Of a stretch of DNA of 36,423 bases, positions 1-36,423 are shown in pieces. The stretch is from positions 1-36,423 of the forward strand of contig NZ_FOIN01000025.1 in assembly GCF_900102365.1 (NCBI RefSeq). Reading direction: 5' to 3'. The DNA comes from Thomasclavelia cocleata (GTDB lineage: Bacteria; Bacillota_I; Bacilli_A; Erysipelotrichales; Coprobacillaceae). Made by a program: the position numbers and the translations under genes. Under the pieces are notes generated by a model. That model saw only the letters and a list, made by a program, of their open reading frames with translations. It did not search any database and was not told where the DNA came from. Within the stretch, counting starts at the first letter, position 1. Every line of letters starts with the position of its first letter.

Positions 1-340
1 CACAAGATTCACGAGAAGAGGAATAGAGAAGGTGAAAATGGAATATTTACTGGTGTGTACAGGATATAATTTAAAGAAATATCATAAATATAGATTAAGA
101 GAAACGAAAAAACAGCAGATAAATTAGTGATAATCAATGATAACTCGAAGAAAAGTCACATTGAAAAGAGGAGTTTTAGCAGATGATACCCTCATTGCGC
201 TCAAAAACAGCCAAAATAACATAAAATATTATTAAATATCGTGAGAGTTGCAATTATAGCAGGTAATTGCATTTTATTTTGCAGAAAAAAAGCTGAACGA
301 ATTCAACTTTCCTTTTAAAAAGTTATTTCGTTACAGCCCC
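1..340 (+). mobile_element. Right end of an IS1182-like insertion sequence, cut by the window edge
   Basis: The first 127 bases encode a transposase C-terminus reading right. About 210 bases of non-coding DNA follow, ending at 322-340 in GTTATTTCGTTACAGCCCC. Its reverse complement starts GGGGCTGTAACG, like the GGGGCTGT-type tips of IS1182-family elements. The left part of the element lies outside the window, so the inverted repeat cannot be paired here. The family call rests on the transposase tail and this tip together. The element ends 3 bases before the stop codon of the next gene. Confidence 0.6.
2..127 (+). CDS. Transposase C-terminal fragment (IS1182-like), 5' truncated by window edge
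   Basis: An open frame runs in from the left edge and gives 41 residues before a TAG stop. It contains FTRRGIEKVKMEY followed by LLVCTGYNLKKYHKY. This is the basic 'RRG-x-E-x-V-x-x-E-x-LLVC-x-x-YN-x-K-K-x-H' tail typical of IS1182-family DDE transposases. The catalytic DDE residues would lie upstream, outside the window, so whether the enzyme is intact cannot be judged. The stop codon is followed by non-coding IS DNA up to the putative inverted repeat. Confidence 0.6.
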   Translation, partial: TRFTRRGIEKVKMEYLLVCTGYNLKKYHKYRLRETKKQQIN

Positions 341-343
341 TTT

Positions 344-1141
344 TTATTGTATAATCCATTTAAAATAAAACATGGGCATTTCACTAAACATTAAATATCT
401 AGGTAAAAGATATTGATCATCGTTAATAGTCATATTACGGTTTTGATTGTAACCAAAAGCTAATGAAACATTATTTTTTTTTAAAACATTGATAATATTT
501 TCATTAGTTGCACCATAAGGAAAAGCGAAATATTTATCGCTGACAATATTTTTATTTAAACTAAAATCATTATTTATTTGTTCAATGTTAAGAGTATCTA
601 TTTTTTTAGTATATTTTTTTTTATGATGAAGATTATATGAATGTGAGTAAAATTCAACATACTCATCATTGATGAGGTCTTTTTTTCTTAAATATTGATG
701 TTTAGAAGGGTTGTTATTATTGGCTATGGTTGTTTTATGACCAATGACAAAACAAGTTGCTTTAAGGTTGTATTTTTTTAAAATAGGTTTAACAATAGTT
801 TTAAAGTTTAGTAAACCATCATCAAAAGTTAAAGCTACAGCATTTTTAGGTAATTTATAATTACCATTATAGTAATCTTCAATTTCTGTCATAGTTAAAG
901 TATAAAAGTTATTTTTAGCTAAATAAGCCATTTGTTCTTCAAAGTCTGACTTAGCCATATAATATGTATAATCATTGAAATATGCTTTTTTATCATGATC
1001 ACTTACAACTCCATGATATCCTAAAATTGGTAAACCATTAATATTTAAATAATGTGTTATTATATCTTTACCTATCCAGATTAAACCTATTACTAAATAT
1101 CCACATAAAACAAAGATAAACATTCTTTTAATTGTTTTCAT
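344..1141 (-). CDS. Membrane-anchored polysaccharide deacetylase (NodB domain)
   Basis: A 265-residue carbohydrate esterase family 4 enzyme that probably removes acetyl groups from a cell-surface polysaccharide or peptidoglycan on the outer face of the membrane. One hydrophobic segment (about residues 7-24) after a basic start acts as signal anchor. The NodB motifs are visible: TFDDG at 105-109 (D107 catalytic, D108 metal), the SHSYNLH metal-histidine motif near 166-172, and FAFPYG in the last third. AGGAGG sits 6 bases before the ATG. The C-terminal stop lies only 3 bases from the end of an insertion sequence. The reading frame nevertheless looks complete for this short PgaB/IcaB-like type. 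The substrate cannot be told from the sequence. Confidence 0.85.
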   Translation of the reverse strand: MKTIKRMFIFVLCGYLVIGLIWIGKDIITHYLNINGLPILGYHGVVSDHDKKAYFNDYTYYMAKSDFEEQMAYLAKNNFYTLTMTEIEDYYNGNYKLPKNAVALTFDDGLLNFKTIVKPILKKYNLKATCFVIGHKTTIANNNNPSKHQYLRKKDLINDEYVEFYSHSYNLHHKKKYTKKIDTLNIEQINNDFSLNKNIVSDKYFAFPYGATNENIINVLKKNNVSLAFGYNQNRNMTINDDQYLLPRYLMFSEMPMFYFKWIIQ

Positions 1142-1247
1142 TATTACCTCCTGAATGCATTATAACAACTAATAACATAATTAGCCATCTTTCTATTACT
1201 TTTTAATTAGATTGAAATGAATTTTTTTTATATTTATTGTCTATACT

Positions 1248-1257
1248 TACAAGTGTA
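1248..1257. promoter_or_regulatory. Possible BlaI/CopY-type operator box (TACA-N2-TGTA)
   Basis: TACAAGTGTA matches the TACAnnTGTA core bound by BlaI/MecI/CopY repressors. It directly follows a TATACT hexamer (1242-1247). It continues into GTAGTC, whose inverted copy GACTAC occurs at 1294-1299. No such repressor gene is in the window, and a 10-base match can occur by chance in AT-rich DNA. Confidence 0.25.
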
Positions 1258-1332
1258 GTCAGAAAACTTTTCCTTTCTTTTAATAATATGATTGACTACA
1301 TAATAAGATATCCCTTTCCCTGATATCTATAT

Positions 1333-1375
1333 TATAAAACTAGCAGTTTTTCCCCGCTGCTAGTTTTATATATAT
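1333..1375 (+). terminator. Intrinsic terminator upstream of the MATE gene
   Basis: A 14-base-pair stem (1333-1346 with 1357-1370, core AAACTAGCAG/CTGCTAGTTT) closes a 10-base loop and is followed by TATATATAAAT. It would stop plus-strand transcripts before the MATE promoter. No plus-strand gene lies immediately upstream. Confidence 0.75.
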
Positions 1376-1404
1376 AAATAATTTTAGTAATTTTGAATAA
1401 AAAG

Positions 1405-1413
1405 TGTTATAAT
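1405..1413 (+). promoter_or_regulatory. Extended -10 promoter of the MATE gene
   Basis: TGTTATAAT is a perfect extended -10. No good -35 is seen at the right distance, as is usual for extended -10 promoters. The predicted start, near 1420, is about 30 bases ahead of the ATG. Confidence 0.65.
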
Positions 1414-1448
1414 ATTAATCTATATGTAAAGAGGGAAGGAGTAGTTAA

Positions 1449-2819
1449 ATGAAAGAAAAAAAGGAAACAGATTTAGGCAAAGACAAGCTAGGAATGTTAT
1501 TGTTAAAACTAGCATTACCTGCAATTTTAGCACAAATCATTAATGTTTTATATAATATGGTTGATCGTATGTATATTGGTCATATACCAAAAGCTGGTCC
1601 TGATGCTTTAACTGGAGTTGGAGTAACAATGCCAGTAATTATGGCAATATCTGCTTTTGCAGCTTTAGTTTCTATGGGTGGTGCGCCACGAGCATCAATC
1701 ATGATGGGAAGAAAAGATCACAAACAAGCTGAAAAAATTTTAGGGAATTGTACGATGATGCTTATAATTATGGCAGTTATATTAACTGGTATATTTTTGA
1801 TATGGGGGGAAAATATTTTATTGATTTTTGGGGCTAGTGAAAAAACGATTGGCTATGCTTTAGATTATATGAAAATTTATGCTATGGGTACAATTTTTGT
1901 ACAATTGGCATTAGGTCTCAATGCATTTATTAATGCACAAGGCTTTGCGAAAATGGGAATGTTAACAGTAGCGATTGGGGCAATTATCAATATTATTTTA
2001 GACCCAATTTTAATATTTCAGTTTTCACTAGGAGTAAAAGGGGCTGCTCTAGCAACAATTATTTCACAAGGAATATCTTCTTTATGGGTAATATATTTTC
2101 TTACAAGTAAAAAAAGCACATTAAGAATTAAAATAAATAATTTAAAATTAGATTATAAAATTATTTTACCATGTCTAGCATTAGGACTTTCACCTTTTAT
2201 TATGCAATTTACAGAGAGTGTAATATCAGTATGTTTTAATACGTCATTATTAAAATACGGTGGAGATATAGCAGTTGGATCAATGACAATTCTCACTAGT
2301 GTAATGCAATTTTCAATGTTACCATTACAAGGTCTAACTCAAGGAGCTCAGCCGATTGTTAGCTTTAATTATGGAGCCAATAATATTCATCGTGTAAAAA
2401 ATACATTTAAGTTGTTATTAAAATGTTCTTTATCTTATTCAATGTTGTTATGGGCTATTGCGGTATTTATACCAGATGTATTTGTTTATATTTTTACTAA
2501 TGATAGTAATCTAGCTGAACATACACGTTGGGCACTTAGGGTATATATGGCAGCTTCAGGAATTTTTGGAATCCAAATTGCTTGTCAGCAAACTTTTATT
2601 GCGATTGGAAATGCTAAGACATCTGTATTTCTTGCTATATTAAGAAAAATTATTTTATTAATTCCGTTAATTTTTATTTTACCAGTATTTATTTCGAATC
2701 ATACTTTTGCTGTTTTTTTAGCAGAACCAATAGCTGATACAATTGCAGTATCAGTTACAGCAACATTATTTTATCGAACATATAAACGTTTAGAGGTAAG
2801 TGATAGACACTTTGAATAA
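1449..2819 (+). CDS. MATE-family multidrug/cation efflux transporter
   Basis: A 456-residue polytopic membrane protein with about 12 hydrophobic segments in two similar halves, the normal MatE architecture and length. Typical N-terminal MATE features are LALPAILAQIINVLYNMVDR and GVTMPVIM, with a matching second half around residues 240-440. It probably exports drugs or toxic metabolites in exchange for Na+ or H+; the substrate is unknown. AAGGAG at 1436-1441 lies 7 bases before the ATG. The gene stands alone between its own extended -10 promoter and a terminator that overlaps its stop codon. Confidence 0.9.
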   Translation: MKEKKETDLGKDKLGMLLLKLALPAILAQIINVLYNMVDRMYIGHIPKAGPDALTGVGVTMPVIMAISAFAALVSMGGAPRASIMMGRKDHKQAEKILGNCTMMLIIMAVILTGIFLIWGENILLIFGASEKTIGYALDYMKIYAMGTIFVQLALGLNAFINAQGFAKMGMLTVAIGAIINIILDPILIFQFSLGVKGAALATIISQGISSLWVIYFLTSKKSTLRIKINNLKLDYKIILPCLALGLSPFIMQFTESVISVCFNTSLLKYGGDIAVGSMTILTSVMQFSMLPLQGLTQGAQPIVSFNYGANNIHRVKNTFKLLLKCSLSYSMLLWAIAVFIPDVFVYIFTNDSNLAEHTRWALRVYMAASGIFGIQIACQQTFIAIGNAKTSVFLAILRKIILLIPLIFILPVFISNHTFAVFLAEPIADTIAVSVTATLFYRTYKRLEVSDRHFE

Positions 2820-2836
2820 AAGTGTCTATATTTTTT
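2803..2836 (+). terminator. Terminator of the MATE gene, stop codon in the hairpin
   Basis: An 11-base-pair stem ATAGACACTTT/AAAGTGTCTAT (2803-2813 with 2819-2829) with loop GAATA is followed by ATTTTTT. The TAA stop at 2817-2819 lies at the loop/right-arm junction. Confidence 0.85.
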
Positions 2837-3353
2837 ATAATTTTGTTTTTATTTTAGTTGAAAGAGTAGATGCAATAGCTATTTTAATAATATCTCCAAA
2901 GATAAATGGAATAACACAAACTGTTAAAGCAGTAATAATTGTATTGTTTGTTACATATATAAACCAGATAGTTCCAATTAAATAACAAACTGCAGTACCT
3001 GTGATCATAGCTATTATTTTACGAATAATAGAATTTTTATTATTAATAATTATACTGATAATTAATGATGTTATTGGAAAACTGAAGATATAGCCTCCAG
3101 TTGGTCCAAGCAATGAACTTAAGCCACCACGAAATCCAGTAAATACAGGAAGACCGATAGACCCCATTATTACATATACTATGGTAGTGATAACTGCTGA
3201 TTTTGGAGTTAAACTACATGCAATAATATATATTCCAAGGGTTTGAAGTGTAATGGGAACTAAACCAGGTAAATCAATTTTAATTTGAGCTAGTAATGCA
3301 ACACTGCAGGCAAACATTGAGCAATAGCACATATTTTTAACTTTTGGATTCAA
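2835..3353 (-). CDS. bioY: BioY, biotin-specific ECF transporter S-component
   Basis: A 172-residue membrane protein of the BioY family, the substrate-binding S-component that captures biotin and works with the shared ECF module (EcfAA'T). Family marks are visible: GLPVFTGFRGGLSSLLGPTGGY in the middle and PFIFGDIIK near the end, with six hydrophobic segments. I chose the TTG at 3353 because AGAGGTGA lies 5 bases before it; a TTG 21 bases further upstream has no ribosome binding site. The gene follows the patatin gene by 36 bases on the same strand and may be co-transcribed. No BirA-type operator was found and no biotin synthesis genes are nearby, which fits import of biotin. Confidence 0.9.
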   Translation of the reverse strand: MNPKVKNMCYCSMFACSVALLAQIKIDLPGLVPITLQTLGIYIIACSLTPKSAVITTIVYVIMGSIGLPVFTGFRGGLSSLLGPTGGYIFSFPITSLIISIIINNKNSIIRKIIAMITGTAVCYLIGTIWFIYVTNNTIITALTVCVIPFIFGDIIKIAIASTLSTKIKTKL

Positions 3354-3389
3354 GTAAATCACCTCTGGTAGCAAGTTTAACAGAATTAT

Positions 3390-4667
3390 TTATCCTATAC
3401 AAGATAAAACTAATGCAATCAAATATTCATTTAAAAATAGGTTATTTATTATATTAGGCTCAATTTCTTCATTATTTTTGATTGAATGATAGAAAGCATA
3501 AATAGCATCTTTACTGCTCAGTTTTTTTATAGAAGTAAATATTTCTTTAATGGGGAGATTTTTAAATCGGCTTTTATCTTGAGAATATCGGTGATGATAT
3601 TCTTTAGAAAAGTTTTTATAAATTTCTAAGTATACATGATTAAAATCATATATTAAATCACTTTCATAATGGAAATATTCCATCATTATTTCTACACCAC
3701 GGATAAAATAATCTTCTATTTTAAGTTTATTTAAATAGACATCTGCTTTTAATAAATCTGTTAAAGGTATATTAGAATTAAAGATATTTTTAGTAATGAT
3801 ACTTTTATTGATAGTATCTTCATAATTAATAATTGACCAATAAAATTTATTTATAGTAGTTTGATCAAGAGTAGTATTATTGAAAGTAAAGCGATAACCC
3901 ATTAATTTATTAAAAGCTTTTAAAGTATCATAATAACCAAGGTTAATACGCCAATTAAGAATATCACGATTAAAATCTAAAAATCCCCCTAAATCATAGC
4001 TAGGACGAATTAATTTGATATAAGGGCGATCTATATAATAATTATGATTAGTCTCTCTAGATAATTCAATAGCAATAACCCTTTTCGCTTTCATTTTTAA
4101 AGCTAAAGAAATTGGAAGATTATCATAATAACCACCATCAATAAAACCTTGTTTATCAATATAGTGCACAGGAAATGCTGGAAAACATGAAGCAGAAGCA
4201 ATTGCATATTCAACTGGCTTATTTGTCTTCATTTTATGTTTAGTAATTTCTAATGGTGAAAGATTTGGATATTTTACAGTTACTATTCCATAATCAATAT
4301 TACTATCAAAGAATTTTTTATCATTATAAAGAGAATGGATTAATTTTTTAAGAGGAGTAATATCGGCTCCCTTTTCATTAATATATGATTTAAAAAAAGG
4401 TTTAATTAGATTTGCTTGTGAAATCATTGATTCAAATGAAAAATCAAGGTTAATAGGATCTTTTAAAACATCACTTATTTTTATTTCATTCCATAACTTA
4501 TATAATACTTCATAATCTTTTTGAACAACTAAAAGTGCATTTAAAGCACCAATTGATGTGCCAGTCACGATATCAAAATCGTATCCAATTTCACGTATTG
4601 CTTTAATACAACCAGCTTGATATGCTCCCTTTGCTCCGCCTCCAGCTAATACTAATGCTTGTTTCAT
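3390..4667 (-). CDS. Patatin-like phospholipase (RssA/YlbK-type)
   Basis: A 425-residue cytoplasmic serine lipase-like protein. The N-terminal patatin domain shows the oxyanion motif GGGAKG at 9-14, the nucleophile elbow GTSIG at 36-40 (S38), and the DGG of the Ser-Asp dyad at 177-179 (D177). The roughly 220-residue C-terminal region has no motif I recognise and is longer than in small YlbK-type proteins. It likely hydrolyses acyl esters of lipids; the substrate is unknown. The ATG at 4667 is preceded by GAGGTG at 6 bases; a GTG 9 bases upstream would overlap this site. A TATAAT-like -10 (minus strand, about 4691-4686) lies upstream. bioY follows on the same strand. Confidence 0.88.
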   Translation of the reverse strand: MKQALVLAGGGAKGAYQAGCIKAIREIGYDFDIVTGTSIGALNALLVVQKDYEVLYKLWNEIKISDVLKDPINLDFSFESMISQANLIKPFFKSYINEKGADITPLKKLIHSLYNDKKFFDSNIDYGIVTVKYPNLSPLEITKHKMKTNKPVEYAIASASCFPAFPVHYIDKQGFIDGGYYDNLPISLALKMKAKRVIAIELSRETNHNYYIDRPYIKLIRPSYDLGGFLDFNRDILNWRINLGYYDTLKAFNKLMGYRFTFNNTTLDQTTINKFYWSIINYEDTINKSIITKNIFNSNIPLTDLLKADVYLNKLKIEDYFIRGVEIMMEYFHYESDLIYDFNHVYLEIYKNFSKEYHHRYSQDKSRFKNLPIKEIFTSIKKLSSKDAIYAFYHSIKNNEEIEPNIINNLFLNEYLIALVLSCIG

Positions 4668-4824
4668 AGATATCACCTCATTTAAATTATACGTTAAAAA
4701 AATGGAAAAGTACTAAAAAGTTTATTTTTTAGATAATATAAGTAGAATGATTATAATAAATTATTTGATATAAAAATTTTAATGATAAAGATTTAATTAG
4801 ATATCTTTTAAAATAGTAATTTTT

Positions 4825-4833
4825 TGTTATAAT
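4825..4833 (+). promoter_or_regulatory. Extended -10 promoter of ridA
   Basis: TGTTATAAT ends 21 bases before the ridA ATG, giving a predicted leader of only about 15 bases that carries GGAGG (4842-4846). It is the same nonamer as in front of the MATE gene. Confidence 0.65.
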
Positions 4834-4854
4834 ATGGTCATGGAGGATTTTAAT

Positions 4855-5229
4855 ATGAAAAATATAGTAAAAACAGATCAAGCTCCTGGAGCTATTGGAC
4901 CTTATAGTCAAGGAATTAATATTGGGAATATGTATTTCTTTTCTGGACAAATTCCTTTAGATCCAGTTACTGGTACAATGCCTGAAGGAATTGAAGCTCA
5001 AGCTCATCAGGCTTTAAAAAATGTTAAAGGATTATTAGAGAGCCAAGGTTTAGATTTTTCTAATGTGGTTAAAACAACAGTATTTATGGATAATATGGAT
5101 GATTTTGTTACTGTAAATGATATTTATGCTGCTTATTTTGTTGAACCATTTCCAGCTCGTAGTGCTGTAGAGGTTGCAAAATTACCAAAAGGAGCATTGA
5201 TTGAAGTAGAAGTAATTGCAATTAAATAA
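4855..5229 (+). CDS. ridA: RidA family enamine/imine deaminase
   Basis: A 124-residue YjgF/YER057c/UK114 protein that hydrolyses reactive 2-aminoacrylate and related enamines released by PLP enzymes to keto acids and ammonia. Visible family signatures are GAIGPYSQG near residue 12-20, FFSGQIPLDP, and PFPARSAVEVAKLP. R102 is the conserved substrate-binding arginine and E117 matches the catalytic-water glutamate. Length is standard. GGAGG lies 8 bases before the chosen ATG; an upstream in-frame ATG (4834) falls before the ribosome binding site and inside the -10/start region, so it is rejected. The gene is monocistronic and ends in a hairpin shared with uppP. Confidence 0.93.
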   Translation: MKNIVKTDQAPGAIGPYSQGINIGNMYFFSGQIPLDPVTGTMPEGIEAQAHQALKNVKGLLESQGLDFSNVVKTTVFMDNMDDFVTVNDIYAAYFVEPFPARSAVEVAKLPKGALIEVEVIAIK

Positions 5230-5277
5230 ACTAAAGGACTTTGAGTTGTTAAGAATAATTCAAAGTCCTTTAGTTTA
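5227..5277. terminator. Shared bidirectional terminator of ridA and uppP
   Basis: An 18-base-pair perfect stem (5227-5244 with 5260-5277) encloses a 15-base loop. The ridA TAA (5227-5229) and the uppP TAA (minus strand, 5277-5275) form the base of the stem. The U-rich end needed for release comes from the outer stem, which is A/T-rich on both strands. Confidence 0.8.
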
Positions 5278-6117
5278 TAAAAATAGTACTACTAGTATTC
5301 CTAATATCAAACAATATCGGGAAAAAACAATTAATTTTCTTTTTTCTAATAATTTAAATAAAATATGTAAAGCAAGATATGTTATAACTCCGCTGATAAA
5401 AAAAGAAATTAAATATGGTAACCATAGAGTTTGTAAAGTGTTTGATGTTATGAAATCCTTTAACTTGAGAATTATAGCTCCAATACTTACAGGCATAAAC
5501 ATGAAAAATGAAAAATCACGAGCTGATTTTTGATTAAGACCCCCTAACATCCCACCTGTTAAAGTTGAGCCACTGCGAGAAATTCCTGGTAATAAAGCAA
5601 ATAATTGGAATAGTCCCATTCGTAAGGCATCAAAGAGATTAAGATTTTTTGTTGAACGTTTACCAGTATAACCAAATTTATGTATTGAAAGTAAGAATAT
5701 TGCTGTAATAAGTAACATGCAGCCAACTAATTTAGGATTAGAAAAAGCAGCTTCAATTTTATCGTTAAATATAAATCCTCCGACTGCTGCTGGAATAGTA
5801 GCAACAATTAATAAAATACAGTAGCGAAAATCCTTTTCATAGTATTTTCTTTTTTTAGGTTTTTGGATATAACTAAAGAAAGCAGTGAATAATCTAATAA
5901 TATCATGGCGATAATAATACATGATTGCAAGAAGTGATCCTGTATTTACAATTACTTCAAATGTTACATCGTTTAATTGAGGAACCATTAGATTCATTTT
6001 TTCAAAAATACTTTGAAAGATAACTAAATGACCGCTACTAGAAATAGGAATGGGCTCACTAAAACCTTGAATTGCTCCAAGAATACCATAAATGATAATG
6101 TTTTTGATTAGTTCCAT
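5275..6117 (-). CDS. uppP: Undecaprenyl-diphosphatase UppP (BacA)
   Basis: A 280-residue integral membrane phosphatase that recycles undecaprenyl pyrophosphate to the monophosphate carrier used for peptidoglycan and other wall polymers, and gives bacitracin tolerance. Motif 1 is GAIQGFSEP followed by IPISSSGHL (residues 14-31, with E21 and the serine cluster), and motif 2 is PGISRSGST with the catalytic arginine. Motif 1 reads SEPIPIS where many family members have TEFLPIS. Length and about eight hydrophobic segments fit the family. GAGGTG precedes the ATG at 6117 by 6 bases; the open frame continues 75 bases further upstream without a good start. A minus-strand TATAAT lies at about 6141-6136. 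Confidence 0.93.
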   Translation of the reverse strand: MELIKNIIIYGILGAIQGFSEPIPISSSGHLVIFQSIFEKMNLMVPQLNDVTFEVIVNTGSLLAIMYYYRHDIIRLFTAFFSYIQKPKKRKYYEKDFRYCILLIVATIPAAVGGFIFNDKIEAAFSNPKLVGCMLLITAIFLLSIHKFGYTGKRSTKNLNLFDALRMGLFQLFALLPGISRSGSTLTGGMLGGLNQKSARDFSFFMFMPVSIGAIILKLKDFITSNTLQTLWLPYLISFFISGVITYLALHILFKLLEKRKLIVFSRYCLILGILVVLFL

Positions 6118-6212
6118 GTTTTCACCTCGGCAAACATTATAACTTAATTGAAAATAAAAATATAGTAAAACATGATTTATTAAAATGAACATATACTTAT
6201 ATGGGAGGAAAT

Positions 6213-6791
6213 ATGAAAGATATAATTGTTAATTGGGTTAAAGAAGACGAAGAGTTATTAGAACCATATGAATGGGATGAGGATGATGATTTAGAAATTA
6301 TTTCTGTTTTAGAAGCATATTTAGTCGATGAAAAAACATTACATGATTTTATTTATGGATGTATTAATTTGTTTAATGAGGATTATTTTAATAGTATTTT
6401 TATTGTAGGTGATGGAAAATATAGTGTGGTTGTTGAAATTAATAGTGCTGGTAAACTTGTTTATCGTTCTTTACCAATGATTAATCAGCGCACCTTGATT
6501 AATGAATACTTAAAGAGTCAAAAGCAGATTAAATTTAATTATCATATGTATGATGAAGGGTTAATTAAGGAATATGGTTTAACTAGAAATGAGCGAATAA
6601 AGAAACAGTATGTTGAAAATAAGGTTGATCAGTTATATGTTGAAGATTATGAAAAGTTTCTAGAAATTTGTAAACAGTTGGAGATTAAAGAAGATAAAAG
6701 TATTGGGATGTATTTGAGGTTAAAGAAAAAATTAGAAAAAGGTTATTCTTTTATTCATGAATTATTGTATAACGAATTTGTTAAAAGATAG
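6213..6791 (+). CDS. DUF3603 / YjbA-like protein of unknown function
   Basis: A 192-residue soluble acidic protein resembling the UPF0736/DUF3603 family (B. subtilis YjbA). It starts with the same 'hVNW' strand followed by acidic residues, has a central VVVEINSAGKLVYRSLPM segment, and ends with the diagnostic GLTRNERIKKQYV helix. It is somewhat shorter than YjbA (about 250). No catalytic motif or membrane segment is visible, so no function is claimed. GGAGG ends 4 bases before this ATG; an ATG 12 bases upstream has no ribosome binding site. Its position ahead of spx, CYTH and nadK matches the order of yjb genes in Bacillus. Confidence 0.65.
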   Translation: MKDIIVNWVKEDEELLEPYEWDEDDDLEIISVLEAYLVDEKTLHDFIYGCINLFNEDYFNSIFIVGDGKYSVVVEINSAGKLVYRSLPMINQRTLINEYLKSQKQIKFNYHMYDEGLIKEYGLTRNERIKKQYVENKVDQLYVEDYEKFLEICKQLEIKEDKSIGMYLRLKKKLEKGYSFIHELLYNEFVKR

Positions 6792-6813
6792 AGTTTTTGC
6801 TCTATCTTTTATT
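6783..6813 (+). terminator. Terminator of the DUF3603 gene
   Basis: Stem AAAAGATAGAG/CTCTATCTTTT (6783-6793 with 6800-6810), loop TTTTTG, with the U-tract formed by the right arm plus ATTT. The TAG stop (6789-6791) lies in the left arm. Confidence 0.85.
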
Positions 6814-6841
6814 TGACATTAATAATAATGCGTGTTACTGT
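6813..6841 (+). promoter_or_regulatory. Promoter of the ABC transporter-gntR operon
   Basis: TTGACA (6813-6818), a 17-base spacer, then TACTGT (6836-6841) with an upstream TG (6833-6834). This is an almost ideal sigma-A promoter with an extended -10. The -10 overlaps the inverted repeat described at 6838-6859. Confidence 0.75.
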
Positions 6842-6859
6842 ATTAGTGTATTAATACAG
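6838..6859. promoter_or_regulatory. Inverted-repeat operator, probable binding site of the YtrA-type GntR regulator
   Basis: CTGTATTA-N6-TAATACAG forms an 8-base inverted repeat that covers the end of the -10 and the start site. A perfect 12-base palindrome TGTATTAATACA (6847-6858) overlaps it. The last gene of the operon encodes a GntR/YtrA-type regulator, so autorepression at this site is the simplest reading. Binding itself is inference. Confidence 0.6.
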
Positions 6860-6871
6860 AAGGAGGAGAAT

Positions 6872-7570
6872 ATGCAAGAATTATTAAGAATAAATAATGT
6901 GAGTAAAAAATATGGACATTTTAAAGCTTTAGACAATGTTTCTTTAAACTTACAAGCTGGTAGAATAATTGGATTACTAGGGCCTAATGGTTCTGGGAAA
7001 ACAACACTAATTAAAATAATTAATGGTTTATTGAAAGAGTATGATGGACAAATTCAAGTAAATGGTGAAAAGATTGGTGAAAGTTCAAGAAAAATTATTT
7101 CTTATTTACCAGATGAGAATTATTTTCAAGATTGGATGTATGTTAGAGATGTTCTAGAAATTTTTAGTGATTTATACAGTGATTTTGATAGTGAGAATTG
7201 TTTATCATTAATGAATCGTTTTAAATTAGATAAAAATATGAAGATTAAAACAATGTCAAAGGGAATGAAAGAAAAGTTTCAATTATGTTTAGTAATGTCA
7301 CGAAAAGCTAAAATATATATTCTAGATGAACCAATTGCAGGAGTTGATCCAGTAGCTAGAGAAGTCATTTTAGATGTGATATTAAACAATTATGAAGAAG
7401 GTTCTTTGGTGCTGATTTCTACTCATTTAATTAGTGATTTAGAAACAATTTTTGATGAAGTGATCTTTTTAAAAGAGGGGAAAGTTGTACTGCATAAGGA
7501 AACAGAAGAATTAAGAATTGAAAGAAAACAATCAATAGATGAAGCTTTTAGGGAGGTATTTAGATGCTAA
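6872..7570 (+). CDS. ABC transporter ATP-binding protein (YtrB/BcrA-like)
   Basis: A 232-residue cytoplasmic ATPase that powers the membrane partner encoded next. Walker A is GPNGSGKTT (37-45), the signature is the degenerate MSKGMKEKF, Walker B is YILDEP, and the switch histidine lies in STHLISD. The LSGGQ-to-MSKGM change is common in YtrB/GldA-type antibiotic-resistance exporters. AAGGAGGAG lies just before the ATG; the open frame extends upstream through the promoter and is not used. The gene overlaps the permease gene by 7 bases, so the two are translationally coupled. The substrate is unknown; peptide antibiotics or envelope stress are likely by family. Confidence 0.9.
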   Translation: MQELLRINNVSKKYGHFKALDNVSLNLQAGRIIGLLGPNGSGKTTLIKIINGLLKEYDGQIQVNGEKIGESSRKIISYLPDENYFQDWMYVRDVLEIFSDLYSDFDSENCLSLMNRFKLDKNMKIKTMSKGMKEKFQLCLVMSRKAKIYILDEPIAGVDPVAREVILDVILNNYEEGSLVLISTHLISDLETIFDEVIFLKEGKVVLHKETEELRIERKQSIDEAFREVFRC

Positions 7571-8292
7571 AGTTATTAAAATACGAGATTGTTCAATCAT
7601 ATAGACAATATTTGTTGACGTTTGCTATTTTTTTAATATTATGTATCATGACACCGTGGGTACCTGATTTTATCAGTGGAATATTAGCTTCATTACTGGT
7701 GTTTGCATTTATAGGGATTTCTATTGCGATAAATGTAAATGTAATTTTAAATTTTAACCGTTCAATGTATAAAAGGCCTGGGTATTTGACTTTGACATTG
7801 CCAGTTAGTACAAATAAATTATTGGCAGTAAAGTATTTAGGAAGTTTAATTTGGGTATTTATTGGATATTTAGTTTTAGCGATTGGAATCGTTATTTTAT
7901 CATTGTTAGTTGGTGGAGTAGATTTTAAGGATATATTAGAGGGAGGTAATATATTAATTAATATTTTAGGGGAAAATGTTGATGAATTTATTTTACAAAT
8001 TATCAATTATTTGGCAGGCATTAGTACCATGATCTTATCATTCTTTTTTGTGATTACACTTACTAAAACGAAATATATTCCAAAGTATAAAACAGCACTT
8101 GGTATTGGAATTTATTTTTTAGGACTTGTTTTAATTGCAAAGATTATATCATTGTTACCAATAGGTAATTTTATTAGTAATCTAACTTTTATCCAAATAA
8201 CTATTTGTGAAATATTGTTTAATTGTTTATTTGCAGGAGTTTTTTATTTTTTAACTATTTATTTAATTGATCACAAAATTGAAGTAGAGTAG
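7564..8292 (+). CDS. ABC transporter membrane subunit (six-helix, ABC-2-like)
   Basis: A 242-residue hydrophobic protein with about six membrane segments: near residues 16-32, 38-60, 95-118, 145-168, 178-200 and 215-236. It has the size of ABC-2-type permeases that pair with YtrB/BcrA-like ATPases. Its ATG lies inside the end of the ATPase gene, with GGGAGG ahead of it. There are no recognisable substrate motifs. Its place between an ATPase and a YtrA-type regulator supports a drug- or lantibiotic-responsive exporter. Confidence 0.82.
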   Translation: MLKLLKYEIVQSYRQYLLTFAIFLILCIMTPWVPDFISGILASLLVFAFIGISIAINVNVILNFNRSMYKRPGYLTLTLPVSTNKLLAVKYLGSLIWVFIGYLVLAIGIVILSLLVGGVDFKDILEGGNILINILGENVDEFILQIINYLAGISTMILSFFFVITLTKTKYIPKYKTALGIGIYFLGLVLIAKIISLLPIGNFISNLTFIQITICEILFNCLFAGVFYFLTIYLIDHKIEVE

Positions 8293-8300
8293 GTGGATAG

Positions 8301-8657
8301 ATGAAATATGATTTTAATAATAACCTACCAATTTATATTCAAGTAATGGATGAAATCAAGAAAAAGATTTTTAATGGAAGTTATCTTTTTGGAACAAAAA
8401 TAGATTCTGTTAGAGACTTGGCATTAGAATATGGTGTTAATCCAAATACTGTACAAAAAGCTTTAAGTGAGTTAGAACGTGAAGGGTTGTTGTATAGTAA
8501 AAGATCTAGTGGACGTTTTGTTAGTGAGGATATTGAATTGATAGAGAATTTTAAAAAAGAAATTATTGTTGAGAAGGTAAAAATATTTGTTAAAGAAATG
8601 GAAGAATTAGGATATTCAAAGGAAGAAATAATTAAATTGATTGAGGAACTTAATTAA
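8301..8657 (+). CDS. GntR-family transcriptional regulator, YtrA type
   Basis: A 118-residue DNA-binding protein made of a winged helix-turn-helix (about residues 8-72, with IYIQVMDEIKKKI, VRDLALEYGVNPNTVQKAL and EREGLL) and a short helical tail of about 45 residues. This short layout defines the YtrA subfamily, which lacks the large ligand domain of FadR or HutC types. YtrA proteins usually repress their own ABC-transporter operon. Here the regulator is the last gene rather than the first, and a matching inverted repeat sits on the operon promoter. The gene starts 8 bases after the permease stop with AGGTGG ahead of the ATG. Confidence 0.9.
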   Translation: MKYDFNNNLPIYIQVMDEIKKKIFNGSYLFGTKIDSVRDLALEYGVNPNTVQKALSELEREGLLYSKRSSGRFVSEDIELIENFKKEIIVEKVKIFVKEMEELGYSKEEIIKLIEELN

Positions 8658-8670
8658 AATTAAGTTCTTT
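8646..8670 (+). terminator. Terminator of the ABC transporter-gntR operon
   Basis: Stem GAACTTAAT/ATTAAGTTC (8646-8654 with 8659-8667), loop TAAA, then TTTATTTG. The TAA stop (8655-8657) lies in the loop. Confidence 0.75.
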
Positions 8671-8745
8671 ATTTGTATATCAGATAAAAAATGATAGAAA
8701 AATCATAAAAATAATGTATAATAATGGGGTAAGGGAGATGATATT

Positions 8746-9192
8746 ATGATTCGTATTTATACTGCGCCTAGTTGTGCATCATGTCGAAAAGTTAAATCAT
8801 GGCTAAAGGAGCATAATATACCATATGTGGAAAAAAATATTTTTTCAACCTTGCTTAGAGAGATTGAATTAAAAGAATTATTAGAGCGAAGTGAAAATGG
8901 AACAGATGATATCATTTCTAAACGTAGCAAAATAATTAAAGAAAACGATATAGATATTGATAGTATGTCAATTAATGAATTAATTAAATTTATTCAAGAT
9001 AATCCTTCCGTTTTAAAACGACCTATCATGATTGACGAAAGAAGATTTCAAGTTGGTTATAATGCCGAAGAAATTAGGGTATTTATTCCACGAGAACTTC
9101 GTAAGTTAGCAGAATGTTCACGTCAAGAAGCATGTCCACAGTTTATTAATCAGTCTTATAAAATTAAAGAAGCATATTTAAAAGAAAAATAA
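8746..9192 (+). CDS. spx: Spx, thiol-stress transcription regulator
   Basis: A 148-residue ArsC-fold protein that binds the RNA polymerase alpha C-terminal domain and redirects transcription during disulfide stress. The redox switch CASC is at C10/C13. G52 and R60, the residues needed for contact with RNA polymerase in B. subtilis Spx, are at exactly the same numbers (NGTDD and SKRSK). The RRPIxID-type segment is present as KRPIMID, and VGYNAEEIRVFIPR follows. It is about 17 residues longer than B. subtilis Spx, with an extra tail carrying two cysteines (C119 and C125). The ATG is preceded by AGGGAGATG, with TATAAT at 8717-8722. Confidence 0.9.
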   Translation: MIRIYTAPSCASCRKVKSWLKEHNIPYVEKNIFSTLLREIELKELLERSENGTDDIISKRSKIIKENDIDIDSMSINELIKFIQDNPSVLKRPIMIDERRFQVGYNAEEIRVFIPRELRKLAECSRQEACPQFINQSYKIKEAYLKEK

Positions 9193-9208
9193 ATAGTATT
9201 ATATTTGT

Positions 9209-9251
9209 AAGTATAAAATCATGTTAAACTTAACATATTTTATGCTTTTTT
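9209..9251 (+). terminator. Terminator of spx
   Basis: A long hairpin, left arm AAGTATAAAAT plus ATGTTA (9209-9226, one bulged C) and right arm TAACAT plus ATTTTATGCTT (9231-9247), loop AACT, with T-run 9246-9251. Confidence 0.8.
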
Positions 9252-9526
9252 AGTTAAAAAGATTATGTATAAACAAAAAAGAATTAAATTAATAATATAT
9301 GTTTCTAAATAAAAAAATGAAAATATTATGAATTTAAATATGAGACGGAAGAAGAAAAACTTAACCAAGTATATTGAAATATTGTATTTTGTTTGCAAGA
9401 TGCTAATAATTTAAGATTATCTAAATATATGATATTGAAAACAAAATTATGGAATATTATGATTAAAAGATATATATATAAATTTAAATGTGTAGAAAGC
9501 TGACATAGTATTAATTAGATTAGTAA

Positions 9527-9564
9527 AATATAGATAGTTATTTATAAAAATAACCATCTATATT
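9527..9564 (-). terminator. Hairpin 3' of the CYTH gene, probable terminator
   Basis: A 17-base stem (9527-9543 with 9548-9564) with a single mismatch and a 4-base loop lies 24 bases past the minus-strand stop. The sequence after it on the minus strand is only moderately T-rich (TTTACTAAT). Confidence 0.6.
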
Positions 9565-9587
9565 CACGTTTATATGACAGATAAAAT

Positions 9588-10157
9588 TTATTTATTATTG
9601 TTTAAAGATTTGATTAAGCGAGTTATTTTACTAGAACAATTAGTATTGTAAGTTAAGTTATATTTTTTTATAAAATCTAAAAAGTATTGTTTACCAAGGG
9701 TATAATTAGTTATTTCGTATTCTAATTCATAATCTTCTAAATCGTTGTATTGATTATAATCAATACAAATTAAACCGTATTCTGTATTGATTTCATTACG
9801 AGTAGTTGTTAAAAAATGGTCAGTAATGAACATGGTACTATCAAGTTGATATGGTTTTAATAAATCAAAAATCTCATTAGTTATTAATTCATGTTTTATG
9901 ATTTTATCTTTAGTTTTTTTATCAATGATTAAATTTGTTTCTAAATTACCTCTAATCTGGGGCTGTTTTAAAGTAAGTTCATATTGGTTGTTTTTTTGAC
10001 GTATTCTTAAAGTGTATTTTAATTTACTTAATATTGGGTGCATTAAATAATAATTGGTTTGTTGATAAGAACTAGTAATTTTATAATCACTAATAATTTG
10101 TTCATAAATATTTTTTGTTATTAATATTTTAAATTCAATTTCTAAGTTTTCTTCCAT
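9588..10157 (-). CDS. CYTH domain protein (YjbK-like inorganic/organic triphosphatase fold)
   Basis: A 189-residue soluble protein with the CYTH signature ExExK near its start (E6-I-E8-F-K10). Alternating charged strands follow (YTLRIRQKNNQYELTLKQP, then LEDYELEYEI), which line the triphosphate tunnel in this fold. Close relatives are metal-dependent tripolyphosphatases or thiamine-triphosphatase-like enzymes; adenylate cyclase activity is unlikely here but cannot be excluded by sequence. GGAGG lies 5 bases before the chosen ATG; a start 12 bases upstream would put that site inside the gene. It is divergent from nadK across a 22-base perfect palindrome. In Bacillus the homologue yjbK also lies close to nadK. 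Confidence 0.8.
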   Translation of the reverse strand: MEENLEIEFKILITKNIYEQIISDYKITSSYQQTNYYLMHPILSKLKYTLRIRQKNNQYELTLKQPQIRGNLETNLIIDKKTKDKIIKHELITNEIFDLLKPYQLDSTMFITDHFLTTTRNEINTEYGLICIDYNQYNDLEDYELEYEITNYTLGKQYFLDFIKKYNLTYNTNCSSKITRLIKSLNNNK

Positions 10158-10170
10158 AGTTGCCTCCATT

Positions 10171-10192
10171 AGTATATACTATAGTATATACT
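10171..10192. promoter_or_regulatory. 22-base perfect palindrome forming overlapping divergent promoters
   Basis: AGTATATACTA is followed directly by its own reverse complement. The sequence contains TATACT hexamers on both strands. The inner pair (10175-10180 on plus, 10188-10183 on minus) would place starts about 24 and 19 bases before nadK and the CYTH gene. It may also be an operator. No strong -35 is visible on either side. Confidence 0.55.
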
Positions 10193-10210
10193 CTAAGGAC
10201 GGTGAAAACA

Positions 10211-10993
10211 ATGAAACAATATGCATTAGTAGTTAAACAAGATGAATTATCAAAAAAGGTTGCTAAAGAAATTAGAACTGGATTAATGGGAGTTTTAGAA
10301 TATAATCAAGATGATCCTGATTTAGTAATAAGTGTCGGTGGTGATGGAACGATGTTGATGTCTGTTCATCAGTACTTGAAACATGATGTTAATTTTGTTG
10401 GTGTGCATACTGGAACACTTGGTTTTTTTACTGATTTTCAAAAGGATGAAGTTTTAGAATTAATTGAATTGATTAAAAAGAATGAATATTTTGTTACATC
10501 ACGAAGTTTGTTGGAGATTAAAGTAAAGTATAATGAGGGTATAAAGACTTATTTAGCTTTAAATGAAATGCGAATAGATCATGGTTATGCAACTCAAGTG
10601 ATTGATGTTTATATTAATAATGAATTGTTAGAGGTTTTTAGAGGGAATGGTTTATGTATTTCAACTCCATCTGGCTCAACTGCTTACAATAAATCAATTG
10701 GCGGTGCTGTTATTTATCCAGGAAATCCTTTGATGCAGTTAACAGAAGTAGCAGGAATTCAACATAATGCATATCGGAGTTTAGGTTCAAGTTTAATTTT
10801 AGATGCTGCCAAGGTAATAAGGCTTGAAGGAAGACATTTTGATCAAGTATATTTGGGAATAGATCATTTATCGTATTCTATCGAAAAAGTTGAATATATT
10901 GAAGTTAGAATTGCTGAAAAGAAAGTTAATTTTATAGAGTATAAGAATAAATCATTTATTCAAAGAATTAGAGGTGCTTTTATAAACGGATGA
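10211..10993 (+). CDS. nadK: NAD kinase
   Basis: A 260-residue cytoplasmic enzyme that phosphorylates NAD+ with ATP or polyphosphate to NADP+. Family motifs: GGDGT at 43-47 (nucleotide-binding and catalytic aspartate), ALNEMRID (NE motif), and the glycine-rich STPSGSTAYNKSIGG near 160. Length is standard. I use the ATG at 10211, which begins MKQYALVV and is preceded by AAGGACGGTGA; an open frame reaching back to 10160 crosses the promoter palindrome. The stop overlaps the start of the downstream pseudouridine synthase gene (ATGA), so the two are coupled. Confidence 0.93.
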   Translation: MKQYALVVKQDELSKKVAKEIRTGLMGVLEYNQDDPDLVISVGGDGTMLMSVHQYLKHDVNFVGVHTGTLGFFTDFQKDEVLELIELIKKNEYFVTSRSLLEIKVKYNEGIKTYLALNEMRIDHGYATQVIDVYINNELLEVFRGNGLCISTPSGSTAYNKSIGGAVIYPGNPLMQLTEVAGIQHNAYRSLGSSLILDAAKVIRLEGRHFDQVYLGIDHLSYSIEKVEYIEVRIAEKKVNFIEYKNKSFIQRIRGAFING

Positions 10994-11811
10994 AATTTAT
11001 TGTAAAGGCAAAAGATGATGGTTTATTATTAAAAGAGTTTTTGGTTAATCAAAATATAAGTAAAAAATCTCTTAAGGCAATTAAAATGATGGGAGATATT
11101 TTGGTAAATGGAGTTCATCAAACAGTTAGATATCGAATCAAAACAAATGAAGTAGTTGAGTTGATTTGGCCAGAGGAAAGGACAGAAATGTTTGCCTTTG
11201 CATATCCATTAAAAATTGTATATGAAGATGATGATTATTTGATAATTGATAAACAAGCTGGACTTCCATGTATTCCAACTAAACGTTATCCTAAAAAAAC
11301 TTTAGCAAATGCACTTTTATATTATTATCAGCAAAATGATATTAATGCGACGATTCATTTAGTTAATCGATTAGATAAGGATACTCAAGGTTTGATGCTG
11401 GTTGCAAAAAATCGACAGGCACATTATCTAATATCCAAAGATATAAAACAGGTAAAAAGGGTATATCATTGTTTGGTGGAAGGTGTAATTGAAGATACAG
11501 GAGTAATTGATAAACCAATAATTAAGGATAGTAATAGTGTTAAAAGGTTAATAAATGAAAAAGGTAAAAAAGCGGTTACTTATTATCGTAGTTTAAATGT
11601 ATATAATAATAATAGTTTAGTTGAGTGTATTTTAGAAACCGGAAGAACACATCAAATTAGAGTTCATTTAAGTTCACTTGGACATCCTTTGATTGGTGAT
11701 ACTTTATATGGTTCTAAATATCAGGTCCAGTATTATTTAGATAGTGTTGAAATAGAGTTTATTCACCCTTTTACAAATGAACATATTAAAATAAATAAAA
11801 AACGCTGTTAA
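10990..11811 (+). CDS. RluA-family pseudouridine synthase (YjbO-like)
   Basis: A 273-residue RNA-modifying enzyme that isomerises specific uridines, probably in rRNA. An S4-like RNA-binding region covers about residues 13-55. The catalytic domain has the RluA motif VNRLDKDTQG with catalytic aspartate D129, plus the motifs IIDKQAGLPC and TGRTHQIRVHLSSLGHPLIGD. It starts in a 4-base ATGA overlap with nadK, an arrangement matching the yjbN-yjbO pair of Bacillus. The exact rRNA position cannot be assigned from sequence. A second RluA paralogue is at 22975. Confidence 0.9.
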   Translation: MKFIVKAKDDGLLLKEFLVNQNISKKSLKAIKMMGDILVNGVHQTVRYRIKTNEVVELIWPEERTEMFAFAYPLKIVYEDDDYLIIDKQAGLPCIPTKRYPKKTLANALLYYYQQNDINATIHLVNRLDKDTQGLMLVAKNRQAHYLISKDIKQVKRVYHCLVEGVIEDTGVIDKPIIKDSNSVKRLINEKGKKAVTYYRSLNVYNNNSLVECILETGRTHQIRVHLSSLGHPLIGDTLYGSKYQVQYYLDSVEIEFIHPFTNEHIKINKKRC

Positions 11812-11820
11812 GCGTTTTTT
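11797..11820. terminator. Shared terminator of the RluA gene and the SEDS gene
   Basis: Stem AAAAAACGCT/AGCGTTTTTT (11797-11806 with 11811-11820), loop GTTA. It has A and T runs in both orientations and so works on both strands. It contains the stop codons of both convergent genes (11809-11811, and the minus-strand stop at 11821-11819). Confidence 0.9.
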
Positions 11821-13015
11821 AGTATCTTTTTTTACCTTCAATAATTTTTGTTTGTTTTTCTATATCTAGAAAAATTCCCATTGCAATCATATATGAAAGT
11901 AACGATGATCCTCCATATGATAAAAAGGGTAATGTAATACCTGTAATAGGGAAGAGACCTAGAACCATACCAATATTCCAAACCTGTTGGAAAATCAGGA
12001 GACCAAAAATTCCTGCAGTAAAATATTTATCACGATTATTTTTAGATTTAAATCCAATTCTAATCAATAAAATATCAAGAATGCATATAACTAAGATCGT
12101 AAATCCTCCACCTGCAAAACCAAAACTTAAAGCAATTACAGCAAAAATAAAATCAGTTTGAGCTTCTGGTAAGTTTATTAAAGCAGTTTCCATACCATGA
12201 CCCCATAGACCTGCTGTACCGTACGATAATAATGCATTAAAGAGTTGATAACCCTGATCTCCATAAGTTCCTTCAGGATCGATCCAGCCATAAAAACGTC
12301 CTAATTTATGATCACCGCCCATTAAGTTAGCGAATAGATCGTGTTCATATAAGAAAATATATACCATAACTCCAAGTACAGCAGCTATAATAATACCTCC
12401 TATAATAAACCATCCTGCTTGTATTCCAGATATAAAAATGATAAAAGCAACAGATGCTAACATAATCATTGTTACTCCAGCATCATTTTGTAAATAAACT
12501 AATATACATGGAGGCATTGAAACAGCCAAAATCTTACCAATTAATAAGCAGTCATTGTGCAAATTATGGACAAGATATTTAGTATTGTGTTTATCAACAA
12601 TATCAGCCATGACGACAACTAAAATAATTTTCATAAATTCTGAGGGCTGGAGATCGAAACCAGGCAGTTTATACCAGGATGTTGCACCACCAGCGTATTT
12701 AGCCATAGGAACTATTTGAATTCCTAGTCGAGTATGTAGAAAGTGTTCTATGGCTAAGCCAACGAGCAAGATTATCAATATACTATAAATAATCCACATT
12801 GATGAATAAATACGATCATTGGATATTTTGAAAACAATAATCATTAATGTAAAGGACATTACATAAAATATTAACTGTTTTAACCAATATGTACTAGGGT
12901 TTCCCTTGGTGATTAATGGAGTTGCACTTTTTATTCCTAAACAGCTAATAAAACATAGTAATAGTAGTAAACCAATCAATGACCAGCAAATTACGGATTT
13001 TTCTTTTTCTTCCAC
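11819..13015 (-). CDS. SEDS-family peptidoglycan glycosyltransferase (FtsW/RodA/SpoVE)
   Basis: A 398-residue protein with about ten membrane segments that polymerises lipid II in the division or elongation machinery with a partner class B PBP. Visible marks: GATSWYKLPG followed by FDLQPSEFMK, WIDPEG with the conserved loop aspartate followed by GDQGYQLFNALLSYGTAG, LPEAQTDFIFAVI, and LPFLSYGGSS near the C-terminus. The glutamate pair usually found after TDFIFAVI (as in GEELG) is replaced by ALSFG. FtsW versus RodA is not decided. GTG at 13015 is preceded by AAGGAGG at 6 bases; a TTG 3 bases upstream is too close. A minus-strand hairpin with a T-run sits just before the ribosome binding site. 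Confidence 0.88.
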   Translation of the reverse strand: MEEKEKSVICWSLIGLLLLLCFISCLGIKSATPLITKGNPSTYWLKQLIFYVMSFTLMIIVFKISNDRIYSSMWIIYSILIILLVGLAIEHFLHTRLGIQIVPMAKYAGGATSWYKLPGFDLQPSEFMKIILVVVMADIVDKHNTKYLVHNLHNDCLLIGKILAVSMPPCILVYLQNDAGVTMIMLASVAFIIFISGIQAGWFIIGGIIIAAVLGVMVYIFLYEHDLFANLMGGDHKLGRFYGWIDPEGTYGDQGYQLFNALLSYGTAGLWGHGMETALINLPEAQTDFIFAVIALSFGFAGGGFTILVICILDILLIRIGFKSKNNRDKYFTAGIFGLLIFQQVWNIGMVLGLFPITGITLPFLSYGGSSLLSYMIAMGIFLDIEKQTKIIEGKKRY

Positions 13016-13029
13016 CAAATCCCTCCTTA

Positions 13030-13054
13030 TAAAAAAGATAGTTTTTTCTATCTT
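13030..13054 (-). promoter_or_regulatory. Attenuator-like hairpin in the leader of the SEDS gene
   Basis: Read on the minus strand, AAGATAG pairs with CTATCTT (13054-13048 and 13041-13035) around an A6 loop. It continues into TTTTTTAT and then AAGGAGG. It looks like a weak terminator placed between promoter and ribosome binding site; it could instead simply stabilise the 5' end. Confidence 0.45.
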
Positions 13055-13056
13055 GG

Positions 13057-13070
13057 TATAGTATACTATA
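13057..13070. promoter_or_regulatory. 14-base palindrome with back-to-back -10 elements
   Basis: TATAGTATACTATA is a perfect palindrome between the divergent SEDS gene and the EIIB-like gene, with TATACT hexamers on both strands. It closely resembles the core of the 22-base palindrome at 10171-10192, which also lies between divergent genes. Confidence 0.5.
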
Positions 13071-13102
13071 ATTAAATAATAATTAATAGGGGGTATATGT
13101 TA

Positions 13103-13447
13103 ATGAATGATTATTTATTGTATGGAATAATTGCTTTAGTAGTGATAATTATTTTAGCTTTTATCTTTTTAAAGGTGATAAAGAATAAACAGCCTAAACA
13201 AATTAAAGCTGGTGATATTCCTGTAGATATAAATATGATTATTGATGCTGTTGGTGGAAAGGTTAATCTTAAAGAGACAGTAGCATCGTCTTCTAAAGTA
13301 ACGTTTTTTGTGAATAATGATAGTCTAGTTGATCTGGAAAAATTAAAGGCTTTAGGAGCTTCGGGAATTGTTCAAACAACTAATAAGGTTAGTGCAATTT
13401 TTGGGAAATACTCTAAAGAAATATCAAATATGATAAATGATGAATAA
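13103..13447 (+). CDS. Membrane-tethered EIIB(glucose)-like domain protein without the phospho-cysteine
   Basis: A 114-residue protein with one membrane segment (about 5-25), a basic linker and a cytoplasmic domain (about 40-112) resembling the EIIB domain of glucose-family PTS permeases: GGKVNLKETVAS, then LKALGASGIVQTTNKVSAIFGKYS. In active EIIB the segment after GGK-x-N ends in D-A-C-x-T-R-L. Here the cysteine position is S62 and the arginine is lost, so phosphotransfer is not expected. A regulatory or scaffolding role is inference. The ATG at 13103 lies 9 bases after GGGGG; an ATG at 13097 is too close. Divergent from the SEDS gene and followed by the Sel1 gene after a hairpin. Confidence 0.75.
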   Translation: MNDYLLYGIIALVVIIILAFIFLKVIKNKQPKQIKAGDIPVDINMIIDAVGGKVNLKETVASSSKVTFFVNNDSLVDLEKLKALGASGIVQTTNKVSAIFGKYSKEISNMINDE

Positions 13448-13475
13448 GCAGATTAAAAATATCTGCTTATTTGTT
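13443..13475 (+). terminator. Intercistronic terminator/attenuator before the Sel1-repeat gene
   Basis: An 11-base-pair stem AATAAGCAGAT/ATCTGCTTATT (13443-13453 with 13461-13471), with T-rich tail TTTGTTT. The TAA stop is inside. Only about 20 bases separate it from the next start codon and no promoter fits there, so the Sel1 gene probably depends on read-through. Confidence 0.7.
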
Positions 13476-13494
13476 TATAGATAAGGAGCTAATT

Positions 13495-15717
13495 ATGGAT
13501 ATTATAGACCGAATAAAAAGTTATGAGCCTTTGTTTGACTGGTGGCTCTTTGATGATTTGATAAGTATCTTTGATCAAGAGAGTTTAATAAAGGTTAAAC
13601 ATCTTTCATATGGAAATGAAAAATATGCATTTGTAAAAGTTGTTACAGTGTATGATCAGGATAATAATTTAAAATATTTAGAAAAAAGAATTCAGGATAT
13701 AAAAAGTCATTTAAATCTTAATCAAGGTTATATAGAAGATGAGTTTGTAGAAGATGAGCAATACTTGATTGAAAATAATCAAGGAGAAGTAATAGGGATT
13801 GATTTATGTTTATTAATGGAAGAAGATACATATAAAGTAGATGATCTTGATGATTTAAGTGGTAAATTATTATATGAATTAGGGTTAAAGTTATTTGATA
13901 AACATGAGTATGATGAAGCATTAAGGTATTTTAAAAAAGGTGAAGTTGTAAATAATAGTGATTGTATATGTATTATTGGTTATTTGTATGAAAGAGGATT
14001 GGGAGTAGAGCGGGATTATGTTAAAGCAGCATATTATTATCAAAAGGCTACAAGTTTAAATAATATAGTTGCAAGCTGTAATTTAGCTTATTTTTATGAG
14101 TTGGGTATTGGTATAGAGCAAGATTATCAAAAAGCTTATGAACTATATTTAAAAGGAGCAGAAACAGGATTTCCAAGAGCTATTTGTAATCTTGGTTATT
14201 GTTATGAATATGGTCGAGGGGTTAAGGCAGATTTAAAACAGGCAGTAGAGTATTATCTCGAAGCTGCAAGACTAGGATATAGTGAAGCTTTGTATAGTTT
14301 AGGAACTTGTCTTGAATTTGGTGAGGGAATTGAAAAGGATATTGAAAGGGCTTTTAAATGTTATGAGGAAGCTGCGAATCAGGGACATGAACGTTCACAA
14401 TATCGATTAGGGTATTGTTATGAAAATGGATTAGGAACATTACAGGACTTTGTTAAAGCATTTTATTGGTATGAACGGGCAAGTAAAAATAATTATCCAC
14501 CAGCACTAGTATCTTTAGCTACTTGTTATGAGTTGGGACAAGGTACAATTGAGGATTTAAAAATGGCCCGAAGTTATTATAAAAAGGCAGCTCATTTGGG
14601 CTATGTTAGAGCGCAATTTTGGCTTGGATATTTTTATGAAACACATTTAGAGATCAAGAATGCTGCTTATCGCTGTAGTTATTGGTATCGTAAAGCTAGT
14701 AAACAAAATGATGTTCAAGCAATTGTGGCATTAGGGTATTGTTATGAAAGTGGTTTTGGAGTAAAGCGGGATTTAAAGCGAGCAGTTGAATTATATCTTA
14801 GAGCAGCGAAATTAAATTATCCTGCTGCTCAATGTAATTTGGCTTATTGTTATGAAATGGGGATTGGAACAAAACCAGATATAAAGCAGGCAATTCACTA
14901 TTATTGTTTAGCTAGTAAAGCTGGTTATCCAAGAGCTATGTGTAATTTAGGTTATCTTTATGATCATGGTGAAGGTGTGAAAATTAATCATCAGAAGGCT
15001 TTTGATTTATATATGCAGGCAGCAAAAGTAAACTATGCTCCAGGCTTGTATCATGTAGGATTAGCATATGAAGAAGGTAAGGGAAATGAAGTAAATATTG
15101 ATAAAGCGATTACTTTTTATAAACGAGCTGCAAATTTAAATTATGCTATGGCAATGTATAATCTAGGCTTGATTTATGAACAAAATGAGGATTACCATGA
15201 TGATTTAAAAGCTATTTCATATTATGAAATGGCTATTGATCAAAATGATATTCGAGCAATGTATCGAATGGCTTTATATTTAGATGAAGGAAAAGTCATT
15301 GCAAAAGATGTTCAAAAGGCTTTTACATATTTACAGATCTCTGCCAATAAAGAATATGCTCCAGCAATGAATATGTATGGTATATATCTTGAAGATGGGA
15401 TAAGTGATTATAAAGATTCTCAAGAAGCATTTAGATATTTTTTAAAAGCATCAAATCAGGGATATGTTCCAGGAATCTATAATTTAGGTCGTTGTTATTT
15501 TTATGGTATAGGTACTGATGTAAATAAGCAGGAGGCTTTTGAATTGTTTTGTAAAGCCAGTGCGATGAAGTATCGTGAAGCGTGTTTTATGGTGGGGTAT
15601 ATGTATTGTTATGGTGATGGTATTGAAAAGGATATCCAAAAGGCAAAAGAATATTATCAAGAATCTGCTGATCTAGGTTTCCAGGATGCTATAAAAGAAT
15701 TAGAAAAGTTAAAATAA
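13495..15717 (+). CDS. Large Sel1-like repeat (SLR) protein
   Basis: A 740-residue protein without signal peptide or membrane segment, so cytoplasmic. An N-terminal region of about 120 residues has no recognised domain. From about residue 130 to the end it consists of about 16 tandem Sel1-like repeats of some 36 residues. These are variants of 'A-x-x-x-Y-x-x-A-A-x-x-G-x-x-x-A-x-x-x-L-G-Y-C-Y-E-x-G-x-G'. One repeat (WLGYFYETHLEIKN) is irregular. SLR solenoids serve as protein-binding scaffolds, so a regulatory or assembly role is likely, but the partner is unknown. The repeated LGYCYE element makes the protein cysteine-rich. AAGGAG precedes the ATG at 13495; a start 24 bases upstream lies in the hairpin. 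Confidence 0.9.
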   Translation: MDIIDRIKSYEPLFDWWLFDDLISIFDQESLIKVKHLSYGNEKYAFVKVVTVYDQDNNLKYLEKRIQDIKSHLNLNQGYIEDEFVEDEQYLIENNQGEVIGIDLCLLMEEDTYKVDDLDDLSGKLLYELGLKLFDKHEYDEALRYFKKGEVVNNSDCICIIGYLYERGLGVERDYVKAAYYYQKATSLNNIVASCNLAYFYELGIGIEQDYQKAYELYLKGAETGFPRAICNLGYCYEYGRGVKADLKQAVEYYLEAARLGYSEALYSLGTCLEFGEGIEKDIERAFKCYEEAANQGHERSQYRLGYCYENGLGTLQDFVKAFYWYERASKNNYPPALVSLATCYELGQGTIEDLKMARSYYKKAAHLGYVRAQFWLGYFYETHLEIKNAAYRCSYWYRKASKQNDVQAIVALGYCYESGFGVKRDLKRAVELYLRAAKLNYPAAQCNLAYCYEMGIGTKPDIKQAIHYYCLASKAGYPRAMCNLGYLYDHGEGVKINHQKAFDLYMQAAKVNYAPGLYHVGLAYEEGKGNEVNIDKAITFYKRAANLNYAMAMYNLGLIYEQNEDYHDDLKAISYYEMAIDQNDIRAMYRMALYLDEGKVIAKDVQKAFTYLQISANKEYAPAMNMYGIYLEDGISDYKDSQEAFRYFLKASNQGYVPGIYNLGRCYFYGIGTDVNKQEAFELFCKASAMKYREACFMVGYMYCYGDGIEKDIQKAKEYYQESADLGFQDAIKELEKLK

Positions 15718-15751
15718 AATATAGTATTACTTTATTAAATAATAGAAAAAG

Positions 15752-15760
15752 TGGTAAAAT
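15752..15760 (+). promoter_or_regulatory. Extended -10 promoter of the DUF1893-aminopeptidase pair
   Basis: TGGTAAAAT matches TGnTAtAaT with one change. It lies 37 bases upstream of the DUF1893 start codon, which has GGGAGG as ribosome binding site. Confidence 0.5.
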
Positions 15761-15796
15761 AAAATTAATTAGATTTTAAGTAACAGGGAGGTTTAA

Positions 15797-16222
15797 ATGA
15801 ATTTAGTTAGTAAAGGCAAACGGTTGTTAATAGAAAATGGCTATACATTTGTGGCCTTAAAAGATGAAGAAGTTTATAGTTCCTGTTTACATGGAATCGA
15901 GCCAATCATGAGTAAAGTGATTGTTAGTAACGATTATTTTAAAGATTATGTTGTTATTGATCGTGTAATTGGGCGCTCAGTAGCAATTTTATTAATTCGT
16001 TCGGGAATTAGAGCGGTTCATGCAGTGGTTTTAAGTGAACCTGCAAAAAGATTGTTTGATGATTATCAAATAAATTATAGTTATGATGAGTTAGTACCAT
16101 ATATTACTAATCATAGTAGAGATGGAATATGTCTAATGGAGGCAAGTGTTCTGGAAGTTGATGATTTAGATAGTGGTTTTCAAATATTATGTCAACAAAT
16201 AAAAGAGGCAATATATAAGTGA
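15797..16222 (+). CDS. DUF1893 domain protein
   Basis: A 141-residue soluble protein of the DUF1893 family, which has a cytidine-deaminase-like fold but no proven reaction. Family features in order: a short strand pair with SSCLHGIEPIM, then DRVIGRSVAILLIRSGIRAVHA (about residues 55-76), SEPAKRLFDDYQINYSYDELVPYI, and NHSRDGICLMEASV. The position that is usually CPME in the last motif reads CLME. The start follows GGGAGG. The stop is 13 bases before the aminopeptidase start, so the pair is likely one transcript. Function is not inferred beyond the fold. Confidence 0.8.
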   Translation: MNLVSKGKRLLIENGYTFVALKDEEVYSSCLHGIEPIMSKVIVSNDYFKDYVVIDRVIGRSVAILLIRSGIRAVHAVVLSEPAKRLFDDYQINYSYDELVPYITNHSRDGICLMEASVLEVDDLDSGFQILCQQIKEAIYK

Positions 16223-16235
16223 GGAAAGATAGATT

Positions 16236-17465
16236 ATGTCATTTGAAAAGAAATTAAAAAAATATGCTGAATTAATTGTTAGAGCTGGTTTAAATGTACA
16301 AAAGAATCAAATAGTTGTTATTGATGCACCAGTTGAAAGTGTAGAATTAGTTAGATTAATTACAAAAGAGGCTTATCAAACAGGAGCAAAAGAAGTTATA
16401 GTAAAATATCATGATGAGGTAGTATCACGCTATAAATATGAGTATGTTTCTAAAGAAGAGTTTAGTAAGGTTCCAAAGTGGTTTAGTGAATTTAGAAATA
16501 GTTATGCTGAACAAAATGCAGCTTTTTTGACTATTCATAGTGATGATCCTGAAGGTTTTAAGGGAATTGATCCAGCTAAAGTTGCAATGTGGTCTAAAAG
16601 TGTTTCAACAGCTTGTAAGCCATTTTATGATAGTCTTGATTTAGGGATAAATACATGGTGTATTGTTGCTAGCAGTTCGGTAAAATGGGCTAATAAAGTA
16701 TATCCTGATATGTCTGATAGTGAGGCTGTAGAAGCTTTATGGAATGCAATTTTTAAGGCTGTGAAAGTTGATGATGATTTTCTTGTCTCATGGGATGAGC
16801 ACCGTAAAAGTTTTGAAGCTCGAGTAGAATATTTAAATAATTTAAATTTAAAAGAGATGGTTTATACAAATTCATTAGGAACAAATTTAACAGTTACTTT
16901 AAATGAGGGCTATTTATTTGCTGGAGGAGGTTCTTATACAACTAATGGGGTATACTTTTTTGCCAATATACCAACAGAAGAAATATTTACTAGTCCTTTT
17001 TATAAAGGTACAAATGGAATAGTATATAGTTCTTTACCACTTAATTATAATGGTAATATAATTGATGAATTTAAATTAGTGTTTGAAAATGGAAAAATAG
17101 TTGATTACGATGCTAAAACTGGTAAAGAGATTTTAAGAGAAATAATTAATATTGATGAAGGTAGTCATTATTTAGGTGAGATTGCATTAGTACCATATGA
17201 CTCACCAATATCGAATATGAAAACATTATTTTATAATACTTTATTTGATGAAAATGCTTCATGTCATTTAGCGTTAGGAAAAGGATTTAGCGAGTGCCTT
17301 AAAAATGGTTTATCAATGACTAAGGAGCAATTATTAGAAAAAGGAATTAATGATTCTTTAACCCATGTGGATTTTATGATTGGGACAAGTGATTTAATGA
17401 TTAAAGGAATAACTAAAGATAATCAAGAAGTTATGATATTTAAGAATGGTAATTTTGCGTTTTAG
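16236..17465 (+). CDS. M29-family aminopeptidase (AmpS/PepS/AmpT type)
   Basis: A 409-residue cytoplasmic metallo-aminopeptidase that removes N-terminal residues from peptides and uses a two-metal centre. Start and length are normal (SFEKKLKKYAELIVRAGLNVQ is typical of the family). Metal-ligand regions are present: PTEEIFTSPF, GEIALVP, H344 in ASCHLALGKGF, and the pair H377/D379 in THVDFMIG. AGGAAAG lies upstream of the ATG. The gene is downstream partner of the DUF1893 gene and ends in a compact terminator that includes its stop codon. Confidence 0.92.
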   Translation: MSFEKKLKKYAELIVRAGLNVQKNQIVVIDAPVESVELVRLITKEAYQTGAKEVIVKYHDEVVSRYKYEYVSKEEFSKVPKWFSEFRNSYAEQNAAFLTIHSDDPEGFKGIDPAKVAMWSKSVSTACKPFYDSLDLGINTWCIVASSSVKWANKVYPDMSDSEAVEALWNAIFKAVKVDDDFLVSWDEHRKSFEARVEYLNNLNLKEMVYTNSLGTNLTVTLNEGYLFAGGGSYTTNGVYFFANIPTEEIFTSPFYKGTNGIVYSSLPLNYNGNIIDEFKLVFENGKIVDYDAKTGKEILREIINIDEGSHYLGEIALVPYDSPISNMKTLFYNTLFDENASCHLALGKGFSECLKNGLSMTKEQLLEKGINDSLTHVDFMIGTSDLMIKGITKDNQEVMIFKNGNFAF

Positions 17466-17486
17466 AGGGTATATCCCTCTTTTTTA
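17464..17486 (+). terminator. Terminator of the aminopeptidase gene
   Basis: Stem AGAGGG/CCCTCT (17464-17469 with 17475-17480), loop TATAT, followed by T6. It overlaps the TAG stop. Confidence 0.85.
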
Positions 17487-17522
17487 TAGAAAAAATAGTT
17501 TATTTATATTAAAATAAAGCAA

Positions 17523-17541
17523 GTGGGGTGAAAATATGTAA
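17523..17541 (+). other. Strong ribosome binding site followed by ATG-TAA (start-stop element or worn small gene)
   Basis: GTGGGGTG lies 5 bases before an ATG (17536) whose next codon is TAA. Removing the T at 17539 would open MKSRKIFVLLVFVII, a lipoprotein- or signal-like start. The frame from 17571 that leads into prfC also reads a hydrophobic peptide (RFIIFVIIAFII). So this may be a frameshifted small membrane-protein gene, or a start-stop element upstream of a termination-factor gene. Confidence 0.35.
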
Positions 17542-17700
17542 ATCAAGGAAAATATTTGTTCTTTTAGTTTTTGTTATTATTTAAAGTAGATAAATTAGTT
17601 ATTTGTTCATATGATGTAATGATAAGATTCATTATTTTTGTTATAATAGCATTTATTATTACTAAGACACCAATAAGTGTTATAACTAAAGGGAATTTGA

Positions 17701-17729
17701 TTGACAAATTAATTATTAATAGATATTAT
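17701..17729 (+). promoter_or_regulatory. Promoter of prfC
   Basis: TTGACA (17701-17706), a 17-base spacer and TATTAT (17724-17729). The predicted start near 17736 leaves a short leader carrying AAGGAG. Confidence 0.75.
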
Positions 17730-17753
17730 TTAAGCTTGCAAGGAGACATTAAA

Positions 17754-19340
17754 ATGAGTGAGTTTATCAAAGAAGTAGAGAAGAGAAGAACTTTTGCCAT
17801 CATCTCCCATCCCGATGCTGGTAAAACAACATTAACAGAAAAATTCTTATTATATGGGGGAGCTATTCAACAGGCAGGAACTGTTAAAGGAAAAAAGAAT
17901 AGTAAGCACGCAACTAGTGATTGGATGGAAATTGAAAAGCAAAGAGGGATTTCAGTAACATCATCGGTATTACAATTTAATTATAATGGTTTTTGTATAA
18001 ATATTTTAGATACACCAGGCCATCAAGATTTCTCTGAAGATACTTACCGTACTTTAATGGCAGCTGATTGTGCAGTAATGGTGATTGATGCTAGTAAAGG
18101 GGTAGAAGAACAAACAAGAAAATTATTTAAAGTTTGTACAATGCGCAATATTCCAATTTTTACTTTTATTAATAAAATGGATCGTGAAGCTCGAGATCCA
18201 TATCAATTAATGGAGGAAATTGAACAAGAATTAGGTATTGATACATGTGCTGTCAATTGGCCAATTGGTTCAGGTAAGGAGTTTAAAGGGGTTTATGAAC
18301 GAAATGATAAAGAGATAATTCGTTTTATACCTGTTGATGGTGGGCGTAAAGAAGTTGACACAAAAATCATGAAATTTGATGATCCTGAACTAGTTAATGA
18401 ATTAGATGATGAATTATATAATAAATTACAGGATGATATTGAATTATTAGATATAGCAGGGAATAATTTTGATTTAGAAAAAGTTCGTGAGGGGAAACTT
18501 TCACCTGTATGTTTTGGTTCAGCATTAACTAATTTTGGAATTGAACCATTTTTAAAGCACTTTTTAACAATGACTACAACTCCATTACCACGTAGTACAG
18601 GTGAAAAAATTATTGATCCATTTAGTGAGGATTTTAGTGCATTTGTTTTTAAGATTCAAGCTAATATGAATAAAGCACACCGTGATAGAATGGCTTTCTT
18701 TAGAATCTGTTCAGGTAAATTTACAAAAGGAATGGAAGTTTATCACTATCAAGGTGGTCGTAAAATTAAACTAAATCAATCAAAACAATTGATGGCTGAT
18801 GAACGTCAAGAAGTTGATGAGGCATATGCAGGAGATATTATTGGTATTTTTGATCCAGGTATTTTTTCAATTGGAGATACGATCACAACTGGAAAAACAA
18901 AGTTTGCTTTTGAGGGGATACCAACATTTGCACCAGAACATTTTTCTTTAATCCGAAATAAGGATACAATGAAAAGAAAACAGTTTGTAAAAGGGGTTGA
19001 ACAGATTGCTAAAGAAGGAGCAATTCAAATTTTTACAGAGCTAGGTGGAGGAATGGAAGAAATTATTGTTGGGGTAGTAGGAGTACTTCAATTTGAAGTA
19101 CTTGAGCATCGTTTAAAAAATGAATATAATGTTGAAATTATTAAACAGCCACTACCTTATCAATATATTCGCTGGGTGAAAGAAGGATGCGATTTAAGTT
19201 CTTTAAATTTATCTAGTGATACTAAAAAAGTACAGGATTTAAAAGGTCAGCATTTATTACTGTTTACAAATGAGTGGGGAGTACGTTGGGCAAGTGAAAA
19301 GAATTCTGGTTTAGAATTATTAGAATTTAGTAAAAATTAG
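17754..19340 (+). CDS. prfC: Peptide chain release factor 3 (RF3)
   Basis: A 528-residue translational GTPase that removes RF1/RF2 from the ribosome after peptide release. G1 is SHPDAGKTTLTE (18-29), the switch region is KQRGISVTSSVLQF, G3 is DTPGHQDFSEDTYRTL, G4 is NKMDRE, and RF3-type domains follow (NKAHRDRMAFFRICSGKF, GVVGVLQFEVLEHRL). The length matches E. coli RF3 (529). AAGGAG lies 8 bases before the ATG. An open frame continues 183 bases upstream but passes through the promoter, so it is not part of the protein. The gene is monocistronic. Confidence 0.95.
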   Translation: MSEFIKEVEKRRTFAIISHPDAGKTTLTEKFLLYGGAIQQAGTVKGKKNSKHATSDWMEIEKQRGISVTSSVLQFNYNGFCINILDTPGHQDFSEDTYRTLMAADCAVMVIDASKGVEEQTRKLFKVCTMRNIPIFTFINKMDREARDPYQLMEEIEQELGIDTCAVNWPIGSGKEFKGVYERNDKEIIRFIPVDGGRKEVDTKIMKFDDPELVNELDDELYNKLQDDIELLDIAGNNFDLEKVREGKLSPVCFGSALTNFGIEPFLKHFLTMTTTPLPRSTGEKIIDPFSEDFSAFVFKIQANMNKAHRDRMAFFRICSGKFTKGMEVYHYQGGRKIKLNQSKQLMADERQEVDEAYAGDIIGIFDPGIFSIGDTITTGKTKFAFEGIPTFAPEHFSLIRNKDTMKRKQFVKGVEQIAKEGAIQIFTELGGGMEEIIVGVVGVLQFEVLEHRLKNEYNVEIIKQPLPYQYIRWVKEGCDLSSLNLSSDTKKVQDLKGQHLLLFTNEWGVRWASEKNSGLELLEFSKN

Positions 19341-19373
19341 ATTTATTTTAAAAGATTGTAATGAAATAGTTAA

Positions 19374-19422
19374 GCTAAAAAAGATAATGATTCAGTATAA
19401 CTGAAACATTGTCTTTTTTAGC
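19374..19422. terminator. Terminator of prfC
   Basis: A 16-base-pair outer stem (19374-19389 with 19407-19422, GCTAAAAAAGAT.../...TCTTTTTTAGC, one G-U pair) plus an inner TTCAG/CTGAA stem. Poly-A on the left and poly-T on the right allow it to work in both directions. Confidence 0.85.
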
Positions 19423-19849
19423 ATGGTTAGATTATTGAAACATCATTTACATATCTTATTGTAATTCAAATATTTATATTAATGGATATTGTGGATTTGT
19501 TGTTTTTTTAAGATGATAATAGTATATAAAATTATAATATTTAATGTCAAAATGAAACTGTTTTTCAATATTAGTGAGAATATTATTTTAATAAATATAG
19601 GGAGGTATTTTAATTTTATAAAGCTGGTTATATAGTTTGATATCATATGGGTATAATAGTAATAAAAATGTTAAAAAGTAAAAAAGTTCAATTCAAAGGT
19701 ATTGCTGTTAGTTTTGAATAAATAAAACTGAATGAAGTAAACTTAATTTAAAACTTATGTTGTTACAGTTTTTTAGATATAATAGTTTATTTAAAAGATT
19801 TTATAGGATTTAGAAATGATGCGAATTAATACTTTTATTTTATTTGTCG

Positions 19850-19858
19850 TGTTATAAT
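19850..19858 (+). promoter_or_regulatory. Extended -10 promoter of the 80-aa/GNAT/pseudo-ATPase operon
   Basis: TGTTATAAT, the same nonamer as at 1405 and 4825. The predicted start near 19865 is only about 8-17 bases from the coding start. Confidence 0.6.
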
Positions 19859-19872
19859 GAAAATGAAAAGAG

Positions 19873-20115
19873 GTGATTACTATTGCAAATGTAGGGAGAC
19901 GACATATTTGTCGTTGTATTAAAACAATGAATATAGTTATTGGTAAAGAGCAACGTGATTTATTTACTAAAGGACATATTTATGATTGTGTGATTAGGGA
20001 TAGTGGTCATCTTCAAGTCTATTATAAGATTTATGGTAATGAATTTGATTTATCTTGTACTAAAGAGGAATTTGAAGAAAGTTTTGTCTTAATTAAAAGG
20101 AAGGGGATGAGATGA
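19873..20115 (+). CDS. Small protein of unknown function (about 77-80 residues)
   Basis: A small basic protein rich in beta-forming residues (RRHICRCIKTMNIVIG, FTKGHIYDCVIRD, LQVYYKIYGNEFDL, then an acidic helix KEEFEESFVLIKR). I do not recognise a family; the pattern could be a small beta-barrel. It has no membrane segment. The start is unclear: GTG at 19873 has only AAAAG before it. AGAGGTGA is placed ideally, 5 bases before an in-frame ATT at 19882, and the first in-frame ATG (19927) has no ribosome binding site. The gene overlaps the GNAT gene by 4 bases, which supports that it is expressed. Confidence 0.6.
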   Translation: MITIANVGRRHICRCIKTMNIVIGKEQRDLFTKGHIYDCVIRDSGHLQVYYKIYGNEFDLSCTKEEFEESFVLIKRKGMR

Positions 20116-20639
20116 TGGAGTTTAAGGATTTAGATTTGAAAGAATTTGATGATTTTTATAAAGTTATTTTGGATAATTTTCCATCAAAGGAAATTAAAGA
20201 ATATAATTATATGAAAGATACTTTTATAATGGGAGCTTATAAAGTATTGATTTTAAAAGAAGATAATAGAATAAATGGTATTTTATCATATTATGATGGT
20301 GGTGAATTTACTTTTATTGATTATTTTGCTATAAATGGCAATCAAAAAGGTAAAGGACTTGGAAGTAAAATGTTGAAATATTTTTTAAAAATGATTGATA
20401 AACAAGTGATTTTAGAAGTTGAGTATCCTGAAGATGATCAAAGTAAAAGACGAATTGTTTTTTATCAAAAAAATGGTCTTGTTTTAAATGATCACTATAA
20501 CTATTATGTTCCCCCAGTACGTAATTTAAAACATCCTTTATATTTTCATTTAATGTCATATCCAAAAGTAATTTCAGAAGATAACTATAAAATCTTTTAT
20601 CCTAAAATTTTAAATCTTGTATATGGAGTAGATTTATAG
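20112..20639 (+). CDS. GNAT-family N-acetyltransferase
   Basis: A 175-residue cytoplasmic protein with a GNAT core. Motif A is GNQKGKGLGSKML (the acetyl-CoA pyrophosphate loop, Q-x-x-G-x-G-L/M type), followed by strand VILEVEYPED and the helix RRIVFYQKNGLVL typical of motif B. The last 45 residues (YYVPPVRNLKHPLYFHLMSYPK) resemble those of small uncharacterised acetyltransferases in gut Bacillota. The substrate is unknown. It starts in an ATGATG overlap with the upstream 80-residue gene. The P-type ATPase-like gene follows 58 bases later. Confidence 0.82.
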   Translation: MMEFKDLDLKEFDDFYKVILDNFPSKEIKEYNYMKDTFIMGAYKVLILKEDNRINGILSYYDGGEFTFIDYFAINGNQKGKGLGSKMLKYFLKMIDKQVILEVEYPEDDQSKRRIVFYQKNGLVLNDHYNYYVPPVRNLKHPLYFHLMSYPKVISEDNYKIFYPKILNLVYGVDL

Positions 20640-20697
20640 ATTTGGAATTTTTTTATAGATATGATAAAATAAATAAATGATTAGAAAGGAGATTGCT

Positions 20698-22647
20698 ATG
20701 GCCCGTAATTTCTATATTGATAATATAAATGATATTAATAAATTAAATGAAATAAGTATATTATTAAATGGTATGGAAGAAGTATCAAGAATTAAAATAA
20801 GTAAAACAGAGATATCATTTTATTGTGAACATCCAGAAAATGTTCATGAGGTTTTAAAAGAGTGTTATCCTGAACTAGTATTGAAAGAAGAAATAAATTC
20901 ACGTAAAAGAGAGTTTATAGCACCAGAAAATAAAACAGAATATATTTTTATGTTTACTAATTTAGAAACAGAAGAGGAAGCTAAAGAAATTGAGGAAGTT
21001 ATTTCACGCTATTCTGCTTATGAAAATGTTAGTCTTGATTTTACCAATAAGTTATTAAAAGTTACTACAAGTCAAAAAAATATTTTAGTAAGATTGAATC
21101 GTTTAGTTGATAAGGTTAATCCTAATATAGATGTGGAACAATGGAAAAAACCATTTAAATCACAAGACTTATTTCAAGAAAAATATTTAAAGACAATGTC
21201 AAAATTAGCTATTTTATTTGTTGCACTTGCTTTAGGATTGGTAACAAGAAATGATCCTAGTATAGTTACAAATATTGCCTGGTTAGTAGCGATAATTATT
21301 TTTAATGAGACGATTTTACGACGAGCATATAGAGATTTAAAAGTTAAGCATTATATTAGTGAAAATATTACAATTAATATTGCATGTTTATTTGGTTGGG
21401 TTTATGGTGCGTATGTTGAAACATTAGTGGTTTCTTTGATTTTTCAATTAAGTGAACGTTTTCAAATGTATCTAATCAATTTAACGATGGAAAAAATAAA
21501 TAATGAAATCAGTCCTGTTCAATTAGGAAGACGAGAAATTAAGAAAAATGAATATGAAATGGTATCACTTGAGGATATAGATATTGGTGATATTATTGTT
21601 ATTATGCCAGGAGAAACTATTCCATTAGGAGGAAAAGTTGTTTCTGGGACAAGTGATTTAGATATGTTTGCTATTAATGGTAGTGATATTTTAGATAAGG
21701 TTAATGAAGGGTCAGAAGTACAAAGTGGTAGCGTCAATGTTAGTGAGATGCTGAAAATAGAGGTTTTATATACATATGATCATAGTGCGATGAATAAAGT
21801 TTTAGAAATTGCAATGATGGCACCAGTGAATTCATCACGAACTCATAAATTAGTAGAACTAATTTCTAAGGTTTATACAGTTGTTCTAGTTGTTGCGGGG
21901 GTTGTATGTGCAACAATAGTACCATTTATTAATATTGAAACTAATTTTAAATATGTTTATTTAGGTGCTATTTTATTGACGATTTCGGGATCTTTTGCTT
22001 ATAAACAGGTTTCATCGTTTGCGATCTTATCGGGGGTTGCTAAGGCATTTTCTAAAATTATTGTAATAAAAGAAAATAGTGGTTTAGATGCTTTGAATTT
22101 ATGTCATACGATAATTTATGATCGTTTTGATGGTGTAGAAGTAACTGAAGAGGAGATGGAGTTGTTTTCTAAATTATCAAGAATTAATCGAGATCTAATT
22201 ATTTATAATGATGGGCCTGTTGATTTAGAAAATGATCAGTATCAGATTTATAATAATTTATCTGTAAAGAAAAAATTAGAGATTATGGAAGAAGCTAGTG
22301 TTGCTGGGCCAGTAGCTTATATTGGAGATAATTCAAAAGATATTGCTTTATTGCAAAAGGCTTATGTAGGAATTAGTAGAGGTGGTATAAAAGATAAAAA
22401 AGTTATTGAAAATAGTGATATCATGTTAATGAATTCAAATTTAAATACAGTAATGGAAACATTTATGATTTCTAAAAAACAAAAAGATGTTACGTTTGAA
22501 AATATTTTTATGAGTTTATTTATTAATGTTATTATGATGCTTGTTGCAATAAGTGGTATATTGCCATGGTGGGTAGCTTTAGTAATTTATTTGTTAGAAG
22601 TAGTAATTGTGTTATTAAATACACATCGAATCATTGATATGAAATAA
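20698..22647 (+). CDS. Degenerate heavy-metal P-type ATPase-like membrane protein, probably catalytically dead
   Basis: A 649-residue intact reading frame with P1B-ATPase layout: two HMA-like N-terminal modules (about 3-70 and 80-155) without CxxC, then about seven or eight membrane segments with an actuator-like domain (GRREIKKNEYEMVSLEDIDIG ... IMPGETIPLGGKV). The key motifs are replaced. TGE reads INGSD (326-330). The CPC helix motif reads SGSFAY (430-435). DKTGT reads YDRFDG (474-479, D475 kept). GDGxND reads GDNSKD (543-548). Only about 68 residues separate D475 from G543, versus some 200 in active pumps, so the ATP-binding N-domain is essentially absent. AAAGGAG lies 6 bases before the ATG. 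Likely a non-pumping paralogue; role unknown. Confidence 0.85.
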   Translation: MARNFYIDNINDINKLNEISILLNGMEEVSRIKISKTEISFYCEHPENVHEVLKECYPELVLKEEINSRKREFIAPENKTEYIFMFTNLETEEEAKEIEEVISRYSAYENVSLDFTNKLLKVTTSQKNILVRLNRLVDKVNPNIDVEQWKKPFKSQDLFQEKYLKTMSKLAILFVALALGLVTRNDPSIVTNIAWLVAIIIFNETILRRAYRDLKVKHYISENITINIACLFGWVYGAYVETLVVSLIFQLSERFQMYLINLTMEKINNEISPVQLGRREIKKNEYEMVSLEDIDIGDIIVIMPGETIPLGGKVVSGTSDLDMFAINGSDILDKVNEGSEVQSGSVNVSEMLKIEVLYTYDHSAMNKVLEIAMMAPVNSSRTHKLVELISKVYTVVLVVAGVVCATIVPFINIETNFKYVYLGAILLTISGSFAYKQVSSFAILSGVAKAFSKIIVIKENSGLDALNLCHTIIYDRFDGVEVTEEEMELFSKLSRINRDLIIYNDGPVDLENDQYQIYNNLSVKKKLEIMEEASVAGPVAYIGDNSKDIALLQKAYVGISRGGIKDKKVIENSDIMLMNSNLNTVMETFMISKKQKDVTFENIFMSLFINVIMMLVAISGILPWWVALVIYLLEVVIVLLNTHRIIDMK

Positions 22648-22673
22648 AGTCGGTTGATATAAACTGACTTTTT
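22646..22673 (+). terminator. Terminator after the ATPase-like gene
   Basis: Stem AAAGTCGGTT/AACTGACTTT (22646-22655 with 22662-22671, one G-U pair), loop GATATA, T-run to 22673. It starts at the last two bases of the stop codon. Confidence 0.8.
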
Positions 22674-22974
22674 ATTAAAGGAAGAGATTATTTAAAGAGA
22701 TGGGAATAATTGAGATTTATGCTGTAGATTATCTATATGGATAATTGAATAATTAAAGATTTAGAAATTGTTTTTTGGTAATAAATAAGCCATTGGAAAA
22801 TGATGATAATATAAACATAGAACAATTATTAGAGGGGCAATATCGTTTATTGTTTATCATGTTTTAAAAAGAGAGGTAACAGTAATTAATGATGTTTGTT
22901 TATGGCTACTAATTTAGAGAATAATATGATTGGGTGTTAAGGGTTAGCAATGGAAGTAAAGGCGGAGAAAGTAA
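22648..22974. other. 327-base spacer with a possible gene relic
   Basis: Apart from the terminator at its left end no functional element is clear. The frame 22766-22867 reads INKPLENDDNINIEQLLEG and then QYRLLFI. Shifting frame at about 22858 continues HVLKREVTVINDVCLWLLI to 22917. This looks like a frameshifted gene fragment without a start. No promoter stands out for the RluA gene that follows. Confidence 0.35.
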
Positions 22975-23811
22975 ATGAATAAATATCTAGTAAAGAAAGA
23001 TATTTTATTAATGGAGTTTTTATTAAATTTTTATAGTAAAAAAAATGTGAAAAATTTATTAAAGTATAAACAAGTAAAGGTAAATGGTAGAGTTGTAAGT
23101 CAGTTTAATTATCAGTTGAATAAGGGTGATCAAGTTATGATTGATAAGAGTGAAATTAATGAAACTGATTTGAAAATTATTTATGAAGATAAAGAATTGA
23201 TTGTTATTAATAAGCCTTCTGGATTGTTAAGTGTTTCTGGAGGTGGTGAAAAAGAAAAAACAGCATATCATATGGTTTCAAAGTATTTAAAAGCAAAGAA
23301 TAAAAATGCTAAGATATTTGTAGTGCATCGTTTAGATAAGGATACTTCTGGAGTGTTGATGTTTGCTAAAAATGAAGTGATAAAAATTAAACTTCAAAAT
23401 AATTGGAATACAATTGTATCTAAACGAGGTTATTTAGCTATTGTTGAAGGAAAGCTAAGGAAAAAGCATGGGACAATAAAGAATTATTTAGCAGAGAGTA
23501 AAACTCAGATGGTTTATATAACTAATAATAAGGGTAAATTAGCAATTACTAATTATAAAGTATTAAAAGAATCGTCTGATAATTCATTAGTTGAAGTATT
23601 TTTGGATACGGGTCGTAAAAATCAAATTAGGGTACATATGCAATCGTTAGGACATAGCATTGTTGGAGATAAAAAATATGGTGCTGTAACTAATCCAATA
23701 AAAAGAATGGGTTTACATTGTCATATTTTTGCATTTGTTCATCCAGATACAAAAGCTAAATATGAATTTGAAGCACCAGTTCCAGAAGAATTTAATAAGA
23801 TATTTAAATGA
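22975..23811 (+). CDS. RluA-family pseudouridine synthase (second copy)
   Basis: A 278-residue enzyme that isomerises uridine in structured RNA, most likely rRNA. It has an N-terminal S4-like segment (LLKYKQVKVNGRVVSQFNYQL) and the RluA catalytic motif VVHRLDKDTSGVLMFAK with D121, followed by TGRKNQIRVHMQSLGHSIVGD. It belongs to the RluC/RluD group but differs clearly from the copy at 10990, so the two probably modify different sites. GGCGGAG lies before the ATG. It is transcribed toward infC, with no strong terminator seen before the infC promoter. Confidence 0.9.
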   Translation: MNKYLVKKDILLMEFLLNFYSKKNVKNLLKYKQVKVNGRVVSQFNYQLNKGDQVMIDKSEINETDLKIIYEDKELIVINKPSGLLSVSGGGEKEKTAYHMVSKYLKAKNKNAKIFVVHRLDKDTSGVLMFAKNEVIKIKLQNNWNTIVSKRGYLAIVEGKLRKKHGTIKNYLAESKTQMVYITNNKGKLAITNYKVLKESSDNSLVEVFLDTGRKNQIRVHMQSLGHSIVGDKKYGAVTNPIKRMGLHCHIFAFVHPDTKAKYEFEAPVPEEFNKIFK

Positions 23812-23866
23812 GTTAAAATATAGTAATAAATATAATAATCATACATATATTATTAATGGTGATGAA

Positions 23867-23944
23867 ATGTTTACGATCATGGTATTATTAGGGTTTACAA
23901 TGATTGGATTTTTTAAATATTTACAAATAAAAGAAGATGAATAA
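23867..23944 (+). CDS. Possible 25-residue single-span membrane micropeptide
   Basis: MFTIMVLLGFTMIGFFKY followed by LQIKEDE: one hydrophobic segment and a charged tail, sitting between the RluA gene and the infC promoter. The upstream GGTGAT is close and only moderately convincing as a ribosome binding site. Very short frames like this can be chance, so this is a tentative call. Confidence 0.3.
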   Translation: MFTIMVLLGFTMIGFFKYLQIKEDE

Positions 23945-23956
23945 ATTAAAAAAATG

Positions 23957-23985
23957 TTGACTCAAGGTAAATATAGTGATATTAT
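23957..23985 (+). promoter_or_regulatory. Promoter of the infC-rpmI-rplT operon
   Basis: TTGACT (23957-23962), a 17-base spacer, and TATTAT (23980-23985) with an extended TG (23977-23978). The predicted start, near 23992, gives a leader of about 150 bases. Confidence 0.8.
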
Positions 23986-23991
23986 GTTTAA

Positions 23992-24133
23992 GTAAATGAA
24001 AAGTAGTGGAAAGAAGGAGTGCCTGCTTCTCGCCTGATTGATGATGTCAATAGGCAAACGTCACTAAGATAGTTATCTTATTGTCAATGCGTGGGTACTT
24101 AGTGTGCTCACTTTTTATTTAAACTACTAAAAT
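23992..24133 (+). ncRNA. Ribosomal-protein leader (L20-type) of the infC operon
   Basis: A structured leader where Bacillota infC operons carry the L20-responsive leader that halts transcription when L20 is in excess. Visible elements: AGAAG/CTTCT (about 24012-24030), a longer hairpin GCCT-ATTGA/TCAAT-AGGC (about 24033-24056), and CACTAAG (from about 24061). CACTAAG can pair with the distant CTTAGTG, while the local TAAGAT/ATCTTA hairpin overlaps it and competes. GTGCTCAC followed by TTTTTATTT comes just before the ribosome binding site. The L20 assignment rests on position and gene content; the exact switching fold was not computed. Confidence 0.7.
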
Positions 24134-24146
24134 GGAGGTGGCTTTT

Positions 24147-24686
24147 ATTAGCAGATTTGATAACAGAAAACCAAAACAACCAGATGAGTTAGTAAACGAA
24201 AAGATTCGTTTTAAAGAAGTCTTGGTAATTGATCAAAATGGTGATCAGTTAGGAGTGAAAACTCGCAATCAGGCAATAGATATTGCTTATAAAGAGGGAC
24301 TTGATTTAGTGTGTGTTGCACCAAATGCAAAACCGCCAGTATGTCGAATTATGGACTTTGGTAAGTATCGTTTTGAGCAACAAAAGAAAGCTAAAGAAAT
24401 GAAACGAAATTCTAAAGTTGTTGCATTAAAAGAAACGCAATTATCTGTAACTATTGATGTTCATGATAAAAATGTTAAATTGAAGAGAACATTAAAATGG
24501 TTAGAAGAAGGTAATAAGGTTAAAGTAGCTATTAGATTTAGAGGACGTCAATTAGCTCATATGGATCTTGGTAAAAAAGTTATTGATGACTTCGTGGCTG
24601 AATGTGCTGAAGTTGGACAAATTGAAAAACCAGCTAAGCTTGAAGGTAGAACTTTAACTGCAATAATTGCACCAAAGAAAAAATAA
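24147..24686 (+). CDS. infC: Translation initiation factor IF-3, ATT start
   Basis: A 179-residue factor that binds the 30S subunit, blocks 50S joining and checks the start codon and initiator tRNA. Conserved segments: VNEKIRFKEVLVIDQNGDQLG, LVCVAPNAKPPVCRIMDFGK, FEQQKKAKEMK, and the C-terminal domain from VKVAIRFRGRQLAH to EGRTL. GGAGGTG (24134-24140) lies 6 bases before an in-frame ATT, the rare start codon used by infC in E. coli and Bacillus for self-control by IF-3. An ATG 15 bases upstream coincides with the ribosome binding site and is rejected. First gene of the operon, behind the leader. Confidence 0.93.
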   Translation: MSRFDNRKPKQPDELVNEKIRFKEVLVIDQNGDQLGVKTRNQAIDIAYKEGLDLVCVAPNAKPPVCRIMDFGKYRFEQQKKAKEMKRNSKVVALKETQLSVTIDVHDKNVKLKRTLKWLEEGNKVKVAIRFRGRQLAHMDLGKKVIDDFVAECAEVGQIEKPAKLEGRTLTAIIAPKKK

Positions 24687-24703
24687 TTTAGGAGGAATAT
24701 ATT

Positions 24704-24898
24704 ATGCCAAAAATGAAATCACATAGTGGTCTTAAGAAACGTTTAAAAAGAACAGGTAGTGGTAAATTAAAACGTAGTCACGCTTACGTATCACACTTAT
24801 CTCATAACAAAACTCATAAACAAAAGAAACATTTAGCTAAAGCAACTTTAGTACATGCTTCTGATTATAAGAGAATTAAGTCAAGATTATGTAAATAG
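24704..24898 (+). CDS. rpmI: 50S ribosomal protein L35 (bL35)
   Basis: A 64-residue, very basic protein with the family start [20 protein letters not shown] and the ending KRIKSRLCK. It belongs to the large ribosomal subunit. The order infC-rpmI-rplT is conserved in most bacteria. It starts 17 bases after infC with AGGAGG upstream. Confidence 0.97.
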
Positions 24899-24921
24899 TT
24901 TTAAATAGGAGGAATATATAA

Positions 24922-25281
24922 ATGGCAAGAGTAAAAGGTGGATTTACTACAAGACGTAGAAGAAAAAAAGTATTAAAATTAGCCAAAGGTTACTTTGGAG
25001 CTAAACATAGATTATATAAAACTGCTCATGAACAAGTTATGCATTCATTAGCTTATTCATATAGAGATAGAAGACAAGTTAAAAGAGATATGAGAAAATT
25101 ATGGATTGCTCGTATTAATGCAGCTGCAAGATTAAATGATATTTCATACTCTAAATTAATGCACGGATTAAAATTAGCTAATGTGGAAATTAATCGTAAA
25201 ATGTTATCAGAAGTTGCGATTTGTGATCCAAAAGGATTTACTGAAATTGTAAATACTGCTAAAAAAGCATTGGAAGCATAA
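24922..25281 (+). CDS. rplT: 50S ribosomal protein L20 (bL20)
   Basis: A 119-residue basic protein needed for early 50S assembly, and the likely feedback regulator of this operon through its leader. Signatures are [42 protein letters not shown], and [22 protein letters not shown]. Start and length are standard; AGGAGG lies 8 bases before the ATG. It is followed directly by an intrinsic terminator. Confidence 0.97.
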
Positions 25282-25286
25282 TCATT

Positions 25287-25324
25287 AGACTGTTGGTTTG
25301 TATGTAAAATCAGCAGTCTTTTTT
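25287..25324 (+). terminator. Terminator of the infC-rpmI-rplT operon
   Basis: AGACTGTTG pairs with CAGCAGTCT (25287-25295 with 25311-25319, one G-U pair) and is followed by a T-run to 25324. Confidence 0.85.
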
Positions 25325-25353
25325 ATGTTGTTTTAAATTTTTAGTATTGGCTA

Positions 25354-25362
25354 TGTTATAAT
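25354..25362 (+). promoter_or_regulatory. Extended -10 promoter facing into the IS110 element
   Basis: TGTTATAAT lies 114 bases before the left repeat of the IS. The only frame behind it (MKKFENIKIVDFMS, 14 codons from about 25418) has no ribosome binding site. The promoter may once have served a gene to the right, now separated by the element. Confidence 0.45.
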
Positions 25363-25476
25363 AGATTTATATTATATTGTTTTGGAGCTAACTATATAAA
25401 AATCAAGTAATTTTTATGAAAAAGTTTGAAAATATTAAAATTGTTGATTTTATGAGTTAACTTGTATAGAACTTTG

Positions 25477-25489
25477 AAAATTGAATATT
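25477..25489 (+). repeat. Left inverted repeat of the IS110 element
   Basis: AAAATTGAATATT; the reverse complement is found at 26933-26945. The similarity continues for about 12 more bases with gaps. Confidence 0.65.
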
Positions 25490-25560
25490 TGTATGTGATT
25501 TTGGGCATGACAAAAACAACTTTTAAAAAGGCATTTTTAAAAATTTGTATATTTGTTTAG

Positions 25561-26748
25561 TTATCTTAAAAGTGCAGGATCAAACTTTTGATTAGTGCTT
25601 AATAGATGATAAATGATTCTAAGTAGTTTTCTTACACAATGACCTTGAGCACAACGATGTCCTTTACCTTGAGAAATCTTTAATTCATAATATTGTTTAA
25701 ATATAGGATTATGATTGATTACAGGCAATATGATTTGATATAAGGTCTTTCTTAGATATTTTGATCCTTTCTTAGTGATAGAGGTATGTTGTGCAGTAAA
25801 TTGACTGGATTCATAGTGTAGAGGTGCTACTCCTGCAAATTTTATGATCTGAGAAGGCTTTTTATAGTTGCTTATATCTCCTAATTCGGCTAAAATAGAA
25901 GTACCAGAGAAATGAGAAATTCCTGGTATGGATAGGATAGGAGAGTTGTTTTTCACGGAGAACTCTTCTATTTTTTTATCTGTCTCAGCAATTTGCTTAT
26001 TGATAAGTTCTATTTGATTGACCAAGTGCTTGATTTGAATAATCTCAGCTGTAGAAGAAATACCAATAGAAGATTTAGCACATTCTTTTAACTGTTCAGG
26101 TGTTAAAGCGATGCGTTTTCCTCTGCCGTTGATATCAAAACATTTGCGAATGGTTCTGATATCTGTATTAGCGATATCTTCAGCACTGCCAAATGTTTTG
26201 AGAAGATTCATATAGACAGTGCCATATTTAGATTTGAATAATCTGTTAAACTCAGGGAATACGATATCAATACATTTCTGTAGGCGATTTGTATAAACAT
26301 TAAGTTCTTCCTTTAGATTATGATGATGTCTGGTCAATTGTTTTTGTTCATAAAAATCGAAGCTGTTGACTTTCGTAATGCGATATTGTTTCTTGCGTTC
26401 AGGAGTATCAAGAACATCGCAAATGGTTAAAGTATCGAGCTTATCATTTTTGGTAATCCCACCTTGCATTTTACGAGTAAAATCAGTGGTCTTAGGGTTA
26501 ATCAAAGCAACAGTAAAAGCATTACTTAAAAGAAACTTTAATAAAGCAAAATGATAATGCCCAGTATCCTCCATACCTATTAAAATAGAGTTTTTAGAAA
26601 ATGGTTTAAGTTTATTGATAAGAAAGTCAAAGCCTTCTTTATTATTAGAAAAAGAAACAGGGTCGACTAAAAGTTCACCAGTATCTTTATCCATGACACA
26701 AAAGAAGTGATTATTCTTACCGATATCAATACCAACTAAATAATTCAT
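25561..26748 (-). CDS. IS110-family DEDD transposase/recombinase
   Basis: A 395-residue transposase. The N-terminal RuvC-like DEDD domain begins LVGIDIGKNNHFF, with the acidic residues visible in GIDIG, GMEDTG and TKNDKLDT. A middle coiled region follows. The C-terminal Tnp20 domain has SIPGISHFSGTSILAELGDI and KFAGVAPLHYESSQF, which includes the serine region used for strand attack. No frameshift is seen, so it is probably active. The ATG at 26748 begins MNYLVGID and is preceded by AAAGGA; the frame continues 75 bases upstream in the non-coding end. IS110 enzymes work with an element-encoded bridge RNA. Confidence 0.93.
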   Translation of the reverse strand: MNYLVGIDIGKNNHFFCVMDKDTGELLVDPVSFSNNKEGFDFLINKLKPFSKNSILIGMEDTGHYHFALLKFLLSNAFTVALINPKTTDFTRKMQGGITKNDKLDTLTICDVLDTPERKKQYRITKVNSFDFYEQKQLTRHHHNLKEELNVYTNRLQKCIDIVFPEFNRLFKSKYGTVYMNLLKTFGSAEDIANTDIRTIRKCFDINGRGKRIALTPEQLKECAKSSIGISSTAEIIQIKHLVNQIELINKQIAETDKKIEEFSVKNNSPILSIPGISHFSGTSILAELGDISNYKKPSQIIKFAGVAPLHYESSQFTAQHTSITKKGSKYLRKTLYQIILPVINHNPIFKQYYELKISQGKGHRCAQGHCVRKLLRIIYHLLSTNQKFDPALLR

Positions 26749-26945
26749 AAAACAGTATCCTTTCTTTATGTAGATAATGTGAAAATGGTATCCACAACGT
26801 TTAGACCACAAAACCTGGTTCAAAATAGGAATTCAAGACTCATCTAACTCATCATTGTTTAGGAATAAGGTGTGGTAAGAACCTCCAAAAAGTAGTCAAG
26901 CCACAGGGAGAAAAATACAAATCCACATTCACAATATTCAATTTT
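26749..26945 (-). ncRNA. Candidate bridge-RNA region of the IS110 element
   Basis: The 197 non-coding bases ahead of the transposase on its own strand are where IS110-subgroup elements encode the bridge RNA that pairs with target and donor DNA. On the minus strand TGTGG (26905-26901) and CCACA (26875-26871) can close a 25-base internal loop, the expected shape of a target-binding loop. A second segment containing TGGT and ACCA (about 26812-26786) could form the donor loop. Folding was done by eye only. Confidence 0.35.
26933..26945 (-). repeat. Right inverted repeat of the IS110 element
   Basis: AATATTCAATTTT, the exact reverse complement of 25477-25489. Confidence 0.65.
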
Positions 26946-27008
26946 ACAGTAAATTTAAACAGTCATCGACCACGGATAAATAAGGTTGATAGAAAGGAAA
27001 AAGTATAC

Positions 27009-27041
27009 TATAAATGACTAATTAAATGAGTCATTTATAAT
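27009..27041 (+). promoter_or_regulatory. Promoter with overlapping inverted repeat, upstream of the SRPBCC gene
   Basis: TATAAATGACT and AGTCATTTATA (27009-27019 and 27029-27039) form an 11-base inverted repeat with a 9-base spacer. The right arm runs into TATAAT (27036-27041), a probable -10 about 15 bases before the start codon. No T-run follows, so an operator is more likely than a terminator. Confidence 0.5.
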
Positions 27042-27056
27042 ATACCAGGGATAAAG

Positions 27057-27452
27057 ATGAAAAGGGTGGAAATGAAAATTGATTTTAAAAGTAGTGTAGA
27101 AGAAGTTTTTAAAATAGTGAGTAATATGGATGATTGTTCTTGGCGAAGTGATTTATCAAAAGTGAAAAAAGTTGATAATCACACATATCTTGAGTATGAT
27201 CGTAAACATCATGTTACTAATATTAATATAACTAACTGTCGAAAAAATATTCAATTTGAATATGATATTCAAAATAATAATTATACAGGGCATTGGAGTG
27301 GACAGTTTGCACCATTAAAAAATGGAGGGTGTCGAATGTATTTGGTATTTTATTTTGAACCATGTTCTATACTAGGTAATTTTATAAATGTTGATAAATT
27401 TGAAGAGCGCTATATAGAAGATTTAAGGAAAAAATTACGTGAGTATGAATAA
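27057..27452 (+). CDS. SRPBCC (START/Bet v1-like) family protein
   Basis: A 131-residue soluble protein with the opening strand-helix pattern of SRPBCC folds (VEMKIDFKSSVEEVFKIVSNMDDCSWRSDL). Alternating strands follow (THHVTNINITNC-like and GHWSGQFAPL), then a strand plus long C-terminal helix (CRMYLVFYFE ... FEERYIEDLRKKLREYE). This fold binds hydrophobic ligands; no ligand can be named. The start at 27057 is preceded by AGGGA; an internal ATG at 27072 with GGGTGG close by is the alternative. It is the first gene right of the IS110 element and shares a terminator with the convergent phosphoesterase gene. Confidence 0.7.
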   Translation: MKRVEMKIDFKSSVEEVFKIVSNMDDCSWRSDLSKVKKVDNHTYLEYDRKHHVTNINITNCRKNIQFEYDIQNNNYTGHWSGQFAPLKNGGCRMYLVFYFEPCSILGNFINVDKFEERYIEDLRKKLREYE

Positions 27453-27465
27453 TAGAAAATTATTT

Positions 27466-27491
27466 GAATCATTTTAAAATGATTCTTTTTT
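27466..27491. terminator. Shared terminator of the SRPBCC and phosphoesterase genes
   Basis: GAATCATT/AATGATTC (27466-27473 with 27478-27485), loop TTAA, then T6 on the plus strand. The minus-strand stop codon (27476-27474) lies in the loop. The plus-strand T-run is much better than the minus-strand one. Confidence 0.75.
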
Positions 27492-27989
27492 ATATGAAGT
27501 ATCAAAAGGATTACATGGTAAAAGAGTATTGGTATTATAAAAAGTAGTTTTTCTATTTTTAGTATCGAAAATGCAGTAAGTTGGTGACTTATAATGACCT
27601 CGAGGATAGCAGATACTGCCAGGATTAATCATAGTTATTTTGTTGTTAATCTTATAGTAGGGACGGTGGGTATGTCCAAAACAAATGATATCAGCATTTT
27701 TATTTTTACCTGTCTTATATAGGTAATTAAGATTAGAATCAACATTATAGTGGTGACCATGAGTGATAAAGAATTTAAGATTATCAATTGTAATAAATAA
27801 GTCTTCATGAATGTTTTTATTAAAGTCATTATTACCTTTGGCTAAATAAAAATTATTTAAATTAATTTTTTCATATGACATATAAATATCTCCACAATGT
27901 ATATAATAATCAACTTGATTATGTTTAAGTAAAGCTAATAGATTATCTTTTGAAATAATATGTGAATCAGACAAGATCATTACTCTCAT
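27474..27989 (-). CDS. YfcE/MJ0936-type metallophosphoesterase
   Basis: A 171-residue calcineurin-like phosphodiesterase. Metal-binding motifs in order: LSDSH (D8, H10), IHCGD, KGNND, ITHGHH and FGHTHRP, the complete set of the small single-domain YfcE family. It likely cleaves phosphodiester bonds with Mn2+ or similar metals; the natural substrate is unknown. The ATG at 27989 (MRVMILSDSH) lies 9 bases after AAAGGAG; an ATG 9 bases upstream directly abuts this site. A minus-strand TATAAT lies at about 28029-28024. Confidence 0.9.
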   Translation of the reverse strand: MRVMILSDSHIISKDNLLALLKHNQVDYYIHCGDIYMSYEKINLNNFYLAKGNNDFNKNIHEDLFITIDNLKFFITHGHHYNVDSNLNYLYKTGKNKNADIICFGHTHRPYYKINNKITMINPGSICYPRGHYKSPTYCIFDTKNRKTTFYNTNTLLPCNPFDTSYKKESF

Positions 27990-28095
27990 TAATAACATCT
28001 CCTTTAGTAATATAATTTTAACATTATAATATTAAAATTTATATACAAATAATATTAGCTTAAAATATGGTCTTCTTTAATCATAGTTTTTTTCA

Positions 28096-28104
28096 TGATA
28101 TAAT
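28096..28104 (+). promoter_or_regulatory. Extended -10 promoter of the MacB-like ABC operon
   Basis: TGATATAAT lies 31 bases before the ATPase start codon. Confidence 0.6.
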
Positions 28105-28135
28105 TATTAATGTCTAAAGAAAGGTAGTGACAGAA

Positions 28136-28840
28136 ATGAATGATTTCATTGTTTTTGATAATGTAAAAAAAACATATAAGATAGGTGATATAGAAATTAA
28201 TGCTTCTGATGGGGTGGATTTTAAAATTGATAAAGGTGAATTTGTTGTTATTGTAGGACCATCTGGTGCGGGGAAAACAACGATTTTAAATTTGTTAGGC
28301 GGCATGGATAAAGCAACAAGTGGTAAAATTTTAGTTGATGGTAAAGATGTTGCTAAATATGGAGAAAAAGAGCTAACACAATATAGAAGAGATGATATTG
28401 GATTTGTATTTCAATTTTATAACCTTGTTCAAAATCTAACAGCATTAGAAAATGTTGAATTAGCAACACAGATTTCTAAAAATCCCCTAGATGTAAAAAT
28501 GGTCTTAAATCGTGTAGGGCTTGAAAAAAGAATGAATAATTTTCCAGCACAATTATCTGGTGGTGAACAACAGCGGGTTGCGATTGCTAGAGCAATAGCT
28601 AAGAATCCAAAACTATTGTTATGTGATGAACCAACAGGCGCATTAGATTATCAAACTGGTAAAGCAATTTTAGCATTGTTAAGAGAAATGTGTGACAAAT
28701 ATGAAATGACAGTAATTGTAATTACTCATAATAGCGCTTTAGCACCAATGGCAGATCGTGTCATTCATTTGAAAAATGGGCAAGTGGCATCAATGAGTAT
28801 GAATAAGAATCCTAAAGCAATAGCGGAAATCGAGTGGTAA
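28136..28840 (+). CDS. ABC transporter ATP-binding protein (MacB/LolD/SalX type)
   Basis: A 234-residue ATPase of the mechanotransmitter group. Walker A is GPSGAGKTT (41-49), the Q-loop is in [10 protein letters not shown], the signature [16 protein letters not shown] is perfect, Walker B plus D-loop is [12 protein letters not shown], and the switch is VITHN. The chosen ATG ([10 protein letters not shown]) lies 11 bases after AAGAAAGG; a GTG 9 bases upstream is too close to that site. The large permease gene follows one base after the stop, so the two form one transporter. Confidence 0.9.
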
Positions 28841-28841
28841 T

Positions 28842-31800
28842 ATGAAAAAAAAGGCATATGTAAAGAATCAAGTTCAAATAATTCGTAAAACAAAAGCTAG
28901 ATTTTTATCTATTTTTTGTATTGTTTTTTTAGGTGCTGCTTTTTTTGCAGGATTACGTCATACTTCATCAATAATGGAAATAACGATGAATGATTATTTA
29001 AACAAGTATAAATATAATGATCTTAACTATATAGCTACTTTAGGATTTGACTTTGATGTTATTGATAAAGTTAAAGAAATTGAAGAAGTTGAAGTGGTGG
29101 AATGTGGAAATCGTTTTGATGCTTTGGTAAATTTTAGAGATAGTAGCAAAGGAGTTACTGTATATACTAATAAAAATTTTAATAATAAGGTTAATAGATT
29201 GGAAATAGTAAATGGAAAGTTACCAGTAAAGGAAGATGAGTGTGCTGTTGATTATAACTTTTCGAAAAGAAATAAGGTGGGGATTAGTGATAAGATTGTT
29301 TTAAGTAATAATAATGGTATTAAAGAATTTATTGTAACAGGATTAGTTAATGATTCCCGGTATTTTAGTACTATTGAACGAGGAACAAATACATTAGGTG
29401 ATGGAACAAATGATGGTTTTGTTGAAATATTATCAGATGGTAATGAAGATTTAGCATTACCACAAGAATTATATGATTTACAAGATGGTATAGTTGTTAA
29501 TGAACTAAGAATATCCTTAAAAAATCCTAATAAATATAGTGTATTTAGTGATGAGTATCTAGATTATGTGAAGAAAGTTAATAAACAGATCAAAAAGCTT
29601 TTAACTGATGAAATTGATAGAACTAATAAAAAACTAGTTGATAATGCTAATAAAGAAATTAATCAGGGAGAGAAAGATTTATTAGCAGGTGAATCTGAAT
29701 ACAATGAGGGATTAATACAATATCAAAATGGTTTTCAACAGTATCAGGAAGGTTTGAAGCAATATGATCTAGGGTACCAAGGGTATCAAAATGGTCTGAT
29801 TAAATATAATGAAGGTAAGTTACAATATGAACAAGGATGGCAAGCTTATCTTGATGGTAAGACACAATTTGATCAAGGGGTGAATGAATGGCAAGAAGGA
29901 CTTGAGCAATACAATCAATTGTTAATTAAATATCAGCAATTAAATCAAATATATGAAGAAAAACAAAAAGAATATAATGAATATATAGAAGCAGGAATTC
30001 CTGAAGAATCTCTAACAGAATTAAAAGTTTTTTTAGATCAAACAAAAGATAATTTAGTAATTTTACAAACAACATATACGAATTTAAAAGAAAAATTAGA
30101 TCAAAGTAAAAATGAATTAGATACTAAAGGAATATTATTAGATCAAACAAAAGTTAAATTGGAAAAAAGTAAAAAAGATTTAGATGAATCTAAAATACAA
30201 CTTGATAATACAGAGATAACTTTAAAAAAATCAAAACAACAGTTAGATGATTCCAAAATATTATTAGATCAAACTAAATTAGATTTAGATAATGCCAAAA
30301 TTAAACTAGATGAAGCAAAGTCACAATTAGATAATGGTCGTGACGATCTTAAAGATATTCCCAAAGGTAAATTGGTGTCATTGACTAGAGAAGAAAATGC
30401 TAGTGTATTAAGCTATATTTCAACATGTGAATCAATGGAAGCTTTAGCAGTGGTATTCCCATTAATTTTCTTTCTAGTAGCAGCTTTAGTAAGTCTTACA
30501 ACAATGACTAGAATGGTAGAAGAACAACGAGTTCAAAGTGGAACATTTAGAGCTTTAGGTTATGATAAAAAGGATGTTATAAATCAATATCTTATTTATG
30601 CTTTTTTAGCAACCTTTTTCGCAAGTGTTTTAGGAATTATCTTAGGAGTGTATTTTTTTCCGGGAATTATTTATTTCTTATATAATAAAATGTTATTTAC
30701 TGTTGGAGCAGATATTAATACAACTTTTGATGGTTTTATATGTATTCAAACATTTGTTATTTCTGTTGCAATTACTATGTTTGTTACTTATTTAGTAGTA
30801 TATCAGGAATTAAATGAAACACCTTCAAACTTGCTTAGACCTAAACCGCCAAAAATGGGTAAACGAATAATTTTAGAAAGAATTACTTTTATTTGGAAAA
30901 GATTATCTTTTAATCAAAAGGTTACAATGAGAAATATTTTTAGATATAAGAAACGTTTTTTTATGTCAGTTATTGGAATTGCAGGATGTACAGCATTGAT
31001 TGTTGTTGGTTTTGGAATTAAAAATTCTGTTTCAACTTTAGCTGATAAACAATATGGCGAAATATGGACATATGATGGGGTTGCTGCTTTTGATAAAAAT
31101 TTAAGCCAAGAGGAATTAAAATTGGAACAGCAAAAGTTTAATCAACTTGATAATATTAAAGAAAGTGAAAGTTTTTATCGAAAAACAATTAGTATATATG
31201 GCAATAAGGAACATTATGGAACATTAGAAGTGTTTGAAAATAATCAGGAGTTAAGCAAATATATAAAGCTTGAAGATTATCATGATCATAAAAAATTAAA
31301 ACTGGAAAATGATGGTGTAATAATTTCGGCTAAGCTTTCAGAATTATTAAAGGTGAAAGTAGGAGATAAGATTAAAATTAAAATAGATAATGAAGATTAT
31401 CAAGTTAAAGTCAGTGGTGTAATGTATTTGCATTTTCAACATCATATTTATATGAGTGAGAATTTTTATCATGATTTAACTAATAATCAGCTTTTGAAAA
31501 ACTATTCTTATTTTAATTTAGTTGATAGTAGTAATCAAAAAGATATAAGTAAATACTGCAACCAAAATGATAAAATTAACTCAGTAAATTTTATTCAAGG
31601 AATTTCTAAAGATTTTAGAGATCAAATGGGAAGTATTGATAGTGTGGTAGTTATTTTGATTACTTGTGCAGGGGCATTGGCTTTTATTGTTCTTTATAAT
31701 TTAACGAATATTAATATTCAGGAGCGTAAAAGTGAAATTGCAACTATTAAAGTATTAGGTTTTTATTCAAGGGAAGTTTATGATTATGTATTTAGAGAAA

Positions 31801-32036
31801 ATCAGATTTTAGGATTGATTGGAGCTTTTGCAGGACTAGGAATAGGAAAATTACTTCATATGTTTATTATTGCTACTGTTGAAGTTGAAGTGGCTATGTT
31901 TGTACGAAGTGTTAATTTGATGAGTTATGTTTATGCTATTGTTATAACGATATTATTTACATCGTTTATTAACTTGATAATGAGAAAAGTATTAAATAAT
32001 ATTGATATGGTGGAATCTTTAAAAAGTATAGAATAA
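28842..32036 (+). CDS. Large FtsX/MacB-family ABC permease with two heptad-repeat blocks
   Basis: A 1064-residue permease. There is one membrane segment near the N-terminus (about 22-40), a very large outside domain, three segments around 535-650, a fifth near 705-725, a second outside domain, and a final group of three. This is the duplicated FtsX layout. Within the first outside domain, residues about 273-377 are strict 7-residue repeats of the type (Y/F/W)xxGxxx, and 419-502 are twelve repeats of LDxxKxx. These predict long coiled rods projecting from the membrane. The permease core has FRALGYDKKDV and IKVLGFYSREV, the usual coupling motifs. The cargo is unknown; lipids, peptides or signalling to a wall hydrolase are possible. 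Confidence 0.9.
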   Translation: MKKKAYVKNQVQIIRKTKARFLSIFCIVFLGAAFFAGLRHTSSIMEITMNDYLNKYKYNDLNYIATLGFDFDVIDKVKEIEEVEVVECGNRFDALVNFRDSSKGVTVYTNKNFNNKVNRLEIVNGKLPVKEDECAVDYNFSKRNKVGISDKIVLSNNNGIKEFIVTGLVNDSRYFSTIERGTNTLGDGTNDGFVEILSDGNEDLALPQELYDLQDGIVVNELRISLKNPNKYSVFSDEYLDYVKKVNKQIKKLLTDEIDRTNKKLVDNANKEINQGEKDLLAGESEYNEGLIQYQNGFQQYQEGLKQYDLGYQGYQNGLIKYNEGKLQYEQGWQAYLDGKTQFDQGVNEWQEGLEQYNQLLIKYQQLNQIYEEKQKEYNEYIEAGIPEESLTELKVFLDQTKDNLVILQTTYTNLKEKLDQSKNELDTKGILLDQTKVKLEKSKKDLDESKIQLDNTEITLKKSKQQLDDSKILLDQTKLDLDNAKIKLDEAKSQLDNGRDDLKDIPKGKLVSLTREENASVLSYISTCESMEALAVVFPLIFFLVAALVSLTTMTRMVEEQRVQSGTFRALGYDKKDVINQYLIYAFLATFFASVLGIILGVYFFPGIIYFLYNKMLFTVGADINTTFDGFICIQTFVISVAITMFVTYLVVYQELNETPSNLLRPKPPKMGKRIILERITFIWKRLSFNQKVTMRNIFRYKKRFFMSVIGIAGCTALIVVGFGIKNSVSTLADKQYGEIWTYDGVAAFDKNLSQEELKLEQQKFNQLDNIKESESFYRKTISIYGNKEHYGTLEVFENNQELSKYIKLEDYHDHKKLKLENDGVIISAKLSELLKVKVGDKIKIKIDNEDYQVKVSGVMYLHFQHHIYMSENFYHDLTNNQLLKNYSYFNLVDSSNQKDISKYCNQNDKINSVNFIQGISKDFRDQMGSIDSVVVILITCAGALAFIVLYNLTNINIQERKSEIATIKVLGFYSREVYDYVFRENQILGLIGAFAGLGIGKLLHMFIIATVEVEVAMFVRSVNLMSYVYAIVITILFTSFINLIMRKVLNNIDMVESLKSIE

Positions 32037-32131
32037 CTAGATATATTTATGGATATAGTAATTTAAATTTAGTACTAAGTAAAATCTTAAGGAAATCTAA
32101 AGAAAGTTTAAAAAAATTTTTCTTCTAAAAG

Positions 32132-32180
32132 CTAAGCTAGGCTTAGGATACGAGAAAGTGACAAAAATGAAACAGCTTTC
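32132..32180 (+). promoter_or_regulatory. Two small hairpins in the leader of the NlpC/P60 gene
   Basis: CTAAGC/GCTTAG (32132-32137 with 32141-32146), then GAAAGT/GCTTTC (32154-32159 with 32175-32180). They lie in the 212-base spacer after the permease gene. They do not match any riboswitch I know. A TATAAT (32209-32214) downstream is a possible promoter, which would leave the hairpins outside the transcript. Confidence 0.25.
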
Positions 32181-32248
32181 ATAGGTGGATTTTTGGAATA
32201 AATAGTAATATAATTATAGATGGATATATTATTGAAAGGAGGTAACGA

Positions 32249-33694
32249 ATGGATATAAATATTAAGACTAAGCTTAAAAACGTGTTTAATGAATATATTA
32301 TTAACCGTAAAGCAATGTTCATTCCAATTGCAGCTGTTGCAAGTTTTATGCTTGTTGGATATGCTGCAACTGATAAAGAAAAACCTGAAATTAAGTCTAA
32401 ACAAATTGAAATTCCTTTTGGAGAAAAATTTGATTTAGCTAGTATTGATATTACTGACAATAAAGATAGCCGAGAATTGATTGATGTTAGTGCTGATACT
32501 TCTTCATTAAATGTAAATCAATTGGGAACATATGATGTAGAAGTTGTTGCTATTGATCAAGGTGCTAATGAAGCAAGAAAGAAAATTAAGGTTACTGTTG
32601 TTGACAATGAGAAACCTAAATTTGAAATGCTTGGAACAAGCAGAGGGTATACTATTGATGTACCTGTAAAAGGTAGTGCTGATTTTTCAAGTTATCTAAA
32701 AGCTACTGATAATGTTGATGGTGATGTAACACCATTTATTGAAGCAAGTACTGTTTTAAATACAGAGGTGCCAAGTCTCCAGGATATAACTTTGAAAGTT
32801 GCTGATAGTTCTGGAAATGAAGCTGTTGAAACATTTACTTTTGCAGTAAGTGATTTAGAAGCACCAGTTATTAATTTATTGCATGGAGAAAATGTTACAG
32901 TCGATTATGGTAGTGTATTTGATTTAAATAATTATGTAAATGTTATTGATAATTTAGATGGTGTATTAATACCAAATGTTGAAGGAACTGTTGATACTTT
33001 AAAAATGGATGAAGTGCAGTCTTTGAAATTATCAGTACAAGATAGTTCTGGAAATATTACAGAAAGTAAATTGAATGTTGTGGTAAAAGATTTAAGTGCA
33101 CCAGTTATTACATTAAGTGAATCAACAATTACTATTAATGCTGGTGATACAGTAGATTTTAGTTCTTATCTTGTATCTGCAGTTGATAACAAAGATGGAG
33201 ATGTAAAAGCTAAGGTTGAGATTTCTGCACCAAAAACTGATAAAGCAGGTAGCAAAACTGCAACATATACTGTAAAAGATGAAGCTGGTAATGTAGGTAG
33301 TGTTTCTTTGGCTGTAAAAATTAATAAAGTATATGCTGGTTTAGCACCAGAAAATGATTATGGAAATGCTGTTTTATCTGCTGCTTATTCCAAATTGGGG
33401 GCTCCTTATAAGTGGGGAGCTGAAGGACCTAATGCATTTGACTGTTCTGGTTTTGTCAAATGGTGTTATGCAAAAGTAGGAGTTTCTTTACCACATTCAT
33501 CATCAGGACAAAAGAATGCTGGGACACAGATTAGTGTTTCTGCAGCTCAGCCAGGTGATATTTTATGGAAGTCTGGACATGTTGGAATCTATATTGGTGG
33601 TGGAAAGTATATTCATGCTCCTCAAACGGGGGATGTGGTTAAAATTTCATCTGTTTCAGGTTCAGGTTTTGTTTGTGCGGTAAGAGTAAAATAA
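32249..33694 (+). CDS. Secreted or membrane-anchored NlpC/P60 peptidoglycan hydrolase with Ig-like repeats
   Basis: A 481-residue surface protein. A basic start and hydrophobic segment (about 23-41) form a signal or signal anchor. Four Ig-like/DUF5011 modules follow (about 45-118, 124-205, 207-287 and 289-358), each with 'D-x-x-x-P' and 'V-x-D-x-x-G-N-x' marks. The C-terminal NlpC/P60 domain carries the catalytic triad C399 (FDCSGF), H444 (GHVGIYIGGG) and H456 (YIHAP). It probably cleaves D-Glu-diamino acid bonds in the cell-wall peptide, and the Ig-like stalk spans the wall. GAAAGGAGG precedes the ATG. It lies just downstream of the ABC permease, an FtsX-type protein, but has its own spacer. 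Confidence 0.93.
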   Translation: MDINIKTKLKNVFNEYIINRKAMFIPIAAVASFMLVGYAATDKEKPEIKSKQIEIPFGEKFDLASIDITDNKDSRELIDVSADTSSLNVNQLGTYDVEVVAIDQGANEARKKIKVTVVDNEKPKFEMLGTSRGYTIDVPVKGSADFSSYLKATDNVDGDVTPFIEASTVLNTEVPSLQDITLKVADSSGNEAVETFTFAVSDLEAPVINLLHGENVTVDYGSVFDLNNYVNVIDNLDGVLIPNVEGTVDTLKMDEVQSLKLSVQDSSGNITESKLNVVVKDLSAPVITLSESTITINAGDTVDFSSYLVSAVDNKDGDVKAKVEISAPKTDKAGSKTATYTVKDEAGNVGSVSLAVKINKVYAGLAPENDYGNAVLSAAYSKLGAPYKWGAEGPNAFDCSGFVKWCYAKVGVSLPHSSSGQKNAGTQISVSAAQPGDILWKSGHVGIYIGGGKYIHAPQTGDVVKISSVSGSGFVCAVRVK

Positions 33695-33717
33695 ACAATT
33701 GAATATAAAAATAACTT

Positions 33718-33743
33718 AAGGAATCTTATTTGATTCCTTTTTT
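33718..33743 (+). terminator. Terminator of the NlpC/P60 gene
   Basis: AAGGAATC/GATTCCTT (33718-33725 with 33732-33739), loop TTATTT, T-run to 33743. Confidence 0.9.
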
Positions 33744-33848
33744 AATTGATTATTAATGGTTTGTTAATTAAAAATATAATATATGTAGGTTTTTTCTTTT
33801 ATTTGTTTTATAATTAATACATAAAAAATAGAAAGTATTGGTGATAAT

Positions 33849-35333
33849 ATGTATGTTGCAACAAGTAAACAAATGAAAGCGTATGATGAAGCTTTATTAA
33901 AAGCGGGGTACTCTATTGAAGAATTAGTAGATAAAGCTAGTAATGCAATTTTACCGCATTGTAAAGACTATAATAATATTGTAATTGTTTGTGGACCAGG
34001 AAATAATGGTGCTGATGGATTAAGTTTAGGAATAAAATTACATTTAAGAGCAAGAAATGTCAAGCTGTATTGTTTTGGGAATCCTGATAAATTATCTAGA
34101 GCAAATAATTATTATATTGATCAGGCTCAGGAAATGGAGGTGCCTATTACTTTTATGGATGAAGAAGATATTCCTTTATTCATAAGAGATGCTAGAAAAG
34201 CAGATGTAGTTGTAGATGCAATGTTTGGTTTTGGTTTGAATAGTGGTGTTAGGGGAATTGCAAAGAGATTAGTTAATGAAATTAATGGTTTATATGATAT
34301 TAATATCATTGCTATAGATATACCTACAGGGTTAGATCCTAATACTGGAATTCCTTATGGTGAAGTTGTTTGTGCCAATAAAACAGTGACACTTACTGCT
34401 ATAAAACAAGCGTTTTTAAATGAAGAATGTCATATGTATACAGGAGAAATTGCGATAGAATTATTAGATGTAAAAGATTTACGCCATGAATTAGGGTTGG
34501 CTAAATTAGTTAGTCCTTCATGGGTTAAGCATCATTTAAAGTCTCGTAGTTATTATGGACATAAGGGAGTTTATGGAAAGGTTCTTCATATCACTGGTTG
34601 TGATTACTATCGTGGTGCTTCACTGTTGGCCTCTAGAGCAGCTGTATATAGTGGTAGTGGAATAGTTTGTGTATGTTCAAGTGAAAAGGTTATTGATGCT
34701 TTATCAACAGCTATTCCTGAATGTACTTCTTTGCTTAGAGGAAATAGTTTGGATTTAAATGTATATGAAAATCGTGATGCAATATTAATAGGTTCTGGAT
34801 TAGGTTTAAATGAACAAAGTGAACGATATGTTATTGATACAATAAAGAATACTAAATGTCCTTTGGTTATTGATGGTGATGGCTTGACGATTGTATCTAA
34901 TCATTTAGATTTATTAAAAATATGTTCAATGCCAGTTATTTTAACCCCACATTATGGTGAGTTTAAAAGATTATGCTCTTGTAATGATGAATTAGAAATG
35001 GTTGAAAAAGTTCATCGTTTTGCACTAGAGTATGGAGTTATTGTGGTTTTAAAAGGTCCAAATACTATTATTACGGATGGTAAAGAAATATATCGAAATA
35101 TTACAGCTAATAAAGCTATGGCTACAGCAGGGATGGGAGATGTATTAGCGGGGATGATTTCAAGTTTTGTAGGACAAGGCTACTTACCTAAAGATGCAGC
35201 TATTTTAGGTACTTATTTACATGGCAGCTGTGGTGATGTTATTGGTGATAATTCATATACAGTAATTCCAAGTAAACTAATTAATTTGATTCCTAAAGTT
35301 ATGCATGAAATTGTTAAAGAAAAGAAAGGCTAG
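33849..35333 (+). CDS. nnr: Bifunctional NAD(P)HX epimerase / ADP-dependent NAD(P)HX dehydratase
   Basis: A 494-residue metabolite-repair enzyme that converts damaged, hydrated NAD(P)H back to NAD(P)H. The N-terminal epimerase (YjeF_N, about 1-215) has CGPGNNGADGL at 48-58 and DAMFGFGL. The C-terminal dehydratase (ribokinase-like carbohydrate kinase fold, about 225-494) has GSGLG, VIDGDGL, TPHYGEFKRL, VLKGPNTII and TAGMGDVLAGMI with D431. This fused order is normal for bacteria. The ribosome binding site (GGTGAT) is modest. Its TAG stop overlaps the TAG of the convergent PgeF gene in the palindrome CTAG. Confidence 0.93.
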   Translation: MYVATSKQMKAYDEALLKAGYSIEELVDKASNAILPHCKDYNNIVIVCGPGNNGADGLSLGIKLHLRARNVKLYCFGNPDKLSRANNYYIDQAQEMEVPITFMDEEDIPLFIRDARKADVVVDAMFGFGLNSGVRGIAKRLVNEINGLYDINIIAIDIPTGLDPNTGIPYGEVVCANKTVTLTAIKQAFLNEECHMYTGEIAIELLDVKDLRHELGLAKLVSPSWVKHHLKSRSYYGHKGVYGKVLHITGCDYYRGASLLASRAAVYSGSGIVCVCSSEKVIDALSTAIPECTSLLRGNSLDLNVYENRDAILIGSGLGLNEQSERYVIDTIKNTKCPLVIDGDGLTIVSNHLDLLKICSMPVILTPHYGEFKRLCSCNDELEMVEKVHRFALEYGVIVVLKGPNTIITDGKEIYRNITANKAMATAGMGDVLAGMISSFVGQGYLPKDAAILGTYLHGSCGDVIGDNSYTVIPSKLINLIPKVMHEIVKEKKG

Positions 35334-35347
35334 TCAGCCTTTCTTTT
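35320..35347. terminator. Shared terminator of nnr and the PgeF gene
   Basis: A 12-base-pair stem AAAAGAAAGGCT/AGCCTTTCTTTT (35320-35331 with 35336-35347), loop AGTC. It is symmetrical and so active both ways. The overlapping stop codons sit at the top of the left arm and the loop. Confidence 0.92.
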
Positions 35348-36079
35348 AATTATAGTAATATTTCTTCCACTGTCTTTATGTTTGCGGTAACTATAAAATA
35401 AATCATCATTTTCAACAGTACAGTAGGGGGATACTGTAATATTATTTTCTAATAATCCAAGATTTAATAACATTTGTTTGTTTAAACCTTTATTATCTAG
35501 AAGATAATGTGTTTCATCTGTTTTTTTATAAAATGGAGTTGCATCAAAATCCATTTCTTTTACTAAGTCAATGACATTATCCATTACTTCAAGACAATTT
35601 TGGCATATGCAAGGACCGATATATGCCAGTATTGTTGATGGATTACAGTGTTCTTTTTCGATTAAATGTTTTGTGACTTTAGAGATAATTTGTTTTGTTG
35701 TTCCTAGCCATCCTGAATGTATAGCTGCGATAATATTAGTTTCTGGTGAATAGAGTAAAATAGGAGTGCAATCAGCATGAAATGATAATAAAAATAAATC
35801 AGCATCTTTAGTATAAAGAGCATCTGTGTCAATAATGGCATCATCTTTACAATACATTCCAGAGCCTCCATCTTTAAGACTAACTTCTCTAAAATTGGTT
35901 GAATGAATCTGATGGGGGGCAATCATGTGATCTAAATCAGTGTTTAATATTTTAGCTAGTTGCTTACGATTATTTAAAACTAATTCTTTATTTTTGTTAT
36001 TATATGACATATCACCTAATTTTTTAGTTATAGTATAGGCTTCGATGTTTTCAACAGTATCCCACTTTATAAATTTCAT
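35330..36079 (-). CDS. pgeF: PgeF/YfiH (laccase-domain, DUF152) family protein
   Basis: A 249-residue cytoplasmic protein of the YfiH/YlmD family. Relatives are reported as peptidoglycan-editing factors that hydrolyse UDP-MurNAc carrying a wrong first residue, and as purine nucleoside phosphorylase/adenosine deaminase enzymes. The metal-site motifs are present: PHQIHS (H56/H59), FHADCTPIL (H101, C104), IHSGWLGT (H121), IGPCICQNC, and FYSYR near the end. AAAGGA precedes the ATG by about 9 bases. Only some 25 bases separate the start codon from what looks like an insertion-sequence tip, and no complete promoter is visible there. Confidence 0.88.
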   Translation of the reverse strand: MKFIKWDTVENIEAYTITKKLGDMSYNNKNKELVLNNRKQLAKILNTDLDHMIAPHQIHSTNFREVSLKDGGSGMYCKDDAIIDTDALYTKDADLFLLSFHADCTPILLYSPETNIIAAIHSGWLGTTKQIISKVTKHLIEKEHCNPSTILAYIGPCICQNCLEVMDNVIDLVKEMDFDATPFYKKTDETHYLLDNKGLNKQMLLNLGLLENNITVSPYCTVENDDLFYSYRKHKDSGRNITIIKRKAD

Positions 36080-36104
36080 ATTTTTTTCCTTTCTGTGTGA
36101 TTGG

Positions 36105-36423
36105 TAGTGTCAAAAAACAGTTAGTTTTTTATATGTCTTTTTCACTGTAAAACCTCATTCTACCTTGGTTTTTTATATATCCTGATCAATTTCCCCTGAA
36201 ATTAATCTATAAACTTAACCCTTTTTCTCTATACAAAAAAGGTAACTACATCCTATAATGAAGTCACCACAACAATCACAAAGGAGTGTAATTACCATGG
36301 TTATGATTATATCATTTATTGTTTCTTTATTAAATATCTTTAGAAAACTTTTATATAAATTTGAATGCTTTCTTCTTAGTTTCCTTCCTAACGACCCTAT
36401 TTCCAATCCAGTTAGCGATGCCT
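36105..36423 (+). mobile_element. Probable left end of another insertion sequence, cut by the window edge
   Basis: A GGTAGTGTCAAAAAAC-type tip (from about 36104) is followed by an AAAAAAC/GTTTTTT hairpin (36112-36118 with 36124-36130), an 11-base direct repeat GTTTTTTATAT (36124-36134 and 36168-36178), and then a gene start reading off the edge. Only one end is present, so the inverted repeat cannot be confirmed and the family is not assigned. Confidence 0.4.
36297..36423 (+). CDS. N-terminus of a probable transposase, truncated by the window edge
   Basis: An open frame with a good ribosome binding site (AAAGGAG, 36280-36286) reads MVMIISFIVSLLNIFRK, a basic/aromatic stretch and FLPNDPISNPVSDA up to the last base. 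The IS-like sequence before it suggests a transposase. No catalytic residues are in view and I do not recognise the family with certainty. It could be another mobile-element protein. Confidence 0.4.
   Translation, partial: MVMIISFIVSLLNIFRKLLYKFECFLLSFLPNDPISNPVSDA

Follow-up and report, generated by a model that had tools for sequence, protein, structure and literature searches.

A conserved descendant of the P1B-type ATPases without an N-domain, and its candidate four-cysteine partner, in the Coprobacillaceae

Is a P-type ATPase gene that has lost the signature motifs of a pump on its way to decay, or does it encode a protein with another job? The question is raised by a frame of Thomasclavelia cocleata (Coprobacillaceae) at positions 20698..22647 (forward strand) of the window, the whole stretch of 36,423 nucleotides of DNA analysed here. 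Its 649-residue product, a descendant of the P1B ATPases without an N-domain, is called the pseudo-pump below. A preliminary description had taken it for an intact frame of P1B architecture, and the open frame, a PF00122 match and a P1B-like structure model bear this out. The good ribosome binding site and own terminator also claimed there are present, as AAAGGAG and as a rho-independent hairpin directly after the stop codon (22646..22671, forward strand; −11.2 kcal/mol, z −5.6); an alternative ATG start is possible at 20677. PF00122 (E1-E2 ATPase) is the only Pfam domain found in the protein (E=5.9e-21; 75.2 bits against a cut-off of 28.1), and the top NCBIfam match, TIGR01525, scores 169 bits, under the heavy-metal ATPase cut-off of 346.

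Secondary structure in the model indicates two HMA-like βαββαβ modules at the N-terminus (residues 1–73 and 80–150; 20698..21147, forward strand), in which a count of cysteines reveals no CxxC. The A-domain (residues 276–373; 21523..21816, forward strand), located by the structure model and by alignment, has NGS (residues 327–329) in place of TGE. The P-domain, without an N-domain (residues 455–580; 22060..22437, forward strand), is defined by its invariant residues, by its match to the CopA P-domain fold and by comparison with canonical pumps, and carries the motifs YDRFDG (D475), NDGP (504–507), K526, GDNSKD (D544, K547, D548) and GISRGG. Alignment with the canonical pumps of relatives gives the replacements TGE to NGS, CPC to GSF, DKTGT to DRFDG, TGD to DGP and GDGIND to GDNSKD, in agreement with the motif losses and the CxxC-free HMA-like modules reported earlier. 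The position of the TGE glutamate is occupied by Ser, Thr or Asn in nearly all of 29 pseudo-pump sequences; the metal site of M4, GSF in T. cocleata, has other non-cysteine residues in its relatives, and the CPC, M5 lysine and M6 aspartate of the ZntA path are all lost. The N-domain insertion is missing entirely, D475 and D544 being 69 residues apart compared with ∼186–193 in the closest canonical relatives, and a P1B N-domain query against the T. cocleata genome matched only two complete CPC pumps. Because there is no N-domain in cis, none was found in trans, and both TGE and CPC are absent, pumping by the ordinary cycle is very unlikely.

The AlphaFold2 model of the pseudo-pump (mean pLDDT 81, pTM 0.60) contains the two HMA-like modules, the A-domain, the P-domain and the helices of the eight-helix P1B core, and matches the P1B structure 7r0g with a Z-score of 27.6. 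The modelled P-domain superimposes on the CopA P/N-domain chain 3a1e with Z 17.8 and an rmsd of 2.5 Å over 140 residues. It shows the features of the HAD-superfamily P-domains, namely a Rossmann-like fold, an aspartate nucleophile, the lysine and GDxxxD. Thus the shortened P-domain of the preliminary description was correct as regards the absent N-domain, which accounts for the 69-residue gap, but the P-domain itself is predicted to be complete, the N-domain alone being missing.

Each of the nine Thomasclavelia genomes, and 32 of the 43 from the family as a whole, has a single orthologue without stop codons, with identities of 33–85%. A homologue search had been proposed as a check on whether the losses are shared, and the motif losses and the missing N-domain are indeed common to all 28 aligned, full-length orthologues. 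In a phylogenetic tree all 31 pseudo-pumps form one clade with support 0.99, subject to the caveats of midpoint rooting and a long branch. In one set of Thomasclavelia pairs dN/dS is 0.04–0.15, and in three comparisons of the pseudo-pump with its neighbour rluA the paired values are 0.114/0.109, 0.134/0.134 and 0.227/0.201. The pseudo-pump is therefore not decaying, since open orthologues persist in 32 genomes with dN/dS far below 1, and the conclusion that it is under purifying selection equal to that on rluA is well supported; the earlier judgement that the gene shows no recent decay holds on both counts. A homologue with intact DKTGT or N-domain, which would have told against the earlier reading, was sought at the same locus and not found: in sister genera that lack the pseudo-pump, no P-type ATPase lies between prfC and rluA. 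When N-domain-less relatives were sought with a P-domain profile in 382 genomes of the phylum, strong matches over the full length were confined to the family. Of the candidates from other families, four whose matches were long and unbroken were read in sequence and proved to be canonical DKTGT/CPC pumps; the others were judged by match range.

Conservation is very unevenly distributed over the protein. Invariant residues make up 37 of 126 positions in the P-domain and 28 of 523 elsewhere (p=9e-13 over 28 orthologues, whose columns are not phylogenetically independent). The invariant share in the pseudo-pump clade is 3% for the A-domain, 3% for M3-M4 and 21% for the P-domain, whereas in the controls, functional P1B pumps from the same order and class, it is 11%, 25% and 23% respectively. 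Judged against these controls, constraint has been relaxed in the ion path and in the A-domain but not in the P-domain. Within the pseudo-pump, conservation is lowest in the membrane helices.

Within the P-domain, all 29 sequences compared retain D475, K526, D544 and D548, which correspond in pumps to the phosphorylated aspartate, the conserved lysine and the pair of aspartates at the Mg2+ site. Around them, equally invariant, are changes that set the family apart: Lys to Arg476 and Gly to Asp478 beside the aspartate, Thr to Asp505 and Asp to Pro507 in TGD, and Asn to Lys547 in GDGxND. The threonine that follows DK in pumps is replaced by Phe in 27 of the 29 sequences and by Asp in none, giving a family signature of YDRxDx...NDGP...K...GDxxKD. 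Since the aspartate, the lysine and both motif-IV aspartates are invariant, the site has been rewritten, not erased. The term “motif-stripped” thus stands for the replaced motifs but fails for these four retained residues, and for the P-domain as the most constrained part of the protein. Owing to the new acidic residues, the site would be less apt to bind phosphate and more apt to bind a divalent cation or a different ligand.

Pseudo-pumps reduced still further occur in two other genera (L104:3508-5292 and L142:1936-3732, both on the reverse strand). The homologue in genome G014 has its P-domain largely deleted, and that in genome G016, situated right after prfC, has lost the motif-IV signature. 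An intact P-domain is thus not indispensable to every member, and these two either have no need of it or have drifted to another role.

The pseudo-pump does not stand alone. A gene for a 77-residue protein with an invariant CxC...C...C pattern lies at 19882..20115 (forward strand), beginning with ATT at 19882, its Shine-Dalgarno sequence overlapping a GTG at 19873. None of the four cysteines varies among 21 sequences. This partner gene is found in 32 of 32 genomes that have the 649-residue pseudo-pump, nearly always just upstream of it; in genome G023 both genes are at contig ends and adjacency is unreadable. It also adjoins the P-domain-less homologue in G014. Genome G026 has a partner with all four cysteines (L126 near 7012-7260, reverse strand) and no detectable pseudo-pump, in genome G016 (69% complete) there is a pump homologue but no match to the partner, and eight genomes have neither pump nor partner. 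Thus, of the ten family genomes lacking both the 649-residue and the G014 type of pump, eight are without the partner. Because adjacency of genes is inherited, these genomes do not test the link independently. The partner evolves with dN/dS of 0.08–0.13. Neither NCBIfam nor the PDB gave a sequence match to it, nothing in Pfam scored over the cut-off, and in the phylum sample outside the family a single weak, partial match was found (E=2.9e-4 over 37 positions). Its model (pLDDT 82) is a small β-barrel with weak similarity to SH3 domains (Z 5.4) and to FeoA (Z 4.5), the Foldseek E-values being above 0.1. What is new here is an undescribed four-cysteine protein coupled by neighbourhood to the pseudo-pump, as a pair not found outside the family.

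The start codon of the partner is itself unusual, being ATG or GTG at 16 of 31 loci and ATT or ATC at the other 15, with a Shine-Dalgarno-like sequence a few bases before it at the same spacing for both codon classes. In genome G033 a TGA lies three codons 5′ of the partner's ATC, which rules out an in-frame start at ATG, GTG or TTG farther upstream. The infC gene in the window likewise has an apparent ATT start (24147) after GGAGGTG. These near-cognate start sites can be seen at window positions 19870-19884 and 24134-24149 and at L080 near 6774; gene callers limited to ATG, GTG and TTG misplace the starts of both the partner and infC on account of such codons. The only E. coli genes with an AUU start are reported to be infC and pcnB, and IF3 discriminates against the AUU start of its own gene (PMC9410913). 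One could imagine a clade-specific, two-protein membrane signalling module, in which a non-enzymatic receptor with an allosteric ligand switch in its P-domain acts with a four-cysteine sensor. The AUU or AUC start of this sensor in many members perhaps makes it sensitive to the level of IF3 or the fidelity of initiation, so that metal or redox state would be coupled to translation; we regard this extension as improbable.

Between the partner gene and the pseudo-pump is a GNAT acetyltransferase gene (20112..20639, forward strand; PF00583, E=1e-6) that overlaps the partner's stop codon; it occurs in most Thomasclavelia loci examined, with dN/dS of 0.25–0.34, and is probably not essential to the system since it is not found in all genera. 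The locus genes prfC, rluA, infC and rplT give no metal-specific hint, and no regulatory RNA in the window was matched in Rfam. Directly downstream of the pseudo-pump (22700-22980) is a ybjQ remnant (PF01906, “putative heavy-metal-binding”) with frameshifts and stops, ∼70% identical in DNA to the intact L041:8005-8307; ybjQ is intact at the same position in several sister species, and its broken state here shows that unneeded genes at this locus do decay. About 530 AT-rich bases with no recognised gene separate prfC from the four-cysteine gene (19341-19870), a gap of ∼60–150 bases in sister species. By sequence reading, a transposase resembling the IS110 type lies just after rplT (25561-26823, reverse strand), and a 748-residue protein with many Sel1-like repeats is encoded at 13471-15717. 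The latter is ∼37% identical to its counterpart at the same locus in Faecalibacillus, compared with 60–86% for its neighbours, and is therefore fast-evolving.

That the pseudo-pump does not pump and is kept by selection is well supported, and a new function other than pumping is probable. In the best explanation that we can offer, which as a whole stands about evenly between right and wrong, a single ancestral P1B-type ATPase in the Coprobacillaceae would have shed its N-domain, TGE glutamate and CPC site and been kept as an ATP-independent membrane regulator. The pocket of its P-domain (D475, D478, D505, D544, D548, K526 and K547) would no longer undergo a phosphorylation cycle and would bind some small ligand, perhaps a divalent cation. 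Such binding would move the A-domain and the membrane helices, and the readout of this shift may be shared with the four-cysteine protein, probably a metal carrier or a sensor of thiol redox state. A membrane sensor or regulator of this kind, with the P-domain as its ligand switch and the four-cysteine protein as its soluble partner, is the reading that we favour. Against it weigh the degraded or deleted P-domains of the G016 and G014 homologues and the exceptions to the partner link in G026 and G016.

Three other roles are less probable, and are given in descending order. The first, which we consider unlikely, is that of a scaffold or modulator that assembles with a canonical P1B pump and tunes it, the four-cysteine protein being a metal chaperone in the style of PacL1 and CtpC. 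The two canonical CPC pumps in the same genome, the P1B layout retained by the helices and A-domain, and the precedent of small proteins encoded alongside a P-type ATPase (PMC9374683) are consistent with it. The pseudo-pump gene, however, is unlinked to any pump gene, and conservation has collapsed in the ion path and A-domain but not in the P-domain. Family members that lack the pseudo-pump have canonical P1B pumps just the same, so presence and absence give no support to the regulation of a true pump.

A little less likely again is a membrane-anchored, capless HAD phosphatase or phosphotransferase acting on protein or lipid, or a D475 phosphorylated by a small donor as in receiver domains. 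The invariance of the catalytic set D475, K526, D544 and D548 would fit such an enzyme, as would the large substrates on which HADs without a cap often act; against this, two residues beyond the nucleophile 27 of 29 sequences have Phe and none has Asp, and the motif-II threonine has become an invariant aspartate that should repel phosphate. More doubtful still is a passive carrier or channel, whose membrane helices would let an ion or a metabolite through with no need of ATP. The eight-helix layout is retained, as are E222 and E241 (M1/M2 region), equivalent to conserved pump glutamates, in 28 of 29 sequences, but the CPC, M5 lysine and M6 aspartate of the ZntA path are gone and the helices are where conservation is lowest. 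Finally, a decaying pump pseudogene, as the lost signature motifs alone might suggest, is refuted by conservation and has next to no chance, the same losses being found in open frames of 32 genomes at low dN/dS, next to a broken ybjQ that shows what decay looks like locally.

We rate the pseudo-pump as a descendant of the P-type ATPases whose job has changed and which no family model names. Pseudoenzymes are well studied among kinases; for the P-type ATPases, FUPA families included, we found no description in the open-access literature searched of a conserved N-domain-less or pseudo form, and an earlier account in a subscription paper is possible. The family presents a natural series, from a full P-domain to a degraded one (G016) to one largely deleted (G014), in which one could ask what part of a P-type ATPase repays keeping after pumping ends. 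The four-cysteine partner offers a point of entry for tests, and the bacteria concerned are common in the gut. Annotation based on profiles could call the pseudo-pump a heavy-metal ATPase, inflating counts of metal-resistance genes.

Comparison with known systems places both proteins. PacL1-CtpC of Mycobacterium tuberculosis offers the same arrangement of a small protein of metal-binding type adjoining a P1B-derived membrane protein (PMC9374683). CtpC, however, is a working zinc pump, and PacL1 has a transmembrane segment and Glu/Ala repeats, unlike the partner described here, which is modelled as a soluble four-cysteine β-barrel and for which we claim no homology. FeoA, the SH3-like partner of FeoB, is also a small β-barrel encoded 5′ of a transporter-like membrane protein, but the fold match to the four-cysteine protein is weak (Z 4.5) and the protein partner here, the pseudo-pump, is not a GTPase. 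To our knowledge, four invariant cysteines are not a feature of FeoA. The capless (C0) HAD phosphatases share with the pseudo-pump the retained Asp, Lys and Asp-Asp set in a P-domain without cap or N-domain, and differ in that it has DRFDG for the motif I DxDx[TV] and Asp for the motif-II Thr. The P1B ATPases (ZntA/CadA, CopA) have the same HMA-A-P order, eight helices and A- and P-domain folds. Compared with them the pseudo-pump is without N-domain, TGE and CPC, has DRFDG for DKTGT and K for N in GDGxND, and falls below the NCBIfam cut-offs, but the profile and fold matches make common descent clear.
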